64,000 nucleotides of DNA from Streptomyces sp. RKAG293 (GTDB lineage: Bacteria > Actinomycetota > Actinomycetes > Streptomycetales > Streptomycetaceae), in NCBI RefSeq assembly GCF_023701745.1, contig NZ_JAJOZB010000001.1:2300501-2364500 (forward strand), in the 5' to 3' direction. Position numbers and translations under genes: made by a program. Positions 1-64,000 of the stretch are shown here, piece after piece. How positions within the stretch are numbered: position 1 is the stretch's first letter; the number at the start of each line of letters is the position of its first letter. Under the pieces are notes generated by a model. It saw nothing but the letters and a program-made list of their open reading frames with translations. It had not been told where the DNA came from and did not search any database.

Positions 1-141
1 GCGGAAGGGCCGGTCCTGCGGAGGGCTGCACTCGCCTGGCTCCTGGGGAGTTCGTTCGAGGGGGGTGGCCAGCATGGTGCCACACGTCACACTCCGGTGG
101 AACAGCAGGTGCGGCCGCGAGTGCCGGGACCGCCGGAATGC

Positions 142-195
142 GGGAGGCGCCGGTGCCGGAACCCTTGCGGGCGTTCCGGCACCGGCGCCTCTCCC
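142..195 (-). terminator. Terminator-like hairpin downstream of trmI
   Basis: A near-perfect inverted repeat lies just past the trmI stop. The arm at 145-162 pairs exactly with 173-190 (18 bp), with a 10-nt loop and a few more pairs outside. There is no clear T-run, as is common in Streptomyces. I see no gene in bases 1-141. Confidence 0.7.
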
Positions 196-222
196 TGCTC
201 TCGGCGGGGCGGTGGCCCGGTA

Positions 223-1215
223 CTACTCGGCGGGCGCCTCGGGGGCGGCCGGTGCCTCGACGGCGGGCGTCTCGGCGGCGGTCACCTCAGCGGCCGCTGC
301 CGCGTCGGCGGGCGCGTGCTTGCCCCCGCTTTCGCTGCCGGGGCCGGTGTAGTCCTCGCCGTACGAACCCTTGGAGGGCCGGCGGCGGCGCATCGGCGGC
401 TCCACGCCGTCGGCGAGCCGGCGGGCGGTGAGCAGGAAGCCGGTGTGCCCGATCATGCGGTGGTCGGGACGTACCGCGAGACCCTCGACGTGCCAGTTCC
501 GGACCATGGTCTCCCAGGCCGCGGGCTCGTTGAAGGTGCCGTGCTCACGGATGGACTCGACGGTGCGGGCCATCTGCGTGGTGGTGGCGACGTAGCAGCA
601 CAGGATGCCGCCGGGGACGAGCGCCTTCGAGACGGCGTCGAGGCATTCCCAGGGGGCGAGCATGTCCAGAATGACGCGGTCGACATCGGTGTCGGACAGA
701 TTGTCCTGGAGGTCGCCGACGGTCAGCTGCCAGGCGGGGTGCTCCCCGCCGAAGTAGCGCTGGACGTTCTGGGTGGCGATCTCGGCGAAGTCGGCGCGGC
801 GCTCGTAGGAGTGCAGCATGCCCTGGTCGCCGACGGCGCGCAGCAGGAAGCTGCTGAGCGAGCCTGATCCGACTCCCGCTTCGACGACCCGGGCGCCGGG
901 GAAGATGTCGGCCATCGCCAGGATCTGCCCCGCGTCCTTGGGGTAGACCACTGCGGCACCGCGTGGCATGGACAGGACATAGTCGGGGAGCAGGGGACGC
1001 AGCGCCAGGTAGGCGACGTTCCCCGTGGTACGGACAACACTTCCTTCGGGAGCACCGATCAACTCGTCGTGCTGGAAAGCGCCCTTGTGGGTGTGGAACT
1101 GCTTTCCGGCTTCGAGCGTGAAGGTGTAGTGGCGTCCCTTGGGGTCGGTGAGCTGGACCTGGTCCCCGACTTGGAATGGGCCGCGACGGCGGGCGGCACC
1201 GGTCGGTTCGGACAT
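223..1215 (-). CDS. trmI: tRNA (adenine(58)-N1)-methyltransferase TrmI
   Basis: The product is a 330-residue class I SAM methyltransferase that makes N1-methyladenosine at tRNA position 58. Residues 1-90 match the TrmI N-terminal beta domain (GPFQVGDQVQLTDPKGRHYT). The SAM-binding motif VVEAGVGSGSLSSFLL follows at about 110-125, and the motif LDMLAPWECL sits near 180. Residues after about 285 are an Ala/Glu/Pro-rich tail of the kind seen in actinobacterial members. It lies 72 bp downstream of the site-2 protease gene on the same strand and probably shares its transcript. In actinobacteria this gene commonly sits beside the proteasome ATPase gene, which would be just outside the left edge of the window. 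Confidence 0.93.
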   Translation of the reverse strand: MSEPTGAARRRGPFQVGDQVQLTDPKGRHYTFTLEAGKQFHTHKGAFQHDELIGAPEGSVVRTTGNVAYLALRPLLPDYVLSMPRGAAVVYPKDAGQILAMADIFPGARVVEAGVGSGSLSSFLLRAVGDQGMLHSYERRADFAEIATQNVQRYFGGEHPAWQLTVGDLQDNLSDTDVDRVILDMLAPWECLDAVSKALVPGGILCCYVATTTQMARTVESIREHGTFNEPAAWETMVRNWHVEGLAVRPDHRMIGHTGFLLTARRLADGVEPPMRRRRPSKGSYGEDYTGPGSESGGKHAPADAAAAAEVTAAETPAVEAPAAPEAPAE

Positions 1216-1287
1216 GTGAACAGCGTAGCTGCTGTTTCTAGGGGCTCGGTTCGCCGCCGGGTGGTTCTGCAGGGCCCTTGGTCCGGG

Positions 1288-2499
1288 TCAGACCTGTGGC
1301 CTGGCCATCGCCGCAAGGAACGCCTTCTCCACGTCCGCCGTGGACAGCACCCCGTAGATCTCGCCCGTCGGCTCGACGACCAGGTACTCCGTCGACGGGG
1401 TCGCCCGCAGGGTGTCCAGCAGGTCCTCGCCCGCCAGTTCCGTCGAGACCCTCATGCCCGGCTTGAGGTCCTGGGCCAGGCCGCTGACCGCGACCCAGGG
1501 GCGGCGGTGCTCGGGGATGCCGACGATCGCGGCCTCGCGGACGACCGCGGTCGGGTCCCCCTGGCCGTCCACGACGACCAGGGCGCGGGCGCCGGCCTCG
1601 TTGGCGCGGCGCAGTGCCTCGGACAACGGGGTGTCGGAGCTGACGGGCACGGCGCGCCGGGTGAGGGTGCGGGCCCGGAGGTCGGGGAGGCGTTCGCGCA
1701 GCCGGGCCATGCGCAGGCTGTTCCCGGCGCCGGTCCAGATGATGGCGGCCAGGATCGCGGCGAGCAGGGCGTCGGTGAGCGAGTCGAATCCGCTGCTGTC
1801 GGCGGTGTCGTTGTACGTGAGCAGCGGCAGGCCGAGGACCGCGATGGCCAGTGCGCGGCCGGTCCAGGCGGCGGCGACCGTGCCGCTCATCGGCTTGCCG
1901 GTGATCTTCCAGACGACGGCCCGGAGCATCCGGCCGCCGTCCAGCGGGAGGCCGGGCAGCAGGTTGAACACCGCGACGATCAGGTTGCTGATCATGAGGC
2001 CGGCGAGCAGCACCCCGGGGACCGTGCCGGGCTCGACGACCTTCATGCCGCCGTAGAAGACACCGGCCAGCACCAGGGAGAGCAGCGGGCCGACGAAGGC
2101 GAGGACGAACTCCCTGCCCGGCGTCTCGGACTCCTTCTCGATCTCCGAGACACCGCCGAAGAACTGCAGCTGGATGCGGCGCACGGGCAGGTCGAAGCGC
2201 AGGGCGGCGACGGTGTGCGCGAGCTCGTGGATGAGCACCGAGGCGTAGAAGGCGACGGCGAAGAAGAGCGAGACGAGGTAGCGGATGTTGCCGAGTTCGG
2301 GCAGCACCTTGTCGAGCTGGCCGCCGAAGACCCAGGTGATGAGGGCCGCGACCAGGAACCAGCTGGGAGCGACGTAGACGGGCACACCGAAGATGCGGCC
2401 CATGAGGATGCCGCCGCCGGCTTCGCGCGGGCCCTTCTTCGGCCCGTTCCCCGGTTGGGCCTGCGTGCCCTGGGACGGCGGCTGCCCGCTCTCGCTCAC
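1288..2499 (-). CDS. Site-2 protease family (M50) membrane metalloprotease with CBS domains
   Basis: This is a multi-pass intramembrane zinc protease of about 403 residues. The zinc motif HELAHT (HExxH) lies in an early membrane segment, and the third ligand region is near NLLPGLPLDGGR (N-x-x-P-x-x-P-L-D-G-G). A C-terminal region with two CBS-like repeats ends the protein. This order is typical of the Rip3-like branch of actinobacterial site-2 proteases, which cleave membrane-bound regulators; the substrate here is unknown. I choose the GTG at 2499 because GAGGGG lies 5 bases upstream of it. An ATG at 2532 would add 11 residues with no ribosome-binding site. The gene is upstream of trmI and divergent from the RecB-like gene. 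Confidence 0.88.
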   Translation of the reverse strand: MSESGQPPSQGTQAQPGNGPKKGPREAGGGILMGRIFGVPVYVAPSWFLVAALITWVFGGQLDKVLPELGNIRYLVSLFFAVAFYASVLIHELAHTVAALRFDLPVRRIQLQFFGGVSEIEKESETPGREFVLAFVGPLLSLVLAGVFYGGMKVVEPGTVPGVLLAGLMISNLIVAVFNLLPGLPLDGGRMLRAVVWKITGKPMSGTVAAAWTGRALAIAVLGLPLLTYNDTADSSGFDSLTDALLAAILAAIIWTGAGNSLRMARLRERLPDLRARTLTRRAVPVSSDTPLSEALRRANEAGARALVVVDGQGDPTAVVREAAIVGIPEHRRPWVAVSGLAQDLKPGMRVSTELAGEDLLDTLRATPSTEYLVVEPTGEIYGVLSTADVEKAFLAAMARPQV

Positions 2500-2637
2500 T
2501 GGTTCCCCTCGTTCATGTGTGAACCCTCGCAATGGCCGAATCGATCATGCAATGCGAGGGGCTCTGCCGTCGATGGTATGGCCCGGTGGTCCGTGGCCGA
2601 CACCGGCTGTCGGTGGGAGGCCGTAGGGTCGTCTGCC

Positions 2638-3498
2638 ATGGGCACCAGCACCTCAGACATCCCTCCCCGGCCACCGTCGTCACTCTCCCCGTCACGGGCG
2701 TCGGACTTCATGCGGTGTCCGCTGCTGTACCGGCTGCGGGTGATCGACAAGTTGCCGGAGAAGCCGAGCGAGGCGGCCACCCGGGGCACCGTGGTGCACG
2801 CGGTGCTCGAACGGCTCTTCGACTCCCCCGCTGTCGAGCGTACGGCGGACCGCGCCCGTTCGATGGTTCCGGGCGAGTGGGAGAAGCTGCTGGCCGCCCG
2901 GCCCGAGCTGGCCCAGCTCTTCGAGGTGGCGGACGGGCCCGGCCTCACCCGGTGGCTGGAGAGCGCCGAGCAGCTCGTCGACCGCTGGTTCACGCTGGAG
3001 GACCCGACGCGGCTGGAACCCGCCGAGCGGGAGCTGTACGTGGAGACGGTGCTGGACTCGGGGCTGACGCTGCGCGGGTACGTCGACCGGCTGGATGTGG
3101 CGCCGTCCGGCGATCTGCGGGTGGTCGACTACAAGACGGGCAAGGCGCCCCGCCCGGAGTACGCCGGCGAGGCGCTGTTCCAGATGAAGTTCTACGCGCT
3201 GGTGCTGTGGCGGCTGCGCGGAGTGGTGCCGCGCCGGCTGCAGCTGGTCTACCTGGGCAGTGGCGACGTGATCATGTACGACCCGTCGGAAGCGGACCTG
3301 CTGAGCGTGGAGCGCAAGCTGCTGGCGCTGTGGGACGCCATCCGTGCGGCCACGGCGACCGGTGAGTGGCTGCCGCGGCGGACCAAGCTGTGCGGCTGGT
3401 GCGACCACCAGACGGTCTGTCCGGAGTTCGGGGGCACTCCCCCGCCCTATCCGCTGCCGCTCCCGGGGCCCGCGCCGTCCGGTGACGACGTGATCTAG
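2638..3498 (+). CDS. RecB-family PD-(D/E)XK nuclease with a cysteine cluster
   Basis: The 286-residue protein starts at the ATG at 2638. Its nuclease core is visible as GYVDRLD...[12 protein letters not shown], the D-x-K signature of RecB-type exonucleases. A cysteine near the N terminus (FMRCPLLYR) and a C-terminal C-x2-C-x5-C cluster ([10 protein letters not shown]) match the arrangement that holds a 4Fe-4S cluster in AddB/Cas4-like nucleases. It is a stand-alone nuclease with no helicase partner beside it. The open frame continues far upstream antisense to the protease gene, but only the part from 2638 looks like this family. It probably acts in DNA repair. Confidence 0.88.
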
Positions 3499-3538
3499 GC
3501 AAGAATGGGGCGGGACCGGCAACGACGAGGGAGATCTT

Positions 3539-4210
3539 GTGGCGATTCGCGTCCTACTGGTGGACGACCAGCCGCTGCTGCGTACCGGCTTCCGCATGAT
3601 CCTGGAGGCCGAGCCGGACCTCGCCGTGATCGGTGAGGCCGGGGACGGCCAGCAGGCTCTGGACCAGGTGCGGGCGCTGCAGCCCGACGTGGTGCTGATG
3701 GACATCCGGATGCCGCGGATGGACGGGGTCGAGGCGACCCGCCAGATCACCGGCCCCGGGCGGGACGGACCGGCGAAGGTCCTGGTGCTGACCACCTTCG
3801 ACCTGGACGAGTACGTGGTCGAGGCGCTGCGCGCCGGTGCCAGCGGCTTCCTGCTCAAGGACGCGCCGGCCGCCGAGCTGGTGCAGGCGATCCGGGTGGT
3901 CGCGGCGGGCGAGGCCATGCTCGCGCCCAGCATCACCCGCCGGCTCCTCGACAAGTACGCGGGGCGGCTCCCGTCCGGCGAGGAGTCCGTGCCGCAGCCG
4001 CTGCACACCCTCACCGAGCGCGAGGTCGAGGTGCTGAAGCTGGTCGCCCGGGGGCTGTCGAACGCGGAGATCGCGGCGGAGCTGTTCGTCAGCGAGACGA
4101 CCGTGAAGACCCATGTCGGGCACGTGCTGACCAAGCTGGGCCTGCGCGACCGCGTCCAGGCGGCGGTGTACGCGTACGAGAGCGGGCTGGTGCGCCCCGG
4201 AGCCGGCTGA
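3539..4210 (+). CDS. NarL/LuxR-type response regulator (orphan)
   Basis: The 223-residue regulator has an N-terminal receiver with the acidic pair VDDQ (D9, D10), the predicted phospho-acceptor Asp55 ([13 protein letters not shown]) and the conserved lysine in LLKDAP. A LuxR-type helix-turn-helix follows at about 155-210 ([36 protein letters not shown]). The start is the GTG at 3539, preceded by GAGGGAG. No histidine kinase gene lies next to it, so its partner is elsewhere or phosphorylation is not its input. It follows the RecB-like gene by 40 bp. Confidence 0.92.
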
Positions 4211-4263
4211 GCGGGCCGCGGGCGGCGTCGTGATCGCACCGCGGGGTCGGTAACGTCCCCGCC

Positions 4264-4839
4264 ATGCAGACCACTCTCCACGGCGCCTCGGTCACGCTGC
4301 GTCCGGCCACCGCCGCCGACATTCCCGCACTCACCGCGATCCGCTCGACCCCGGAGGTCTACGAACGGTGGCACGGTGACCGCGACGACATGGCCGCGTC
4401 CATCGCCGAGGACTTCGCCGAGCCGGACACCGAGGTCTTCGTCATCGAGCACGAGGGCCGCGTGGCGGGCGCGATCCAGTGGGGCGCCGAGGAGGAGCCC
4501 GACTACCGGCACGCGAACATCGACATCTACCTCGACCCCGCCCGCCACGGCCGCGGGCTGGGCACCGACGCCGTGCGGACCCTCACCCTGCATCTGATCA
4601 CCGCACACGGGCACCACCGGCTGATCATCGATCCGGCGGCCGACAACACCGCCGCCATCCGCTGCTACACCAAGGTGGGATTCCGGCCGGTCGGCATCAT
4701 GCGCGACTACGAGCGCGGCCTCGACGGAACATGGCACGACGGCCTCATGATGGACCTGCTGGCCCGGGATCTTCCTGTTGAGGACAGAACCTGGCGTGGT
4801 CCGAGCGATCCCGGGCGCTCTGTCACACCCCCCGCCTAG
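4264..4839 (+). CDS. GNAT-family N-acetyltransferase
   Basis: The 191-residue protein carries the acetyl-CoA pyrophosphate loop RHGRGLGTDAVRTL, followed by NTAAIRCYTKVGFRPVG, the classic GNAT motif A/B pair. The closing segment resembles RimJ/RimL proteins and aminoglycoside 6'-N-acetyltransferases. The acceptor cannot be told from sequence: drug, peptide N terminus and small amine are all possible. It stands alone between a response regulator and a sigma factor gene on the same strand. Confidence 0.85.
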   Translation: MQTTLHGASVTLRPATAADIPALTAIRSTPEVYERWHGDRDDMAASIAEDFAEPDTEVFVIEHEGRVAGAIQWGAEEEPDYRHANIDIYLDPARHGRGLGTDAVRTLTLHLITAHGHHRLIIDPAADNTAAIRCYTKVGFRPVGIMRDYERGLDGTWHDGLMMDLLARDLPVEDRTWRGPSDPGRSVTPPA

Positions 4840-4890
4840 GATGACCGGGACGGCTGGAGCTGACGGCCGACGGTCGACAAGGGGCCCTCG

Positions 4891-5874
4891 ATGAGTGATC
4901 TCGCGGCAATGGACGGCGTGGCTTCGGAGCTGCAGTTGGAGCGGCACCGGGTGGAGCTGACGGGTTACTGCTACCGGATGCTGGGATCGGCGTTCGAGTC
5001 GGAGGACGCCGTCCAGGAGACCCTGGTGCGGGCGTGGCGCGGCTTCGACCGGTTCGAGGGCCGGGCGTCGCTGCGGTCGTGGCTGTACCGCATCGCCACC
5101 AACGTCTGTCTGGACATGCTCAAGGCGCGCGAGCGCCGGGCCCGCCCGATGGATCTCGCGTCCCCCGTCTCGTCCTCGTCGCCGCTGACTCCGGCACTGC
5201 CGGAGGCGACGTGGATCGAGCCGATGCCCGACGGCCGGATGCTGCCCTCGGGCGGCGATCCGGCCGAGGTGGCCGCCCAGCGCGATTCGGTCCGGCTGGC
5301 GTTCGTCGCCGCGCTGCAGCACCTGGCGCCCCGGCAGCGCGCGGTGCTGATCCTGCGGGAGGTGCTGGCGTGGAAGGCGAGCGAGGTCGCCGAGCTGCTG
5401 GACACGACGGTGGCGTCGGTCAACAGCGCGCTGCAGCGGGCCCGTTCGGCGCTCGCCGCCAGTGATGTCACCACCAGCGACCCGGCCCGGCCGATGGACG
5501 CGACGCAGCGGGCCCTGCTGGCCCGCTACGTCGACGCCTTCGAGCGCTACGACCTGGATTCGCTCACCTCGCTGCTGCGGGAGGACGCGACCCTGTCGAT
5601 GCCGCCGTACGAGCTGTGGTTCCGCGGACCCGCGGACATCCGCGGTTGGATGCTCGGGACCGGCATAGGCTGCGCGGGCTCGCGGCTGCTGCCGGTCACG
5701 GCGAACGGCTCACCGGCGTTCGGCCAGTACCGGCCCGCTTCCGACGGCGGGCACGAGCCGTGGGCGCTGCAGGTCATCGAGATCTCAGGGGACCGGATCA
5801 CCGGGATCAACTCGTTCCTCGACACGGCGCACCTGTTTCCGCTGTTCGGCCTGCCCCCACGGCTGGAGCCGTAG
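4891..5874 (+). CDS. ECF sigma factor, SigG type, with C-terminal SnoaL-like domain
   Basis: The 327-residue sigma factor has region 2 at about 15-85 (GYCYRMLGSAFESEDAVQETLVRAWRG...SWLYRIATNVCLDML) and region 4 at about 130-190 (QHLAPRQRAVLILREVLAWKASEVAELLDTTVASVNSALQRAR). A SnoaL/NTF2-like domain of about 110 residues follows. This layout is that of the mycobacterial SigG/TIGR02960 group, in which the extra domain is thought to replace a separate anti-sigma factor. No anti-sigma gene is adjacent. The last 90 bases overlap the convergent STAS gene. Confidence 0.9.
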   Translation: MSDLAAMDGVASELQLERHRVELTGYCYRMLGSAFESEDAVQETLVRAWRGFDRFEGRASLRSWLYRIATNVCLDMLKARERRARPMDLASPVSSSSPLTPALPEATWIEPMPDGRMLPSGGDPAEVAAQRDSVRLAFVAALQHLAPRQRAVLILREVLAWKASEVAELLDTTVASVNSALQRARSALAASDVTTSDPARPMDATQRALLARYVDAFERYDLDSLTSLLREDATLSMPPYELWFRGPADIRGWMLGTGIGCAGSRLLPVTANGSPAFGQYRPASDGGHEPWALQVIEISGDRITGINSFLDTAHLFPLFGLPPRLEP

Positions 5875-6240
5875 GCCCCGACCGGTGCTGTCGGCTGCCC
5901 CCGCCGGCTCCAGGGGCAGCACGTCCCGCAGCCCCGCCAGGGCCAGCAGGCCGCACAGCCGCCCGTCGGCGTTCCGCAGCCGTATCCGGCTGCCGAGCCG
6001 CCGGGCGGTGAGCTGCAGACGGGCCAGGGTTTCGACGGTGACCGCGTCCGGGTCGGTGAGGGCGGCCACGTCACAGGTCACCCAGCCCGGTTCCGCGCCG
6101 TGCAGCCGGTCCCGCAGGCACGCGCACAGCTCCGGTATGCCGGCGCGGGTGAGCGGGCCGGCCAGGACCCAGACGACCGCGTCCGGGCCCTGCTCCGGCT
6201 GCCGTTCGGTCCCCTCCCGCACCTCATCGGCTGCACTCAA
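5785..6240 (-). CDS. STAS-domain protein (anti-sigma-antagonist-like)
   Basis: The 151-residue product has a STAS fold over about residues 18-115 (VVWVLAGPLTRAGIPELCACLRDRL...CDVAALTDPDAVTVETLARLQLTARRLG). The usual phosphorylatable Ser/Thr of SpoIIAA is not evident: the loop reads DVAALTDPDAV. The start is a TTG at 6240, supported by AGGAGG six bases upstream. The C-terminal 30 codons lie inside the end of the sigma factor gene on the other strand and are Gln/Arg-rich, so the tail may be incidental. A regulatory role in a partner-switching circuit is plausible but unproven. Confidence 0.75.
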   Translation of the reverse strand: MSAADEVREGTERQPEQGPDAVVWVLAGPLTRAGIPELCACLRDRLHGAEPGWVTCDVAALTDPDAVTVETLARLQLTARRLGSRIRLRNADGRLCGLLALAGLRDVLPLEPAGAADSTGRGLRLQPWGQAEQRKQVRRVEERVDPGDPVP

Positions 6241-6343
6241 CGTCGGCCTCCTGTCGTGGGTTCTCCTACGACAGACCTGCCGGCCGGGCAGAACTCATCG
6301 CCGGCGGGGCGTCCCTGCCCCGCGGTACCCGGCCCCGTAGTGC

Positions 6344-7474
6344 CTAACGGGCCGGTCCGGCGCCTGCTCCCGCGGCCGCTTCGACGACGTCCGCGACGGC
6401 GCAGCTGACGTTGTCGGGCCCGCCGCCCGCGTTGGCCAGCCCGATCAGCTCGCGGACGGCCTCCTCGGGGTCGGTGACCGTGGCGAGCACCTGGTGGATG
6501 TCCTGGCCGGGCACCACGGCGGTCAGGCCGTCGGAGCACAGCAGATAGCGGTCGCCGGGGAGCGCGTCGTGCAGGCGCAGATCGGCGGCGGACGCGTCGC
6601 CGCCGTCGAGAGCCCGCAGCAGCAGCGTCCGCTGCGGGTGCGAGGCCGCCTCTCCCGGGCTGATGCGGCCGTCGTCGACCATCGACTGGACGAGGGTGTG
6701 GTCGTGGGTGATCTGGAAGAGCTCGCCGCCGCGCAGCAGATAGGCGCGCGAGTCGCCGATGTGGACGAGGGCGAGCTGGGAGCCGGTCCACAGCATGGCC
6801 GTCAGGGTCGTTCCCGGCCCCTGCGGCGCGCCGTCGGTGCCCGCGAGGCCCCGCACCGCCTCGTTGGCCTCCTGTACGGCGTTCTCGAGGGCGTTGAGGA
6901 GACCGCCGGCGGGGATGCCGGGGCCCGTGGTGCCGGTGCGGGTGCCGTCGGCGAGGTCGAGGCGCTTGAGCGCCTCGATGGCGGCGGCGCTCGCGGGCGC
7001 CCCGCCGGCGCCGAATCCGTCGGCGACGGCGAGCAGCCGGGCGTCGGCGTAGGCCGCGTCCTGGTTGCTCTCGCGGATCAGGCCGGTGTCGGTGAGCGCG
7101 GCGTAGCGGATCGCCAGAGCTGCTCCGGTGCGTTCCATGACGGTGTCCTTCCGTGACAGGTGGTCGACGAGGAAGGTCGCGAGGTCCCGCCGGGCGTCGG
7201 TGTCGGACTCGACCTGTGCCCAGAACGCGGCGACGGCCCCGGCCGCCGCGGCGGGTGCCAGATCGCACACCACCCGGATCCGTGCCAGCGGCATGCCGAG
7301 CCGGCGGAGCCAGGCCACCAGCCCGGCCCGTTCCAGCTGCGCCGGATCGTAGAACCGGTAGCCGGTCAGCGGGTCGACGCGGGCGGGCGGCAGCAGTCCG
7401 AGTTCGTCGTACAGCCGCAGCGCCTTGGGCGACAGGCCGGACGCGTGCCCGAACTCCCCGATCGTCAGCAGCAC
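6344..7474 (-). CDS. MerR DNA-binding domain fused to a PP2C-type phosphatase domain
   Basis: The 376-residue protein starts at a GTG with GGAGGAGG upstream. Residues 1-75 are a MerR winged helix (IGEFGHASGLSPKALRLYDELGLLPPARVDPLTGYRFY). After a helical linker, residues 122-365 form a PP2C domain: SNQDAAYA, LALVHIGDSRAYLLRGGEL, TLLRALDG, RYLLCSDGLTAVV and GGPDNVSCAV are its metal-site motifs. The first motif is altered to VADGFGAGG, where D-G-M-G-G is usual. This is a one-protein link between DNA binding and Ser/Thr dephosphorylation. What the MerR part senses is unknown. Confidence 0.88.
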   Translation of the reverse strand: MLLTIGEFGHASGLSPKALRLYDELGLLPPARVDPLTGYRFYDPAQLERAGLVAWLRRLGMPLARIRVVCDLAPAAAAGAVAAFWAQVESDTDARRDLATFLVDHLSRKDTVMERTGAALAIRYAALTDTGLIRESNQDAAYADARLLAVADGFGAGGAPASAAAIEALKRLDLADGTRTGTTGPGIPAGGLLNALENAVQEANEAVRGLAGTDGAPQGPGTTLTAMLWTGSQLALVHIGDSRAYLLRGGELFQITHDHTLVQSMVDDGRISPGEAASHPQRTLLLRALDGGDASAADLRLHDALPGDRYLLCSDGLTAVVPGQDIHQVLATVTDPEEAVRELIGLANAGGGPDNVSCAVADVVEAAAGAGAGPAR

Positions 7475-7569
7475 CGTGCTCGCCTCCTCCTGCCGGGCGG
7501 TGTGCCCGGCTGCCCCGATGCTGTGGTCTGCCCCAGGGACAAGGTCAACCCCGGCCGCCCCGGCGCAGC

Positions 7570-7608
7570 GGAACGGGTCCGGACGACAGTGTCGTCCGGA
7601 CCCGTTCC
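7570..7608 (-). terminator. Strong terminator hairpin at the end of the peptide ABC operon
   Basis: A perfect 18-bp inverted repeat, 7570-7587 with 7591-7608, has a 3-base loop and lies 10 bases after the last binding-protein gene. It also sits upstream of the MerR-PP2C gene, so it insulates that gene. Confidence 0.85.
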
Positions 7609-7618
7609 AGTGTCCTGA

Positions 7619-9217
7619 TCAGCCCGTCACACCTCGTCCCAGCTCCCAGAACTGGGTCGTGGAGGACGCGTTGAGGGTCCATTCGGTGCCCGTGATGTCA
7701 CTGCGGGCGGCGAGGTACTGCTTGCCCTGCCACAGCGGCAGCATCGGCACATCGCTGGCGATGATGTTCTGCATCTGGGTGAAGTCCGGGAAGGTGGCGC
7801 TGCGCTGCGTCTTCTGCCGGGTGGAGTTGATCAGCTGGCCCTGGATCAGCGGGTTCGCGTACGCCAGCTCCAGGAAGTTGTCCTTGCCGAGGAACGGCGC
7901 GACGTAGTTGTCCGGGTCCGGGAAGTCGGGGAACCAGCCCATCCCGTACACCTGGTACTGGTGCTTGCGCCCGGCGTCGGTGTACGTGTGCCAGTCGGCC
8001 ACCGGCTGCAGCTTGATCTTGAACAGCCCGCTGGCGTCCAGCTGCTTCTTGAGCAGCTCGAACTCCTGCTTGGTCGCCTCGCCGTAGTGCTCGGTCGTGT
8101 ACGAGAGCGTCAGCTCGACCGGCGTGGTGATGTTGGCTTCCTTCAGCGTCTTACGTGCCTTCGGCACGCTCGGCTCGCCGTAGGAGTTGTAGAACGAGGT
8201 GGCGTGCGCGGTGATGCCGGCCGGGACCATCGAGTAGAGCGGCTCGGTGGTGCGCTTGTAGACGTCGCGCGTGATGGCCTGCCGGTCCACTATCTGGGCG
8301 AAGGCCTCGCGGACCGCCTTCTGCTTCACGACCGGGTCGGCCGTGTTGAAGACCAGGTAGCGGATCTCGGTGCCGGCCGTCTCGGTCAGCTTGACGTTGC
8401 TGTCGGTGCTGATGTTGAGGCTGTTGAGCTGGTCGGGCGTCATCGTCCGGTTCATGACGTCGATGTCACCGGCCTTGAGCGCCTTCTCCATGTCCGTGGA
8501 GTTCTTGAAGAACTTGAGCTCGATCTTGCTGTTGTTCAGCTTGATCGTGCCCTTGTAGTGCGGGTTCTTCGTGAAGACGGCCGAGTCGCCCTCCTTGAAG
8601 GAGTCCAGCTGGTACGGGCCCGAGCCCACGATGTCGAAGCCGGCGTGCTGCTTCTTCGGGTCGTACACCTCGCTGTCCACGATGGCCGCGGCGGGCGTGG
8701 CCAGCTTGTACGGGAAGGTGGCGTCGGGGTCCTTGAGATGGAAGACGACCGTGGCGTCGTCCGGCGTCTCGACCTTGTCCACGTTGGTCAGAAGGCTGTA
8801 CGGGCCGTTCTCGTCCTTGATCGCGAGCATGCGGTCGATGGAGAACTTCACGTCCTTGGACGTGAGCGCGTGCCCGTTGGAGAACTCCAGACCGTCCCGC
8901 AGCGTGCAGCGGTACTGCTCGCCGAGCCCGTCGGCGAAGTGGCACTCCTTGGCGGCCTCGGGCTCCGGGTCGGTACCGCTGCGGGGGTAGCGCAGCAGGG
9001 TCTGGAACGTGTTGTAGAAGACGTTCCAGGACTGGATGTCGTAGCCCGTGACGGGGTCGAGCGGAGCCGGCGCCTGCGGCGTGATGTGGAACTCGTCGGT
9101 GGTGCCGAAGACGATCGCCTTGCCGTCGTCCCCGCTGCCACTGCCGGATCCACAAGCGGCGAGTACGGGCGTCATCAGACCCACGACCATCGGCAGCGCG
9201 AGCAGCTTGCGATTCAT
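7619..9217 (-). CDS. Peptide ABC transporter substrate-binding lipoprotein (copy 1)
   Basis: The 532-residue family-5 extracellular binding protein (DppA/OppA type) begins with a lipoprotein signal, MNRKLLALPMVVGLMTPVLAAC, with lipobox LAAC. The body shows the family signature DGLEFSNGHALTSKDVKFSIDRML and the C-terminal ASDVPMLPLWQGKQY. It captures oligopeptides outside the membrane for import. It lies 28 bp after a second copy (9246-10847) with the same start (MNRKLL), the same C-terminal end (QFWELGRGVT) and a similar leader, so the two arose by tandem duplication. It is the last gene of the operon. Confidence 0.93.
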   Translation of the reverse strand: MNRKLLALPMVVGLMTPVLAACGSGSGSGDDGKAIVFGTTDEFHITPQAPAPLDPVTGYDIQSWNVFYNTFQTLLRYPRSGTDPEPEAAKECHFADGLGEQYRCTLRDGLEFSNGHALTSKDVKFSIDRMLAIKDENGPYSLLTNVDKVETPDDATVVFHLKDPDATFPYKLATPAAAIVDSEVYDPKKQHAGFDIVGSGPYQLDSFKEGDSAVFTKNPHYKGTIKLNNSKIELKFFKNSTDMEKALKAGDIDVMNRTMTPDQLNSLNISTDSNVKLTETAGTEIRYLVFNTADPVVKQKAVREAFAQIVDRQAITRDVYKRTTEPLYSMVPAGITAHATSFYNSYGEPSVPKARKTLKEANITTPVELTLSYTTEHYGEATKQEFELLKKQLDASGLFKIKLQPVADWHTYTDAGRKHQYQVYGMGWFPDFPDPDNYVAPFLGKDNFLELAYANPLIQGQLINSTRQKTQRSATFPDFTQMQNIIASDVPMLPLWQGKQYLAARSDITGTEWTLNASSTTQFWELGRGVTG

Positions 9218-9245
9218 CCTCGACGTTCTCCCTTGTATGTGCTGA

Positions 9246-10847
9246 TCAACTCGTCACGCCCCGCCCGAGCTCCCAGAACTGGGTGGTGGTGGAGGAGTTG
9301 AGCGCCCATTCCACACCGGTGATGTCACTGCGGGCAGCGATGTACTGCTTGCCCTGCCACAGCGGCAGCATCGGCACGTCCTGGGCGATGATCTTCTGAG
9401 CGGTCTCGAAATCACTGATGGTGGCGCTGCGCTGGGACTGCTGGCGGGTCTGCGGGATCACCTGGCGCTGGATGACATCGCTCTGGTAGGGCAGCTTCAG
9501 GAAGTTGCCCTTGTCGAAGAACGGCGCGATGTAGTTGTCCGGGTCCGGGAAGTCGGGCAGCCAGCTCAGAGCGTAAGCGGCGTACCTGTGCTTCTTCACC
9601 TCGGTGAGGAAGACGTTCCATTCCTCGCTCTTGAGCGTGACGTCGAACAGGCCGCTCGCGTCGAGCTGAGCCTTGATCGCCTCGGCCTCCTCCTTGTTGC
9701 TGGAGCCGGCGAGGTCCTTGCGGTACCAGTAGTCGAACGCGACCTTGTGGTCGATCCCGGCCGCGTGCAGCAGGGCCTTGGCCTTGCCGGCGTCCGGGTC
9801 GCCGTAGGTCTTGAAGAACGAGTTGGCGTGGCCGGTGATGCCCACCGGGACGGGCGAGTACAGCGGATCGGCGGTCCGCTGGAAGACATCACGGGTCAGT
9901 GCCTGGCGGTCCAGGATCTGGGCGACGGCCTGGCGGACGGCCTTGGGCCGCACCGCCGGGTCCGTGGTGTCGAAGAACAGGTAGCGGGCCTCGGTGCCGG
10001 CCGCTTCGGTGAGCTTGACGTCCTCGCCGTCGCCGGCTTTGAGCAGCCGGTTGATCTGGTCGGGCCGCATGGTGCGGGTGGCGACGTCGACCGTGCCCTT
10101 CTTGAGCTCGGCCTCCATCGTGTCCGCGGACGTGAACATCCGCAGCTCCACCTTGCTGTTGTTCAGCTTCAGCGTGCCCTGGTAGTTCGCGTTTTTGGAG
10201 AAGACGGCCTTGTCGTCCTGCTTGAAGTCGTCCAGCGTGTAAGGACCGGAGCCGACGATCTTGAAGCCGTCGTACGGCTTGTCCGCGGGATAGACCTGGC
10301 TGTCCAGGATCGCGGCGGCGGGCGTGGCCAGTTTGAGCGGGAAGGTGGAGTCCGGCGCCTTGAGACGGAAGACCACCGTGTCCTCGTCGCGCACCTGCAC
10401 GGTCGCGACGCCGGAGATCAGCGACGCGGGACCGTTGTCGCTGTTGATCTTCAGCATGCGGTCGACCGAGAACTTGACGTCCTCGGCCGTCAGCGCGTGA
10501 CCGTTGGAGAAAGTGAGCCCCTTGCGGAGCGTGCACTCGTACACCTGCCCCACCAGGTCGGTGAAACGGCACTTCTCCGCGGCGTCGGGCTCCGGGTTGG
10601 TACCGCTGCGCGGGTAGCGCAGCAGCATCTGGAAGGTGTTGTAGAAGACGTTCCAGGTGGCGCTGTCGTACGACGTCGCCGGATCCAAGGGTGACGGGTT
10701 CTCCTTGGTCAGCTTGATGCTGTCCGTGGTCCCGACGACGATGGGTCTACCGCTTTTGTCACCGCCACTGCCCGATCCGCCGCAACCGGCGAGGGCGGGT
10801 GCGACGACGCCGAGAAGCATCGCCGGCACCAGTAGCTTACGGTTCAT
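9246..10847 (-). CDS. Peptide ABC transporter substrate-binding lipoprotein (copy 2)
   Basis: The 533-residue binding protein has a lipoprotein signal with lipobox LAGC (MNRKLLVPAMLLGVVAPALAGC) and the family motif KGLTFSNGHALTAEDVKFSVDRML. It is a clear paralogue of the downstream protein at 7619-9217 along its whole length. The middle third differs most, which is where ligand contacts lie in this family, so the copies may bind different peptides. About 107 bp separate it from the ATPase gene upstream, enough for its own promoter, but none is obvious. The ribosome-binding site is AAGGGAG. Confidence 0.93.
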   Translation of the reverse strand: MNRKLLVPAMLLGVVAPALAGCGGSGSGGDKSGRPIVVGTTDSIKLTKENPSPLDPATSYDSATWNVFYNTFQMLLRYPRSGTNPEPDAAEKCRFTDLVGQVYECTLRKGLTFSNGHALTAEDVKFSVDRMLKINSDNGPASLISGVATVQVRDEDTVVFRLKAPDSTFPLKLATPAAAILDSQVYPADKPYDGFKIVGSGPYTLDDFKQDDKAVFSKNANYQGTLKLNNSKVELRMFTSADTMEAELKKGTVDVATRTMRPDQINRLLKAGDGEDVKLTEAAGTEARYLFFDTTDPAVRPKAVRQAVAQILDRQALTRDVFQRTADPLYSPVPVGITGHANSFFKTYGDPDAGKAKALLHAAGIDHKVAFDYWYRKDLAGSSNKEEAEAIKAQLDASGLFDVTLKSEEWNVFLTEVKKHRYAAYALSWLPDFPDPDNYIAPFFDKGNFLKLPYQSDVIQRQVIPQTRQQSQRSATISDFETAQKIIAQDVPMLPLWQGKQYIAARSDITGVEWALNSSTTTQFWELGRGVTS

Positions 10848-10954
10848 CCTCGTCGTTCTCCCTTTGGTCTTTCCGTGCTCAGTCGATCCTTAGCCGTTCC
10901 CGGGCGGGCGACGCGACACCTGCGCCGCCCGCCACCGTGTAGGTGATGATGCGG

Positions 10955-12295
10955 TTATCCGCCGGAGCCGGGGTACAGGTGGCAGGCCACTTGGACGCCC
11001 GTTTCCGGCAGCAGGTTGAGCCGCGGGTCCTGTGATGGCGAGAACTCCACCACGGCCCGGCCGCCTTCGGCGTGCATGGTGATCACGCCCCGCCAGAAGG
11101 GCTCGCGCGGCTCGGCCGCCGAAGCCTCCTCACGGAGTCGGCGGAGGTATTCCAGCACATCTTCCGCGCTGTGCCCCCTGCCGGGGGTGACTGCGGCGGA
11201 AGTGACCCCGGATTCGGAGAGCGCGTCAAGATCGCCGAAGAGCGCCCTTTCCTTGCCCGCCTCGGCCGGCGGCAGTTCCAGCCAACGGCGTTCCAGCAGG
11301 CCACGCAGGTCGCGGGCCTCCCAGCCGCAGCCGGCCAGCGCGACCGGGCAGCGGGGGTGGAAGGAACAACCGAGCGGCGGCTTGGCCGCATCCGGAATCT
11401 CACCGCGCAGCAGCTCGCGCTCGACGGCGAGCGTCGGGTCGGGCTCGGGGATCGCCGCCAGCAGCGCCTTCGTGTACGGGTGCTTGGGGTCGGCGAAGAC
11501 CTCCGCGGTGGGCCCGTACTCGACGATCCGGCCGAGGTACATGATCGCGATGGTGTCGCAGAAGAACTTCGCGCTGGCCAGATCGTGCGTCACATAGACG
11601 TACGTCAGGTCCAGGTCCCGCTTGAGGTCCAGCATCAGCTGCAGGATCTTGGCGCGGACACTCATGTCGAGCATGGAGATCGGCTCGTCGGCGACGAGGA
11701 GCTCCGGCTCGGCGATGATCGCGCGGGCCAGCACGGCCCGCTGCTTCTGCCCGCCGGACAGGTCGCCGGGGAACTTCGTCAGGTACCGCTCGGGAGGGGT
11801 CAGGCCGACCCGCTCCAGGGCGTCGGTGACCTTGGCGTCGTACTCGGCGTCGCTGCTCACCAGGTTGTGGATGCGCAGCGGGTGGCCGACGGCGGTGCGG
11901 ATGTCCATCGCCGGGTTGAGCGAGGCGTGCGGGTCCTGGAAGACCATCTGCAGCTTGCGGCGCAGCGGCCGCATCTTGCGCTCGCCGAACTCGGTGATGT
12001 CCTCGCCCCGGTAGCGGATGGTGCCGCCGGTGGCCCGGTTCATGCCCAGCAGGGTCCGGCCGAGGGTGGTCTTGCCCGAGCCGGACTCACCGACCAGGCC
12101 GAGCACCTCGCCCTTGCGCAGCTTCAGGTTCACCCCGTCGACGGCCTTGACCGCGCCCGCCGCCTTGCCGGCGAGCCGGCCGAAGACGTTGCCCCGCATG
12201 CCGAAGTGGACCTCGAGGTCCTCCATCTCGACGAGCGTCTCGCGGTCGTCGAGAGCTACGACACCGCTCGCTTCTGTATCAGGCTTCGTCAGCAA
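10955..12295 (-). CDS. Oligopeptide ABC transporter ATP-binding protein, OppF/DppF type
   Basis: The 446-residue ATPase has Walker A GESGSGKTTLG, signature LSGGQKQRAVLARA, Walker B LLVADEPISMLD and the peptide-transporter tail motif GCSFHPRCPVALAGC. The start is a TTG at 12295 with AAGGAG upstream; it overlaps the end of the partner ATPase gene by 17 bp, so the two are probably translationally coupled. About 100 residues after the Cys motif (from about 345) form an unusual extension with no family counterpart I recognise, ending VQVACHLYPGSGG. Confidence 0.92.
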   Translation of the reverse strand: MLTKPDTEASGVVALDDRETLVEMEDLEVHFGMRGNVFGRLAGKAAGAVKAVDGVNLKLRKGEVLGLVGESGSGKTTLGRTLLGMNRATGGTIRYRGEDITEFGERKMRPLRRKLQMVFQDPHASLNPAMDIRTAVGHPLRIHNLVSSDAEYDAKVTDALERVGLTPPERYLTKFPGDLSGGQKQRAVLARAIIAEPELLVADEPISMLDMSVRAKILQLMLDLKRDLDLTYVYVTHDLASAKFFCDTIAIMYLGRIVEYGPTAEVFADPKHPYTKALLAAIPEPDPTLAVERELLRGEIPDAAKPPLGCSFHPRCPVALAGCGWEARDLRGLLERRWLELPPAEAGKERALFGDLDALSESGVTSAAVTPGRGHSAEDVLEYLRRLREEASAAEPREPFWRGVITMHAEGGRAVVEFSPSQDPRLNLLPETGVQVACHLYPGSGG

Positions 12296-13340
12296 CGCTG
12301 ATCTCCTTCACGGCGGCGAGCGGCTCGCGCCCACCCGTTCCCAACTCGTCGGCCATCGAGGGGTCGACCTCGATCGCCTGCTGCCAGCAGACGCTGTGCA
12401 CGCCGGACGGCAGTACCACCTCGGGCGGCTCCACCTTCGCGCATCCCTGCATCGCCACCGGGCAGCGCGGGCTGAACCGGCAGCCCTCCGGGGGGTGCAC
12501 CAGGTCCGGGGGGCTACCCGGGATGAAGTGCAGTCCGGTGGTGGAGAGCGAGATCGTGGAGCGGAGCAGCTCCTTGGTGTACGGGTGCTGCGGGTTCGCG
12601 AACACTTCGCGGGCATCGCCCTGTTCGACGATGTGGCCCGCGTACATCACCGCGACCCGGTCACACGCTTCGGCGACGATACCGAGATTGTGGGTGATCA
12701 GCACAAGGGATGTGTCGAAGTTCTTGCGCAGATCGGCCAGGATTTTAATGATCTGTGCCTCGACGAGGACATCGAGCGCCGTCGTGGGCTCGTCCGCGAC
12801 GATGAACGCCGGGCGCAGCACGAGGGCGAGCGCGATCATGATGCGCTGGCGCATACCGCCCGAGAACTCGTGGGGGTAGCTCTCGTACCGGCTGGCCGGG
12901 ATGCCCATCCCGCGCAGCGCCTCGATGGCGCGCTCGCGCAGCTCCTTCTTCGAGAGGTCCTTGTGGTGCGTGTGCAGGGCCTCCTCGAAGTGCTGGGAGA
13001 TCCGCATCAGCGGGTTCAGCCGGGTCATCGGCTCCTGGAAGATCAGCCCGAGGTCCGGGCCGCGGAGCTTCTGCAGCTCCTTGGCGGGCAGGCCGACCAG
13101 ATTGCGGCCCTTGCCCCCCTTGCTGTTCAGGATCACTTCACCGTCGACGGAGGCGACGGTGGGCGCCAGGCCCAGCACACCGCGGCCGAGGGTGGACTTG
13201 CCACAGCCGGACTCGCCGACCAGGCCGAGCGTCTCGCCGGGGCGTACGTCGAAGCTGACGCCGTCGACGGCGCGGACCGGTCCGCGTTCGGTGCCGTACC
13301 AGACGCGCAGGTCGCGTACGGAAAGGACAGGTTCGGTCAT
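12279..13340 (-). CDS. Oligopeptide ABC transporter ATP-binding protein, OppD/DppD type
   Basis: The 353-residue ATPase has Walker A GESGCGKSTLG, signature FSGGMRQRIMIALAL, Walker B FIVADEPTTALD and the C-terminal Cys motif GCRFSPRCPVAMQGC, which binds a 4Fe-4S cluster in peptide transporters. It pairs with the OppF-type protein to power the permeases. The start codon overlaps the stop of the permease gene upstream (ATGA), and GGGGAGG is the ribosome-binding site, so the genes are translated as a block. Confidence 0.94.
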   Translation of the reverse strand: MTEPVLSVRDLRVWYGTERGPVRAVDGVSFDVRPGETLGLVGESGCGKSTLGRGVLGLAPTVASVDGEVILNSKGGKGRNLVGLPAKELQKLRGPDLGLIFQEPMTRLNPLMRISQHFEEALHTHHKDLSKKELRERAIEALRGMGIPASRYESYPHEFSGGMRQRIMIALALVLRPAFIVADEPTTALDVLVEAQIIKILADLRKNFDTSLVLITHNLGIVAEACDRVAVMYAGHIVEQGDAREVFANPQHPYTKELLRSTISLSTTGLHFIPGSPPDLVHPPEGCRFSPRCPVAMQGCAKVEPPEVVLPSGVHSVCWQQAIEVDPSMADELGTGGREPLAAVKEISVADEA

Positions 13341-14449
13341 TTCGCGGCCTCCCCTTCTTCTGCGGTTGCTGCGGTTGCTGCGGGCTCCGCGCTTTCTGCG
13401 GGCTCGGCGGTCTTCGCGATGACTGCGGTCTCCGCGGTGACGACGCGGCGGCGGCTGAGCGCCGGCAGTGCCACCTTGGTGATGCGGCGGCGGCGCATGG
13501 TCGGGTTGAGGACGTCGTTGAGGCCCTCACCGAGCAGCGTGAAGCCGAGGATGGCGATCACCATGGCGATGCTCGGGTAGAGGCAGGTCCACCACATGCC
13601 GGCGTTGACGTCGCTGATCGCGCGGTCGAGGTCGTAGCCCCACTCGGCGGCGTCGGTGGGCTGGATGCCGAGGCCCAGGAAGCCCAGGCCGGCCAGCGTG
13701 CCGATGGCGTCGGCGGCGTTCATCGTGCCGATGACGGGCACCGACTGGATGACGTTGCCGAACAGGTACTTGCGGATCACCACGGACGGCTTGGCGCCCA
13801 TCGCGCGGGCCGCCTCCACGAAGGTGGCCTCACGGGCGGAGAGCGCCGAGGCGCGGACCACCCGGAAGTACTGCGGGATGTAGACCACGGTGATCGACAG
13901 CGCGGCGGTCACCACGCCTCCGCCGGTGATGCTGGCGAAGACGAAGCCGGCCACGATGGCGAGCAGCAGGTACGGGAACGCGAAGAGCGCGTCCATCACC
14001 AGCACCAGGATGCGGTCCAGCCAGCCGCCGAAGTAACCCGCCAGGAGGCCCAGGAGGACCCCCAGGATGAGCGAGAAGACGACGGCGAGGACCATCACCT
14101 CCAGCGCGGTGCGGGCGCCGTAGACGGTCCTGGAGACCACGTCCAGGCTCTGCACGGTGGTGCCGAACCAGTGGTCGCCGTCCGGCGCGCCCTGCTTCGG
14201 GAAGGTCTTGCCACCGGACTGGTACGTGTCGAAGTCGTACGGGGCGATCAGCGGGGCGAAGATCGCGGTCAGCACGAAGAGCAGCGAGAGGATCGCGCCG
14301 GTCCACAGCATGAACTTGGGCACGCCGTGGGCCTGCCGGACGGCGATCACGATGCGCCGCAGACCGCCGAAGCGGACGGACTTTCCGGGACCCGGGGCCT
14401 TGGGGGTTATCTCCGGGTCGAGCGGAACGGGGAGTGTCGTCTGGGCCAT
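13337..14449 (-). CDS. Peptide ABC transporter permease, DppC/OppC type
   Basis: The 370-residue inner-membrane permease has an N-terminal cytoplasmic segment, a first membrane helix at about 45-65, an extracytoplasmic loop, then five further helices. The EAA loop reads EAARAMGAKPSVVIRKYLFGNV. A C-terminal Ala/Glu-rich tail of about 35 residues (AETAVIAKTAEPAESAEPAATAATAEEGEAAK) is made of low-complexity repeats and is probably a lineage oddity. The start overlaps the stop of the DppB-type gene by one base. Confidence 0.93.
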   Translation of the reverse strand: MAQTTLPVPLDPEITPKAPGPGKSVRFGGLRRIVIAVRQAHGVPKFMLWTGAILSLLFVLTAIFAPLIAPYDFDTYQSGGKTFPKQGAPDGDHWFGTTVQSLDVVSRTVYGARTALEVMVLAVVFSLILGVLLGLLAGYFGGWLDRILVLVMDALFAFPYLLLAIVAGFVFASITGGGVVTAALSITVVYIPQYFRVVRASALSAREATFVEAARAMGAKPSVVIRKYLFGNVIQSVPVIGTMNAADAIGTLAGLGFLGLGIQPTDAAEWGYDLDRAISDVNAGMWWTCLYPSIAMVIAILGFTLLGEGLNDVLNPTMRRRRITKVALPALSRRRVVTAETAVIAKTAEPAESAEPAATAATAEEGEAAK

Positions 14450-15459
14450 CAGTACCGCACCCTCGGGTCGATCAGCGCGTTGATGAAGTCGATCAGCATG
14501 CTGATCACGACGACGACGAGGGCGAAGACGGTGACGATGCCCTGGACGGCGACGTAGTCGCGCTGGTTGATGTAGTCGATGAGCTGGCGACCGATACCGG
14601 GCCAGGTGAAGATTCGCTCGGTGAGCACCGCACCGCTGAGCAGCATCGCGACCTGGAGGCCGAGGACCGTGATCACCGGGACCATCGCGTTGCGGAAGGC
14701 GTGCCGTCCGACGACAGCGGTCTCCTTCACACCGCGGGCCCGGGCCGCCTCGATGTAGTCGCCCTGCAGCGACTGGATGAGGTTGATGCGGATCATGCGG
14801 ATGAAGACACCGACGATCAGCAGACCCAGCGCGATCGAGGGCAGGACCAGGTGGTTGGCGATGTCGCCGACCGCGTCCCAGTCACCCACGATCATGGCGT
14901 CCACGATGAGGATGTGGGTCTGCGTCGGCACGTTCAGCTGCACCAGGGGTGAGGCCTGGCCGGACGTGGCGCCGAAGGCGAGCATCAGCATGGGCGCTGC
15001 GACGATGACCGGCACGGCGTAGCTGAGGATGCCGAAGAGCCGGCCCGCCACGTCGATCGTGCTGTCCCGCAGCCGGCCCGCGAGCAGGCCCACCGGGATG
15101 CCGATGACGCTCGCGAAGACCAGAGCGCCGAAGGTCAGGGTGAGGGTGGCGCCGCCGTTCTCGATGATGATGTCCCGCACCTGGCGGTGGTCGGAGAACG
15201 TGGTGCCGAAGTTCAGGGTGACGACGGACTTCAGGTAGTCCCAGAACTGCTGGTACATCGGGGCGTCGAAGCCCGCGGCATGCCGTCTCGCCGCGAGTTC
15301 CGCCGCGTTGAGCTTGCCGCCCTGGGAGGCCGAGATGGGGTCACCGGGAGCCACCCGCATCAGGACGAAGACCAGGACCAGCAGGATGAGAACCATGGGG
15401 ATTGCGAGCGCGATCCTGGTGAGGATGTAGCGGCGCAGCGACCCGGACTGCTTACTCAT
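14449..15459 (-). CDS. Peptide ABC transporter permease, DppB/OppB type
   Basis: The 336-residue permease has six predicted membrane helices. A first helix (RYILTRIALAIPMVLILLVLVFVLM) leads into the family's APGDP motif (RVAPGDPIS), and the EAA loop reads EAARARGVKETAVVGRHAFRNAM. It forms the transmembrane channel with the DppC-type partner. It is separated from the upstream binding-protein gene by a strong hairpin that probably lowers its expression relative to the binding protein. Confidence 0.94.
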   Translation of the reverse strand: MSKQSGSLRRYILTRIALAIPMVLILLVLVFVLMRVAPGDPISASQGGKLNAAELAARRHAAGFDAPMYQQFWDYLKSVVTLNFGTTFSDHRQVRDIIIENGGATLTLTFGALVFASVIGIPVGLLAGRLRDSTIDVAGRLFGILSYAVPVIVAAPMLMLAFGATSGQASPLVQLNVPTQTHILIVDAMIVGDWDAVGDIANHLVLPSIALGLLIVGVFIRMIRINLIQSLQGDYIEAARARGVKETAVVGRHAFRNAMVPVITVLGLQVAMLLSGAVLTERIFTWPGIGRQLIDYINQRDYVAVQGIVTVFALVVVVISMLIDFINALIDPRVRY

Positions 15460-15487
15460 GGAGGGGTGTCTTTCTTAGCCGGAGTGG

Positions 15488-15528
15488 CGGCCGGCCCGCG
15501 GGGGAGAGACTCCCCCGCGGGCCGGCCG
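15488..15528 (-). terminator. Intra-operon hairpin between binding-protein and permease genes
   Basis: Bases 15488-15505 pair with 15511-15528: an 18-bp perfect stem with a 5-base loop, starting about 5 bases after the stop of the binding-protein gene. In this position it can act as a partial terminator and as a 3' mRNA stabiliser, giving excess binding protein over permease, a common design in ABC importers. Confidence 0.75.
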
Positions 15529-15532
15529 GCCG

Positions 15533-17092
15533 TCACTTGCCCGTCGAGAGTTCGTAGAAGCGGAACATCGTCGGGTCCAGCGCCTTGTCCACGCCGGTCA
15601 CACCGTCACGCACGACAGCGGTCTGCTTGCCCTGCCAGACCGGGATGATCGGGGCGTCCTCGGCGACGATCTTCTGGATCTCGGCGAAGGCCTCGTTGCG
15701 CACCTTGGGGTCGTTGGAGCCCTGCTCCTTGACCAGCAGCGCCTGGATCGCCGGGTTGTCGTAACCCGTGCCCAGGAACGGCGACTTGCTGAGGAACGGC
15801 GACACGTCGTTGTCGGCGTCCGGCAGGTCAGGGAACCAGCCGATCATGTACGAGGCGTAGCTGCCCGCCTTCTCGTCCTTCTGGTACTGCTGCCACTCGG
15901 TCGAGCTCAACTTGACGTTGAACAGGCCGGAGGCGTCCAGCTGACGCTTGATCGCGGTGGCCTCATCGGCAGCCGCGGCACCGTAGTGGCTCGGCGTCCA
16001 GGTGTAGGACAGCGCGACCGGGGCGGTGATGCCGGCGGCCTTCAGGATGTCGGCGGCCTTGGCCTTGTCCGGAGCGCCGTACTTGTCCTTGAAGGCGTCG
16101 GTGTGACCGTCGATGCCGTTGCCGACCATCGAGTAGAGCGGTGCGACGGTGCCGTTGTAGGCGTCCTTCGCGATGCCCTCGCGGTCGATGATCTGCGCGA
16201 CGGCCTGACGGACCGCCTTCTGGTCCGACGGCTTCACCTTCGCGTGGAAGACGAAGTAGCGCTTCTCGGTGCCCGTGCCCTCGACGACCTTGACGCCCTG
16301 GGTCTTCTTCAGGTCGGCCGTGTCGGTGGGCGACAGGGTACGGAAGGCCGCGTTGACGGTGCCGTCCTTGACGGCCGCCTTCAGCGCGGACGCCTCGGCG
16401 AAGTACTGCAGAACGAACTGGCTGTTCTGCGCCTTGACCGGGCCGCTGTACTTGGCGTTGACCTTGAAGGACGCCTGCTGCTTCGCGGTGTACTTGTCCA
16501 GGGTGTACGGGCCGGAGCCGATCACCTTGGTGCCCGCGAGGAGCTTGTCGGCCGGGAAGGTCTTCTCGTCGACGATCGCACCGGCGTCGGTGGCGAGCAC
16601 CGACGGGAAGGTGGAGTCGGCGCTCTTCAGGTGGAAGATCACCTGGTCCGCACCCTTGGCCTCGGTCGACTCCAGCGTGCCGAAGAGGCTGGACGGCCCG
16701 TTGGGGTCCGCGATCTTCAGCATGCGGTCGAACGAGAACTTGACGCTGGCCGAGGTCAGCTTGTCACCGTTGGAGAACTGAAGACCGGACTGCAGGGTGC
16801 AGGTGTAGGTCTTCGGGTCGGTGAAAGCACACGACTTGGCGGCGTCCGGCTCAGGCTTGGTGCCGCCCGTCGGGAAGCGCATCACCTTCTGGTAAACGCT
16901 GTCGATGACCTCCCAGGAGCCGTAGTCGTACGCTCCTGCGGGGTCGAGTGACGACACGGAGTCGATGGTCCCGACGATCACGGCGCCCTTGCTGCCGGAC
17001 GCCGAATTGTCCTTGTTGCCACCGCACGCGGTCACACCGACGGCCAGGAAGGCCACGGCAGCTGCGGCGACGACACGCTTAGTACGTGACAT
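15533..17092 (-). CDS. Peptide ABC transporter substrate-binding lipoprotein (operon-leading copy)
   Basis: The 519-residue binding protein carries lipobox VTAC (signal MSRTKRVVAAAAVAFLAVGVTAC), the family-5 motif SGLQFSNGDKLTSASVKFSFDRML and the C-terminal EDAPIIPVWQGKQ. It is the first gene of the six-transporter-gene run and more diverged from the two tandem copies at the operon end than those are from each other. The ribosome-binding site is AAGGGG. It is probably the main receptor of the system. Confidence 0.93.
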   Translation of the reverse strand: MSRTKRVVAAAAVAFLAVGVTACGGNKDNSASGSKGAVIVGTIDSVSSLDPAGAYDYGSWEVIDSVYQKVMRFPTGGTKPEPDAAKSCAFTDPKTYTCTLQSGLQFSNGDKLTSASVKFSFDRMLKIADPNGPSSLFGTLESTEAKGADQVIFHLKSADSTFPSVLATDAGAIVDEKTFPADKLLAGTKVIGSGPYTLDKYTAKQQASFKVNAKYSGPVKAQNSQFVLQYFAEASALKAAVKDGTVNAAFRTLSPTDTADLKKTQGVKVVEGTGTEKRYFVFHAKVKPSDQKAVRQAVAQIIDREGIAKDAYNGTVAPLYSMVGNGIDGHTDAFKDKYGAPDKAKAADILKAAGITAPVALSYTWTPSHYGAAAADEATAIKRQLDASGLFNVKLSSTEWQQYQKDEKAGSYASYMIGWFPDLPDADNDVSPFLSKSPFLGTGYDNPAIQALLVKEQGSNDPKVRNEAFAEIQKIVAEDAPIIPVWQGKQTAVVRDGVTGVDKALDPTMFRFYELSTGK

Positions 17093-17465
17093 CTAGTGAT
17101 TCCCCTTGCTCAAATGCCGATCACTCGATTCGGCATTGACCAGTCAGGACACTAGTGGGAACGCTCTACCGCGCCAGAACACGGAGAAGTTGAGGCAAAA
17201 TCACATCCCGATAACGGCACTGCAAGTACCGATATGCGGACGATGGAACGATCCGCCCCTCTGTGTCGCAACCCGGACACAACGTCGCGTTTGTTGCCCC
17301 GATTCGCGCAAACGGATCATGCGCGTCCGTACCTGTCGACCAACTGGGGGGTGACAAAAATCACGTGACCAAAAATGGGAGCCGGACGGAATTCAGCCAG
17401 CGCATTCGTAACGCGGAATGAGCAGCCGGGCGCCCAGAGTTTCCAAGCTATTCAGCGGCATACGC
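17093..17465. other. Non-coding region upstream of the peptide ABC operon
   Basis: These 373 bases hold no convincing gene and are less GC-rich than their surroundings, fitting a promoter region. Two features stand out: a hairpin in the leader (17113-17120 with 17130-17137, 8 bp exact) and the palindrome TCACGTGA at 17361-17368, preceded by GTGA at 17351, which together make GTGA-CAAAAA-TCAC-GTGA. Either could be a regulatory site; I recognise no known operator. Confidence 0.4.
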
Positions 17466-18167
17466 TCAGTGAACAGTCGCATTCAGAGAGCGCAGAAAAG
17501 GCACGCTCAGCTGCTCCAGCGAGGCCACCACCGTGCGGCCGGGAGCTGACTCGATCGGGACGATCGAGGGCACCGCGACCACCTGGCAGCCCGCCGCCTC
17601 GGCGGAGGCGACCCCGGTCGGGGTGTCCTCCACGACCACGCACCGGGTGGGCTCCGCACCGAGCCGGGCCGCGGCGAGCAGATACGGGTCGGGGAACGGC
17701 TTGGTGCGGGCGACCTCGTCGCCGGCGAGGGTGAACGCGAAGTTCTCCGCACCGAGCGTGCGCAGCACCGAGTCGATGATGTGCCGGTGCGAGGCGGACA
17801 CCAGCGCGGTCGGCACCTGGTGCGCCGCGAGCTCCGTCAGCAGCCGCCGGGCGCCGGGCATCAGCGGCACGCCCCGGGCGATCAGCTCGACGAAGCGCGC
17901 GTTGATCGCGGCGGACAGCTCGGGCAGCGTGACCTCGGTGCCCGTGACGGCCATCAGATGGCCCAAACTGCGGGCCATCGGGCCGCCGACCACGATCGCG
18001 CGGTGCTCGCCGTCCAGGACGTGCCCCAGGGCCGCGAAGACCTCGACCTCGGCGGCCCACCAGATGTCCTCGGTGTCGACCAGGGTGCCGTCCATGTCGA
18101 GAAGCACGGCCTGCAGCCCGCGGCCTTGGGCCGGACGGGTGTCGACGGCGGGAATGCTACTGGTCAT
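17466..18167 (-). CDS. HAD-superfamily phosphatase / beta-phosphoglucomutase-like hydrolase
   Basis: The 233-residue hydrolase has the HAD motifs in order: motif I LLDMDGTLVDTE with the nucleophile and acid Asp pair, motif II VSASH, motif III lysine in RTKPFPDPYLLAA, and motif IV VVEDTPTGVASAEAAGC. A helical cap lies between motifs I and II. The substrate is a phosphorylated small molecule, probably a sugar phosphate. The start at 18167 is favoured because GAGGAG lies 8 bases upstream; GTG codons at 18173 and 18176 are too close to it. It follows metH but is separated from it by a terminator. Confidence 0.88.
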   Translation of the reverse strand: MTSSIPAVDTRPAQGRGLQAVLLDMDGTLVDTEDIWWAAEVEVFAALGHVLDGEHRAIVVGGPMARSLGHLMAVTGTEVTLPELSAAINARFVELIARGVPLMPGARRLLTELAAHQVPTALVSASHRHIIDSVLRTLGAENFAFTLAGDEVARTKPFPDPYLLAAARLGAEPTRCVVVEDTPTGVASAEAAGCQVVAVPSIVPIESAPGRTVVASLEQLSVPFLRSLNATVH

Positions 18168-18196
18168 GCGCACCACTCCTCAGCTGGGCCAGGGGG

Positions 18197-18250
18197 GCAC
18201 AAAGGCCGGTCGCGACACACTCCTGATCGGAGTGCGGCGACCGGCCTGTG
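18197..18250 (-). terminator. Terminator hairpin downstream of metH
   Basis: An 11-bp outer stem (18203-18213 with 18237-18247) encloses an inner CACTCC/GGAGTG stem. It lies 39-92 bases past the metH stop and before the HAD gene. Confidence 0.75.
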
Positions 18251-18288
18251 CCGGACCGTCCAGTGTACGTCGGGTCGCTGACCAACGC

Positions 18289-21200
18289 TTAACGGGCGTT
18301 GAAGTACTTCGCCTCGGGGTGGTGAATGACGATCGCGTCGGTGGACTGCTCCGGGTGCAGCTGGAACTCCTCGGACAGCTTCACGCCGATCCGCTCGGGC
18401 TGCAGCAGCTCGGCGATCTTCGCCCGGTCCTCCAGGTCGGGGCAGGCCCCGTAGCCGAGCGAGAACCGCGCGCCCCGGTACTTCAGGGCGAACATGTCCT
18501 CGACCTCGTTCGGGTCCTCGCCGGCGAAGCCCAGCTCGCTGCGGACCCGGGCGTGCCAGTACTCGGCCATGGCCTCGGCGAGCTGGACGGACAGTCCGTG
18601 CAGCTCCATGTACTCGCGGTAGGCGTTGGCGGCGAACAGCTCGGCCGTCGCCTCCCCGATCCGGTTGCCGACCGTCACGACCTGCAGACCCACGACGTCG
18701 GTCTCGCCGGAGTCCTCCGGGCGGAAGAAGTCCGCCAGGCACAGCCGGCGGCCGCGGCGCTGGCGCGGGAAGGTGAAGCGGGTGCGCTCGCTGCCGTCGT
18801 CGTTGAGGAGGATCAGGTCGTCGCCCTTGGAGACGCACGGGTAGTAGCCGTAGACCACGGCCGCTTCCAGCAGGCCGTCGGTCTGCAGCCGGTCCAGCAG
18901 GCCGCGCAGCCGGGGGCGGCCCTCGGTCTCCACCAGCTCCTCGTACGTCGCGCCGCCCGCGCGGGCCTCCTTGAGGCCCCACTGGCCCTTGAAGAGCGCG
19001 CCCTCGTCGACCCAGGACGCGTAGTCCTTGAGCGGAATGCCCTTGATGACGCGGCTGCCCCAGAACGGGGGCGTCGGGATCGGGTTGTCCACGGCCACGT
19101 CCGAGCGGATCTGCCCGAGGTTGATCTCGGGCTCCTCCTCCACGACGCTGGCGCGCTTGGCCACCCGGCGCTGCTTGAGCTCGGGAAGGACGGCGCCGGG
19201 GACGCCGCGCTTGACGGCGATCAGCGCGTCCATCAGCCGCAGGCCCTCGAAGGCATCGCGGGCGTAGCGGACCTCGCCCTCGTAGATCTCGTGCAGGTCC
19301 TGCTCGACATAGGCGCGGGTCAGGGCGGCGCCGCCCAGAATCACCGGATAGTCGGCGGCCATCTTGCGCTGGTTGAGCTCCTGCAGGTTCTCCTTCATGA
19401 TCACGGTGGACTTCACGAGGAGACCCGACATGCCGATCACGTCGGCCTTGTGCTCGGTGGCCGCGTCCAGGATCGCCGCCACCGGCTGCTTGATCCCGAG
19501 GTTCACGACGTTGTAGCCGTTGTTCGACAGGATGATGTCGACGAGGTTCTTGCCGATGTCATGGACGTCGCCGCGAACCGTGGCGAGCACGATGGTGCCC
19601 TTGCCGTCCGCGTCGGACTTCTCCATGTGCGGTTCGAGGTAGGCGACCGCGGTCTTCATGACCTCCGCGGACTGCAGCACGAACGGCAGCTGCATCTGCC
19701 CGGAGCCGAACAGCTCACCGACGACCTTCATGCCCTCCAGCAGCGTGTCATTGACGATCGCCAGCGCGGGGCGGGTCGTGAGCGCCTCGTCCAGGTCCCG
19801 GTCCAGGCCGTTCTTCTCACCGTCGATGATCCGCCGCTGCAACCGCTCGTCCAGCGGCAGCGCGGCCAGCTCCTCGGCGCGGCCGGCCTTGACGGACTTC
19901 ATGTCGACGCCCTCGAAGAGTTCGAGGTACTTCTGCAGCGGGTCGTAACCCTCGCTGCGCCGGTCGTAGATCAGGTCCAGGGCCACATCGCGCTGCTCCT
20001 CGGTGAGCCGCGCGATCGGGAGGATCTTGCTGGCGTGCACGATCGCGGAGTCGAGGCCGGCTTCCACGCACTCGTTGAGGAAGACCGAGTTCAGCACGAC
20101 GCGGGCGGCGGGGTTGAGGCCGAAGGAGATGTTCGACAGACCCAGGGTCGTCTGCACCAGCGGGTGCCGGCGCTTCAGCTCCTTGATCGCCGCGATGGTG
20201 GCGAGGCCGTCCTTGCGGGACTCCTCCTGGCCGGTCGCGATCGTGAAGGTCAGACAGTCGACGAGGATGTCCGATTCGAGGATGCCCCAGTTGGTGGTCA
20301 GGTCCTCGATCAGCCGCTCGGCGATGGCGACCTTGTGCTCCGGGGTCCGGGCCTGGCCCTCCTCGTCGATCGTCAGCGCGATCAGCGCGGCGCCGTGCTC
20401 GGCGGCCAGCGCCGTGATCTGCACGAACCGGGACTCGGGACCGTCGCCGTCCTCGTAGTTGACGGAGTTGATGACCGCCCGGCCACCCAGCTTCTCCAAC
20501 CCCGCCCGCAGGACGGGCACTTCGGTGGAGTCCAGCACGATGGGGAGGGTGGAGGCCGTCGCGAAGCGGCCCGCGACCTCGGCCATGTCCGCGGCACCGT
20601 CACGGCCCACGTAGTCCACGCACAGATCCAGCAGGTGGGCACCCTCGCGGATCTGGTCGCGGGCCATCTCGACGCAGTCGTCCCAGCGGCCTTCCAGCAT
20701 CGCCTCACGGAACTTCTTCGACCCGTTGGCGTTCGTCCGCTCGCCGATGGCGAGGTACGAGGTGTCCTGCCGGAACGGGACGGTCTGGTAGAGCGAGGCG
20801 GCGCCCGGCTCCGGGCGCGGGCTGCGCGGGGACAGGTCCAGGCCCCGGACGCGGTCCACGACCTGCCGCAGGTGCTCGGGCGTCGTCCCGCAGCAGCCGC
20901 CCACCAGGGACAGCCCGTACTCGCGCACGAACGTCTCGTGGGCGTCCGCGAGCTCCTCCGGCGACAGCGGGTAGTGCGCGCCGTCCTTGCCCAGGACCGG
21001 CAGGCCGGCGTTCGGCATGCAGGAGACCTGGGTCCGGGCGTGCCGGGCCAGGTAGCGGAGGTGTTCGCTCATCTCGGCGGGGCCGGTGGCGCAGTTCAGG
21101 CCGATCATGTCGATGCCGAGCGGCTCCAGCGCCGTCAGCGCCGCACCGATCTCGGAACCCAGCAGCATCGTGCCCGTCGTCTCGACGGTCACGGAGCAGA

Positions 21201-21798
21201 TGATCGGCAGGCTGAAGCCGGCCGCCTTGAGGGCGCGGCGGGCGCCGACGATCGAGGCCTTGGTCTGCAGCAGGTCCTGGGTGGTCTCCACCAGGATGGC
21301 GTCCGCGCCGCCGGCGATCAGACCCGCCACGTTCACCTCGTACGCGTCGCGCAGGGCGGCGTAGGGGGCGTGGCCGAGGGTCGGGAGCTTGGTGCCGGGT
21401 CCTACGGAGCCCAGCACCCAGCGCGGCCGGTCCGGCGTGGCGAAACCGTCCGCCACCTCACGGGCCAGCCGGGCGCCGGCCTCGGCGAGCTCGAAGATGC
21501 GCTCGGGGATGTCGTACTCACCGAGCGCGGCGAGGTTGGTGCCGAAGGTGTTGGTCTCGACGCAGTCGACACCCACCGCGAAGTACTCCTCGTGCACCGA
21601 CCGGACGATGTCGGGCCGGGTGACGCTCAGGATCTCGTTGCAGCCTTCCAGGTCCTGGAAGTCCTCGAGGGTGGGGTCCTGGGCCTGGAGCATGGTGCCC
21701 ATCGCACCGTCGGCCACCACCACCCGGGTGGCGAATGCCTGACGCAGCGCGTCGGCTCGGGCTTGGCTGGCGAGGGTGGAGGACGACTGCGGGGCCAT
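18289..21798 (-). CDS. metH: Cobalamin-dependent methionine synthase MetH
   Basis: The 1169-residue enzyme transfers a methyl group from 5-methyltetrahydrofolate to homocysteine through methylcobalamin. Modules appear in the usual order. The homocysteine-binding domain (about 15-320) has VVADGAMGTML and the zinc cysteines in NCATGP and GGCCGTTP. The pterin-binding domain (about 345-610) has IGERTNANGSKKF. The cobalamin cap and Rossmann domain (about 640-870) has the cobalt-ligand motif DVHDIGKN. The reactivation domain (about 890-1169) has YGYYPCVSKGDDL and FSLGYGACPDLED. GGGAG lies upstream of the ATG. It is divergent from gylR, with 166 bp between them; I see no cobalamin riboswitch there. 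Confidence 0.97.
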   Translation of the reverse strand: MAPQSSSTLASQARADALRQAFATRVVVADGAMGTMLQAQDPTLEDFQDLEGCNEILSVTRPDIVRSVHEEYFAVGVDCVETNTFGTNLAALGEYDIPERIFELAEAGARLAREVADGFATPDRPRWVLGSVGPGTKLPTLGHAPYAALRDAYEVNVAGLIAGGADAILVETTQDLLQTKASIVGARRALKAAGFSLPIICSVTVETTGTMLLGSEIGAALTALEPLGIDMIGLNCATGPAEMSEHLRYLARHARTQVSCMPNAGLPVLGKDGAHYPLSPEELADAHETFVREYGLSLVGGCCGTTPEHLRQVVDRVRGLDLSPRSPRPEPGAASLYQTVPFRQDTSYLAIGERTNANGSKKFREAMLEGRWDDCVEMARDQIREGAHLLDLCVDYVGRDGAADMAEVAGRFATASTLPIVLDSTEVPVLRAGLEKLGGRAVINSVNYEDGDGPESRFVQITALAAEHGAALIALTIDEEGQARTPEHKVAIAERLIEDLTTNWGILESDILVDCLTFTIATGQEESRKDGLATIAAIKELKRRHPLVQTTLGLSNISFGLNPAARVVLNSVFLNECVEAGLDSAIVHASKILPIARLTEEQRDVALDLIYDRRSEGYDPLQKYLELFEGVDMKSVKAGRAEELAALPLDERLQRRIIDGEKNGLDRDLDEALTTRPALAIVNDTLLEGMKVVGELFGSGQMQLPFVLQSAEVMKTAVAYLEPHMEKSDADGKGTIVLATVRGDVHDIGKNLVDIILSNNGYNVVNLGIKQPVAAILDAATEHKADVIGMSGLLVKSTVIMKENLQELNQRKMAADYPVILGGAALTRAYVEQDLHEIYEGEVRYARDAFEGLRLMDALIAVKRGVPGAVLPELKQRRVAKRASVVEEEPEINLGQIRSDVAVDNPIPTPPFWGSRVIKGIPLKDYASWVDEGALFKGQWGLKEARAGGATYEELVETEGRPRLRGLLDRLQTDGLLEAAVVYGYYPCVSKGDDLILLNDDGSERTRFTFPRQRRGRRLCLADFFRPEDSGETDVVGLQVVTVGNRIGEATAELFAANAYREYMELHGLSVQLAEAMAEYWHARVRSELGFAGEDPNEVEDMFALKYRGARFSLGYGACPDLEDRAKIAELLQPERIGVKLSEEFQLHPEQSTDAIVIHHPEAKYFNAR

Positions 21799-21928
21799 GG
21801 ATGTACTCCCAGGAGTGCGACGGCTGTCGGCTTGACGTGCCTGGCCAGGGTAGCGGGCGCGGTGCGTCGGCCTCGAAAGAGTTCCGAGGGGTGGACGAAG
21901 GTGTCAGAATCTTCTCTGAGACTATGGG

Positions 21929-21945
21929 GTTCGACAATGTCGAAC
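21929..21945. promoter_or_regulatory. Putative GylR operator upstream of gylR
   Basis: GTTCGACAATGTCGAAC is a perfect 8-1-8 palindrome ending 19 bases before the gylR start. The same site, with one mismatch, occurs upstream of glpF. GylR of S. coelicolor is known to repress both its own gene and the glycerol operon, so the shared palindrome fits its operator. Confidence 0.75.
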
Positions 21946-21964
21946 GGCTTGCGGAGGTTGGCGG

Positions 21965-22732
21965 ATGCCCGGACCGATTCAGTCGCTGGCGAGGGCAGCC
22001 GCGATCCTACGGTTGCTGGCCGGTGGTGAGCGCCGGCTGGGCCTCTCCGACATCTCCTCCTCCCTGGGCCTCGCCAAGGGGACCGCGCACGGCATCCTGC
22101 GCACCCTCCAGCAGGAGGGCTTCGTCGAGCAGGACGCCGCGTCGGGCAAGTACCAGCTGGGCGCGGAACTGCTGCGGCTGGGGAACAGCTATCTGGACGT
22201 GCACGAGCTGCGGGCCCGCGCCCTGGTGTGGACCGACGATCTGGCCAGGTCCAGCGGCGAGGCCGTCTACCTGGGGGTACTGCACCAGTCGGGGGTGCTG
22301 ATCGTGCACCACGTCTTCCGTCCGGACGACAGCCGGCAGGTGCTGGAGGTGGGTGCCATGCAGCCGCTGCACAGCTCGGCACTGGGCAAGGTGCTGGCCG
22401 CGTACGACCCGGTCGCGCACAGCGAGGCGGCCGAGAACGAGCGGCTCGCCCTCACCCCGCGCACCATCACCGACACGGCCGGCTTCGAGGACGTGCTGGA
22501 GCTCGCCAGGACCCGGGGCTGGGCGTCCGACCTGGAGGAGACGTGGGAGGGCGTGGCCTCGGTCGCCGCGCCGATCCTGGACCGGCGGCGGATGCCGGTC
22601 GGCGCGGTGGGGATCACCGGAGCCGTGGAACGGGTCTGCCAGGAGGACGGCGACATCCAGGCGCGGCTGGTGGCCGCGGTGCGCGACTGCGCCCGCGCCG
22701 TGTCGCGCGACCTCGGCGCCGGACGGTTCTAG
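21965..22732 (+). CDS. gylR: IclR-family regulator of the glycerol operon, GylR
   Basis: The 255-residue regulator has an N-terminal winged helix (IQSLARAAAILRLLAGGERRLGLSDISSSLGLAKGTAHGILRTLQQEGFV) and a C-terminal IclR effector domain (from about 75; HVFRPDDSRQVLEVGAMQPLHSSALGKVLAA). Both sequence and position directly before glpF-glpK-glpD match S. coelicolor GylR, a glycerol-inducible repressor. The ATG has GGAGG seven bases upstream. An operator-like palindrome precedes it, which suggests autoregulation. Confidence 0.93.
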   Translation: MPGPIQSLARAAAILRLLAGGERRLGLSDISSSLGLAKGTAHGILRTLQQEGFVEQDAASGKYQLGAELLRLGNSYLDVHELRARALVWTDDLARSSGEAVYLGVLHQSGVLIVHHVFRPDDSRQVLEVGAMQPLHSSALGKVLAAYDPVAHSEAAENERLALTPRTITDTAGFEDVLELARTRGWASDLEETWEGVASVAAPILDRRRMPVGAVGITGAVERVCQEDGDIQARLVAAVRDCARAVSRDLGAGRF

Positions 22733-22771
22733 GGACTCGGGTCACGATCCGGAGTCCTCAGCCCCAAGCTC

Positions 22772-22800
22772 TTGACGAGGAAGATATTGAAGAGAAAACT
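22772..22800 (+). promoter_or_regulatory. Possible promoter for the glycerol operon
   Basis: TTGACG at 22772-22777 is followed 17 bases later by AAAACT, a fair -35 and a weak -10. The region is AT-rich for this genome. The predicted transcription start falls just before the GylR-like palindrome at 22811. Confidence 0.4.
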
Positions 22801-22810
22801 GCCGTTCGGC

Positions 22811-22827
22811 GGTCGACATTGTCGAAC
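22811..22827. promoter_or_regulatory. Putative GylR operator upstream of glpF
   Basis: GGTCGACATTGTCGAAC matches the reverse complement of the gylR-proximal palindrome at 16 of 17 positions. It lies 51 bases before the glpF start, just after a promoter-like sequence, where a bound repressor would block transcription. Confidence 0.75.
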
Positions 22828-22877
22828 ACCGGACGGGACCCGGTCCGCCTGAATGGACGTAAGACAAGGGAGTCGCG

Positions 22878-23636
22878 GTGTCCAACAGCCATATCTTCTT
22901 CGGCGAGACCATCGGTACCGCCATCCTCATCCTGCTGGGTGGTGGTGTCTGCGCCGCCGTCACGCTCAAGAGCTCCAAGGCCCGCAACGCGGGATGGCTC
23001 GCCATCACCTTCGGGTGGGGCTTCGCGGTGCTCACCGCGGTGTACATCTCGTCGAGCCTCTCGGGGGCGCACCTCAACCCCGCCGTCACCGTCGGCATCG
23101 CCGTCAAGACGGGCGACTGGAACGACGTGCCGCTCTACATAGCCGGGCAGATGCTCGGCGCGATCATCGGCGCGGCGTTGGTCTGGGTGGCCTACTACGG
23201 ACAGTTCCAGGCGCACATGGACGACCCGGAGCTGGCACCGCCGCTCGGACCTGACAGCGGTCCGGCCGGACCGGTCCTCGGCATCTTCTCCACCGGGCCC
23301 GAGATCCGTAACACCGTGCAGAACCTCGCCACCGAGATCATCGGCACCGCCGTTCTCGTCCTGGCCGTTCTCACCCAGGGCCTGACGCCGGGCCTCGCAC
23401 TGTCAGGAACCGGCGCCCTGATCACCGCCCTGGTGGTCGTCAGCATCGGTCTGTCACTCGGAGGGCCCACCGGCTACGCGATCAACCCGGCCCGCGACCT
23501 CGGCCCGCGTATCGTGCACAGCCTTCTGCCGCTGCGCAACAAGGGCGGCTCCGACTGGGGCTACGCCTGGATCCCCGTCGTCGGCCCGCTCATCGGCGCC
23601 GTCCTGGCGGGCGGCCTCTACCGGCTGGCCTTCTAA
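22878..23636 (+). CDS. glpF: Glycerol uptake facilitator (MIP/aquaporin family), GylC
   Basis: The 252-residue channel protein has six membrane helices and the two half-helix selectivity motifs, [10 protein letters not shown] and [13 protein letters not shown]. The Asp after the second NPAR is the mark of glycerol-conducting aquaglyceroporins. The start is a GTG with AAGGGAG upstream. As first gene of glpF-glpK-glpD it lets glycerol enter for phosphorylation; in Streptomyces it is known as gylC. Confidence 0.95.
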
Positions 23637-23678
23637 CCCCTCCTGTCCGACCGACGCAGACCCCTTGAGGAGCACACC

Positions 23679-25205
23679 GTGACCGACGCACACACCGCAG
23701 GGCCGTTCATCGCCGCGATCGACCAGGGCACCACGTCCAGCCGCTGCATCGTCTTCGACCGGGACGGCCGCATCGTCTCCGTCGACCAGAAGGAGCACGA
23801 GCAGATCTTCCCGAAGCCCAGCTGGGTCGAGCACGACGCCGCGGAGATCTGGACCAACGTCCAGGAAGTCGTCGCCAGTGCCGTCGAGAAGGCCGGGATC
23901 ACCGCCGAGGACGTCAAGGCCATCGGCATCACCAACCAGCGCGAGACCACGCTGCTGTGGGACAGGAACACCGGCGAGCCGGTCCACAACGCGCTGGTCT
24001 GGCAGGACACCCGCACCGACGCGCTCTGCCGCGAGCTGGGCCGCAACGTCGGCCAGGACCGCTTCCGCCGCGAGACCGGCCTGCCGCTGGCGAGCTACTT
24101 CGCCGGCCCGAAGGCCCGCTGGCTGCTGGACAACGTCGAGGGCCTGCGCGAGCGCGCCGACCGCGGCGAGATCCTCTTCGGCACCATGGACAGCTGGGTC
24201 ATCTGGAACCTGACCGGTGGCCCGGACGGCGGTGTGCACGTCACGGACGTCACCAACGCCTCCCGCACCATGCTGATGAACCTGCACACCCTGGAGTGGG
24301 ACGAGAAGATCTGCGAGTCCATCGGCGTCCCGATGAACATGCTCCCGGAGATCCGCTCCTCCTCCGAGGTCTACGGCACCGCCGCCGTCGGCGTGCTGGC
24401 CGGTGTGCCGGTCGCCTCCGCGCTCGGTGACCAGCAGGCCGCGCTGTTCGGCCAGACCTGTTTCGCCGAGGGCGAGGCCAAGTCGACGTACGGCACCGGC
24501 ACCTTCCTGCTGATGAACACCGGCGAGAAGGCCGTCAACTCCTACAACGGCCTGCTCACCACCGTCGGTTACCGCATCGGCGACCAGAAGGCCGTCTACG
24601 CCCTCGAGGGCTCCATCGCCGTCACCGGCTCGCTGGTGCAGTGGATGCGCGACCAGATGGGCATCATCAAGAGCGCCGCCGAGATCGAGACCCTGGCGAG
24701 CTCCGTCGAGGACAACGGCGGCGCGTACTTCGTGCCCGCCTTCTCCGGCCTGTTCGCCCCGTACTGGCGCGACGACGCCCGCGGTGTGATCGCCGGCCTC
24801 ACCCGTTACGTCACCAAGGCGCACCTGGCCCGCGCGGTGCTCGAGGCCACCGCCTGGCAGACCCGCGAGATCGTCGACGCGATGAGCAAGGACTCCGGCG
24901 TCGAACTGGCCGCGGTCAAGGTCGACGGCGGTATGACCTCCAACAACCTGCTGATGCAGACCATCGCGGACTTCGTGGACGCCCCCGTCGTCCGTCCGAT
25001 GGTCGCCGAGACCACCTGCCTGGGCGCCGCCTACGCGGCCGGTCTCGCCGTCGGCTTCTGGCCCGACACCGACGCACTGCGCGCCAACTGGCGCCGGGCC
25101 GCCGAATGGACCCCCCGAATGGACGCGGACAAGCGCGACCGCGAGTACAAGAACTGGCTCAAGGCCGTCGAGCGGACCATGGGCTGGATCGAAGAGGAGA
25201 ACTGA
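23679..25205 (+). CDS. glpK: Glycerol kinase, GylA
   Basis: The 508-residue FGGY-family kinase makes sn-glycerol 3-phosphate. The phosphate-binding loop [18 protein letters not shown] opens the protein, and the family signatures [12 protein letters not shown] and [26 protein letters not shown] follow. Length is normal. The gene starts 42 bp after glpF and its last codons contain the GAGGAG that serves the next gene, so the operon is tightly coupled. Confidence 0.97.
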
Positions 25206-25210
25206 TCAGA

Positions 25211-26821
25211 ATGTCTTCCACCCTGCAGAGCGTCCCCACCCTCGGGACGCACCCGACCGCCGGCACCGACCCCAGCCGATCCGAGACCAGGGAGCTGCTC
25301 AGCCACGCCACGTACGACCTACTGGTGATCGGCGGCGGCATCCTCGGCACCTCGGTCGCCTGGCACGCCGCGCAGTCCGGGCTGCGGGTCGCGATGGTGG
25401 ACGCCGGCGACTTCGCCGGCGCCACCTCGTCGGCATCCTCCAAGCTCGTCCACGGCGGGCTGCGCTACCTGCAGACCGGCTCGGTCAAGCTGGTCGCCGA
25501 GAACCACCACGAGCGGCGGGTGCTCGCCAAGGACGTGGCTCCGCACCTGGTCAACCCGCTCACGTTCTACCTGCCGGTGTACAAGGGCGGCCCGCACGGC
25601 GCCGCCAAGCTCGGTGCGGGTGTCTTCGCGTACTCGGCGCTGTCCGCCTTCGGTGACGGCGTCGGCCGGGTCATCTCCCCGGCGAAGGCCGTGGCCGACA
25701 ACCCGGGCCTGCGCACGGAGAACCTCAAGGCCGTCGCGGTCTACCACGACCACCAGATGAACGACTCGCGGATGGCCGTCATGACGGTCCGCGCGGCCGT
25801 GGAGTCCGGTGCCGTGGTGCTGAACCACGCCGAGGTGACGGGGCTGCGCTTCACGCACGGCAAGGTCACCGGCGCGGAGCTGCGCGACAAGCTGGACGGG
25901 ACCGAGTTCGGGGTCAGCGCCCGGCTGGTGCTCAACGCCACCGGGCCGTGGGTGGACCACCTGCGGACGATGGAGGACAAGGGCTCGTCGCCCAGCATCC
26001 GGCTGTCCAAGGGCGCGCACGTGGTGATGAAGCGGAAGGTGCCGTGGAAGGCCGCCATGGCCACCCCGATCGACAAGTACCGCATCACCTTCGCCCTGCC
26101 GTGGGAGGACCAGCTGCTGCTGGGCACCACGGACGAGGAGTACACCGGCGACCCGGCGGCCGTCCGGGCGACCGAGGCCGACATCCAGCAGATCCTGGAC
26201 GAGGCCGCGTTCTCCGTGAAGGACGAGCACCTGGACCGGGACCTCATCACGTACGCCTTCGCCGGGCTGCGGGTGCTGCCGGGCGGGCCCGGCGGCGTCG
26301 AGTCCGCCAAGCGGGAGACGGTCGTCTCCGAGGGCCGCGGCGGGATGCTGTCGGTGGCGGGCGGCAAGTGGACCACGTACCGGCACATCGGCCGCACGGT
26401 GATGAACAAGCTCGCGAAGCTGCCCGGCGGGCCGCTCGGCGAGGACATGGAGCCGCAGAAGCTGCTGCCCCGGCGGATGCCGCTGCCGGGTCTCGCCAAC
26501 CCGAACGCGGTCGCCCACCGGCTGCTGGTGGACCGTGACCCGGGCATGCGGATGGACCCGCTGACGGCGCGTCACCTCGCGAGCCACTACGGGTCGCTGT
26601 CGTTCGACATCGCCCGGCTCGTCAACGAGGACCCGACGCTCGGTGAGCGGATCCACGAGGACGGCCCGGAGATCTGGGCGCAGGTCGTGTACGCCCGCGA
26701 CCACGAGTGGGCCCAGACGGCGGACGACGTGCTGCGCCGCCGCACCACGCTGACGGTGCGCGGTCTGGACACCGAGGCCGTCAGGACCCGGGTCGAGGAC
26801 ATGCTGGCCCGCAGGGCCTGA
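25211..26821 (+). CDS. glpD: FAD-dependent glycerol-3-phosphate dehydrogenase, GylB
   Basis: The 536-residue membrane-associated flavoprotein oxidises glycerol 3-phosphate to dihydroxyacetone phosphate and feeds electrons to quinone. The FAD dinucleotide fold DLLVIGGGILGTSVAWHAAQSGLRVAMVD is at about 35-65, with the substrate-site segment SSKLVHGGLRYLQ after it and a C-terminal helical domain. The ATG lies 5 bases after the glpK stop and uses the GAGGAG inside the end of glpK. The operon ends here with a terminator. Confidence 0.96.
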   Translation: MSSTLQSVPTLGTHPTAGTDPSRSETRELLSHATYDLLVIGGGILGTSVAWHAAQSGLRVAMVDAGDFAGATSSASSKLVHGGLRYLQTGSVKLVAENHHERRVLAKDVAPHLVNPLTFYLPVYKGGPHGAAKLGAGVFAYSALSAFGDGVGRVISPAKAVADNPGLRTENLKAVAVYHDHQMNDSRMAVMTVRAAVESGAVVLNHAEVTGLRFTHGKVTGAELRDKLDGTEFGVSARLVLNATGPWVDHLRTMEDKGSSPSIRLSKGAHVVMKRKVPWKAAMATPIDKYRITFALPWEDQLLLGTTDEEYTGDPAAVRATEADIQQILDEAAFSVKDEHLDRDLITYAFAGLRVLPGGPGGVESAKRETVVSEGRGGMLSVAGGKWTTYRHIGRTVMNKLAKLPGGPLGEDMEPQKLLPRRMPLPGLANPNAVAHRLLVDRDPGMRMDPLTARHLASHYGSLSFDIARLVNEDPTLGERIHEDGPEIWAQVVYARDHEWAQTADDVLRRRTTLTVRGLDTEAVRTRVEDMLARRA

Positions 26822-26852
26822 GCCGTCCGGCGGTACACGGCAAGCGGCAACG

Positions 26853-26895
26853 GAACGGCCGGACGAGCGGGGATCCCCCGTTCGCCCGGCCGTTC
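26853..26895. terminator. Terminator hairpin between glpD and a convergent gene
   Basis: A 10-bp exact outer stem (26853-26862 with 26886-26895) and an inner GGGG-AT-CCCC stem lie 32 bases past glpD. It can serve both converging genes. Confidence 0.75.
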
Positions 26896-26921
26896 GCGCG
26901 TCGCGCCGCCCGGTCCGCGGA

Positions 26922-27497
26922 TCATGCGCTCCACTGCGGGTCGCGGCCGGAGAGCGCGAGGGCGCGTTCGAGATCGGTGGCCGGGCCGGTGAGCACGACG
27001 GGTTCGGCGAAGCCCTTGTACTGACGGAACATCTCGGCCTGCTGCTCCACGGCGGCGAGCACCACCGCGCCGGTCTCGTCGTCGGCGCGGAACTCCTGGC
27101 CGACGGTCTTCGCGACGTCCCAGCCGTGCAGGACCAGTTCCAGCAGGAGCATCGCGGCGATGTCGGCGGCGGGCATCTCGGCCCCGCCCATGTCCATACC
27201 GCCCTCCCACGCCTCGGGCCGGGCCCAGGCGGCGAGCGCGCGGTCGAGCTGCGCCGCGTACGCCTCGGCCCACTCCGGGTCCGCGGTGAAGTCGTGCTCG
27301 GTGAGCTCCTCGGGGAGGGTGGTGCGCAGGGCGCGGTGCTCCAGGCCGTGGGAGGTGTAGAGCACCCAGTGGTTGATCAGCGTGCGGGCGTCGAACTCCG
27401 GACACGGGGTCGGCGCGCTGAGGTGTTCCGGGGTGATGGTGCGGGCGATACGGGCGGCTTCTGCGGCACCGCGGACCAGCTGCGGATGAATGTTCAT
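26922..27497 (-). CDS. TIGR03086-type, DinB-like metal-binding protein
   Basis: The 191-residue protein belongs to the DinB/mycothiol-dependent maleylpyruvate isomerase N-terminal fold. Helix 1 reads LVRGAAEAARIARTI, the first metal-ligand region is TPCPEFDARTLINHW and the histidine HGWDVAKTVG is near 130. Such proteins bind one divalent metal and often act as thiol-dependent transferases; the reaction here is unknown. I choose the ATG at 27497, which begins MNIHPQL, because an upstream start would add 14 residues that do not fit the family. It is divergent from the AraC gene. Confidence 0.8.
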   Translation of the reverse strand: MNIHPQLVRGAAEAARIARTITPEHLSAPTPCPEFDARTLINHWVLYTSHGLEHRALRTTLPEELTEHDFTADPEWAEAYAAQLDRALAAWARPEAWEGGMDMGGAEMPAADIAAMLLLELVLHGWDVAKTVGQEFRADDETGAVVLAAVEQQAEMFRQYKGFAEPVVLTGPATDLERALALSGRDPQWSA

Positions 27498-27571
27498 GAA
27501 TCCCACGGTAGATCCGCGGCCGGGGCCCGTATTGAACAAACGCGACAGCTCAGAGGTCCTAGGCTGGCCGG

Positions 27572-28375
27572 ATGACGACCCCGGAGATGGGGCGGGGAGT
27601 GCTGCGTCCCGCCGTGGCGGCGACCCGGTTCGAACTGCTGCGGGAGGAGCCGGCCGAGGCCGTCGCTCCGTACGTGGAGTTCTACTGGATCGTGCGCTGG
27701 GATCTGCGCGGCCGGCCGCCGCACGAGCAGAAGGTCCTCTCGCACCCCAATGTGCATCTGGTCTTCGAGGAGCCCGAGACCGCGGTCTACGGGGTGCAGC
27801 GCGGGGTGTTCACCCGGGTGCTGCGCGACCGCGGCCAGGTGCTGGGCATCAAGTTCCGGCCCGGCGGTTTCCGCCCGCTGCTGGGCTCACCGGTCGCGGA
27901 CCTCACCGACCGGTCGGTGCCCGCCGCGGAGCTGTTCGGGCCGGCCGTCACCACCGCGGAGCGGACGATCCTCGGGGCGTCCGACGTATCCACCATGACC
28001 GCCACCGCCGAATCGCTCCTCCTGAGCCTGCTGCCCGGCCCGGAGACGGCCCCCGACCCGGTCACGGCGGAGGTCGCCGCCATGGTGGAGCGGATCACCG
28101 CCTCCCCCTCCCTGTTCCGCGTCGACGAGGTCGCGGACGACCTCGGGGTCTCCGTCCGCAGGCTCCAGCGGCTCTTCGCCGAACACGTCGGCGCCAGCCC
28201 CAAGTGGGTGCTGCGCCGGGCCCGGCTGCACGAGGCCGCCGCCCGAGCCGACCAGGGCGTGGGCATCGACTGGTCGGCCCTCGCCGCCGACCTCGGCTAC
28301 AGCGACCAGTCCCATCTCACCCGGGACTTCACCGCCACGGTGGGCGCCTCCCCGGCCCGCTACGCGGGCGAGTAG
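27572..28375 (+). CDS. AraC-family transcriptional regulator
   Basis: The 267-residue regulator has an N-terminal domain with HPNVHLVFEEPE and GIKFRPGGFRPLL (the DUF6597-like sensing domain) and a C-terminal AraC helix-turn-helix pair at about 175-260 (VDEVADDLGVSVRRLQRLFAEHVGASPKWVLRRARLHEA...DLGYSDQSHLTRDFTATVGASPARYA). It is divergent from the DinB-like gene with 74 bp between, so that gene is the obvious target. Confidence 0.88.
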   Translation: MTTPEMGRGVLRPAVAATRFELLREEPAEAVAPYVEFYWIVRWDLRGRPPHEQKVLSHPNVHLVFEEPETAVYGVQRGVFTRVLRDRGQVLGIKFRPGGFRPLLGSPVADLTDRSVPAAELFGPAVTTAERTILGASDVSTMTATAESLLLSLLPGPETAPDPVTAEVAAMVERITASPSLFRVDEVADDLGVSVRRLQRLFAEHVGASPKWVLRRARLHEAAARADQGVGIDWSALAADLGYSDQSHLTRDFTATVGASPARYAGE

Positions 28376-28440
28376 TCCGGAGCCGGAGACCGTCTGCGCA
28401 GGGAGTCCGCGCAGCGGCCCGTCCGGGGGCATAATGGCCG

Positions 28441-28450
28441 GATACATCGG
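28441..28450. promoter_or_regulatory. ACATCGG half-site upstream of the FadR-type regulator
   Basis: GATACATCGG contains the same ACATCGG heptamer that forms an inverted pair upstream of the L-fuconate dehydratase gene (36063-36092). It lies 45 bases before the regulator start, consistent with autoregulation. The motif is short, so chance occurrence is possible. Confidence 0.35.
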
Positions 28451-28494
28451 AGGTCTGGCGGCGGGTAGCGGGACCAGGACAGGGGGAGGTCGCG

Positions 28495-29166
28495 ATGGCG
28501 GTCACCGACGAGGCGATCGAGAAGATCAAGGAAATGATCGTCTCAGGGGCGCTGCGGCCCGGCGACCGGCTGCCGAAGGAGAGCGAGCTCGCGGCCGAGC
28601 TGGGGCTGTCGCGCAATTCGCTGCGCGAGGCGGTGCGGGCGCTGTCGCTGATACGGATCCTGGATGTGCGGCAGGGCGACGGCACCTACGTGACGAGCCT
28701 GGATCCGCAGCTGCTGCTGGAGGCGATGAGCTTCGTGGTGGACTTCCACCGCGACGACACCGTGCTGGAGTTCCTGGCCGTCCGGCGGATCCTGGAGCCG
28801 GCCGCGACCGCGATGGCGGCGCTGCGCATCCCCGGGCCGGAACTCGACGTGCTCCAGGGCAAGCTGGACGCGCTCGGCCCCGAGCCCTCCGTCGAGGAAC
28901 TGGTCGCCTCCGACCTGGAGTTCCACCGCGGCATCGTGCAGGCGTCGGGGAACTCGGTGCTCTGCTCACTGCTCGACGGGCTGTCCGGGCCCACCACCCG
29001 GGCCCGCGTCTGGCGCGGGCTCACCCAGCAGGACGCGGTGAGCCGCACCCTGCACGAGCACCAGGCGATCCTGTCCGCACTGCGCGACCGTGACGCGGAG
29101 GCCGCCCGCTCCTGGGCGACCGTGCACATCGCCAGCGTCGAGCAGTGGCTGCGCTCCACGCTGTAG
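28495..29166 (+). CDS. FadR-subfamily GntR regulator of the adjacent sugar operon
   Basis: The 223-residue regulator has an N-terminal winged helix (EKIKEMIVSGALRPGDRLPKESELAAELGLSRNSLREAVRALSLIRILDVRQGDGTYVTS) and an all-helical FCD domain with metal-ligand-like residues (DLEFHRGIVQASGN and HEQHQAIL-type HEHQAIL). FCD regulators commonly sense sugar acids or other carboxylates. It converges on the aldo/keto reductase gene, with 6 bp between the ends, and probably controls that operon through the ACATCGG sites at 36.06 kb. GGGGGAGG precedes the ATG. Confidence 0.9.
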   Translation: MAVTDEAIEKIKEMIVSGALRPGDRLPKESELAAELGLSRNSLREAVRALSLIRILDVRQGDGTYVTSLDPQLLLEAMSFVVDFHRDDTVLEFLAVRRILEPAATAMAALRIPGPELDVLQGKLDALGPEPSVEELVASDLEFHRGIVQASGNSVLCSLLDGLSGPTTRARVWRGLTQQDAVSRTLHEHQAILSALRDRDAEAARSWATVHIASVEQWLRSTL

Positions 29167-29172
29167 GACTCG

Positions 29173-30138
29173 TCAGACGGGCGCGGGCAGCGGGATGTCC
29201 TCGTCGAGCAGTCCCCGCTCGACGAGGGCGCTCCACAGCCCGCCGGGAATCTCGTACGTGAAGAGCGCGGCGTTGTCCCGGACCTCCTCCGGGCTCGCCG
29301 CGCCGACGACCGCGGAGACCACCGACGGGTGCCCGAACGGGAAGCGGAGCGCGGCCGCCCGCAGCGGGACGCCGAACTCCGCGCAGACGGCCGCGATGTC
29401 CAGGGCCCGGCGCACCAGTTCGGGCGGCGCCGCCGCGTAGTTGTACGGGGCGCCGGGCCGGGGGTCGGCGAGCAGCCCGGAGTTGTAGACGCCGCCGACG
29501 ACCACGGCGGTGGAGCGCTCGGCGCACACCGGCAGCAGGTCGTCGTAGGCGGTGCGCTCCAGCAGCGTCCAGCGGCCGGCGCACAGCACCACGTCGACGT
29601 CGAGGTCGGCGACGAGCCGCGCGAGGACCCCGCTGTCGTTCATGCCGAAGCCGATGGCTCCCACCAGGCCCTCGTCGCGCAGTGCGGCGAGGGCGGGGAA
29701 GCCGGTCGCGTAGACCTCCGCCAGGTGGTCCTCGACATCGTGCAGGTAGACGATGTCGGCCCGGTCGGTGCCGAGCCGCTCCAGGGAGCCCTCCAGCGTG
29801 GCCCGGATCCCGTCGGCGGTGAAGTCCCACTCACGGGCGCGGGCGGGGGTGTCGACGAAGCCCTGCCCGTCGGTCCGCTCCCCCGGGGCCAGCGGCCGCA
29901 GCCGGCGGCCGACCTTGGTGGACAGCACGTACGAGGAGCGCGGCCGGCCGGCGAGCGCCCGGCCGAGGCGCTCCTCCGACAGGCCGAGGCCGTAGTGCGG
30001 GGCGGTGTCGAGGTAGCCGCAGCCGAGGTCGAGGGCGGCCGCCGTGACGGCGGCCGCGGTCCCGTCCGGCATGGCCCGGTACAGATTGCCCAGCGGCGCG
30101 CAGCCCAGGCCCAGGCGGGGCAGTGGCGGTACGGGCAT
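29173..30138 (-). CDS. Aldo/keto reductase, L-fucose (D-threo-aldose) 1-dehydrogenase-like
   Basis: The 321-residue TIM-barrel oxidoreductase begins RLGLGCAPLGNLYRAMPDG and has the catalytic Asp/Tyr region YLDTAPHYGLGLSEERLG, lysine in LSTKVGR and YLHDVEDHL. This pattern is that of the L-fucose/D-arabinose dehydrogenases that start the non-phosphorylating fucose route. It is the last gene of the operon that begins with L-fuconate dehydratase, which supports oxidation of L-fucose or a similar sugar to its lactone. The start is the ATG at 30138, which opens the conserved fold. Confidence 0.82.
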   Translation of the reverse strand: MPVPPLPRLGLGCAPLGNLYRAMPDGTAAAVTAAALDLGCGYLDTAPHYGLGLSEERLGRALAGRPRSSYVLSTKVGRRLRPLAPGERTDGQGFVDTPARAREWDFTADGIRATLEGSLERLGTDRADIVYLHDVEDHLAEVYATGFPALAALRDEGLVGAIGFGMNDSGVLARLVADLDVDVVLCAGRWTLLERTAYDDLLPVCAERSTAVVVGGVYNSGLLADPRPGAPYNYAAAPPELVRRALDIAAVCAEFGVPLRAAALRFPFGHPSVVSAVVGAASPEEVRDNAALFTYEIPGGLWSALVERGLLDEDIPLPAPV

Positions 30139-30188
30139 GTGTCGGTCCTTGTCCTCGCGTCGGCCGGTCCGGTCGGTGGGTCCGGGGG

Positions 30189-31229
30189 TCAGTCCTGCTT
30201 CTCGCCGCTCGCGAACCGGGAGATGATCAGGGCCACGATGATGATCGCGCCGTTGAGGAACTGGTTCCACAGCGGCGGCACACCGCCCAGCGTCATCACG
30301 TTGACGACCAGCTGCAGGGTGAGCACCCCGGTCAGCGCCCCGAAGAGCGTGCCCCGCCCGCCGTTGAGGCTGACGCCCCCGATGACGGTGGCGGCGAACA
30401 CCTGGAAGATCCAGCCGTTGCCCTGGCTGGCCGAGACCGAGCCGTAGTGGCCGGTGTACAGGATTCCGGCGAACGCGGCGAGCAGCCCGCCGAGCCCGAG
30501 CACGATCCAGGTGATGCGGTCCACGCGGATGCCGGCGGCGCGCGCCGCCTCGGTGTTCCCGCCGATCGCGTAGAGCGCCCGGCCGTGCCGCAGATAGCCG
30601 AGGGCCAGGCCGCCGGTCGCGAAGAGCACCAGGCAGATCCAGATGGCGGCGGGCGCGCCGAACCAGGAGGCCTTGCCGAGGTAGGCGAAGGACTCGGGCA
30701 CGTTGACGATCGACTTGCCCTCGGCCACCCCGATCTGCAGACCGCGCAGCATGGTGAGCATCCCGAGCGTCGCGATGAAGCCGTTGACGCGCAGCTTGAG
30801 GATGAGGAAGCCGTTGATGCCGCCGATCACCACGCCGACCGCCAGGCAGACCGGGATCGCGGTCCAGGACGGCAGTACGCCCAGACCGTGGAAGGTCGCG
30901 GGGCCCGACGAGGGCAGCACCAGCCACATGGCGATGACCGGGGCCACGCCGATGGTGGATTCCAGCGACAGGTCCATCCGGCCGCTGATGAGGATGAGCG
31001 CCTCGGCCAGCACCAGCAGGCTCAGTTCGGTGGACTGCTGGGCGACGCCGATCAGGTTGTCGGAGGTCAGGAACGCCGGCGAGACGATGAAGCCGATCAC
31101 GCACAGCACGAGCAGCACCGGGATCAGCGACAGGTCCCGGTAGCGGGCCAGCTGGAAGCTCAGACCTCCCGGCCGGCGCGTCCTGGCGGTGCCGACCGGC
31201 TCCACGGTCAGCTGGGTGGTGTCACTCAT
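30189..31229 (-). CDS. Sugar ABC transporter permease, RbsC type
   Basis: The 346-residue permease has about ten hydrophobic segments and the family motif EAARAAGIRVDRITWIVLGLGGLLAAFAGIL, followed by VIGGVSLNGGRGTLFGALTG. It is a BPD_transp_2 protein, as in ribose and xylose importers. Its start overlaps the end of the ATPase gene by 8 bases, so the two are co-translated. Within this operon it most likely imports the sugar that feeds the fuconate pathway. Confidence 0.92.
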   Translation of the reverse strand: MSDTTQLTVEPVGTARTRRPGGLSFQLARYRDLSLIPVLLVLCVIGFIVSPAFLTSDNLIGVAQQSTELSLLVLAEALILISGRMDLSLESTIGVAPVIAMWLVLPSSGPATFHGLGVLPSWTAIPVCLAVGVVIGGINGFLILKLRVNGFIATLGMLTMLRGLQIGVAEGKSIVNVPESFAYLGKASWFGAPAAIWICLVLFATGGLALGYLRHGRALYAIGGNTEAARAAGIRVDRITWIVLGLGGLLAAFAGILYTGHYGSVSASQGNGWIFQVFAATVIGGVSLNGGRGTLFGALTGVLTLQLVVNVMTLGGVPPLWNQFLNGAIIIVALIISRFASGEKQD

Positions 31230-32820
31230 CTTCGTCGTCTCCCTTACGGCCGCCCGGGGTCACGGGCAGTCCTTCCATCGCGGAGACCACGTCCCTGTCG
31301 GTCCATCCGCTGTCGAACTCGGCGATCACCTGCCCGTGGAACAGGGCCAGGACGCGGTCGCAGACCCGCAGGTCGTCCAGCTCGTCCGAGACGATGACCG
31401 CGGCGTTCCCGCTGTCCGCCACCTCCCGCACCACACCGAGCAGCGAGTCCTTGGACTTGACGTCGACGCCCGCGGTCGGCCTGATCGCCACCAGCACCCG
31501 CGGTTTGCGGGCCAGGGCCCGCGCGATGACGACCTTCTGCTGGTTGCCGCCGGACAGGTCGGAGACCGACTGGCCGGGTCCTGAGGTCTTGATGTCCAGC
31601 GAGTCGATCATCGACTGTGCGAACTCCCGGGTGCGGGAGGGCAGCACAGTGCCGTACGGGCCGAGCTGGTCGGTGACGGTGAGCGTCGCGTTCTCCGCGA
31701 CGCTGCGGCCCAGCACCAGGCCCTGCCGGTGCCGGTCCTCCGGTACGTAGCCGATGCCGGCGCCGAGCGCGTGCGGCACGCTCCCCGGCCGTACGGTCCG
31801 GCCCCCGACGACGGTCCGACCCGCGGTGGGCTTGCGCAGCCCCACCAGGGTCTCCCCCAGCGCGGTGTTGCCGCTGGCGGTCGCCCCGGCCAGGCCGAGC
31901 ACCTCGCCTGGGCGCACGGTGAAGTCGATGGCCTGGTAGGCGCCGTCGAGCGCCAGCCCCTCGGCGCGGAGCACGGGTTCGTCCTCCCGCCGCAGCGCGG
32001 CGCCCGCCTGCCAGGCGGTGGCGGACTGCGCCGCGTCCCCGGTCATCGCCTGCACCAGGTCGGCCTTGCCCAGCTCCGCGACGGGCGCGGTGAGCACATG
32101 CCGGGCGTCACGGTAGACGGTGACGGTGGTGCACAGGTCGTACACCTCCTGGAGGTGGTGGGAGATGAACAGGAAGGCGACGCCCTGCCGCTGCAGTTCG
32201 CGCAGCCGGGCGAAGAGCCGCTCGATACCGGCCGCGTCGAGCTGGGCGGTCGGTTCGTCGAGGATGATGAAGCGGGCGCCGAAAGACAGCGCTCTCGCGA
32301 TTTCTACGAACTGCCGCTGCTCGACGGTCAGATCCTTGGCGCGCGCCGCCGGATCGACCTCGACGCCGTACTCGGCGAGCAGTTCGCGGGCCCGCTCGCG
32401 CAACTTCGGCCAGCGGATCCGGCCCTCCCCGAACCGGCCGGCCGCGAGGCCGTACCGGTTCAGGAAGAGGTTCTCCGCGACGGTCAGATCCGGGACGACC
32501 ATGGACTTCTGGTAGACGCAGGCGACCTTCGACTGCCAGGCGGTGGTGTCCCCGAACGCGGGCGCCGCCTCGCCCTGGAAGGCGACGGAGCCCGCGTCCG
32601 GGGCGTGCAGCCCGGTCAGTACGGAGACGAGGGTGGACTTGCCCGCGCCGTTGCGGCCGACGAGCGCGTGGGACTCGCCGGCCTGCACGGTCAGCCGCAC
32701 CCGGTCGAGCGCGACGGTCGGGCCGAAGCGCTTGACGACACCCTCGGCGTGCACGGCCGGCGGCGGTGCCCCGGCCGCCGGCTCCTGGCCGGGGAGTTCC
32801 TTGGCTGGTGCCTGGGACAT
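31222..32820 (-). CDS. Sugar ABC transporter ATP-binding protein (two ATPase domains, RbsA/XylG type)
   Basis: The 532-residue protein holds two fused ATPase domains. The first has Walker A GRNGAGKST, signature LTVEQRQFVEIARAL and Walker B FIILDEPTAQLD. The second has an unusual loop GLAGATASGNTALGE in the Walker A position, signature LSGGNQQKVVIARAL and RPTAGVDVKSK. Poor Walker A sites in the second half are usual for this family. It pairs with the RbsC-type permease and the lipoprotein encoded 2 bp upstream. Confidence 0.92.
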   Translation of the reverse strand: MSQAPAKELPGQEPAAGAPPPAVHAEGVVKRFGPTVALDRVRLTVQAGESHALVGRNGAGKSTLVSVLTGLHAPDAGSVAFQGEAAPAFGDTTAWQSKVACVYQKSMVVPDLTVAENLFLNRYGLAAGRFGEGRIRWPKLRERARELLAEYGVEVDPAARAKDLTVEQRQFVEIARALSFGARFIILDEPTAQLDAAGIERLFARLRELQRQGVAFLFISHHLQEVYDLCTTVTVYRDARHVLTAPVAELGKADLVQAMTGDAAQSATAWQAGAALRREDEPVLRAEGLALDGAYQAIDFTVRPGEVLGLAGATASGNTALGETLVGLRKPTAGRTVVGGRTVRPGSVPHALGAGIGYVPEDRHRQGLVLGRSVAENATLTVTDQLGPYGTVLPSRTREFAQSMIDSLDIKTSGPGQSVSDLSGGNQQKVVIARALARKPRVLVAIRPTAGVDVKSKDSLLGVVREVADSGNAAVIVSDELDDLRVCDRVLALFHGQVIAEFDSGWTDRDVVSAMEGLPVTPGGRKGDDEDE

Positions 32821-32822
32821 GG

Positions 32823-33875
32823 TCAGCTCTTTCCGAGCTGGTTGGCCCACAGCGCCGCGTCGTCCACGTTGCTCTTGGTGACGAGCGGGGCGGGCAGCTG
32901 GTCCTCCAGACCGTTCGGGATCTTGATGATGTTGGAGCCGTGGTCGGTCGGACCGGGCTGGAACGTCTTGCCGTCCAGCGCGGCCTTCGCGTAGAACAGC
33001 GCGTACTTGGCGTAGAGGTCGGCGGGCTGCGAGACCGTCGCGTCGATCTTGCCCTCGCGGATCGCCTTCAGCTCCTCGGGGATCCCGTCGTTGGAGATGA
33101 TGGTGATGTGGCCTGCCGTGCCCGGCGGCTTGAGCAGGTGCTTCTGCTCCAGCAGCGCGAGGGTGGGCTGCAGGAAGACGCCGCCGGCCTGCATGTAGAT
33201 GCCGTTGATGTCCGGGTCGGAGGCGAGGGTGGCCTGCAGCTTGGAGGAGGCGACGTCGCCCTTCCAGTCGGTGGCCAGCTCGATGACCTTGATGTTCGGG
33301 AACTTCTCCTTCATGCAGGACGCGAACGCCTCGGAGCGGTCCCGCCCGTTGATGGAGTCGAGCGCGCCCTGGAACTCGACGGCCTTGCCCTTGCCGGCGA
33401 GCTGCTGGCCGAGGTATTCGCACGCCTTCTGCCCGTACGCCTTGTTGTCGGCGCGCACCACCATGTAGACGTCGCCCTTGTCGGGGCGGGTGTCGACGCT
33501 GATGACGGGGATCTTCTTGTCCGCCAGGCGTTCCAGGGTGGAGGCGATGGCGCCGGTGTCCTGCGGGGCCATCACCACCGCCTTGGCGCCCTGGTCGGTG
33601 AAGGTCTGGGTGTTCGCGACGAGCTTGGTGATGTCGTTCTGCGAGTTGCTGCGCGGCAGTGCGGAGACGACTCCGTCCTTGACGCCCTTCTCGATGTACT
33701 GCTGGTACGAGTTCCAGAAATCGCTGTCGGCGCGCGGCAGGTCGATGCCGACCTTGCCCGAGGTACCCGCCTTGTCGTCGCTGCCGCGATTGCAGCCGGC
33801 GACGGCGGTGACCGCGAGGAGTGCCGCGCACGCCGTGACCATGGTGCTCGTGAGGGAACGCTGCCGCAGTCTCAT
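32823..33875 (-). CDS. Sugar ABC transporter substrate-binding lipoprotein
   Basis: The 350-residue family-4-like (RbsB/XylF type) binding protein begins with a lipoprotein signal, MRLRQRSLTSTMVTACAALLAVTAVAGC, with lipobox VAGC. The periplasmic-binding-protein fold is seen in VGIDLPRADSDFWNSYQQYIEKG, AVVMAPQDTGAI and VISVDTRPDKGD. It has the widest ligand specificity clue of the operon, but sequence does not name the sugar; the neighbouring L-fuconate dehydratase suggests L-fucose or a stereochemically similar aldose. Confidence 0.92.
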   Translation of the reverse strand: MRLRQRSLTSTMVTACAALLAVTAVAGCNRGSDDKAGTSGKVGIDLPRADSDFWNSYQQYIEKGVKDGVVSALPRSNSQNDITKLVANTQTFTDQGAKAVVMAPQDTGAIASTLERLADKKIPVISVDTRPDKGDVYMVVRADNKAYGQKACEYLGQQLAGKGKAVEFQGALDSINGRDRSEAFASCMKEKFPNIKVIELATDWKGDVASSKLQATLASDPDINGIYMQAGGVFLQPTLALLEQKHLLKPPGTAGHITIISNDGIPEELKAIREGKIDATVSQPADLYAKYALFYAKAALDGKTFQPGPTDHGSNIIKIPNGLEDQLPAPLVTKSNVDDAALWANQLGKS

Positions 33876-33918
33876 CGTCGAGTCCTGCCCTTCTTGGTGT
33901 GTAGCGGCTCGGAAATGC

Positions 33919-34701
33919 TCAGGAGGTGGGGCGGAGTCTCAGGCCTTGCATGCCACCGTCGACGGCGAGTGCCGTCCCGGTGACGCTCGCGGCGGCGGGG
34001 CTCGCCAGGTAGGCGATGGCCGCGGCGACCTCGTCGGCGGCGACGAGGCGGCCCAGCGGTTGCCGGGCGTTCAGTGCGGCGCGCTCGGCGGCCGGATCGT
34101 CGGCATGGTCGAGCAGTCTGCCGATCCAGGGGGTGTCGGCGGTACCGGGATTCACGCAGTTGACGCGTACGCCCTCGCGGACGTGGTCGGCGGCCATCGC
34201 GAGCGTCAGCGAGAGCACCGCGCCCTTGCTGGCGCTGTACAGGGCGCGCTGCGGGAGTCCCGCGGTGGCCGCGATGGAGCAGGTGTTGGTGATGGACACA
34301 CAGCCGGGGCGGTCCGCAGCGGCGGCCCGCAGGTGCGGCAGTGCGGCCCGCGCGGTGCGCACCATGCCGAGGACGTTGATGTCCAGGACGCGGAGCCATT
34401 CGTCGTCGTCGTTCTCCTCGACGGTGCCGATCGCGCCGATCCCCGCGTTGTTGACGAGGATGTGCAGGCCGCCGAGGAGTCCGACGGCCTCGGCGACCGC
34501 GGCGCGTACCGCGGGGCCGTCGGCGACGTCCGCGGTGACGGCCAGGGTGCCGGGCGGCGCTCCCGCGGGGTCGCGGTCCAGGACGGCGACGCGCGCGCCG
34601 CGCGCGGTGAGCAGGGCGGCGGTGGCGGCGCCGATGCCGGAGGCGCCGCCGGTCACGAGGGCGGTGAGCCCCTGGAGGTCACGGTCTTGGCTGCTGTTCA
34701 T
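33919..34701 (-). CDS. Short-chain dehydrogenase, candidate 2-keto-3-deoxy-L-fuconate dehydrogenase
   Basis: The 260-residue SDR has the cofactor loop [16 protein letters not shown], the catalytic Ser...Tyr-x3-Lys (NTCSIAAT...YSASKG) and the NPGTADTPW segment. The Asp in VAVLDRD at the end of the second strand predicts NAD over NADP. Its ATG overlaps the stop of the L-fuconate dehydratase gene by 4 bases, so it likely acts on that enzyme's product, 2-keto-3-deoxy-L-fuconate. That assignment rests on context. Confidence 0.85.
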
Positions 34702-36044
34702 GCGGATCCTTCCTCCCGGGTCTGCGGGACCGGGCAGCCCTCCTGCCGGATCTGCCAGACCGGGCCTTCCGGGTAGCGGTGGTCGGCGATGGAACGGGGT
34801 TTCATCCGGGCGGAGAAGCCGGGACGGGCGGGGGCGCGGTAGCGGCCGTGGTCGATGACGACGGGGTCCTCGAAGTGCTCGTGGAGGTGGTCCACGTATT
34901 CGATGACCCGGTCGTCCCAGCTCCCGGAGACGGCGACGTAGTCGAACATCGCCAGGTGCTGGACCAGTTCGCACAGGCCGACACCGCCGGCGTGCGGGCA
35001 GACCGGCACCCCGAACTTGGCGGCGAGCAGCAGGATCGCGATGTTCTCGTTGACCCCGGCGACGCGGGCCGCGTCGATCTGGACGAAGTCCACGGCGCCG
35101 GCCTGCAGCAGTTGCTTGAACATGACGCGGTTGGCGGCGTGTTCACCGGTGGCGACCTTGACGGGCTGCCCGGCCCGCACCGCGGCGTGCGCGAGGATGT
35201 CGTCCGGGCTGGTGGGCTCCTCGATCCAGTACGGGTCGTAGACGGCCAGGGCCTTCATCCACTCCAGCGCGGCGGAGACGTCCCAGCGCTGGTTGGCGTC
35301 GACGGCGATCCGGATGTCCGGGCCGACGGCCTCGCGGGCGATGCGCATCCGGCGCAGGTCGTCGCCGAGATCGGCGCCGACCTTGAGCTTGATCTGGTGG
35401 AAGCCGTCGGCGACCGCTTCCTTGGACAGCCGGGCGAGCTTCTCGTCGGAGTAACCGAGCCACCCCGGCGAGGTGGTGTAGGCGGGGTAGCCGCGGTCGC
35501 GCAGCAGCGCGGCCCGCGCGGCCCGGCCGGGTTCCGCGGCGCGCAGGATGTCCAGCGCCTCCTCGCGGGTGAGCGCGTCGGTCAGATAGCGGAAGTCGAC
35601 CATGTCCACGATCTGTTCCGGGCTCATCGAGGCGAGGAACTCCCAGACCGGCTGTCCGGCCCGCTTGGCCGCCAGGTCCCAGGCCGCGTTGATGACGGCG
35701 CCGGCCGCCATGTGCATGACGCCCTTCTCCGGGCCCAGCCAGCGCAGCTGCGAGTCATGGGTCAGTTCCCGGTGGAGCCCGCCAAGATCACCGGTAACAC
35801 TGTCCACGCCGCGCCCCAATACGTAGGGTCGCAGGGAGCGGATCGCGGCGGCGGTGACATCGTTACCGCGGCCGATCGTGAAGCAGAAGCCGTGACCCTC
35901 CAGGCCGTCGGGGTCATCGGTGCGCAGAACTACGTAGGCGGCGGAGTAGTCGGGGTCGGGGTTCATGGCGTCCGAGCCGTCGAGCTGCTCCGAGGTCGGG
36001 AAGCGTATGTCGTAGACGTCGACCTCGGTAATGGTCGGACTCAC
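34698..36044 (-). CDS. fucD: L-fuconate dehydratase (enolase superfamily)
   Basis: The 448-residue enolase-superfamily enzyme removes water from L-fuconate to give 2-keto-3-deoxy-L-fuconate. Key motifs in order: the base KLK ([14 protein letters not shown]), the metal ligand Asp in [11 protein letters not shown], the Glu in [11 protein letters not shown], the third ligand in [11 protein letters not shown], and [28 protein letters not shown], a stretch specific to this family. The start is the GTG at 36044 ([18 protein letters not shown]) with GGGGG upstream. It is the first gene of the operon. The lactonase and the final diketo-acid hydrolase of the pathway are not in the window. Confidence 0.93.
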
Positions 36045-36062
36045 GTACACCCCCGTCGTGAG

Positions 36063-36092
36063 ACATCGGATCTTTTTTCGAACAACCGATGT
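36063..36092. promoter_or_regulatory. Inverted ACATCGG/CCGATGT pair upstream of the fuconate operon
   Basis: ACATCGG at 36063-36069 and its exact reverse complement CCGATGT at 36086-36092 face each other in the divergent promoter region. A related CGGATGT at 36151-36157 overlaps the start of the GH18-like gene. On the minus strand TATACAT, a likely -10, overlaps the distal copy. The heptamer also lies in front of the FadR-type regulator gene, so this is its likely operator. Confidence 0.5.
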
Positions 36093-36153
36093 ATAGCGCC
36101 GAAAACCTCGCGAAGTCCAGGGGGTAGAGCCAACTTTGTGGAAGACAGATCGG

Positions 36154-37173
36154 ATGTCTCGCGAGAGACTCCTGAAATGGCTGCGTCGTGGGGCGCTGGT
36201 GACCGCTGTGGTGGTCCTGGTGCCCGTAGTGGCGGTGGCCATCGCGCTGCGGCTCGAATACGCCGGGGATCCCGGCGCGGCGGGCCGCACCCGGGGGCAT
36301 GACGCGGTCTGGCTCGGGCACGCCTGGGTCGACGGCCGGCACAACGCGGCCGACCTCGAAGCCCTGCGCGTCCAGGTGCAGGGCACCGGGATCCGGGACC
36401 TCTATGTGCACACCGGACCGCTGGAGCAGGACGGCAGCCTCGATCCGAAGCTCTACCCGGGCTCGGCGTGGCTGATCAGCGAGGTCCACCGGGTCCTGCC
36501 GGGCGTCCGGGTGCAGGCCTGGCTCGGCAACGTCATCGCGCACCACGACGGGGACGATGGGCTGCACCTGGCCGACGAGGCCACCCGCGCCCGCATCCAG
36601 GCCAGCGGCCGGCAGGTGCTGGCCGCCGGATTCGACGGCGTCCACCTCGATCTGGAGCCCAACTACTCCGGCGACAAGGACTTCCTGGACGTCCTGGACC
36701 GGTTGCGCGCCACGACCTCGGCGCACGGCGCCGCGCTGTCGGTGGCCACCCACCAGATCGACCCGCTGCCGGGGCTGCACCACGCCGGGCTCTTCTTCGG
36801 CAATCCCAAGTGGTGGTCGCAGAAGTACTTCGCCGAGGTCGCCCGCCGCGTCGACCAGGTCGCGGTGATGGCGTACGACTCGGCGATGCCACTGGAAAGC
36901 CTGTTCGGGGGTTACCTCGCCCAGCAGACCGCCCTCGCCCTGGAGGTCACCCCGGCCGGTACCGACCTGATCATGGGGCTGCCCGGCTACCACACCAGCA
37001 CCAGCGGGCACCATCCCTCCGCCGAGACCGTCACGGCCGCCGTACGCGGCGCGCGACTGGGTCTGGCCAGGCACGGAAAGGACCGCGAGGCCTTCGGTAT
37101 GGCGCTCTACGTGGACTTCGCCGCGACCCCCGGCGACTGGGCCGCGTACCGGTCCGGATGGGGCGGGCGCTGA
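36154..37173 (+). CDS. Membrane-anchored GH18-like TIM-barrel protein
   Basis: The 339-residue protein has an uncleaved-looking N-terminal membrane helix ([19 protein letters not shown]) and an outward-facing domain. [11 protein letters not shown] at about 160 resembles the GH18 catalytic strand D-G-x-x-x-D-x-E, and [12 protein letters not shown] resembles its later M-A-Y-D strand. The substrate is unknown; a full D-x-x-D-x-D-x-E motif is not present, so it may be a divergent glycosidase. I choose the ATG at 36154; a TTG at 36136 is also open. It is divergent from the fuconate operon and an ACATCCG-like site overlaps its start. Confidence 0.7.
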
Positions 37174-37344
37174 GCGCCGTACGAGCGGATGGTGACCGGG
37201 CGAGTACGTGCGATGACCGTGGGGATCATCCTGGTACGAGGGCTGCGGAGAGGGCCTCCGTAAGCCGTAGGCTGGTCCCGCACTGACACGAACAGCAGCC
37301 GGCAGGGGACGGCCTCGCCCCCTCCGGCCGGAAGGAGGCGCTGG

Positions 37345-38307
37345 GTGATCGAGCTCGAGGGAGTACCCGAGCTGATCGACCCGGTCATGGTGGCCGCGTT
37401 CGAGGGCTGGAACGACGCCGGCGACGCAGCCTCCACCGCGGTCGGCCACATGGACCGGGAATTCAAGGGGGAAGTCTTCGCGGCACTGGACGCCGAGGAC
37501 TACTACGACTTCCAGGTCAACCGGCCGACCGTCTGGCTGGACGCCGGGGTACGCAAGATCACCTGGCCGACCACGCGGCTGTCGGTGGTCCGCGTCCAGA
37601 ACCCCCGGCCCCGTGACCTCGTGCTGGTCCGCGGCATCGAGCCGAGCATGCGCTGGCGCTCGTTCTGCAACGAGATCCTGGGCTTCGCCCATGAACTCGG
37701 CGTGGAGATGGTCGTCGTGCTGGGCGCGCTGCTGGGCGACACCCCGCACACCCGCCCGGTCCCCGTCACCGGGGTGACCTCCGACGCGGACCTGGCCGTC
37801 GCCCTGAACCTGGAGGAGTCCCGCTACGAGGGCCCGACCGGCATCGTCGGCATCCTCCAGGAGGCGTGCACGCACGCCGGCATCCCGGCGGTCAGCCTGT
37901 GGGCCGCCGTCCCGCACTACGTGTCGCAGCCGCCGAACCCCAAGGCGACGCTCGCCCTCCTCAACCGCCTGGAGGACCTGCTCGACGTGCGGATCCCGCT
38001 CGGCGAACTGCCGGAGGACGCGCGCGCCTGGCAGGTCGGGGTGGACCAGCTCGCGGCCGAGGACAGCGAAGTCGCCGAGTACGTGCAGACGTTGGAGGAG
38101 GCCCGCGACACCGTCGAACTGCCGGAGGCGTCGGGCGAGGCCATCGCCAAGGAGTTCGAGCGCTATCTGCGGCGCCGCGACCCCGACACCGGCGAGGCCC
38201 ATCCCTACCTCAGGGACACCTCCTCCGGGCCCCATCAGGGGCCCCAGCATCCCGCACGGGGTGGCACCAAGGACGAGCCGGAGGCGGACAACTCCGACGA
38301 CGACTGA
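37345..38307 (+). CDS. parJ: PAC2-family protein, probable ParJ orthologue
   Basis: The 320-residue protein begins VIELEGVPELIDPVMVAAFEGWNDAGDAAS, the PAC2 N-terminal signature, with GALLGDTPHTRPVPVTG in the middle; the family resembles proteasome-assembly chaperones. From memory, the PAC2 gene next to mshC in S. coelicolor is parJ, whose product restrains polymerisation of the chromosome-partitioning ATPase ParA. Here mshC lies 3.4 kb away with a glycosidase gene between. The start is a GTG with GAAGGAGG upstream. The orthology is an inference from family and context. Confidence 0.75.
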   Translation: MIELEGVPELIDPVMVAAFEGWNDAGDAASTAVGHMDREFKGEVFAALDAEDYYDFQVNRPTVWLDAGVRKITWPTTRLSVVRVQNPRPRDLVLVRGIEPSMRWRSFCNEILGFAHELGVEMVVVLGALLGDTPHTRPVPVTGVTSDADLAVALNLEESRYEGPTGIVGILQEACTHAGIPAVSLWAAVPHYVSQPPNPKATLALLNRLEDLLDVRIPLGELPEDARAWQVGVDQLAAEDSEVAEYVQTLEEARDTVELPEASGEAIAKEFERYLRRRDPDTGEAHPYLRDTSSGPHQGPQHPARGGTKDEPEADNSDDD

Positions 38308-38429
38308 GGGGCCGGGGGACGGGCCCGTAGGGAGGGGGGTCCGAAATGCTGCCGAGCTATTTGTGAGCCGCCAGGCTCGTGAATAGTCGATTTCGGACCC
38401 CCCTCCCGGAGGGACCGGCCCCCGGCCCC
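38308..38429. terminator. Very long composite hairpin between convergent genes
   Basis: Three nested inverted repeats share one axis. The outer stem is 38308-38318 with 38419-38429 (11 bp). The middle stem is 38330-38347 with 38390-38407 (18 bp, perfect). The inner stems are CTATT/AATAG and GAGCC/GGCTC around a GCCA loop. It begins right after the PAC2 stop and ends 35 bases before the GH31 stop, so it can terminate both. Confidence 0.8.
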
Positions 38430-38463
38430 GGCCGTCGGTCACCGCGCCAACGGCGCCACCGCG

Positions 38464-41400
38464 CTACGCGCAGCTGAACTTCGCCGCGGCCCAGTCCCCG
38501 TGGTCACCGCTCTTGGAATTGTTGGTGTCGGTGATCTTCAGATGGACGTGGCGCGCCCCGCCGAGCGGGACGTCCACCGGCACGGTCGCGGAGGCGCCCG
38601 TCACCTTGGGCGAGGTCCACAGCACCTTGCCGTCGGCCTCGACCGAGAAGGCCACCTCCCCGTAGCCGTTGATCTCGTCGTCGATCCCGGCGTCCGCGGT
38701 GAAGCGGGTGCAGCGGCCGCCGGTGTACAGCTCGATGTCGGAGTCGGCGTGGGCACCGATCCCCTTGGGGTAGACCGTGCCCGCCAGGGTGATCGGATGA
38801 CCGTCCTCGGCACCCGACTCCCCGTTGCTGCGGTCGCGTTCGGGCGGCCCGTAGCCGTTCCCCTCGCCCAGCCACACCATGTCGCTCGCCCAGGTGTCGG
38901 CCACCGGCGGCCGTGGCATCGCGGAGACCGCGAACGGCTGCGCCGTCACCCGGTCCTGCCCGGTCGTCCGATAGGCGGCGGAGGCCGTCAGCACGGCCTC
39001 CCCCGGTGCCGCGTTCTGCGGCGGGGTGACGGTGACCTGGACCCGCCGGGTCGTCCCGGCGGGAATGCGGCCCACCGGCGCGGGGGCGGTCACCGACCAG
39101 CCTGCCGGTGCCTTCAGCGTCAGCTGGACGCCGGTGGCGTCCCTGCTGCCCGCCGTCACGTCCACCGGCACGGTGGCCGGCACGCCCGCGCCGACCTCCT
39201 GCGCCGGCGGCGACGACACGACGGCGGCGCTGCCCGGCGCCTTGCCGCCGAGCGCGCTCGCGCCCAGCAGCCGCAGGGCGAACGGCTTCGCGGTGCTCAG
39301 CGACTGGGTCTTGGCCTGCACCACGCCGCCCCGGTCGGCCGCGTCGAACCACCAGCCGCGCGAGGCCGCGTCGAAGGCGGCCTTGGAGGTGTACTTCGGC
39401 AGCGCGGCCCCGTCCAGCAGCAGACCGGCCGGCGCGTCACCGGTGTGCACGGTGAACTGGTACGGCCGTGCGGTCTGCTTGCCCTGGAAGGTTCCGTTGC
39501 TCGCGCCGACGTCGACGGTCACATCGCCGGCGCCGGACGACGGGGCCCGGACGGTGACCTTCTGCTGCGCGGACTTCCCGGCCCGGCTCTGCCGGGTGAC
39601 GCCGTCGTCCTCGTACAGCGTGAAGGAGGACGTGCCCTGCGGGTAGACGTCCCAGGCGACCGGCGAGGACGGGGTGCGGTCCTGGTAGGACCTGATGCCG
39701 GGCCACATCGGCACGGCGGCACCGGCCTTGACGAACAGCGGCAGGGTGCCCAGCGGCGCGCTGTAGCCGTTGACCGTGGTCGGGCCCTGGTAGACGCGGC
39801 CGGTCCAGTAGTCGGTCCAGGTGCCCTTCGGCAGATAGATGCCGTCGCGCACCGCGGTGTCCTGGTAGACCGGCGCCACGAGGAAGTCCTCGCCGGACAG
39901 GAACTCGTACTTCGCCGCGTCGGAGGCGGCCTTCGGGTCGTTCGGGTACTCCAGCGCGAGCGGCCGCACCTGGCCGACGCCGGTGCGGTTCGCCTCGGCC
40001 GAGTAGGAGTACGTGTACGGCAGCAGCGACTCCTTGAGCTTGAGGTACTGGCGGTTGATGGACGTGTACGGCTCCCCGTACTGGTACGGCTGCTTGTCGT
40101 TCGCGGCCCAGCCGTCCATCGTCATCACGGCCGGCAGGAAGGACTTCCACTCCAGGTCGCGGGTGTAGGTCTTGGGGCTGCCGCCGAAGATGCCGTCGAT
40201 GTCACCCGAGGTGTAGGCGAGGCCGGACATCGTGGCGCCCGCGTACGTCGGGATCTGCCAGCGGATGTACTCCCAGCTGCCCGACTGGTCGCCCGACCAC
40301 TGCACACCGCAGCGCTGCGCGCCCGACCAGCTCTCGGGGGCCCAGGTGAAGCCGCGGGCGTCGCTGTTGTCCTCGATGCCCTGGTAGGCGTCCTTGCAGC
40401 CGTCGAGGGCGAACTTGTAGCCGTCGCCGACCCACGCCACGTCGAGCTTGGCGATCCGCTGGCCGGCCTTGACCTGGTCGGCGAGCTTGTCGATGCCGTC
40501 CTCGGTCCACAGGCCGGTCTTCATCTTGCGGTCCTGGAGACCGGCGGAGGTCTGCGGGAGGTTCTCGTAGCCGCAGCCGTAGCCGTCGTTGACGAGCATC
40601 CAGCCGTTCGGCATGTCGTTCTTGACGTAGTCGTCGGCGACCTTGAGGGAGTCCAGGGTGTGCCGCTCGCCCCGGTTGGCGTTGTGCAGATAGCAGTCGG
40701 AGTCACCGACTTCGAGCCCGTACACGGGCGGCAGGAAGGGGCGGCCGGTCAGCTGGGTGTACTGGCCGATGACGTCCTTGGCCGACGGTCCCGCGAAGTA
40801 GTACGCGTCGAAGCGGTTCTCCTGCTCGGTCGTCGCCACCGGATCGGTGAAGGCGTACGTGCCGGGCGCGTAGGTGTTGCGGAAGGCGCCGTAGCCGGCC
40901 GTGGACAGGTAGAACGGGACGGAGTTGGGGTGCCCGCCGTCGTTCCAGTTGTCGTCCACGCCGACCTCGACGGTCTGGCCGCGGTGCGAGGTGTTGCCGC
41001 GGCCGTTCTGCATTCCGGCGCCGTAGAACTGCTCGGTGGCGCCGCGCTCCAGGGTCTGGGTGGTCCTGGTGCCGTTCCACGTCAGGCCCTTGGACTCGGC
41101 CCAGACCTTGGTGCCGTCGGCGCGGTAGAGGGCGAAGCGCAGCGGTGACTTGTACGCGCGCAGGGTGACCTGCGAGGTACTCAGCTCGTACCGGTCACCC
41201 GCGTCCCGCCACCGGGTGACGGGCGCGGCGCCCTGCGGCAGCACGATGTCGCTGCCGGTGGGGTCGCTGAACTTCCCGTCGGGCGCGAGCTCCACCCGGA
41301 ACGTCTGCCCGGACACGAAGGTGACCCGGGCCTCGGCCTGGCCGGCCGTCAGATGGTAGACGGGCCCGGCGGCGGAGAATCCGGTCAGGTTCCCGACGGT

Positions 41401-41526
41401 GCTGTCGGCGGGCGCGGCGGCGTGGGCCGTGCCCGGGACCGGGACGAGGAGGGCCACGAGCAGGCCCAGCAACACGATCAGTGGTATCGCCGACATTCTG
41501 CGACGTTCTTGAGCATCCCTGTGCAT
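38464..41526 (-). CDS. Secreted GH31 glycosidase with NEW3-like and NPCBM domains
   Basis: The 1020-residue protein has a Sec signal (MSAIPLIVLLGLLVALLVPVPGTAHA). The GH31 barrel has nucleophile Asp in AKLDVAWVG and acid/base Asp in TSGDIDGIFGGS. These variants resemble the alpha-galactosidase-like GH31 branch more than alpha-glucosidases (W-x-D-M-N-E). A beta domain, a NEW3-type alpha-galactosidase-associated domain (about 775-865) and a C-terminal NPCBM carbohydrate-binding module (about 885-1020) follow. I place the start at the ATG with GGAGAGG five bases upstream; a GTG six bases earlier is also open. It probably frees sugars outside the cell. Confidence 0.88.
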   Translation of the reverse strand: MHRDAQERRRMSAIPLIVLLGLLVALLVPVPGTAHAAAPADSTVGNLTGFSAAGPVYHLTAGQAEARVTFVSGQTFRVELAPDGKFSDPTGSDIVLPQGAAPVTRWRDAGDRYELSTSQVTLRAYKSPLRFALYRADGTKVWAESKGLTWNGTRTTQTLERGATEQFYGAGMQNGRGNTSHRGQTVEVGVDDNWNDGGHPNSVPFYLSTAGYGAFRNTYAPGTYAFTDPVATTEQENRFDAYYFAGPSAKDVIGQYTQLTGRPFLPPVYGLEVGDSDCYLHNANRGERHTLDSLKVADDYVKNDMPNGWMLVNDGYGCGYENLPQTSAGLQDRKMKTGLWTEDGIDKLADQVKAGQRIAKLDVAWVGDGYKFALDGCKDAYQGIEDNSDARGFTWAPESWSGAQRCGVQWSGDQSGSWEYIRWQIPTYAGATMSGLAYTSGDIDGIFGGSPKTYTRDLEWKSFLPAVMTMDGWAANDKQPYQYGEPYTSINRQYLKLKESLLPYTYSYSAEANRTGVGQVRPLALEYPNDPKAASDAAKYEFLSGEDFLVAPVYQDTAVRDGIYLPKGTWTDYWTGRVYQGPTTVNGYSAPLGTLPLFVKAGAAVPMWPGIRSYQDRTPSSPVAWDVYPQGTSSFTLYEDDGVTRQSRAGKSAQQKVTVRAPSSGAGDVTVDVGASNGTFQGKQTARPYQFTVHTGDAPAGLLLDGAALPKYTSKAAFDAASRGWWFDAADRGGVVQAKTQSLSTAKPFALRLLGASALGGKAPGSAAVVSSPPAQEVGAGVPATVPVDVTAGSRDATGVQLTLKAPAGWSVTAPAPVGRIPAGTTRRVQVTVTPPQNAAPGEAVLTASAAYRTTGQDRVTAQPFAVSAMPRPPVADTWASDMVWLGEGNGYGPPERDRSNGESGAEDGHPITLAGTVYPKGIGAHADSDIELYTGGRCTRFTADAGIDDEINGYGEVAFSVEADGKVLWTSPKVTGASATVPVDVPLGGARHVHLKITDTNNSKSGDHGDWAAAKFSCA

Positions 41527-41551
41527 GAACACCTCTCCGGCTGCACTTGCG

Positions 41552-41582
41552 CGCAGTTAGAAGCAAGAAATGAGCAACTGCG
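41552..41582. promoter_or_regulatory. Inverted repeat upstream of the GH31 gene
   Basis: CGCAGTT at 41552-41558 pairs with AACTGCG at 41576-41582, in an AT-richer stretch 26-56 bases before the GH31 start. It is a candidate operator; I cannot name the regulator. Confidence 0.35.
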
Positions 41583-41687
41583 AGCGTGTATAGCGCAGAT
41601 GCCGTGCTCATGACCAGAGGGCGTTCGGGTCCCGGACCATGGTTTGCGGTGCGGCGGGCCCGTTCCGCGGTCCGCCGCGCACAACGA

Positions 41688-41719
41688 AACGGCCCCGGCG
41701 GTGATCCGCCAGGGCCGTT
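41688..41719 (-). terminator. Terminator hairpin downstream of mshC
   Basis: AACGGCCC pairs with GGGCCGTT around an inner GGCGG-TGAT-CCGCC stem, 24 bases past the mshC stop. Confidence 0.75.
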
Positions 41720-41742
41720 CGGTCGGGCTATGAGTCGTCGGG

Positions 41743-42972
41743 TTACAGCGCGACGCCCAGGAGTGCGTCCACCGCACGGGAGACCACACCGGGTGCTCCC
41801 TCGTCCGTGCCGCCGGACAGGGCCTGCGAGGCGGCCCAGCGGTCGACCGCGGCGAGCGCGGCCGGTGCGTCCAGGTCGTTGGCGAGCGCCTCGCGGATCT
41901 CCTCGACGAGCACCTCGGCCGGCGGTCCGTCGGGACGGGAGACCGCCGCGCGCCAGCGGGCGAGGCGTTCGACGGCGTCGGCGAGCACGCCGTCCGTCCA
42001 CTCCCAGTCGGCGCGGTAGTGGTGGGCGAGCAACGAGAGCCGGATCGCGGCCGGGTCGACCCCGTCACGGCGCAGCTGGGAGACGAAGACCAGGTTGCCC
42101 TTGGACTTCGACATCTTCTCGCCGTTGAGGGCGACCATGCCGGCGTGCACGTACGCCTTGGCCATCGGGAACTCGCCGGTGAGCACCTGGGCGTGCGAGG
42201 CGCCCATCTCGTGGTGCGGGAAGGCGAGGTCGGAGCCGCCGCCCTGGACGTCGAAGCCCATGCCGAGGTGGTCCAGCGCGATGGCCACACACTCGATGTG
42301 CCAGCCGGGCCGGCCGCGGCCGAGGGAGGCGCCGTCCCAGCTCGGCTCGCCCTCACGGGCGGCCAGCCAGAGCATCGGGTCCAGCGGGTTCTTCTTGCCG
42401 GGACGGTCCGGGTCGCCGCCGCGTTCCGCGGACAGGATCCGCATCGCGGTCGCGTCCAGCCGGGAGACCTGGCCGAAGTGCGGGTCGGAGTCGACGGAGA
42501 AGTAGGTGTCGCCGCCCAGTTCGTAGGCGGCGCCGAGCTCCAGCAGCCGTTCGACCAGCGGGACGATCCCGGGTATGGCCTCGACGGCGCCGATGTAGTG
42601 GGCCGGGGGGAGCATCCGCAGCGCGGTCATGTCCTCCCGGAACAGGGCGGTCTCACGCTCGGCGAGCGCGGTCCAGTCGTCTCCGTTGGCGATGGCCCGC
42701 TCCAGGAGCGGATCGTCGACGTCCGTGACGTTTTGGACGTACTGCACCTGACGCTTCGTATCGAGCCACACGCGCTGCACGAGGTCGAACGCGTTGTAGG
42801 TGGCCGCGTGCCCCATGTGGGTGGCGTCATAGGGAGTGATCCCGCAGACATAGATGCGGGCGACCGAACCGGGGTCCAGGGTTACCGGGCCACCGGTCGC
42901 GGTGTCGTGGAGGCGGAGGTCGCGGCCACTGCCGGGAAGGGCAGGGACGTCGGAAGCGGGCCAGGCATACAT
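41743..42972 (-). CDS. mshC: Mycothiol ligase MshC (cysteine:GlcN-Ins ligase)
   Basis: The 409-residue enzyme joins cysteine to glucosaminyl-inositol in an ATP-dependent step of mycothiol synthesis. It is a class I tRNA-synthetase-like fold: the HIGH motif is [11 protein letters not shown], zinc/cysteine-site residues lie in YVCGITPYD and [10 protein letters not shown], and the KMSKS loop is exactly [10 protein letters not shown]. The length equals that of known MshC and is shorter than cysteinyl-tRNA synthetase. It sits downstream of the TIGR03843/DUF3090/phosphomutase genes, a grouping also found around mshC in mycobacteria. Confidence 0.95.
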
Positions 42973-43155
42973 GACATGAGCGTAACCGGACGTGGGTTCC
43001 GGAAACGAACCGGAGGCAGGCTGGAGTGCGGATGGGCCGGATTCGCCGTCTTGACTTTTCCGCGCGCCGCCGTCCGGGAGGTGCGGCCCGGGGTCCTCGG
43101 CCGGACGGCTGTGCCGGCAGGGCAGACCTGGGGCTGTGGAGTCCTCGACGGGTGG

Positions 43156-44055
43156 CTAGACGGGCGGCCAGGGGATGGCCGGCCACTGGCCGCTCGGCCG
43201 CGGGTAGCGACCGGTGCGCAGCAGATCCGCCACTCGGGTGCCGACCGCCGCCACCTCGGCCTCGGTGAGCAGCTCGGCGAGCCGGCCGCCGAGCTCGCCC
43301 TCCAGGGCGCTCGTGAGGTGCCGGAGCACCTCGACGGCGTCCTCGGGCAGCGGTTCGTCCGCCCAGCCCCACAGGAGGGTGCGCAGCTTGTCCTCGGCGT
43401 GGAAGGCGATGCCGTGGTCGATGCCGTAGAGCCGGCCGTCCGGTGCGGACAGCAGATGGCCGCCCTTGCGGTCGGCGTTGTTGATCACGGCGTCCAGCAG
43501 GGCGATCCTGCGCAGCCGCGGATCGTCGGCGTGCACCAGCAGCGCGGTGCGGCCGCCGCCCACCTCGGCGCGGACGACGGCCTTCCAGCCCTCGCCCGGC
43601 TCGTCCTCCTCGACCAGGGCCAGCAGTTCCGGCTCCTGGCCGGGCTTCTCGTCGGCCTCGTCGATCCACAGCTGGCACATGCCCTCGCCGTACGGGCCGT
43701 CGCGCAGCACCGTCGGCGGTACGAGGCCCCAGCCGGTGGCCTCCGAGACCAGGTACGCGGCCACCTCGCGCTCGGCGAGGGTGCCGTCGGGGAAGTCCCA
43801 CAGCGGGCGCTCCCCGGCGACCGGCTTGTACACGCACTCGGCGGTCCGGCCGTCGAGGGCGACCTCGCAGTACAGGACGGCGTTGGAGGCGTCGCGCAGC
43901 CGCCCGCGCACGGTCAGCTCACCGCGGGTGAGCAGCTCCATGGCGTCCCCGGCAGCGCCGGGGCCGGCGGGCGGGCCGGTGGTGTCGCCCGCGGCGCCGG
44001 ACGGGCCGGCGTCGCCGGTCAGGCCCCCCGCCGGTACCCGTTCTGGCGCGGGCAT
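43156..44055 (-). CDS. TIGR03843 (SCO1664) family protein, PI3/4-kinase-like fold
   Basis: The 299-residue actinobacterial protein has EVALDGRTAECVYKPVAGERPLWDFPDGTLAEREVAAYLVSEATGW near the N terminus and the kinase-like catalytic stretch ALLDAVINNADRKGGHLL...YGIDHGIAFH, where the N-x-D-R and G-I-D-H parts resemble catalytic and metal-binding loops of PI3/4-kinase-type proteins. Its function is not known. I choose the ATG at 44055 because GGAAGGA lies upstream; this leaves a 37-bp overlap with DUF3090, so the two are probably translated together. Confidence 0.88.
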   Translation of the reverse strand: MPAPERVPAGGLTGDAGPSGAAGDTTGPPAGPGAAGDAMELLTRGELTVRGRLRDASNAVLYCEVALDGRTAECVYKPVAGERPLWDFPDGTLAEREVAAYLVSEATGWGLVPPTVLRDGPYGEGMCQLWIDEADEKPGQEPELLALVEEDEPGEGWKAVVRAEVGGGRTALLVHADDPRLRRIALLDAVINNADRKGGHLLSAPDGRLYGIDHGIAFHAEDKLRTLLWGWADEPLPEDAVEVLRHLTSALEGELGGRLAELLTEAEVAAVGTRVADLLRTGRYPRPSGQWPAIPWPPV

Positions 44056-44609
44056 ACGTGTCCTTCCGGGTCCAGGGGCAGGCTGCACAGCGGGCACGGC
44101 GGACGGCCCGCCGAGACCACGTCCAGGGCCCGCTTGGCGAAGGACCGGGCCTGCGCGCCGGTCAGGTGGACCCGCAGCAGCGGCGGGCCGTTCTCGTCGT
44201 CCTCGCGCAGTTCCTCGGCCGCCTCGAGGGTGGCGTCGTCGGCGTCGGGCTCGACCTCGACGAGTGCCTGGGCCTCCAGGACCATGCGCTCCTGGGTGCT
44301 GTCCCAGGCCAGCGCCATGGTGCCGACCCGGAACTCCTCCTCGACGGGACTGTCGAGCGGCGCGGTGTCGGCCAGTTCGCCCGGCGCGACCGCGGGCACC
44401 ACGGTGCTGCCGCCGGTCCGCCGAACGACCTCGTCCAGCAGCTCGTCGATCCGTTCGGCCAGCGCCGCGACCTGTGTCTTCTCCAGGGCGACGCTGGTGG
44501 TACGGCCTGCGCCGGTCGCCTGCAGGAAGAAGATGCGCTGGCCCGGCTCACCGACCGTGCCGGCGACGAACCGGTCCGGCTGTTCGTAGAAGAAGACCTG
44601 ACGGGGCAC
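44019..44609 (-). CDS. DUF3090 (TIGR03847) family protein
   Basis: The 196-residue protein starts at a GTG (VPRQVFFYEQPDRFVAGTVGEPGQRIFFLQA). It ends with CPLCSLPLDPEGHVCPRQNG, a four-cysteine rubredoxin- or zinc-ribbon-like tail that probably binds zinc. The family is found across actinobacteria and almost always sits with TIGR03843 and TIGR03848 genes, as here. Its function is unknown. The leader contains tandem 16-bp repeats. Confidence 0.9.
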   Translation of the reverse strand: MPRQVFFYEQPDRFVAGTVGEPGQRIFFLQATGAGRTTSVALEKTQVAALAERIDELLDEVVRRTGGSTVVPAVAPGELADTAPLDSPVEEEFRVGTMALAWDSTQERMVLEAQALVEVEPDADDATLEAAEELREDDENGPPLLRVHLTGAQARSFAKRALDVVSAGRPPCPLCSLPLDPEGHVCPRQNGYRRGA

Positions 44610-44623
44610 GTCCTGCTCCGTTT

Positions 44624-44717
44624 GCTCGACTGTGCGGCTGCTCGACTGTGGGACTGCTCAGCTGTGGCGGTGCTCAGTTGCGGCTGTGCTCAATTGTTTG
44701 GGCTCAGTTATGGCTGT
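44624..44717. repeat. Degenerate 16-bp tandem repeat, six units
   Basis: Units begin with GCTC at 44624, 44640, 44656, 44672, 44688 and 44702, with the consensus GCTCRRYTGTGGSKGT. Five units are 16 bases and one is 14. The first two share their first 11 bases exactly. The block fills the gap before the DUF3090 ribosome-binding site. Confidence 0.75.
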
Positions 44718-44726
44718 TGACCGGCC

Positions 44727-44764
44727 GTTCCGTACCGCCGGACACGGGTCCGGGGCGGTGGAAC
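44727..44764 (-). terminator. Hairpin downstream of the phosphomutase gene
   Basis: GTTCC with GGAAC and ACCGCC with GGCGGT form an interrupted stem 34-71 bases past the phosphomutase stop. It is imperfect, so termination may be partial. Confidence 0.45.
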
Positions 44765-44797
44765 ACTGCCGGTCCACCACCCTACTGCGGAAGCCGA

Positions 44798-45535
44798 TCA
44801 CGGTGTGCCGGTGCCACCACCGACCACCGCGTCCCCCGTCGTGTCCCCGGCCGCGTTTCCGGCCGTTTCCGACGCTTCGGTGGCCGCCGCGGACGGCGCG
44901 GGCGCCAGCCCGGTGAGGTCTCCGGTGTCGCCGAGCCGCAGCAGGAACGGCCGGTAGGCGGTGTAGCGGATCGCGGTCACCGAGCAGGGGTCGACGGCGA
45001 TCCGCTGGAAGAGGTCGAGGTGCATGCCCAGGGCGTCGGCGGCGATGGCCTTGATGATGTCGCCGTGCGAGCAGACGGCGTAGACCGCGTCGGGTCCGTG
45101 GCTCTCCTCGATCCGCGCGTTCCAGTCCCGTACCGCGTCGACCGCGCGCGCCTGCATGGCCCGCAGCGACTCGCCGTCCGGTCCGGGGAAGACCGCGGCG
45201 GACGGGTGGCGCTGCACGGTGGCCCACAGCGGCTCGTCGGCGAGCTCGGCGAGCTTGCGGCCCGTCCAGTCGCCGTAGCGGCATTCGCCGATCCGGTCCT
45301 CGGTGTGAACGGGCAGCTCGGGGCGGGTGTCCAGCATCGGCTGGACGGTCTCCCGGCAGCGCTGCAGCGGGCTGGTGACGACGGCGGCCAGCGGCACCAC
45401 CGACAGCCGGGCGGCGAGCTCGGTGGCCTGGGCACGGCCGCTGTCGTCCAGGGCGACGCCCTGGCTCCAGCCGGCCAGCACTCCGTCGGCGTTGGCGGTG
45501 GACCGCCCGTGGCGGACAAGGATCACGGTGGGCAT
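44798..45535 (-). CDS. TIGR03848-type histidine phosphatase / phosphomutase-like protein
   Basis: The 245-residue protein opens with the phosphoglycerate-mutase signature VILVRHGRSTANADGVLAG, whose His is the phospho-acceptor. It also has TSPLQRCRETVQPML, GECRYGDWTG and the second catalytic His in VCSHGDIIKA. It belongs to the group named after MSMEG_4193, which clusters with DUF3090 and TIGR03843 genes. The substrate is unknown. The last 30 residues are an Ala/Gly/Thr-rich tail. The start is the ATG at 45535, directly before the catalytic motif, and it is divergent from corA. Confidence 0.9.
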   Translation of the reverse strand: MPTVILVRHGRSTANADGVLAGWSQGVALDDSGRAQATELAARLSVVPLAAVVTSPLQRCRETVQPMLDTRPELPVHTEDRIGECRYGDWTGRKLAELADEPLWATVQRHPSAAVFPGPDGESLRAMQARAVDAVRDWNARIEESHGPDAVYAVCSHGDIIKAIAADALGMHLDLFQRIAVDPCSVTAIRYTAYRPFLLRLGDTGDLTGLAPAPSAAATEASETAGNAAGDTTGDAVVGGGTGTP

Positions 45536-45591
45536 GCGGGCCAGCCTACGTCGGTGGTGTGACTTCGCCGGATCGCGGAAGAATAGCCATC

Positions 45592-46575
45592 GTGATCGTG
45601 GACTGCGCCATCTACAAGGACGGGCACCGTACCGAGGGGCCCGACGACCTCTCCGATGCCCTGGACCAGGCGCGGGCGTCGGGCGACGCCTTCCTCTGGA
45701 TCGGGCTGCACGAGCCGACGGAGGACGAGTTCGACCTGGTGACCTCGGAGTTCGGTCTGCACCCGCTGGCCGTCGAGGACGCCCTGACCGCACACCAGCG
45801 CCCCAAGCTGGAGGTCTACGACGATTCGCTGTTCGTGGTCCTCAAACCGCTGGACTACGACGACGCGGCGGCGACGGTCACCTCCGGTGAGCTGATGGTG
45901 TTCATCGGCGACGCCTTCGTGGTGACGGTCAGGCACGGCGAGGGCAGCGCGCTGGCCGAGGTGCGCCGCCGGCTGGAGAAGGATCCCGAGCTGCTGAAGC
46001 ACGGGCCGCCCTCGGTGCTCTATGTGATCAGCGACACAGTGGTGGACCACTACGTGGAGATCGCCTACGAACTGCAACTGGATCTCGATGAGTTGGAGTC
46101 GAGCGTGTTCACCCCGAACGCCGGCGACACGGCGAACACCGCGAGCACGATCTACACCTTCAAACGCCAGGCGCTGGAGTTCCGCCGTGCCACCGGTCCG
46201 CTGATGGACCCGATGGCCCGGCTCGCGGGCGGCGGGGTGCCGTTCGTCTCGGAGGCCAGCCGGCCGTTCTTCCGCGATGTCGCCGACCACCTGACCAGGG
46301 CGAACGAGCAGGGCGAGAGCCTGGACCGGCTGCTGTCCGACATCCTCGCCGCGCATCTCACGCAGGTGGGAGTGCGGCAGAACGACGACATGCGCAAGAT
46401 CTCGGCGTGGGCGGCGATGGCCGCGGCGCCGACGATGATCGCCGGCATCTACGGCATGAACTTCGACCACATGCCGGAGCTCCACCAGACGTGGGGCTAT
46501 CCGGCCGTCATGACGCTGATGGCGGGCATCGTCGCGGGCCTGTACCGGTTCTTCAAACGGCGCGGGTGGCTGTAG
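45592..46575 (+). CDS. corA: CorA-family magnesium/cobalt transporter
   Basis: The 327-residue transporter has a long cytoplasmic alpha/beta domain and two C-terminal membrane helices (MAAAPTMIAGIYGMN and TLMAGIVAGLYRFFKRRGWL) joined by the diagnostic YGMN loop (YGMNFDHMPEL). It forms pentameric Mg2+ channels. The start is the GTG at 45592 (VIVDCAIYKDGH) with GGAAGAA eight bases upstream; a GTG at 45559 would add 11 unconserved residues. It is divergent from the phosphomutase gene. Confidence 0.93.
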   Translation: MIVDCAIYKDGHRTEGPDDLSDALDQARASGDAFLWIGLHEPTEDEFDLVTSEFGLHPLAVEDALTAHQRPKLEVYDDSLFVVLKPLDYDDAAATVTSGELMVFIGDAFVVTVRHGEGSALAEVRRRLEKDPELLKHGPPSVLYVISDTVVDHYVEIAYELQLDLDELESSVFTPNAGDTANTASTIYTFKRQALEFRRATGPLMDPMARLAGGGVPFVSEASRPFFRDVADHLTRANEQGESLDRLLSDILAAHLTQVGVRQNDDMRKISAWAAMAAAPTMIAGIYGMNFDHMPELHQTWGYPAVMTLMAGIVAGLYRFFKRRGWL

Positions 46576-46576
46576 C

Positions 46577-46613
46577 GGGGTGGGGGCGGGTGGTCGCGGC
46601 CGGGCGGGGCGGG
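46577..46613 (+). other. G-rich tract with possible G-quadruplex
   Basis: Directly after the corA stop the plus strand has six runs of three to five guanines within 37 bases (4, 5, 3, 3, 4 and 3). A folded quadruplex in the corA mRNA 3' end is possible, but in DNA of this composition such tracts also arise by chance. Confidence 0.3.
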
Positions 46614-46708
46614 TGACGGTGACCGTACGGTGTGGGTGGCGGTGACGGTGCGGGGCGGGTGCCCGTGGGGCGTAACTCCTGGCCCGCTGAGGCGTTGTGT
46701 TTGCTGAC

Positions 46709-46747
46709 GGCCGTGGCGGGGAAGACCCCCGAGCCCCCACCACGGCC
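46709..46747 (+). terminator. Terminator-like hairpin downstream of corA
   Basis: GGCCGTGG (46709-46716) pairs with CCACGGCC (46740-46747), with an inner GGGG/CCCC pairing. The rest of 46576-46861 has no gene that I can support; CTTACC-TCCT-GGGTAAG near 46792 may be a small operator. Confidence 0.55.
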
Positions 46748-46861
46748 GCAGAATCCCAGCGATCCGGTCGAGCCTCCTCATCCCGCACTGTCTTACCTCC
46801 TGGGTAAGGTGCAACGGGGGCTGAGGGGCCAACGAGGCCGTGAATCGCGAAGCAGGTGGAC

Positions 46862-47467
46862 ATGTTCAGCAAGGCGACGAGGAGCCGCCCGACCACGCGC
46901 CGGTCGGGTCCGGCGGGGTCGGACTGGTCGCCGTACGAGCGCCTCGAGGACGCGTCGGACGCCTACTTCCTGCACGCGGACGTCGCGTTGGACGCGATCA
47001 GGGGGGTGCTCGGACGCCGCAAGGTCCTCGGTTTCACCCTGGAGCGGGTGGTGGATCTGACGGAGGCCGGGACCTCGGTCTGGCAGGAGGCGGCGGTCTG
47101 CGACGGCCGGCGGCTGATCCTGTGGCACAGCGAGGAGTTGGCCGACGACAGCGCACCCGGCGGGACCGTGCTGGACTCGTCGGTGCAGGTGCTCCCGCTG
47201 AACTCGATCGGCCATGTCGGGATGCGGACGCTGGTCGGCAGGAACGAGCAGGGGGTGCGCGTCGACCGCGGGGTGTACCTGGTGCTCGCGACGTCGATGC
47301 CGCACGAGTTGAGCGCCGTGCAGGGCGATCCGGACTCACCGGTCGCCGCCGCCCGCTTCCGTCCTGAGGCGTTCCGCTTCAGCAAGTCGCTCGACGACGG
47401 CGGACCGGGCCAGATAGCCCGGCTCGTCGCGTTCGGACGACTGCTGGGACGGCTGGTGCCCAGCTGA
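46862..47467 (+). CDS. Conserved hypothetical protein
   Basis: I do not recognise this 201-residue protein. It has a basic N terminus (MFSKATRSRPTTRRSG), then a mostly beta, PH-like-looking body (SDAYFLHADVALDAIRGVLGRRKVLGFTLERVVDLTEAGTSVWQEAAVCDGRRLILWHSEEL) and a C-terminal helix. There is no signal peptide or membrane helix. Codon use is normal for the genome. The ATG at 46862 has AGCAGG five bases upstream; a GTG two codons earlier is possible. It converges on the LLM oxidoreductase gene. Confidence 0.75.
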   Translation: MFSKATRSRPTTRRSGPAGSDWSPYERLEDASDAYFLHADVALDAIRGVLGRRKVLGFTLERVVDLTEAGTSVWQEAAVCDGRRLILWHSEELADDSAPGGTVLDSSVQVLPLNSIGHVGMRTLVGRNEQGVRVDRGVYLVLATSMPHELSAVQGDPDSPVAAARFRPEAFRFSKSLDDGGPGQIARLVAFGRLLGRLVPS

Positions 47468-47495
47468 GACCCTGACGGTCCCCGTCGGCACCTCA

Positions 47496-47529
47496 ACCGG
47501 CCCCGGTCCCGCGCGGGACCGGGGCCGGT
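47496..47529. terminator. Perfect-palindrome bidirectional terminator
   Basis: A 15-bp perfect stem (47496-47510 with 47515-47529) with a GCGC loop lies between two convergent genes, 10 bases from the LLM gene stop. Confidence 0.85.
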
Positions 47530-47539
47530 CCTCTTCCGG

Positions 47540-48589
47540 CTACGCGAGGCCCGCGCGCTCCATGGCCTCGACTCCCGCGCGCAGCGCGGCGACCCGCTCG
47601 TCGAGCGTCCAGCCGGCCGGGGTGACGGTCAGGGTGGTGACACCGGCGGCCGCGTACTCCTGCATGCGGTCCGCGATCCGCTCGACCGGGCCCAGCAGGC
47701 TGGTCCGGTCGATCAGCTCGCGCGGGATGGCGGCCGCGGCGCCGTCCTTGTCGCCCGCCAGGTACTTGTCCTGGATCTCGGCGGCTTCCTTCTCGTACCC
47801 CATGCGCTGCGCGAGCCGGTTGTAGAAGTTCTGCTTCCTGCTGCCCATGCCGCCGACGTACAGGGCGGTGTAGGGGCGGAAGATGTCGGCGAGCGCGTCC
47901 ACGTCGTCGCCCAGCGCGAGCGGCAGCGTCGGACAGACGTCGAAGCCCTCGAGGGTCTTGCCGACCTTGGCGCGGCCCGCGCGCAGCGGGGCCAGCGAGG
48001 TGTCCTCCATGTTCTCGGCGGCGCAGAAGAGCGTCAGCGCGCCGTCGGCGATCTCGCCGGTCTGCTCCAGGTTCTTGGGGCCGATCGCGGCGATGTACAG
48101 CGGGATGTGCTCGCGCACCGGGTGCACGGTGAGCTTGAGCGCCTTGCCGGGGCCGTCGGGCAGCGGCAGCGTCCAGTGCTCGCCCTCGTGCGAGAGCCGC
48201 TCGCGGGCCATCGCCTTGCGGACGATCTCGACGTACTCCCGGGTGCGGGACAGCGGCTTGTCGAAGCGCGTGCCGTACCAGCCCTCGGAGACCTGCGGTC
48301 CCGAGACGCCGAGACCCAGCCGGAAGCGGCCGCCGGACAGCGAGTCGAGGGTGGCGGCGGTCATCGCGGTCATCGCGGGGGTACGGGCCGGGATCTGGAA
48401 GATCGCCGAGCCGATGTCGATGCGCTCGGTCTGCGCGGCCACCCAGGAGAGCACGGTCGCGGCGTCGGAACCGTACGCCTCCGCGGCCCAGCAGACCGCG
48501 TAGCCGAGCCGGTCCGCCTCCTGGGCGACGGCCAGGTTGTCCGCGTCCATCCCGGCGCCCCAGTAGCCGAGGTTGATTCCGAGCCGCAT
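47540..48589 (-). CDS. LLM-class (probable F420-dependent) oxidoreductase
   Basis: The 349-residue TIM-barrel protein begins MRLGINLGYWGAGMDADNLAVAQEADRLGYAVCWAAEAYGSDA, with TERIDIGSAIFQIPARTPAMTAMTAATLDSLSGGRFRLGLGVSGPQVSEGWYG, the luciferase-like monooxygenase pattern of F420-using enzymes. The substrate is unknown. The start is the ATG at 48589 with AGGGGAG upstream; 32 residues that could be added upstream are not conserved-looking. It is divergent from an aldo/keto reductase gene. Confidence 0.9.
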   Translation of the reverse strand: MRLGINLGYWGAGMDADNLAVAQEADRLGYAVCWAAEAYGSDAATVLSWVAAQTERIDIGSAIFQIPARTPAMTAMTAATLDSLSGGRFRLGLGVSGPQVSEGWYGTRFDKPLSRTREYVEIVRKAMARERLSHEGEHWTLPLPDGPGKALKLTVHPVREHIPLYIAAIGPKNLEQTGEIADGALTLFCAAENMEDTSLAPLRAGRAKVGKTLEGFDVCPTLPLALGDDVDALADIFRPYTALYVGGMGSRKQNFYNRLAQRMGYEKEAAEIQDKYLAGDKDGAAAAIPRELIDRTSLLGPVERIADRMQEYAAAGVTTLTVTPAGWTLDERVAALRAGVEAMERAGLA

Positions 48590-48715
48590 GCCGCTCCCCT
48601 TACTGATGAGTAACGTCTCTGTCACTCCGGACTTTAGCGCCATGGCGTGCTGCGCGCGCCTGTCGGGTTCGTCACTGCTGCCCAATCAGCCACTTCACCA
48701 GTAATCTCAGCGGTC

Positions 48716-49696
48716 ATGGAACAGAGGCACCTCGGGCGCACCGGGTTGCGCGTGTCGCGGCTCGGCCTGGGCACGCTCACGTGGGGGCGCTACACCGGGG
48801 AACGCGACGCGGCCGACCAGCTGAAGACGTTCTGGGAGGCGGGCGGCACGCTGGTGGACACCGCCGACGTCTACGCGGACGGCGGCGCGGAGTACGTGCT
48901 CGGGCGGCTCATCGAGGACTTCGTCCCCCGCGCGGATCTGGTGATCGCCACCAAGGCGGGCAGCGTGCCCGATCCCGACCGGCGCTTCGACTGCTCCCGC
49001 GGCCACCTGCTCTCGGCCCTCGACGCCTCCCTGCAGCGGCTCGGCACCGACTACGTCGACCTGTGGCAGGTGCACGCCTTCGATCCGGTCACCCCGCTCG
49101 ACGAAACGCTGCAGGCCCTCGACATCGCCGTCACCTCCGGCCGGGCGCGGTACGTCGGGGTGTCCAACTACTGCGGCTGGCAGCTCGCCAAGGCCGCGAC
49201 CTGGCAGCGCGCGGTGCCCGGCCGGACCCCGCTGGCGAGCACGCAGATGGAGTACTCGCTGCTGCAGCGCGGCATCGAGCGCGAGGTGCTGCCGGCCGCG
49301 CTCGATCTGGGCATCGGCCTGCTGCCGTCCTCCCCGCTGGGCCGGGGCGTGCTCACCGGCAAGTACCGCAGCGGCACGCCCGTCGAGTCGCGCGGCGGTT
49401 CGGAGGAGATGGCGGCCTTCGTCGACCCGTACCTCGACGACACCGCCCGGCTCATCGTCGACGCCGTCACCACCGCGGCCGACGGGCTCGCGGTCCGGCC
49501 GATGGACGTCGCGCTGGCCTGGGTCCGGGACCGGCCGGGAGTGACCGCGCCCATCGTCGGCGCGCGCAACGCGCAGCAGCTGGCGCAGGCATTGTCAGTG
49601 GAGGCCCTTAGTCTTCCGGGTGAGATCTGCCAGGCGCTGGACGATGTGTCGGCGCCGCTGCACCGCTACCCGGATCACGACTGGAGCACGCTCTGA
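48716..49696 (+). CDS. Aldo/keto reductase
   Basis: The 326-residue NADPH-dependent reductase starts MEQRHLGRTGLRVSRLGLGTLTWG and holds the catalytic set DTADVYADGGAEYVLG (Asp, Tyr), the lysine in IATKAG and the histidine in WQVHAFD. GVSNYCGWQLAKA and the cofactor-binding PIVGARNAQQL near the end complete the fold. The natural substrate is not evident. It is 50 bp upstream of the RecD2-like gene on the same strand and may be co-transcribed. Confidence 0.9.
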   Translation: MEQRHLGRTGLRVSRLGLGTLTWGRYTGERDAADQLKTFWEAGGTLVDTADVYADGGAEYVLGRLIEDFVPRADLVIATKAGSVPDPDRRFDCSRGHLLSALDASLQRLGTDYVDLWQVHAFDPVTPLDETLQALDIAVTSGRARYVGVSNYCGWQLAKAATWQRAVPGRTPLASTQMEYSLLQRGIEREVLPAALDLGIGLLPSSPLGRGVLTGKYRSGTPVESRGGSEEMAAFVDPYLDDTARLIVDAVTTAADGLAVRPMDVALAWVRDRPGVTAPIVGARNAQQLAQALSVEALSLPGEICQALDDVSAPLHRYPDHDWSTL

Positions 49697-49746
49697 GCGA
49701 GCCCGGCCGGGGATCCGCCGCACCACGCCGCACCACGGAGGCCCAC

Positions 49747-52209
49747 GTGACCGAGGACCGCACCGACCAGGACGTCGCGACGCCCGGCGCCGACGGGCAA
49801 CCGCCCACGGCCCCCGCCCGCCTCGCCGAGACGGAGCGGGCCCAGGAGCGGGTCATAGACGATGCCGCCGCGCCGCTCGTCCCCGCCCCGGCCGCGCGGG
49901 CCGGCGCCCGTGCCAAGCCCGCGGTCGACCTGGCGGACCTCGCCGCCGCCATGCGCTCCATCGAACGCGGCGACAACCCCGCGGCCCCCGCCCCCAAGGG
50001 CGATGCCGCGGCCGCCCGCCGCAAGCGCCGCGACGCGATGGCCGCGGAGGCGGCGAAGCTCCAGGCCGCCGAGGCGGCGGCCGCGGCGGGCGGTCCGGTG
50101 CCGGGGGCCGACGTCGCCGAGGTTGCCGAGGTTACGGAGGGGGCCGGAGCAGCGGAGGGGGCTCAGGGTTCCGAGGGTTCGGACGGTTCCGAGGGTTCCG
50201 AGGGGGCGGACGAGTCGGCTGTCGCCGATGGTCCGGAGGCCGCCGCTGCGGAAGATCAGGACGCTGCGGAGTCGGCGCCCGACGGGTCCGCCGATCCCTC
50301 TGAACCGCCCGCGCCTTCGGAGACGGAGGCGGAGAGCCCCGACGACGCCGGGGAGGACGAGCCCGAGGAGGTCGTCGCGGCCGAACCCGTTGCGGCCCCG
50401 GCTCCAGCCGCAGTCCCCGCTGAACGGCCGGTCCGGGAGCGGGCGGAACGCGAACCGGTCCGTCTCGCGCGGGTGCCGGTGGTGTACGACCCGGCCGCCG
50501 TCGAGGCGGTGCGGGCCGTGCTGGCCGAGGGCGGGGCGCCCGCGGAGCTGGCCGAACCCGCGGTGGCGGCGCTCGGCGAACGGGCGGCGCAGGCACTGCG
50601 CGAGGATCCGTGGCAGGTGCTGTCGCTGGCCGGCGTGCGGGTCGAGCACGCGGACGGGTTCGCGCGGGCGCTGCTCGGCGGCGAGTGCGGGCCAGACGAC
50701 GAGCGCCGCGTACGGGCCCTGGTCGTGTGGCTGTTGGAGCGGGCCGCCGAGCAGGGGCACACCGCCCTCGAATCGTCCGTGCTGCGCACCGCGCTGGAGA
50801 AGCAGTCGGTCTCCGGCGCCGAGGAAGGACTGAGCGCCGCCATCGCCGAGGGCCGCGTGCTGGTGTTCCAGGACGCCGAGGACGTCCCCGGGGCGAAGCC
50901 CGCCGCGACGGACGAGGGGGACGAGGGGCCGCCGGTCCGGCTGCTGCTCGGCCTCGACCGGTACGCGCTCGCCGAGGAGAGCCTCGCGGACGGCCTGGAC
51001 CGGCTGCTCAAGACCTTCGAAGGCGACGATCTCGACTGGGAGTCGGCCGCGGCCGCCACGTCCTCGCCGTCCGCCGCCGCGCTGGTCCGTGCCGCCGCCG
51101 TCAGTGGTCTCGTCACGCACACCGGTGGCGAGGCGGCCCGTGCGGAGCCGGCCGCACTGGTCGCCGCGGCCCGGGAGCTGGGGCTGCGCGCGTATGCCGC
51201 CGCGTACACCGCGGAGGGCCGGCGACGGCTGGCCGCGCACCTCGGCGAGGACACCGCCGTCACCGTCGCCGGGCTGCTGTCCGGGCAGGAGGGTCCTGGC
51301 CGGGAGGCCGACGGGAGCCTGGCTCTGGACGTGCTGGCCGTGCTGGACGCCCCGCAGCTCGACGTGGAGCTCTCGGCCACGCTCGTCGAGGCCGTTCCCG
51401 ACGGCGCGCGGCTGGTCCTCAGCGGTGACCCCGGGGTGCTGTGGTCGGCCGGGCCCGGCCGGGCCTTCGCGGATCTGCTGGCGGCGAAGACCTGCCCGCA
51501 GGTGGCGTCCAGGACCCCGGACCCGGGGCCGATCGGCGAGCTGGTGTCGGGGATCGGCATCGGGGAGCTGACGGCGGTGGAGGCCCCCGGCAAGGAGGTC
51601 GTCATCGTCCCGGTGCGCGACCCCCGCGAGGCGGTGCACCGCGCGGTGCAGCTGGTCGCCGACTCGGTGCCGCGCGTCATCGGGGTGCCCGCCACGGAGA
51701 CCCAGGTCATCACGCCGGGCCACGGCGGCGCCGTCGGCACCCAGGTGCTGAACGCGGCGCTCAAGGAACGGCTCAATCCCGGCCCGGGCCGGTTCGGCGG
51801 CTTCGACCCGGGCGACCGGGTGGTGTACGCGCCGGAGCCGGGCCTGACGCTGCCCGGCACGGTGCTGTCGGCCGATCCCGAGGGTCTGAACCTGGACTGC
51901 GCGGGCACCCGGGTCCTCGTACCGCGCGACCAGGTGGCGGCGCTGCGGCACGGATGGGCGATGACGGCACAGCAGTCCGCCGGGCTCCGCTGGCCCGCCG
52001 TGGTCGTGGTGCTGCCGGGCGACGCGGTGCAGGCGCTGACCCGTGCGTGGGTCTACACGGCCTTCGGCCGGGGCGAGCGCCACCTCTCGGTGGTGCAGGG
52101 CGCCGATCAGGGCCTGGCCCAGGCGGTGGCCGGCATCCCGGCGAAGGACCGTACGACCCGGTTGCGTTCGGTGCTGCGCGAGCAGGCGCGCGAGCAGGCG
52201 GCGGAGTGA
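49747..52209 (+). CDS. RecD2-like helix-hairpin-helix protein with degenerate helicase motifs
   Basis: The 820-residue protein can be followed along the RecD2 layout. Residues 1-240 form an acidic, Ala/Glu-rich disordered region. A helix-hairpin-helix part spans about 250-370 (EDPWQVLSLAGVRVEHADGFARALL). ATPase core 1A/2A spans about 440-640, and an SH3-like/2B region runs to the end (FDPGDRVVYAPEPGLTLPGTVLS...AMTAQQSAGLRWPAVVVVLP). Catalytic residues are gone. The P-loop GGPGTGKT is GGEAARAE (460-467), the Walker B V-D-E-A-S is L-D-A-P-Q (D534-A535), and the arginine motif YTALTRA is YTAFGRG. It probably binds DNA without unwinding it. The GTG start has GGAGG upstream. Confidence 0.8.
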   Translation: MTEDRTDQDVATPGADGQPPTAPARLAETERAQERVIDDAAAPLVPAPAARAGARAKPAVDLADLAAAMRSIERGDNPAAPAPKGDAAAARRKRRDAMAAEAAKLQAAEAAAAAGGPVPGADVAEVAEVTEGAGAAEGAQGSEGSDGSEGSEGADESAVADGPEAAAAEDQDAAESAPDGSADPSEPPAPSETEAESPDDAGEDEPEEVVAAEPVAAPAPAAVPAERPVRERAEREPVRLARVPVVYDPAAVEAVRAVLAEGGAPAELAEPAVAALGERAAQALREDPWQVLSLAGVRVEHADGFARALLGGECGPDDERRVRALVVWLLERAAEQGHTALESSVLRTALEKQSVSGAEEGLSAAIAEGRVLVFQDAEDVPGAKPAATDEGDEGPPVRLLLGLDRYALAEESLADGLDRLLKTFEGDDLDWESAAAATSSPSAAALVRAAAVSGLVTHTGGEAARAEPAALVAAARELGLRAYAAAYTAEGRRRLAAHLGEDTAVTVAGLLSGQEGPGREADGSLALDVLAVLDAPQLDVELSATLVEAVPDGARLVLSGDPGVLWSAGPGRAFADLLAAKTCPQVASRTPDPGPIGELVSGIGIGELTAVEAPGKEVVIVPVRDPREAVHRAVQLVADSVPRVIGVPATETQVITPGHGGAVGTQVLNAALKERLNPGPGRFGGFDPGDRVVYAPEPGLTLPGTVLSADPEGLNLDCAGTRVLVPRDQVAALRHGWAMTAQQSAGLRWPAVVVVLPGDAVQALTRAWVYTAFGRGERHLSVVQGADQGLAQAVAGIPAKDRTTRLRSVLREQAREQAAE

Positions 52210-52214
52210 GCCGG

Positions 52215-52256
52215 GCCGGGGCGGACGGAAAAGCGTCCGCCCCGGCAATCGTTTTC
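52215..52256 (+). terminator. Intrinsic terminator of the RecD2-like gene
   Basis: A 13-bp perfect stem (52215-52227 with 52234-52246) with loop GAAAAG is followed by AATCGTTTT, close to a classical intrinsic terminator. Confidence 0.85.
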
Positions 52257-52276
52257 CTGCGGAGTCCGGCTCTGGC

Positions 52277-52350
52277 CGTCCGGCCCAGTTGTCCGGGGCC
52301 TTGGTCGTCCGGGGCCTTGGCCGTCCGGGCCCAGTCGTCCGGCTCTAGTT
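52277..52350. repeat. Degenerate 15-bp tandem repeat, five units
   Basis: Copies of about CGTCCGGGGCCTTGG start near 52277, 52291, 52306, 52322 and 52336. They run into the 3' end of the gene at 52345, whose last codons (LDPDN) fall in the final unit. Confidence 0.6.
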
Positions 52351-52953
52351 GTCCGGGTCGAGCGCGCTCAGCTCGTCGTCGAAGACCGAGCTGACGTCGA
52401 ACCGGCAGATGATCAGTTGGGGGTCGGCCTGATCGAACGGGGTGGCCAGCCAGTCCCCCGGATCGGCGGGCTCCGCGGCGGAGACCCACAGGGTCGAGTC
52501 GCCCTCCTCGAGCCCGAACTCCTTGTGCCGCTGGGCGATCTCGTCCGGCTCGTACTCGCCGAAGAGAATGCCGACGGCCGCGTTCACCCCGGTGTCAGGT
52601 CCGGAGTCGGCGTCGGCGACCCGGCGGGCCTGCAGCAGCAGCCGCTGCGGCTCCACGATGCTGTAGTCACGGCGGATCAGCACGCTGATCGCGGCAGGTT
52701 CATCGGAGCCCGCGTACTCGGGCAGCGTGTCACCGGACGGCACCTCGAAGGGCGTGACCTCGTCATAGGCGTCGTACAGCAGCTCGTCATAGGCCTCGGC
52801 GGCCGAAGCGAGATCGTCGAAAGCGGTGTAGACGGCGGGGTCGTCCTCCCCCGTCCGGTTCTCGATCGCCTCAAGGTGGCGGTCCAGCGCGGCTTTGACC
52901 GCCTCAGCGGCGGCACGTACCTCGGCAACGGTGGGCTGCACGTCATCAGACAT
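52345..52953 (-). CDS. Conserved acidic hypothetical protein
   Basis: I do not recognise this 202-residue acidic protein. The first 75 residues are helical, possibly coiled coil (VAEVRAAAEAVKAALDRHLEAIENRTGEDDPAVYTAFDDLASAAEAYDELLYDAYDEV). The rest looks like an alpha/beta domain (AISVLIRRDYSIVEPQRLLLQARR). There is no signal peptide. The start is the ATG at 52953. It is divergent from the DUF5703 gene, with 47 bp between them. Confidence 0.8.
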   Translation of the reverse strand: MSDDVQPTVAEVRAAAEAVKAALDRHLEAIENRTGEDDPAVYTAFDDLASAAEAYDELLYDAYDEVTPFEVPSGDTLPEYAGSDEPAAISVLIRRDYSIVEPQRLLLQARRVADADSGPDTGVNAAVGILFGEYEPDEIAQRHKEFGLEEGDSTLWVSAAEPADPGDWLATPFDQADPQLIICRFDVSSVFDDELSALDPDN

Positions 52954-53000
52954 GGTGCAGACGCTATCCGCACCAGGGCGTTGCCCGCACAATAGATGCG

Positions 53001-53189
53001 ATGCCGGAATACGAATTCACAGAGATGTACGTCCCCCGGGGTGTGTCCCGGAAGGACGCGACGCGACTGCTGACCGATCACGCGGAGTACGGCCACTGGG
53101 AGTTGGACCGGCTGCGCCTCTACCCCGACGGAAGCCGCCGGGTGCGGCTGCGCCGCCGGATCATCCGCCAGGTCAGAGCAACCTGGTGA
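53001..53189 (+). CDS. Small DUF5703-family protein
   Basis: This 62-residue basic protein (MPEYEFTEMYVPRGVSRKDATRLLTDHAEYGHWELDRLRLYPDGSRRVRLRRRIIRQ) is a highly conserved small Streptomyces protein. It has no membrane segment. The Arg-rich end could bind nucleic acid. The function is unknown. A terminator follows 27 bases after the stop. Confidence 0.85.
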   Translation: MPEYEFTEMYVPRGVSRKDATRLLTDHAEYGHWELDRLRLYPDGSRRVRLRRRIIRQVRATW

Positions 53190-53215
53190 ACTGACATCAA
53201 CCCATAACGCATAAA

Positions 53216-53241
53216 TGGGACCCCGCGACCGCGGGGTCCCA
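53216..53241. terminator. Bidirectional terminator between DUF5703 and chpC genes
   Basis: TGGGACCCCGC and GCGGGGTCCCA form an 11-bp perfect stem around GACC, between converging genes. Confidence 0.85.
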
Positions 53242-53301
53242 TCGAGCTGTCCCGCCGAGCCGCCCGGCTGGCCTCGCGGCCCGCCCTGCGGCTCCCTTCC
53301 G

Positions 53302-54336
53302 TCAGCGACGGGCGGCGCGGTTACGGCGGTAGAGCATCCCGCCGCCGAGCAGCAGCGCGGCGCTGGTCGGCAGCGCCATCCCGATCGCACCGGCGCCGGT
53401 GGCGGCCAGCTGAGCGGTCGGGTGGTGCGCGGCCGGAGCGTAGGGCGACGAGGGCCCGCCCGGGTTGGAGTGACCGGTGCCGGGGGTTCCGGGGTTACCC
53501 GGGGTGCCGGGGTTACCAGGCGTGCCGGGGTTACCAGGCGTGCCGGGGTTACCCGGGGTGCCGGGGTTGCCGGGGTTGCCAGGCTGACCCGGAGTGCCGG
53601 GATTACCGGGCGTTCCCGGGTTACCGGGCTGGCCGGGGTTGCCCGGAGTCCCCGGGTTGCCAGGAGTACCGGGGTTACCAGGCTGGCCAGGGTGACCGGG
53701 GTGCCCCGGATGTCCAGGCTGACCCGGGTGGCCGGGCTGACCGGGGTGGTTCGGCTGGCCCGGGTGATTCGGCTGGCCCGGGTGCCCCGGCGTGCCCGGG
53801 TTTCCGGGGTGACCCGGGTGACCCGGCGTGCCCGGGTTCCCCGGATGCCCAGGCTGGCCGGGGTTGTCGGGGCAGTCGTCGGAGCCGTGCGGCGCGTGCC
53901 ACTCCGTGTTCCCGCAGCCGTTGCCCATCGCGGGGTTGAGGGCGCCGATCACGGTGATGCTGTTGCCGCACGCGTTGACCGGAACGTCGACCGGAACCTG
54001 CGCCGAGTTGCCGGAGAGAACGCCGGGCGAGTGCGAGGCACCGCCGTGCGCCACCGCCCCGGAACCACCCGCTCCGCCCCGTCCGCCATGGCCCGAGACG
54101 TTCGCGCAGCTGTTGCCCATCGCCGGGTTCAGCAGCCCGATGACGTTCGCCGTGTTCCCGCACAGGTTCACCGGTACATGCACCGGCACCTGCACGTTGT
54201 TGCCCGACCCGACGCCCGGCGAGTCGGACGTGGTGCCGACGGCACCCGAGTCCGCAAACGCGAAGCCGCTGCCGGCAGCGAGAACGCCGCCCGTCGCGAC
54301 CACGGTGATCAGGCCCTTTTTCGCGACCTGTCGCAT
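53302..54336 (-). CDS. chpC: Long chaplin ChpC with collagen-like stalk and sortase signal
   Basis: The 344-residue surface protein has a Sec signal ([28 protein letters not shown]) and two chaplin domains at about 30-80 and 105-145 ([39 protein letters not shown] and a close copy). Each domain has two cysteines, as in amyloid-forming chaplins. About 43 X-P-G triplets follow (about 157-286). The end carries the sortase motif LAATG, a membrane helix and an Arg tail (YRRNRAARR), so it is anchored to the wall. It lies downstream of chpH as in S. coelicolor. The stalk is longer and more regular than in the long chaplins I know. Confidence 0.92.
53480..53865 (-). repeat. DNA repeat encoding the Gly-x-Pro stalk of ChpC
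   Basis: Nine-base units encode X-P-G with X = Asn, Thr, Gln or His, often joined into 18-base units encoding NPGTPG. The His-rich half is nearer the chaplin domains and the Asn/Thr-rich half nearer the wall anchor. Two units read X-P-N instead of X-P-G. Confidence 0.85.
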
Positions 54337-54439
54337 AGCCTTCCCTACCTTCGCTGTCAGTGAGTCCCCGGGGTCGCGGCCCCGGGAAGGGAACGGACGG
54401 CTGTGAAATCCTTGTCCGATTCCCCCATAAAGACCGAGG

Positions 54440-54472
54440 GGCCCCGGAGCGCGGAATAAGCACTCCGGGGCC
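54440..54472 (-). terminator. Terminator downstream of chpH
   Basis: GGCCCCGGAG (54440-54449) pairs with CTCCGGGGCC (54463-54472), 37-69 bases past chpH and before chpC, so chpC probably has its own promoter. Confidence 0.75.
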
Positions 54473-54508
54473 GGCCCGGTTCAGACCCTCAACGGGTCGA
54501 ACATGACG

Positions 54509-54742
54509 TCACTGGTTGACGCAGCTGTTGCCGAAGGCGGGGTTCAGCAGACCGATCACGGAGACCGTGTTGCCACAGGCGTTGACCGGGACGTGGACGG
54601 GGATCTGGATCAGGTTGCCCGAGAGCACACCCGGGGACTGCACGGCAGCACCCTGCGCGCCGGCGTCGGCAACGGCCAGGCCCGCACCGGCGAGCACGAG
54701 ACCACCAGAGACAGCAGCAGCAGCGACGATCTTCTTGATCAT
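54509..54742 (-). CDS. chpH: Short chaplin ChpH
   Basis: The 77-residue secreted protein is a signal peptide (MIKKIVAAAAVSGGLVLAGAGLAVA) followed by a single chaplin domain with two cysteines ([42 protein letters not shown]). Short chaplins form amyloid-like fibres that make the aerial hyphae water-repellent. The sequence is very close to what I remember of S. coelicolor ChpH. AGGAGG precedes the ATG. The leader carries a hairpin. Confidence 0.96.
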   Translation of the reverse strand: MIKKIVAAAAVSGGLVLAGAGLAVADAGAQGAAVQSPGVLSGNLIQIPVHVPVNACGNTVSVIGLLNPAFGNSCVNQ

Positions 54743-54762
54743 GGTTTCCTCCTAGTTCGAAA

Positions 54763-54785
54763 TGCGGTCCCAGCCGCGGACCGCA
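54763..54785 (-). promoter_or_regulatory. Hairpin in the chpH leader
   Basis: TGCGGTCC (54763-54770) is inverted exactly at 54778-54785 with a 7-base loop, about 20 bases before the chpH start. It could be an mRNA-stability hairpin or an operator. Confidence 0.4.
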
Positions 54786-54873
54786 CAAGTCGTAACGACC
54801 CCGAAGGAAACGAGCTACGAAACTGCGGGAGCTTTCACCCGTCTCAGTTCGACTGACACAGATGGTCGAATCA

Positions 54874-56211
54874 TCAGCAATTTTCGATGAAACGGTCCAG
54901 CACTCGAACGCCGAACTTCAGCCCGTCCACCGGAACCCGCTCGTCCACACCGTGGAACATGCCCGCGAAGTCCAGCTCCGGCGGAAGCTTCAGCGGCGCG
55001 AATCCGAAGCAGCGGATTCCGAGGTCGTCGAAGGACTTCGCGTCCGTTCCGCCGGACAGGCAGTACGGCACCGCCCGCGCGATCGGGTCCTCGGCCTTCA
55101 GCGCGGTCTGCATGGCGTCCACCAGGGCACCGTCGAAGTCCGTCTCCAGCGCCTTGTCGGAGTGCACCGACTCGCGCTTCACCCGCGGGCCGAGGATCCG
55201 GTCCAGGTCGGTGAGGAACTCCTCCTCGTAACCGGGCAGGAAGCGCCCGTCGACGTGTGCCGTGGCCTGGCCGGGGATCACGTTCACCTTGTAGCCCGCG
55301 CCGAGCATCGTCGGGGCGGCGGTGTTGCGCAGCGTGGTGCCGATCATCTTGGCGATGCCGCCGAGCTTCGCCAGCGTCGCGTCCATGTCCTCCGGGTCGA
55401 GCTCGGTGCCCAGCGCGTCCGACAGCTCGTCGAGGAAACCGCGCACCGACTTGGTCATCCGCACCGGGAACTTGTGCCGCCCCAGTCGCCCGACGGCCTC
55501 GCACAGCTCGGTGATCGCGTTGTCGTTGTTGGTCATGGAGCCGTGCCCGGCCGTGCCGTCGACGGTGAGCCGCATCCAGTGCATGCCCTTCTGCGCCGTC
55601 TCCACCAGGTACAGCCGCAGGTTCTCGTTGACGGTGAAGGAGAAGCCGCCGACCTCGCCGATCGCCTCCGTCACCCCTTCGAAGAGGTCCGGGTGCTTGT
55701 TGACGAGGTGCCGCGCGCCGTAGACGCCGCCCGCCTCCTCGTCCGCCAGGAACGCCAGCACGATGTCGCGCGGGGGCTTACGGCCGCTGCGCAGCCGGTC
55801 GCGCACCACCGCCAGCGTCATCGCGTCCATGTCCTTCATGTCGACGGCCCCGCGCCCCCACACGCACCCGTCGGCGATCTCGCCGGAGAACGGGTGGTGC
55901 GTCCAGTCGTCGGCGTTGGCCGGCACCACGTCGGTGTGCCCGTGGATCAGCAGGGCTGGCCGGGAGGGGTCCTCCCCCGCGATCCGGGCGACGGTGGACG
56001 CCCGCCCCTTGTGCGATTCGAAGATCTGCGGTTCGAGACCGACCTCGGCCAGCTTCTCGGCGACGTACTCGGCCGCGGCGCGCTCGCCGGGCCCCGAGTG
56101 ATCCCCGTAGTTGCTGGTGTCGATCCGGATCAGATCCCGGCACAGGTCGACGACCTCGTCCTCACCGGTGATCTTCCTGTCGCTCCTCGCGCCCGAAATC
56201 GACTCGCTCAC
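54874..56211 (-). CDS. M20-family metallopeptidase
   Basis: The 445-residue zinc peptidase has the first metal ligand and catalytic Asp in LIHGHTDVVPAN, the bridging Asp in WGRGAVDMKDMDA, the catalytic base pair in LADEEAGGVYGA and a last histidine in AGMFHGVDERVP. A dimerisation domain is inserted at about 200-315. The start is the GTG at 56211 with GAGGAG upstream. It probably trims peptides or acyl-amino acids in the cytoplasm. It lies upstream of chpH on the same strand, 131 bases away. Confidence 0.92.
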   Translation of the reverse strand: MSESISGARSDRKITGEDEVVDLCRDLIRIDTSNYGDHSGPGERAAAEYVAEKLAEVGLEPQIFESHKGRASTVARIAGEDPSRPALLIHGHTDVVPANADDWTHHPFSGEIADGCVWGRGAVDMKDMDAMTLAVVRDRLRSGRKPPRDIVLAFLADEEAGGVYGARHLVNKHPDLFEGVTEAIGEVGGFSFTVNENLRLYLVETAQKGMHWMRLTVDGTAGHGSMTNNDNAITELCEAVGRLGRHKFPVRMTKSVRGFLDELSDALGTELDPEDMDATLAKLGGIAKMIGTTLRNTAAPTMLGAGYKVNVIPGQATAHVDGRFLPGYEEEFLTDLDRILGPRVKRESVHSDKALETDFDGALVDAMQTALKAEDPIARAVPYCLSGGTDAKSFDDLGIRCFGFAPLKLPPELDFAGMFHGVDERVPVDGLKFGVRVLDRFIENC

Positions 56212-56419
56212 GCTGTCTCCTCGTCCCTCACGCACTCCCGCGCCCGCATCCGGCGACCGCGGCGGATTCCGCTCCCCATACTCCCCCGCCCGCCCCCCGC
56301 ACCCAAGAGCCACCCGCCCCACGTCATGATCCCTTCACACCGGCACCCGTGATCGGGCCCCTGGGATCTTTGCTATGGTTTACCTCGTCGCCGCGGCCGA
56401 GAGGCCTGCGGTACACCCG

Positions 56420-56504
56420 GTCCGGGTGGCGGAATGGCAGACGCGCTAGCTTGAGGTGCTAGTGCCCTTTATCGGGCGTGGGGGTTCAAGTCCCCCCTCG
56501 GACA
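56420..56504 (+). tRNA. tRNA-Leu (anticodon GAG)
   Basis: The 85-base class II tRNA has acceptor stem GTCCGGG/CTCGGAC (one G-U pair), anticodon stem CTAGC/GCTAG and loop TTGAGGT with anticodon GAG at 56453-56455. A long variable arm (TGCCCTTTATCGGGCG) and the T arm GGGGG-TTCAAGT-CCCCC follow. CCA is not encoded. It reads CUC and CUU codons. It marks the change from core genes to the accessory region on its right, as expected for an island insertion point. Confidence 0.96.
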
Positions 56505-56511
56505 CCTGTGA

Positions 56512-56537
56512 GAGACCCTGGCGACAGGGTCTTTTTT
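56512..56537 (+). terminator. Intrinsic terminator of the tRNA gene
   Basis: GACCCTG-GCGA-CAGGGTC followed by six T residues is a textbook intrinsic terminator 8 bases after the tRNA. Confidence 0.93.
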
Positions 56538-56677
56538 CATGTCAGGACTTCCCAGGGCAAAGGTGTCGCTTCCGGCGCTAAGGTTCAGCGAACGCACTTG
56601 GAGACGCGTCCCAACTGCGTTGACAGCGCGACCGGTTGCCCGGGTTCGCCCGCGCGGCCATGCACCGAGGGGGCCTC

Positions 56678-58705
56678 ATGCGGGAAATGACCAAGGGCGC
56701 CAATGTCGGCCTGGCGACGTTGAGCGAGGACACCGGCTCCGTGATCGTGAGTCTGGGCTGGAGCAGTGCGACCGGGGACGGGGACGCGGATGTCTCCGTG
56801 CTCCTGCTCAACGCCGACGGCAAGGCCCGCAGCGACGCGGACTTCTTCTTCTACAACCATCCGGCCGCCCCGGACGGCAGCGTTCAGCTGCTGGGCAAGA
56901 CGCCCACCGCGAACGGTAACGAGGACCGGATCAGCCTCGATCTGACGGCGATGCCCGCGGACGTCCAGCAGGTCGTCGTCGCGGCCAGCCGGTACGGCGA
57001 CGATCGGTTCGGCACCCTGGAGGACCTGCGGCTGACGCTGGCCGACGGTTCCGGTGAGAACCTCCTCGCGTTCCCCATCACCGACGCGGGCGTCGAGAGC
57101 GCGTTCATCTTCGGTGAGCTGTACCGGCGGGGCGAGGAGTGGAAGTTCCGGGCCGTCGGGCAGGGGTACGAGACCGGGCTCGGCGGACTGGCCACGGACT
57201 ACGGCATCGACGTCGATGACGCCGATGAGGACGTCGACGATGCCCATGAGGCGGAGGAGGAAGGTGCGGCGGTCGTTGCTGATGTGCCGGCCGCGCCGCC
57301 GCCCGCCTTCGAACATGAGCCGGTCCCCGAGGTTCCGGTGCTCCCCGCGGGAGCCGCCGCCCCCGAGAACGTCCCCGAAACCCCCTTACCGGTGAAGCGC
57401 CCGCGTACCGCCAAGAAGAAGGTGACGCTGCCCAAGGCGACCAGGAAGTCGCTCGCCGAGAACGACTCCTGGCGGCCCTCCCGGCTCTTCCCGGCCTCGT
57501 CCCTCAAGAGCGACCACGAGCGGGAGACGCGCGCCACGTCCATCCTGCTGTCGGTGATGGCCGAGGTCCCCGAGTTCGGGCGCCGGCTCACCGCCGCGTT
57601 CGGGGCTCCCGCCGGCCGGATGGAGACGTTCACCGAAGTCTCGCTGCCGCACGGCGAGACCCCGAAGCGCCCCGACGGCGTCATCCGGGTGGAACGCGCC
57701 GGCCGGCTCTGGACCGCCCTGGTCGAGACGAAGACCAACGGCAATCCGCTCAAGGGCGAACAGGTCCAGGACTACATGGACATCGCGGCCCGCCGGGGCT
57801 ACGAAGCCGTGATCACCGTGTCCAACGACGTGGCTCTGGAAGGCAGCCCGCTCGTGGACGTGAAGATCGACGGGCGGCGCAAGCACAAGGTCGCCCTGTG
57901 GCACCTGTCCTGGGCCGAGGTCACCCAGCAGGCCCAGATGCTGATCCGCCACGAAGGCGTCGGCAGCGCCGCACACGCCTCGCTCCTCGAGGAGTTCCTG
58001 CACTACCTCCAGCACGAGAACTCCGGCTGCCACGGCTTCCAGAACATGGGCCCCGCGTGGGTGCCGGTGCGCAACGGCATCGACGAGGAGACCCTCTGCC
58101 AGGGCGACCAGCGCGCGGTGCAGGTCGTCGAGAACTGGGAGCGGCTGATCCGGCAGGTCTGTCTGCGACTCGGCGGTGAACTCGGCCAGAAGGTCCTGCC
58201 GGTCCAGCGCGCGAAGCGCGGTTCCGATCCGCAGTCACGGCGCGCGGCCCTCGCCGACAAGCTCTGCGACGACGGCCGGTTGCACGCGGAGATCCGTATC
58301 GACGGCAGCGTCGGGATCCTGGCGATCACCGCCGACCTGCGCACCGGAAAACTGCGGATCTCCCTGGAGATCCCGCGCTCCGAGCAGGGCTACCCGCTCT
58401 CGTGGACCAAACGCCTGGTCCGCCAGCTCGCCGAGGCCCCGGCCGACCTCCATATCGAGACCCTGGTCGAGGGCCACGGCAGCGGCCCCCGCGGCACTCT
58501 GGAGAGGCTGCGCCCCGAGCCCGGTGACCTCCTCCCCAAGGACGGCGGCCAGATCACCGGGTTCCGCCTCTCCCTCTTCAAGGGCATGGGCAGTTCCCGT
58601 GGCAGTGCCGAGTCCGGCTTCATCCGCAGCGTCGACGCCGCGGTGGACCGGTTCCACTCCACCGTCGTCACCCAACTGGAACGCCCGGCGGCCCGCCGCC
58701 CGTAG
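56678..58705 (+). CDS. TerD domain fused to a PD-(D/E)XK nuclease-like domain
   Basis: The 675-residue protein starts at the ATG with GAGGGGG upstream. Residues 1-185 are a TerD domain (MTKGANVGL...VSLGWSSATGDGDADVSVLLLNADGKARSDADFFFYNHP), a calcium-binding fold of tellurite-resistance and stress systems. An acidic Pro-rich linker (186-265) and a basic stretch (KRPRTAKKKVTLPKATRKS) follow. The second half has RPDGVIRVE (D333) and WTALVETKTN (E350, K352), the D...E-x-K nuclease pattern, then YMDIAARRGYEAVITVSN. The C terminus (about 480-675) is unassigned. It faces the SNF2 gene, with 28 bp between the stops. Function is inferred to be DNA-targeting stress or phage response. Confidence 0.8.
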   Translation: MREMTKGANVGLATLSEDTGSVIVSLGWSSATGDGDADVSVLLLNADGKARSDADFFFYNHPAAPDGSVQLLGKTPTANGNEDRISLDLTAMPADVQQVVVAASRYGDDRFGTLEDLRLTLADGSGENLLAFPITDAGVESAFIFGELYRRGEEWKFRAVGQGYETGLGGLATDYGIDVDDADEDVDDAHEAEEEGAAVVADVPAAPPPAFEHEPVPEVPVLPAGAAAPENVPETPLPVKRPRTAKKKVTLPKATRKSLAENDSWRPSRLFPASSLKSDHERETRATSILLSVMAEVPEFGRRLTAAFGAPAGRMETFTEVSLPHGETPKRPDGVIRVERAGRLWTALVETKTNGNPLKGEQVQDYMDIAARRGYEAVITVSNDVALEGSPLVDVKIDGRRKHKVALWHLSWAEVTQQAQMLIRHEGVGSAAHASLLEEFLHYLQHENSGCHGFQNMGPAWVPVRNGIDEETLCQGDQRAVQVVENWERLIRQVCLRLGGELGQKVLPVQRAKRGSDPQSRRAALADKLCDDGRLHAEIRIDGSVGILAITADLRTGKLRISLEIPRSEQGYPLSWTKRLVRQLAEAPADLHIETLVEGHGSGPRGTLERLRPEPGDLLPKDGGQITGFRLSLFKGMGSSRGSAESGFIRSVDAAVDRFHSTVVTQLERPAARRP

Positions 58706-58733
58706 CGGGGCGGGCCGTGCCACGGGGGTCGGT

Positions 58734-60932
58734 TCACGAAGCCTCGTCCCCCGTGGCGGAGGTGGCGAGGCGGAGTTGTTCCTCCGCCACGATCTGGCGG
58801 GCCAGGGACTGTTCGGAGATGTCGACGGCTTCGGGGGTGGACTCCGCGGTGTCGCTGCGGCGGGCGTAGGCGTCGAAGAGGCGCTTCTTGCCGTCGAGGA
58901 TTTCGAGCATGCGCTGGTCGATGCTGTCGGCCGTCAGGAGGCGGTGGACCTGTACCCGGCGGACCTGGCCCATCCGGTGGGCCCGGCCGATGGCCTGGGA
59001 CTCCATGGTGGGTTTGACCTGGGGTTCGCAGAGGATGACGACGGACGCGGCCTGCATGTTCAGGCCGACTCCGCCCGCCTGGATCTGGCTGAGCAGCACG
59101 GCGTGGCCGGGGGTGGCCGTGAAGTCGTCGACGAGTTGCTGGCGTGCGGTGACGGCCACGCTGCCGGTGATGGGGCCGAGGGCCGCGTCGCCGAGGGCTT
59201 CCCGCACGGCGATCAGGACATCGCGGAAGTAGGAGAAGACGACGACCTTCGCGTTGTTCTCCGCGGCCTCCCTGACGAGTTCCAGCAGGCGCTGGAGCTT
59301 CGCGGACTTCGTGGGGTCGGCGTAGGCGGCCCGCCGCATGGCCATGAAGTTTCCGGCGGTCACGGCCGAGCGGTACGCGGTGAGGTCGGCGGCGGTGAAC
59401 TCCTCCCACTCGTCGACCTGGATGAGCTCGGGGAGTTCGGTCAGCACGTCCAGCTGATTGCGCCGGAGGTAGGCGGGGGCGACGGCGCGGCGGAACACCT
59501 CAGAGCCGGCGACGGCGTCGCTGTTGCGGACGTGGGGCACGAGATCGGGCTGGAGGTAGTGGACCAGGTTGCGGAACTCCTCGACCCGGTTCTCCATCGG
59601 CGTGCCGGTGAGGAACAGGACGTGGCCGGCACGGGCCGTCCAGCGGGCGACGGATCGGGAACGGCGGGCCGCCGGGTTCTTGACGTAGTGCGCTTCGTCG
59701 ACCACGAGCATGCCGACCGTGGTCTCCTCCGGGACCACCAGGGTGTTCAGGCCGTCGAACGTGGTGACGGCGACATCACCGCACCGGAGCCACTCGTCCA
59801 GAGCGGCTTCGCGGTAGGGGCCGTGCACCCGGTACGCGTCCAGCGTGCTGCGGGATTCGATCTCCCGCGTCCAGTTGATCAGGACGCTGGCCGGGCAGAC
59901 CACGAGAAAGTGCGTCCGCCCCTCCGCCTTGAGATGGGCGAGTGCGGCGATGGCCTGGATGGTCTTCCCGAGCCCCATCTCGTCGCCGAGAACCACCCGG
60001 CGCTGGGTGAGAGCGAATCGGGCCCCGAAGTCCTGGTAGCCGCGCAGTGAGACCCGGCGGTGGGTGTCGTCCAGCCGCTGGGCCCGCACCCGGCCGGAGA
60101 TGTCGGTCGGCAGGAACCCCTCGGCCGCGTCCGCGTCCGGCGCCAGCCCGGCGATCTCGGCGAGCAGGCTGTAGTAGTCGGGTGAGCGGACCTGGAAGTC
60201 GATCCACGCCTCGTCGGCCGGAACCGGTGGGCGCAGCAGATCCGTGGAGGCCTGGGCGAGCAGCAGCGGCGTGGCGTCGTCCGTGCGCGCGACGAGAAGG
60301 GCGTCGATCGCCTGGACCGCGTCCTGTGCCTCCTTGCGGCCCGTCCGCCCGGCGAACAGCATGCGCAACCGCCCCCGGGCCGGCCGGGCGCCGGCCATCA
60401 GCGGGGCGAGTTCACCGTCGATCCGAGCGGCTGCCGCGACGGCCCGGGGAATGTCCGGCCCGGCGTTCACCAGCTGGTTCAATGCCGTGACCAGCTCCGT
60501 CGTACGAGGATCGGCACTCGCGTCGGGATCGATGCGGACGGTGACATGCTCCGCGACCGCCTCCGCGATCTGCCGCGCGGCGGCTATCGCCTGAACCGCG
60601 CTCTGCGCACCGATGCCGGGGAGCTGCTGGAGCGCGTACTGCCGGGCGTCCAACACCTGCCGGACCGTGGAGTACCCGGCCTGCTCCAGGGCGGTCAGCC
60701 GCAGCCGGCCCTCGGTCACGTCCTTGAGCCGGGAGACCGGAATGCCGTCCAGCTCACGACGGACCAGCTCGTCCTTCAACGGGTCCAGGGCGCTCCGGAC
60801 CGCGGCGCGGGCCTGATCGTGATCGGCGATCACTCCCCTGGCAGCCGCCATGAGGGCGTCAGCCCTCAGAAGCACCTCCCTGGCTCCCTTGCCGGCAGGC
60901 ACCGCCTTCCGCTCCAACCCGACCCCACCCAT
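58734..60932 (-). CDS. SNF2-family helicase with N-terminal helix-hairpin-helix
   Basis: The 732-residue protein has a helix-hairpin-helix at about 78-120 (LTALEQAGYSTVRQVLDARQYALQQLPGIGAQSAVQAI), then a full SNF2 motor: motif I GDEMGLGKTIQA (317-324 for DEMGLGKT), motif Ia VVCPASVLINW, motif II VVDEAHYVKN (412-415 for DEAH), motif III FLTGTPMEN, and the C-terminal helicase lobe with LSQIQAGGVGLNMQAAS and IGRAHRMGQ. Such translocases often accompany nucleases in defence loci. GAGGGG precedes the ATG. It follows the DUF262 gene by 69 bp on the same strand. Confidence 0.92.
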   Translation of the reverse strand: MGGVGLERKAVPAGKGAREVLLRADALMAAARGVIADHDQARAAVRSALDPLKDELVRRELDGIPVSRLKDVTEGRLRLTALEQAGYSTVRQVLDARQYALQQLPGIGAQSAVQAIAAARQIAEAVAEHVTVRIDPDASADPRTTELVTALNQLVNAGPDIPRAVAAAARIDGELAPLMAGARPARGRLRMLFAGRTGRKEAQDAVQAIDALLVARTDDATPLLLAQASTDLLRPPVPADEAWIDFQVRSPDYYSLLAEIAGLAPDADAAEGFLPTDISGRVRAQRLDDTHRRVSLRGYQDFGARFALTQRRVVLGDEMGLGKTIQAIAALAHLKAEGRTHFLVVCPASVLINWTREIESRSTLDAYRVHGPYREAALDEWLRCGDVAVTTFDGLNTLVVPEETTVGMLVVDEAHYVKNPAARRSRSVARWTARAGHVLFLTGTPMENRVEEFRNLVHYLQPDLVPHVRNSDAVAGSEVFRRAVAPAYLRRNQLDVLTELPELIQVDEWEEFTAADLTAYRSAVTAGNFMAMRRAAYADPTKSAKLQRLLELVREAAENNAKVVVFSYFRDVLIAVREALGDAALGPITGSVAVTARQQLVDDFTATPGHAVLLSQIQAGGVGLNMQAASVVILCEPQVKPTMESQAIGRAHRMGQVRRVQVHRLLTADSIDQRMLEILDGKKRLFDAYARRSDTAESTPEAVDISEQSLARQIVAEEQLRLATSATGDEAS

Positions 60933-61001
60933 GGCGCCCCTCGTGATCCACCCGCTCCGGTTCCGTCACATGATTCACCGGCTCAGGGCTGTCCGGACGA
61001 C

Positions 61002-63580
61002 TTATCCCGCATCACGTTCGCCGGCGTGCAGGGCAGTGGTGTGAACGAACCACTCGAGGACGGCACAGATCTCGTCCGGGCGAGAGGCGAAGACATCCAG
61101 CGGGAAGGTGGGATACAGCTCCAGCTTCGCCTCGGCCAGATCGATGCCGTCGATCCGGTTGAACCGCAGCAGGAGTTCACGGCGCAGCGCCGCGTCGTCG
61201 AAGGGTGCCCGCTCCTTGAGGTGTCCGAAGGGGACCTCCGCCACGCCGGTCACCGGGTAGAGGCCGAGCGGCCGCATCGTTCGGGAGCGCGGTGAGGTTC
61301 CGACGTCGAGGAGGGGGAAGCAGCTGGTCTCGGCGCCCCTTCCGTAGTCCAGGTGGCACGCGGGATCCTGCTGTTGCCAGAAGCGGAGCACGCTGCGGAG
61401 GCTCTCGTTCGTGGCCGGCGCTTGGTTGGTGGAGAGAAGTTCGCCGAAGCGGGTGGCCCGGTCGGTCGTGTCCGCTGCCGGGGAAGGGGTCGTGACGTCG
61501 TCGTGCGCCCGGAGTTCCTTTCCGAGCAGCTCGGCCAGTTCCTCCGCGACGAGACGCGACGGCCGGTGGGCGCGGCCCGCCTCGTCGAAGCCGACTCCTT
61601 CCGCTTCGAGCAGTTCTCGCGGTGAGCGATCAGCGGGCTCATAGGCGGCCGAGACACGTCCGTCGGCATTGAGCACCCGGTAGTCGCCGTGCACGCCCTT
61701 GGCCGTGAGGAAGGTCCCCACGGCGACGGGGTGGCTGCCGATGAGTTCGGCGATCGCCCCGTAGGTGGTCCACGTGCCGGCCGGCATCGCGAGAAGGGCG
61801 GCCCGCAGTTCGGCCCAGCCGGGCCATTCGTCGTCGGCGCCGGGAGCACCGTCCTCGGGTCCGGGCCACAGTTGGACGGCCCGCTCGGAGAGCGCGTCCG
61901 CGCGGAGAGCGCGTCCGCGCGGACCAGGATCTCGGCCTTCCCCCAGCCGGATGCGCCGGCGATCTCACGGTTCATGCGCAGGGCGCTGCCGTCCAGGATC
62001 TGTTGCTTGCGCTGGAAGGGGTGGTTCGACAGCTTCGAGTTCTCACCGGTGAGGGTCAGATTGCCGAGGGTGTGCACCAGCAGGTCGCGCAGGTCCTGCG
62101 GGGTCTGGCCGTCCTCGGTCTCCTTCGCGAGCAGCTCGAACCACGCCTCGGCCGGATGCTGCGGAAGGACGTGTTCGACGGTGAGCGCGGCCTTGGCGAA
62201 GTCGACCGGCTCGGCGGAGTCGTAGCTCTCCTCCAGCCGGCGAAGCACGTAGTGGCGCTGGTGGGACTTTCCCGCCCAGTAGAACGGCTTGGTCCTTACG
62301 GCGGCGGAGAGTTCAGCGTCCGTGGGCCAGTAGCGGCGGCGGCCCGACAGGTAGTGCCGGATCGCCTCGGGTACCGGCAGATGCGACTTCTCCAGCTCCT
62401 TGGGGGCTTCGACGAAGATCCGGTTGAGACTGCTCGGAGAGATCTGACAGATGAGACGCCTGACGAGAAAGCTCTCCACGTACGTCAGGGATTCCACGGC
62501 GGCCTCCGCGTCGAGCCGGCCGGCATCCACCAGATCGAGCACCTGCAACGCCACCGGGTAGTACGTCTGGTTGCCCCAGTCCGCGAGCCGCGACAACACC
62601 TCGCGCAGAGCCGGGTGCTGCTCCCGCTCCGGACGCAGGACGCGCAGCAGGCGCTCCGACAGCCGGACGAGGTCCGCGATCTCCGCCCTGAGCGCGTCCT
62701 CATCACCTTCCACCGGCTTCAGACGCTGCTGCTGGGCTTCGTAGATCTCACTGACCTTCGGTTTGGACACCCCCCGCAGCACAAGGTCCAGCCAGAAGAG
62801 CAGTTCCAGGTTCTTCGGGCCGAGGCCCTGCTGCATGGGCAGCCACAGCTCCTGGTACACCTGCTCACCCTGTCGGGGCAGCAGCATGAAGAGGTGGTTC
62901 CGCAGCAGGTCGCTCTGCTGCAGCTGGACACCCGTGTTGTTGATGGACTTGAAGATCCGGTAGACGTTGTCCCCGGGCTCCGCGGTGATCTCGACGATGG
63001 AGAGCAGCCCGCCCAAAACGGTGACGACCACTCTCGCCCAGGTGTCTCCACCTTCCTCCTGGCCCCGCGCTAGCACGCCCCGGAAGAACCGGTAGGCATG
63101 CCCGATGTTGTCCCCGCCCCCGGCGCGCGGGCTGCCCGCGACGCACGCGATGAAGGCGCCGCGGTCCGCCTGGGTCGGCAACAGCCGGTAGTGGTCGTTG
63201 CCGTCAAGGAACTTGTTGACCAGATACTGCTCGTGGATCTTCTCCGCGAGCATGGCGATCTCCTGACCGCCGGTTTCGCGAATGTGATCGCGCAGCGCGG
63301 TGAACGCCACCATCAGGGTCGTGAGCCGCTGTTGCCCGTCCACCACCAGCCAGCGCGATACGCCTCCGGCGCTCATCTGGCCCGGTGCGAGGACGACGGA
63401 GCCGAGGAAGTGGGACGGCGTCCTCACTTCGGCCATGGCCTGGCCGACCAGCTCCGTGACGTCGTCCCACAGCTGCTTCAACTCCTTGTCCGTCCAGCTG
63501 TATGTGCGCTGGTAGAGAGGCACCTGGAACTGCTTCTCCCCGGCCACCAGCTTGCTGAACGTGACTTCCTCGGCATGCAC
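61002..63580 (-). pseudogene. Frameshifted GmrSD-like DUF262-DUF1524 gene with MGMT-like domain
   Basis: This is one gene split by a 17-bp tandem duplication at 61888-61921. The first part, from the GTG at 63580 (GGGGAGG upstream), encodes about 553 residues. The DUF262 NTP-using domain (VPLYQRTYSW; DGQQR at 81-85) is followed by the DUF1524 HNH-like nuclease with its histidine near 470 (VEHVLPQH) and LGNLTLTGENSKLSNHPF; beyond the duplication the frame reads nonsense to a stop at 61250. The second part (from an in-frame ATG at 61787) has an MGMT-like DNA-binding domain (MPAGTWTTYGAIAELIGSHPVAVG...YRVLNADGRVS) and an unknown C-terminal domain. With one repeat copy removed, the length is exactly 854 codons with stop. 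Confidence 0.85.
61888..61921. repeat. Exact 17-bp tandem duplication inside the DUF262 gene
   Basis: GAGAGCGCGTCCGCGCG occurs twice in direct succession, at 61888-61904 and 61905-61921. Since 17 is not a multiple of 3 it shifts the frame between the nuclease half and the MGMT-like half. Reading with one copy gives a continuous protein, AEILVRADALSERAVQLWPG. Confidence 0.95.
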
Positions 63581-63611
63581 GACGCGCCTCCCCTGGCGTG
63601 GCCGATGTGCC

Positions 63612-63860
63612 TCATCGACCACTTGGCGTCACCCTACGCGCACCCTCCGACAACGAGTCCCCGCCCAACGCCCCACGGAACAGCGGAGCTACGCCTCCGC
63701 CGGGCGGCGGGCGGTCGGCGGCGGGCCGTGAACGTGAGTCGGTCGCCGCGCCCGGGCCCGGGCCGACTTCGAGCAGATGGGCGCCGAGATCGACGTCGCG
63801 CGTGACCGCGGGCAGGACGTCGTTCCGGAGGTGGGCGGCCCGCTCCGTCATGGATCTGCT
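63612..63860 (-). pseudogene. Decayed fragment of a class I SAM methyltransferase
   Basis: The translated segment MTERAAHLRNDVLPAVTRDVDLGAHLLEVGPGPGAATDS looks like the start of a small methyltransferase, with the SAM-binding loop LLEVGPGPGAAT. After it, no frame continues the fold, and no usual N terminus precedes it. It reads as a remnant in the gap between the DUF262 gene and the next gene. Confidence 0.45.
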
Positions 63861-63909
63861 CGAACCGGCACGCGCACCCTGGCGCGGGCGAACGGCCAGG
63901 CGAGCCGGG

Positions 63910-64000
63910 TTACCAGGCAGCCGGGGCGTAGTCCTTGAGGAAGCAGCCGTAGAGGTCTTCGCCGAGTTCGCCGCGGACGATGGGGTCGTAGACGCGGGCG
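63910..64000 (-). CDS. C-terminal end of an unidentified gene (partial)
   Basis: The last 29 codons of a minus-strand gene end at a TAA at 63910-63912: ARVYDPIVRGELGEDLYGCFLKDYAPAAW with G/C in nearly every third position, so it is real coding sequence. The gene continues beyond the right edge. I do not recognise the family from so short a piece. Confidence 0.55.
   Translation of the reverse strand, partial: ARVYDPIVRGELGEDLYGCFLKDYAPAAW

Follow-up and report, generated by a model that had tools for sequence, protein, structure and literature searches.

Organization of the locus

The stretch of Streptomyces sp. RKAG293 DNA analysed here, 64,000 nucleotides in length and referred to as the window, contains at positions 49747-52209 of the forward strand a gene for a protein of 820 residues, which an initial annotation had described as a RecD2-like pseudohelicase. 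The gene begins with a GTG codon, and this start is backed by the conserved VTEDR/MTD beginning of close orthologues and by a GGAGG located just 5' of it. A frameshifted or mis-called reading frame was considered and ruled out, since GC content by codon position follows a coding pattern in both the tail and the core and the orthologues share the frame. Directly upstream, across a gap of 50 nt, lies an aldo/keto reductase gene on the same strand (48647..49696); no other neighbour accompanies the family as constantly. Just past the pseudohelicase stop codon there is an intrinsic-terminator-like hairpin of 13 pairs (52215..52246, forward strand), with a consensus match of 1 compared with a mean of 0.3 in shuffled sequences. 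A promoter scan of the kind used, which is uninformative in Streptomyces, returned no match. From the spacing and the consensus terminator, we infer a putative operon structure.

The genes of the window follow the order PAC2-type, large glycosidase-like, MshC-like, SCO1664, DUF3090, phosphomutase-like, CorA and a hypothetical gene, and then LLM oxidoreductase, aldo/keto reductase, the pseudohelicase gene and the terminator-like hairpin. The names PAC2, glycosidase, MshC, phosphomutase and DUF3090 are assignments by eye or from general background; the DUF3090 gene corresponds to TIGR03847 by NCBIfam. The large glycosidase-like gene (38464-41532, reverse strand), situated between the PAC2-type and MshC-like genes, appears by eye to encode a secreted protein. 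Two further proteins gave no Pfam or NCBIfam match, one of 203 residues between CorA and the LLM oxidoreductase (46856-47467, forward strand) and one of 215 residues downstream of the pseudohelicase (52345-52992, reverse strand), the latter being found downstream in all 11 Streptomycetaceae loci scored and in L136, L138, L140 and L144. A Chaplin-type protein (53302-54336, reverse strand) shows an unusual combination of ChpA-C matches in two stretches with collagen-like Gly-Xaa-Pro repeats (Pfam Collagen, 70 bits).

Sixty-two loci of the family were scored for neighbours, with one locus counted twice (L118/L157). Of these, 56 have an aldo/keto reductase gene upstream in the same orientation, all nine intact Frankiaceae-type loci among them. 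The gene centres are at most 3 kb apart in 52 cases, and in the other four the reductase is more than 4 kb away. The six loci that have no upstream reductase are the six intact loci of family f20 (6/6). SCO1664 is upstream in 51 of the 62 loci (on the opposite strand in 50 and on the same strand in L116; 5 of 6 in f20) and DUF3090 in 49 (2 of 6 in f20), and for both genes some of the stretches end before the expected position. SCO1664, DUF3090, LLM oxidoreductase and aldo/keto reductase occur upstream in identical order in the intact Frankiaceae-type loci and in the Streptomyces loci. This shared gene order identifies the intact and the dead genes as orthologues by position, and does so most clearly in the Frankiaceae-type loci.

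In a review (PMC4255298), SCO1664 is described as adjoining mshC (SCO1663), and parJ corresponds to SCO1662. This placement together with the gene order in the window would put the S. coelicolor counterpart near SCO1671. The genes SCO1669-SCO1673, among which the counterparts were guessed to lie, are named in no open-licence paper that we found, and a literature search on RecD2, Streptomyces and pseudohelicases, limited to open-licence papers and including PMC1193525, gave no description of the protein; such absences are weak evidence.

Homology and predicted fold

The NCBIfam RecD2 model (TIGR01448) matches residues 251-808 of the window protein with an E-value of 6.6e-36, and the whole-protein score of 123.7 bits lies under the curated cut-off of 500 bits. 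The match starts at position 137 of the 713 positions of the model, leaving the earlier part unmatched, and the extended N-terminal region that precedes HHH_RecD2 in RecD2 is missing. Amongst the Pfam domains, HHH_RecD2 (PF14490; residues 252-339, 50500..50763, forward strand) scores above its cut-off, and UvrD_C_2 and AAA_19 both fall under theirs. A phmmer comparison with the D. radiodurans RecD2 3e1s gave an E-value of 3.3e-17, and homology to active helicases spans the whole core from the HHH domain onward, the 2B/SH3-like insert included (residues 685-733; 51799..51945, forward strand). A look-up of plasmid-record annotations (10 of 118 records) gave partial matches only, at ~30% identity, the annotated ones being RecD-like helicases.

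The AlphaFold model of the core, built with 34 alignment rows, has a pLDDT of 90.9 and a pTM of 0.90. Foldseek placed RecD2 at ranks 1-3. With VIA-align the model superposed on 3e1s with a Z of 32.8 (rmsd 2.7 over 489 aligned residues), on 3gp8 with a Z of 31.4 and on 3gpl with a Z of 30.5, followed by RecD of RecBCD with a Z near 20; for the model of an intact Frankiaceae orthologue, the corresponding Z against 3e1s was 42.8. The predicted structure thus has the RecD2 succession HHH, 1A, 2A and 2B, and both the superposition and the end-to-end alignment from the HHH domain bear out the earlier proposal that the protein is RecD2-like from its helix-hairpin-helix to 2B.

Degeneration of the ATPase motifs

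Motif columns were read from an alignment of the window protein with the canonical RecD2 of the same genome (all coordinates on the forward strand). The former motif I, or P-loop, has gone from GGPGCGKSFT to GGEAARAE (residues 460-467; 51124..51147), losing both Lys and Ser/Thr; motif II, or Walker B, from VVVDEASMLD to LAVLDAPQLD (residues 530-539; 51334..51363), losing the Asp-Glu pair; and motif III from GDVDQLPSVG to GDPGVLWSAG (residues 560-569; 51424..51453), where the GD pair is still present and the Gln is gone. The Gln of motif IV is also gone (LTRIFRQAQ to SRTPD), motif V reads TAQQSAGLR in place of TIHRSQGSE (residues 740-748; 51964..51990), and motif VI survives as a remnant with its Arg present (YTAVTRAKR to YTAFGRGER; residues 770-778; 52054..52080). 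The window protein therefore lacks the intact Walker A and Walker B motifs of RecD2. The statement in the initial annotation that all ATPase motifs are lost holds for the Walker A Lys, the Walker B Asp-Glu and the Gln residues of motifs III and IV, but has to be corrected for motif VI.

Motif residues were counted in 147 aligned rows, from which three divergent or partial rows, all degenerate (L051, L073 and L130), were dropped; because the choice of rows, made partly by hand, favours the best or strong matches, the counts are no random sample. The P-loop Lys occurs in none of the 67 Streptomycetaceae rows and in 6 of all 115 degenerate rows, the Walker B Asp in 0/67 and 1/115, the Walker B Glu in 0/67 and 11/115, the motif III Gln in 0/67 and 12/115 and the motif IV Gln in 2/67 and 2/115, whereas each of these residues is found in 16/16 intact and 13/13 RecD2 rows. 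The motif VI Arg is present in 67/67 Streptomycetaceae, 81/115 degenerate, 15/16 intact and 13/13 RecD2 rows, the single intact exception being a row truncated ahead of motif VI. The P-loop Ser/Thr is absent from all 67 Streptomycetaceae rows; 60 of them have the His of motif V, which is Gln in the window protein itself. Catalytic residues are hence lost in every Streptomycetaceae orthologue aligned, as befits a pseudohelicase; none has intact Walker motifs, intact relatives being confined to other families, and chance or sequencing error as the source of the losses could be ruled out with 0/67 rows carrying the P-loop Lys or the Walker B Asp or Glu.

What remains of the motifs varies by lineage. 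One f3 genus has a P-loop-like APGIAKT, many f19 rows other than Thermomonospora still carry the Glu of Walker B and the Gln of motif III, and the Streptomycetaceae have kept the Arg of motifs IV and VI together with the His of motif V. The f3 members with APGIAKT are L054 (2029-3909), L055-L058 and L060, all of genus g5; in L054, motifs Ib and II are separated by a long insert of low complexity.

Distribution and history of the family

Searches of 61 genomes, of 394 genomes of the class, of 296 genomes of the phylum and of named genome contigs revealed a RecD2-like actinomycete family that is separate from canonical RecD2. Members with all motifs intact were found in Frankiaceae MAGs (L145-L148) and in families f9, f12, f14, f16, f20 and f50. 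Degenerate members, differing in kind, were found in Streptomycetaceae, f2, f3, Actinomadura/Thermomonospora and other f19 genomes. Within Streptomycetaceae (f1) the gene is present in 36 of 37 genomes of the 61-genome search and in 40 of 40 of the 394-genome search, amounting to 75 of 76 distinct genomes; the genome with no copy, G018, is in 670 contigs and is 1 of 34 genomes of the same genus. Beyond the class to which the window's genome belongs, no score in the phylum-wide search of 296 genomes exceeded 313 bits, roughly what canonical RecD2 reaches, and for this reason we claim the family, in these samples, only for that class.

A canonical RecD2 with every motif is encoded elsewhere in the same genome (839.7 bits), as the initial annotation had asked to be checked. 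The possibility that the window gene is a decayed copy of this RecD2 was ruled out, since the family forms a separate branch with intact members of its own and the RecD2 itself is intact. The earlier reading of a RecD2-fold pseudohelicase accordingly stands with respect to the motif changes, the separate RecD2 and the fold, with the amendment that the protein belongs to a distinct RecD2-like actinomycete family and is not a decayed RecD2. Two other kinds of locus were encountered during the searches. At L071 and L072 (G046 and G038; f3) a divergent helicase of the RecD2 type is encoded whose motifs are intact (GGPGCGKSHT), and G038 has it alongside a canonical RecD2 (L067). L178, near a chromosome end of Actinomadura sp. 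WMMA1423, is a second copy of the family broken up over three frames.

In a tree calculated without the motif columns, for which 69 of the 147 rows were thinned out and 78 retained, all 54 degenerate rows form one clade with an SH-aLRT of 100. A second tree leaving out the whole 341-590 region (305 columns, 75 rows; L050, L051 and L073, divergent or partial, omitted) gave the degenerate clade with 100/100 (bootstrap/SH-aLRT), and one state change suffices to explain it. Neither tree places an intact row inside the degenerate clade. Judged from these alignments, the simplest history would be a single ancestral loss of the ATPase in the common ancestor. The unlike remnants of the f3 genus, the f19 rows and the Streptomycetaceae leave room for a history in which each lineage went independently from active helicase to dead protein, yet this appears rather improbable, as one early loss followed by drift also yields differing remnants and the trees contain no intact row inside the degenerate clade.

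Selection and regional constraint

Comparison of the window gene with 16 Streptomycetaceae orthologues gave dN/dS values of 0.10-0.42 in all 16 cases. Together with the retention in 75 of 76 genomes, this demonstrates that the pseudohelicase is under purifying selection and is maintained by it. Across three of these genome pairs the dN/dS of the pseudohelicase was 0.25-0.40 compared with 0.10-0.11 for canonical RecD2; these values, 2.6 to 3.6 times as high, indicate a weaker constraint.

Identities between lineages were calculated on 62 hand-picked rows, RecD2 rows included, as were the charges given below. The identity of the 1A ATPase lobe is 0.33 among degenerate groups compared with 0.71 between two intact groups, and that of 2B is 0.35 compared with 0.62. 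The corresponding values for 2A are 0.55 and 0.67 in its first part and 0.53 and 0.79 in its second part, and those for the HHH domain are 0.50 and 0.47. The relaxation is local and strongest in the ATPase lobe, extending also to the 2B/SH3-like insert, and the constraint on the HHH domain is retained. Within 2A, the helix E628-G646 (51628..51684, forward strand) carries R632, Q635, D639, S640 and R643, which intact as well as degenerate members, the window protein included, have in common and canonical RecD2 does not. In 115 degenerate rows the frequency of R632, Q635, S640 and R643 is 1.00 and that of D639 is 0.97, and all five are at 1.00 in 16 intact rows.

Acidic tail, charge and DNA contact

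The long acidic N terminus noted earlier was confirmed as a low-complexity tail (49747..50466, forward strand; residues 1-225 with 49 D+E, 16 K+R, 68 A and 25 P), which occupies the place of an N-terminal HhH-like segment in the intact relatives; in L145 this segment matches Pfam HHH_5 at 5e-4, below the cut-off. Within the tail a short stretch is conserved, LAAAMRSIERGDNPA (residues 65-79; 49939..49983, forward strand), which reads LAAAVRAIERGE.P or LLAAVRAVESG.KP elsewhere in the Streptomycetaceae and is a possible interaction motif.

The net charge of the core is -26 to -33 in the degenerate groups (about -26 in the window protein) compared with -3.6 in canonical RecD2, and the intact members of the family, at -16 and -22, are acidic too. 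In SF1B helicases the positions Ib His, Ib Arg, IVa Arg/Lys and V Gln are typical of contact with ssDNA; in the degenerate rows they are retained in 22/115, 23/115, 4/115 and 4/115 cases, respectively. With these presumed contact positions mostly lost and the core acidic, it seems unlikely that the pseudohelicase tracks along ssDNA as RecD2 does. Contact with DNA through the HHH domain is plausible.

Interpretation and alternatives

Taken together, the protein is best regarded as a pseudohelicase, the form which a RecD2-like SF1B helicase of actinomycetes has taken in Streptomycetaceae and their relatives after losing its ATPase, and which has been kept as a folded, non-catalytic protein, a reading to which we assign a probability of about three in four. 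The preservation of a dead version across Streptomyces suggests that it probably performs a useful job free of ATP. The ancestor would have been an active helicase of this family whose ability to bind and hydrolyse ATP disappeared, most simply in a single event, and the folded protein may then have been retained as a scaffold or adaptor. It would act through surfaces that are still constrained: the HHH domain, the C-terminal block and the helix of 2A near residues 628-646, to which the short motif conserved in the Streptomyces tail might be added. An ATP-independent part of the ancestral job could thereby have been carried on, for example the recruiting or positioning of a partner at DNA in the manner of the D. 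radiodurans PriA.

A different use of the RecD2 fold can be envisaged, in which the protein has left DNA altogether and acts as a protein-protein scaffold with the adjoining aldo/keto reductase or with a neighbouring factor. The same-strand reductase upstream in 56 of 62 loci, the narrow gap and the terminator-like hairpin in the window, the acidic core with its loss of the typical ssDNA-contact residues and the conserved tail motif are all in keeping with this, but the pairing with the reductase is older than the ATPase loss, being present in the 9/9 intact Frankiaceae-type loci, and may therefore be inherited gene order. Moreover, the reductase is missing upstream in the 6/6 intact f20 loci and lies more than 4 kb off in 4 of 56 loci, and the HHH domain has retained its constraint, so that we regard such a departure from DNA as unlikely, though worth keeping in view. 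Equally tentative is a more specific picture in which a helicase became a near-universal scaffold in an actinomycete clade, using no ATP and not tracking DNA, with the tail and the 2A helix as its anchor and, as partner, the reductase or a chromosome-segregation or thiol-metabolism factor from the parJ-mshC block.

Two further alternatives carry very little weight. A functionless, decaying relic might be suspected from the missing ATPase motifs, the weaker constraint relative to canonical RecD2 and the fast divergence of the 1A and SH3 parts; such a fate is very improbable given the retention in 75 of 76 Streptomycetaceae genomes, the dN/dS of 0.10-0.42, the confident and complete predicted fold and the residues that are invariant across degenerate lineages. 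Slightly less credible still is an active translocase with a non-canonical mode of binding ATP or another nucleotide: the motif VI Arg of all 67 Streptomycetaceae rows and the surviving GD of motif III would suit it, but the P-loop Lys and Ser/Thr, the Walker B Asp and Glu and the motif III Gln are missing from all 67 rows, and the motif IV Gln from 65 of them.

To our knowledge, pseudohelicases are known mostly as single cases. In the present family a single bacterial class holds active and dead forms that are orthologous by position, so that swapping the versions could separate the ATP-independent role of the ancestral gene from that of the motor. It also adds to the parJ-mshC chromosomal neighbourhood of Streptomyces a near-universal gene that is undescribed in the literature searched.

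Comparison with known systems

The SF1B DNA helicase RecD2 (TIGR01448; D. radiodurans 3e1s, 3gp8 and 3gpl) shares with the window protein the layout of HHH_RecD2, 1A, 2A and 2B/SH3, at Z values of 30.5-32.8. It differs in its ATPase motifs, gone from the window protein, whose 123.7 bits fall short of the cut-off of 500, and in being encoded as a separate canonical protein in the same genome. Closer relatives are the intact RecD2-like members from Frankiaceae MAGs and other actinomycete families (for example L145, L104 and L113), which have the gene neighbourhood and R632, Q635, D639, S640 and R643 in common with the window protein, with 41-43% identity to its core in the Frankiaceae members L145-L147. 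Unlike the window protein they possess all motifs and the N-terminal HhH-like segment; L145, at 405.7 bits on TIGR01448, is likewise under the 500-bit cut-off.

AddB and RecC contain inactivated helicase- or nuclease-like domains, in which an enzyme fold persists without working motifs, and act as subunits of nuclease complexes. The window protein resembles them in keeping the fold of an enzyme with motifs that no longer work; however, the steady neighbour of its gene is an aldo/keto reductase. The nearest working precedent is the D. radiodurans PriA, a conserved replication/repair helicase for which PMC4504706 reports the loss of ATPase, retained DNA binding and evidence of interaction with DnaB. 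It is of the PriA type and not a RecD2, and its DNA binding is a measured property.

Follow-up and report, generated by a model that had tools for sequence, protein, structure and literature searches.

The window, a 64,000-nucleotide stretch of the Streptomyces sp. RKAG293 genome, contains an open reading frame at 56678-58705 on the plus strand (the strand of all features of this gene given below) that encodes one protein of 675 aa. Its ATG at 56678 follows a purine-rich stretch (gaggggg), its stop codon ends at 58705, and ten further genomes of this genus contain full-length relatives with 69-90% identity. Residues 3-175 (56684-57202) matched the TerD family (PF02342) with E=3.2e-47 and 160.8 bits versus a curated cut-off of 25.3. 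A first-pass annotation of this DNA had given the same coordinates for the gene, called the TerD domain and described an acidic and then basic linker, all of which was borne out. The linker (residues 176-257, 57203-57448) passes from an acidic part (about 177-195) through a Pro/Ala-rich part to a basic part (241-257), and this basic stretch is present in fused relatives and missing from stand-alone forms of the module behind it. That module of about 410 aa, on which no Pfam, NCBIfam or PADLOC model reached its cut-off, comprises a predicted PD-(D/E)XK nuclease domain (residues 262-461 as modelled, 57461-58060) and a C-terminal alpha/beta domain (residues 464-674, 58067-58702).

The gene begins 171 bases after a tRNA-Leu(gag) (56420-56506, plus strand), which forms the left border of a variable site. 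Comparison with close relatives revealed that the segment 56554-63906 is missing in two of them, while a third retains nothing of it beyond 58716, having the TerD-nuclease gene alone, and resumes at 63907; the gene is thus acquired or lost by itself, as one unit. The site also holds an SNF2-family helicase gene (58734-60932, minus strand), which converges on the TerD-nuclease gene at a distance of 28 bases, and a GmrSD gene (61002-63622, minus strand), both missing from the close relatives. The GmrSD gene displays an apparent reading-frame change near 61860, with codon statistics switching from the frame of 61250-63622 to that of 61002-61787; the latter frame carries a methylguanine-methyltransferase-like DNA-binding domain (30 bits), and the change may reflect a broken gene, a sequencing error or a real shift. 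The SNF2 and GmrSD genes were ruled out as functional partners, since they are not common to the relatives' loci. Adjacency to a tRNA was likewise ruled out as a general rule, with a tRNA right beside the gene in only 1 of 20 other loci, and a search of about 75 kb downstream returned no att-type repeat of the tRNA end.

To the module, the first-pass annotation had assigned a nuclease site made up of D333, E350 and K352. Across 141 distinct module sequences (113 fused to TerD and 28 without it), these three residues stand at the positions given and are invariant in 141/141, down to sequences with 26% identity to the window protein: D333 belongs to the PD motif (57674-57676), and E350 and K352 form the (D/E)XK motif (57725-57733; E350 at 57725-57727, K352 at 57731-57733). 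Equally invariant (141/141 each) are P332, the acid E320 ahead of the motif (57635-57637), and Q362 and Y366 (57761-57775), and the same residues had earlier proved invariant across 28 diverse module sequences. Only 37 of the 407 aligned positions are conserved at 98% or more, which puts the chance of hitting all three named residues at about 7e-4. The order E...PD-x16-ExK-x9-QxxxY matches the one known from RecB-like PD-(D/E)XK nucleases, including the QxxxY after ExK that is a feature of this subgroup.

The predicted fold pointed the same way. The AF2 model of residues 262-461 (pTM 0.73; middling confidence, like the other models built from 77 close relatives) has the expected alpha-beta-beta-beta-alpha-beta core with the motif on its central strands: in domain numbering, a helix is followed by strands 74-79 and 82-91 (bearing ExK), helix 99-112 (bearing QxxxY) and strand 116-121, and the motif residues lie on the expected elements. 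Foldseek placed EcoT38I (prob 0.98), MspJI and McrC (both 0.97) at the top, the four best rows having prob 0.97-0.98 and E 1e-3 to 2e-3. VIA-align gave Z scores of 4.4-7.0, mostly to PD-(D/E)XK proteins (AF1548, FokI, AspBHI, R.BspD6I, McrC, MspJI, PaqCI, EndoMS, Shedu, a VRR_NUC protein (4qbn), Cap4, Hjc and others). With no Z above 7, each of these scores taken alone is middling, and the weight of the assignment comes from the fact that most rows belong to one superfamily and that the invariant residues agree independently. The first-pass annotation had made its nuclease proposal depend on conservation of the named residues and on a nuclease-like fold, and the fold predicted by AF2 and compared by Foldseek and VIA-align was indeed nuclease-like. 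The profile search against nuclease families that it had put forward as a check was negative: among the Pfam, NCBIfam and PADLOC profiles run against the module and 28 relatives, no nuclease model scored above its curated cut-off, the best hint being VRR_NUC (PF08774) over residues 330-382 with 13.2-14.4 bits versus 23.8. Searched against the sequences of solved structures, the module profile gave chance-level matches only. Taken together, motif conservation and modelled fold make it very probable that the first half of the module is a PD-(D/E)XK nuclease with putative catalytic activity.

The C-terminal domain (residues 464-674) is the best-modelled part of the module. Structure comparison of this part with solved proteins gave Z 8.1 for both 1yb3 and 2a8e, 7.7 for YbjN (6vu7), 7.3 for Spa15 and 7.1 for ExsC, followed by more type III chaperones; these matches form a coherent set, yet a Z of 8 is near background, and the region lacks a Pfam match. 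The roughly 190 C-terminal residues that had earlier been left without assignment can be given a tentative one, in that the modelled structure resembles the YbjN/type III chaperone fold. YbjN proteins are described as sharing a common dimerisation interface and acting by protein-protein contacts (PMC5398634), and DR1245, a YbjN-like protein of Deinococcus, as binding the SSB-like repair protein DdrB (PMC3575483). By analogy, the C-terminal domain may dimerise or bind a partner.

The module is scattered: 58 of the 395 class genomes and 20 of the 396 genomes drawn from the phylum contain it, and relatives of it are encoded by 564 stretches in the named genome collection. In lineages without the fusion it stands alone, as a protein of about 430-500 aa, and is found in many Actinomycetota. 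In a tree of 38 representatives all TerD-fused forms fell into one clade (100/97), indicating a single fusion event whose product was kept in several families. Genomes with the stand-alone module are nearly free of TerD (34 of 35 have no TerD domain and the remaining one has a single TerD). In the class sample, any TerD was found in only 26 of 118 genomes. Fused genomes carry 7-16 TerD domains in each of the 14 checked, the class sample reaching as many as 20; these counts include at least one, the fusion's own. The same division appears within one genus (g46), in which two fused genomes have 9 and 7 TerDs and two stand-alone genomes 1 and 0; the co-occurrence is partly confounded by phylogeny, as TerD-rich families are few. 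From this pattern, the module does not need Ter to exist, and its TerD-fused form lives where a Ter network is present.

The genome of RKAG293 itself encodes 15 TerD domains, its canonical TerDs being proteins of about 191 aa. Other divergent TerDs of this genome also stand at the N-terminus and are joined by Pro/Ala linkers to further domains (L187:1486-2865, L190:790-2049), one to a vWA-like domain with a DASGSM motif and another to a second TerD. With divergent TerDs heading several longer proteins, this domain type apparently serves as an adaptor at the N-terminus.

Considering the architecture, the conservation, the predicted fold, the single fused clade and the co-occurrence with TerD-rich genomes, we regard it as likely that a metal-dependent nuclease was recruited into the Ter network. 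The engine would be the PD-(D/E)XK site of D333, E350 and K352, with E320, Q362 and Y366 around it, and its most likely substrate would be DNA; the YbjN/type III chaperone-like domain would most likely dimerise the protein or hold a partner. In cells lacking any TerD the stand-alone nuclease presumably works by itself. In one ancestor, a divergent, non-canonical TerD would have been joined to the nuclease N-terminus by a long flexible linker, and since then this TerD may have been the adaptor or sensor through which the nuclease is brought to, or switched with, the Ter network found in TerD-rich actinobacteria; that network would then gate the activity of the nuclease. For the recruiting step on its own, we lean towards the TerD domain as the part that brings the nuclease to this network. 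The connection of Ter signalling to DNA cleavage that had been proposed at the outset thus gains support only of an indirect kind, from the single retained fusion and from the pattern of TerD co-occurrence.

Two readings would change the working parts of this scheme. A catalytically dead scaffold that keeps only the nuclease fold would accord with the presence of RPB5 among the fold matches and with the fact that dead forms are common in the PD-(D/E)XK superfamily, but every motif residue is invariant in 141/141 relatives, across classes, which renders this reading highly improbable. The other, suggested by the first-pass annotation, is a calcium-switched nuclease in which Ca2+ bound by TerD controls cleavage. 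The domain is indeed a TerD family member, and the solved structures closest to it, 3ibz and 2kxt, are canonical TerDs. An acidic loop, GDNxTGxGxGDDE, which from TerD structures we take to be the calcium-binding one, is present in both of these and in the genome's own canonical TerDs. This loop is missing in 17 of 17 fusion TerDs compared, GDN being replaced by GKT in most and the window protein reading GKTPTANGN-ED at this place, while a second acidic loop (DxDxS) is partly kept. The description of the domain as calcium-binding therefore found no support in the fusion TerDs examined, and calcium gating of the nuclease is unlikely as judged from these loops.

Two candidates were considered for the biological role of the nuclease in the Ter network. 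The protein may be a single-gene anti-phage or anti-plasmid effector, with TerD or the Ter network sensing infection or foreign DNA and the nuclease destroying invading or host DNA. The gene is accessory and patchy (58/395 class genomes), is carried on Streptomyces and Rhodococcus plasmids, and was gained or lost singly in a variable site behind tRNA-Leu, here alongside an SNF2-family helicase and a GmrSD restriction gene; moreover, earlier work connects TerD with anti-phage systems and McrBC-like restriction genes (mentioned in PMC3710099 and PMC7824862). As this tRNA-side site with its SNF2 and GmrSD genes suggested defence, the six neighbours of the gene at each of 20 other loci (120 genes) were compared with 20 control regions (116 genes). 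No defence enrichment was observed, PADLOC matches being fewer near the gene than in the controls, which ruled out a general defence-island setting, and the SNF2 and GmrSD genes were absent from the other loci. PADLOC system models did not match the window protein; a PDC-S26 match in one of 28 relatives (E=0.003), missing in nine others scanned, was dismissed as chance. No relative of the module was found in the phage records and viral contigs searched. We regard a defensive role as less likely than not. Alternatively, the protein may be a nuclease for DNA repair or chromosome maintenance under stress, whose YbjN-like domain binds a repair partner as DR1245 of the YbjN fold binds DdrB (PMC3575483). 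Among the proteins matched in fold are the mismatch nuclease EndoMS and resolvases of the Hjc type, and the Pfam list around the relatives is one of ordinary chromosomal genes without defence enrichment. Patchy spread, plasmid carriage and gene remnants are, however, unusual for a maintenance gene, and neither a conserved repair neighbour nor any other conserved gene partner was found in 12 stand-alone and 16 fused loci, where the only recurrent clusters were the gene itself and overlapping shadow frames. Repair can accordingly be offered only as a tentative role. We entertain with similar reserve a more specific form of the recruited nuclease, namely a one-gene defence or stress-suicide switch in which the divergent TerD senses a signal of the Ter network (a nucleoside-like ligand or a protein contact, not calcium) and releases the nuclease, itself of an undescribed PD-(D/E)XK family, so that Ter would gate DNA cleavage directly and within one polypeptide.

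The mechanism of Ter and TerD has long been unclear, and a connection to DNA processing has been suggested mainly by comparative genomics. With TerD stably fused to a predicted nuclease whose active site is fully conserved, a single protein is available in which to test the link between Ter and DNA, and the stand-alone sister form in cells without TerD serves as a natural control for telling nuclease function apart from Ter control. Comparison with known systems places the module near the PD-(D/E)XK superfamily (EcoT38I, MspJI, McrC, FokI, AspBHI, Hjc, EndoMS, Shedu and Cap4), with which it shares the D...ExK site and the predicted core fold, and with whose RecB-like members it shares the invariant preceding acid and QxxxY. 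It differs in having no recognised family model, a TerD in front and a YbjN-like domain behind. VRR_NUC matches locally and weakly over ExK/QxxxY and has 4qbn among the fold matches, but the window protein is much larger and falls below the curated cut-off. Against canonical members of the TerD family (PF02342; 3ibz, 2kxt), the clear TerD domain of the fusion is divergent, without the GDNxTGxGxGDDE loop, and joined to a predicted enzyme. Cap4, in which a SAVED receptor and a nuclease domain combine ligand sensing and a PD-(D/E)XK nuclease in one chain, may serve as a model of how the protein works; here TerD replaces SAVED, and the window protein is not a member of that family. The theme itself is already known: a 2012 paper (Anantharaman, Iyer, Aravind, Mol Biosyst; cited in PMC7824862) predicted DNA-processing systems linked to Ter, and PMC3710099 mentions an anti-phage system that depends on TerD and has McrBC-like genes. 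The 2012 prediction, compared here by title only, connects Ter proteins to DNA processing and restriction, whereas here nuclease and TerD form one polypeptide. With that comparison by title, what is new would be the union of both in one chain, the so far undescribed module and the stand-alone form as a natural control. The nuclease plus YbjN-like module is in itself a widespread actinobacterial family without a Pfam, NCBIfam or PADLOC model.

Several minor observations concern the remaining copies. Stand-alone modules end, after a variable stretch, in a conserved tail such as LVSTALSSQDG (L058-L062, L066-L070), which looks like a short binding motif and is missing from the fused forms. The plasmid copies have no constant neighbours, and in the plasmid records with a gene table the only name given is 'TerD family protein'. 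Decayed or shortened copies were also encountered (L012/L136 of Actinacidiphila epipremni, L037 and L038), namely one module whose TerD part is unreadable, another with a broken reading frame and a remnant of the C-terminus, which points to turnover of the gene.
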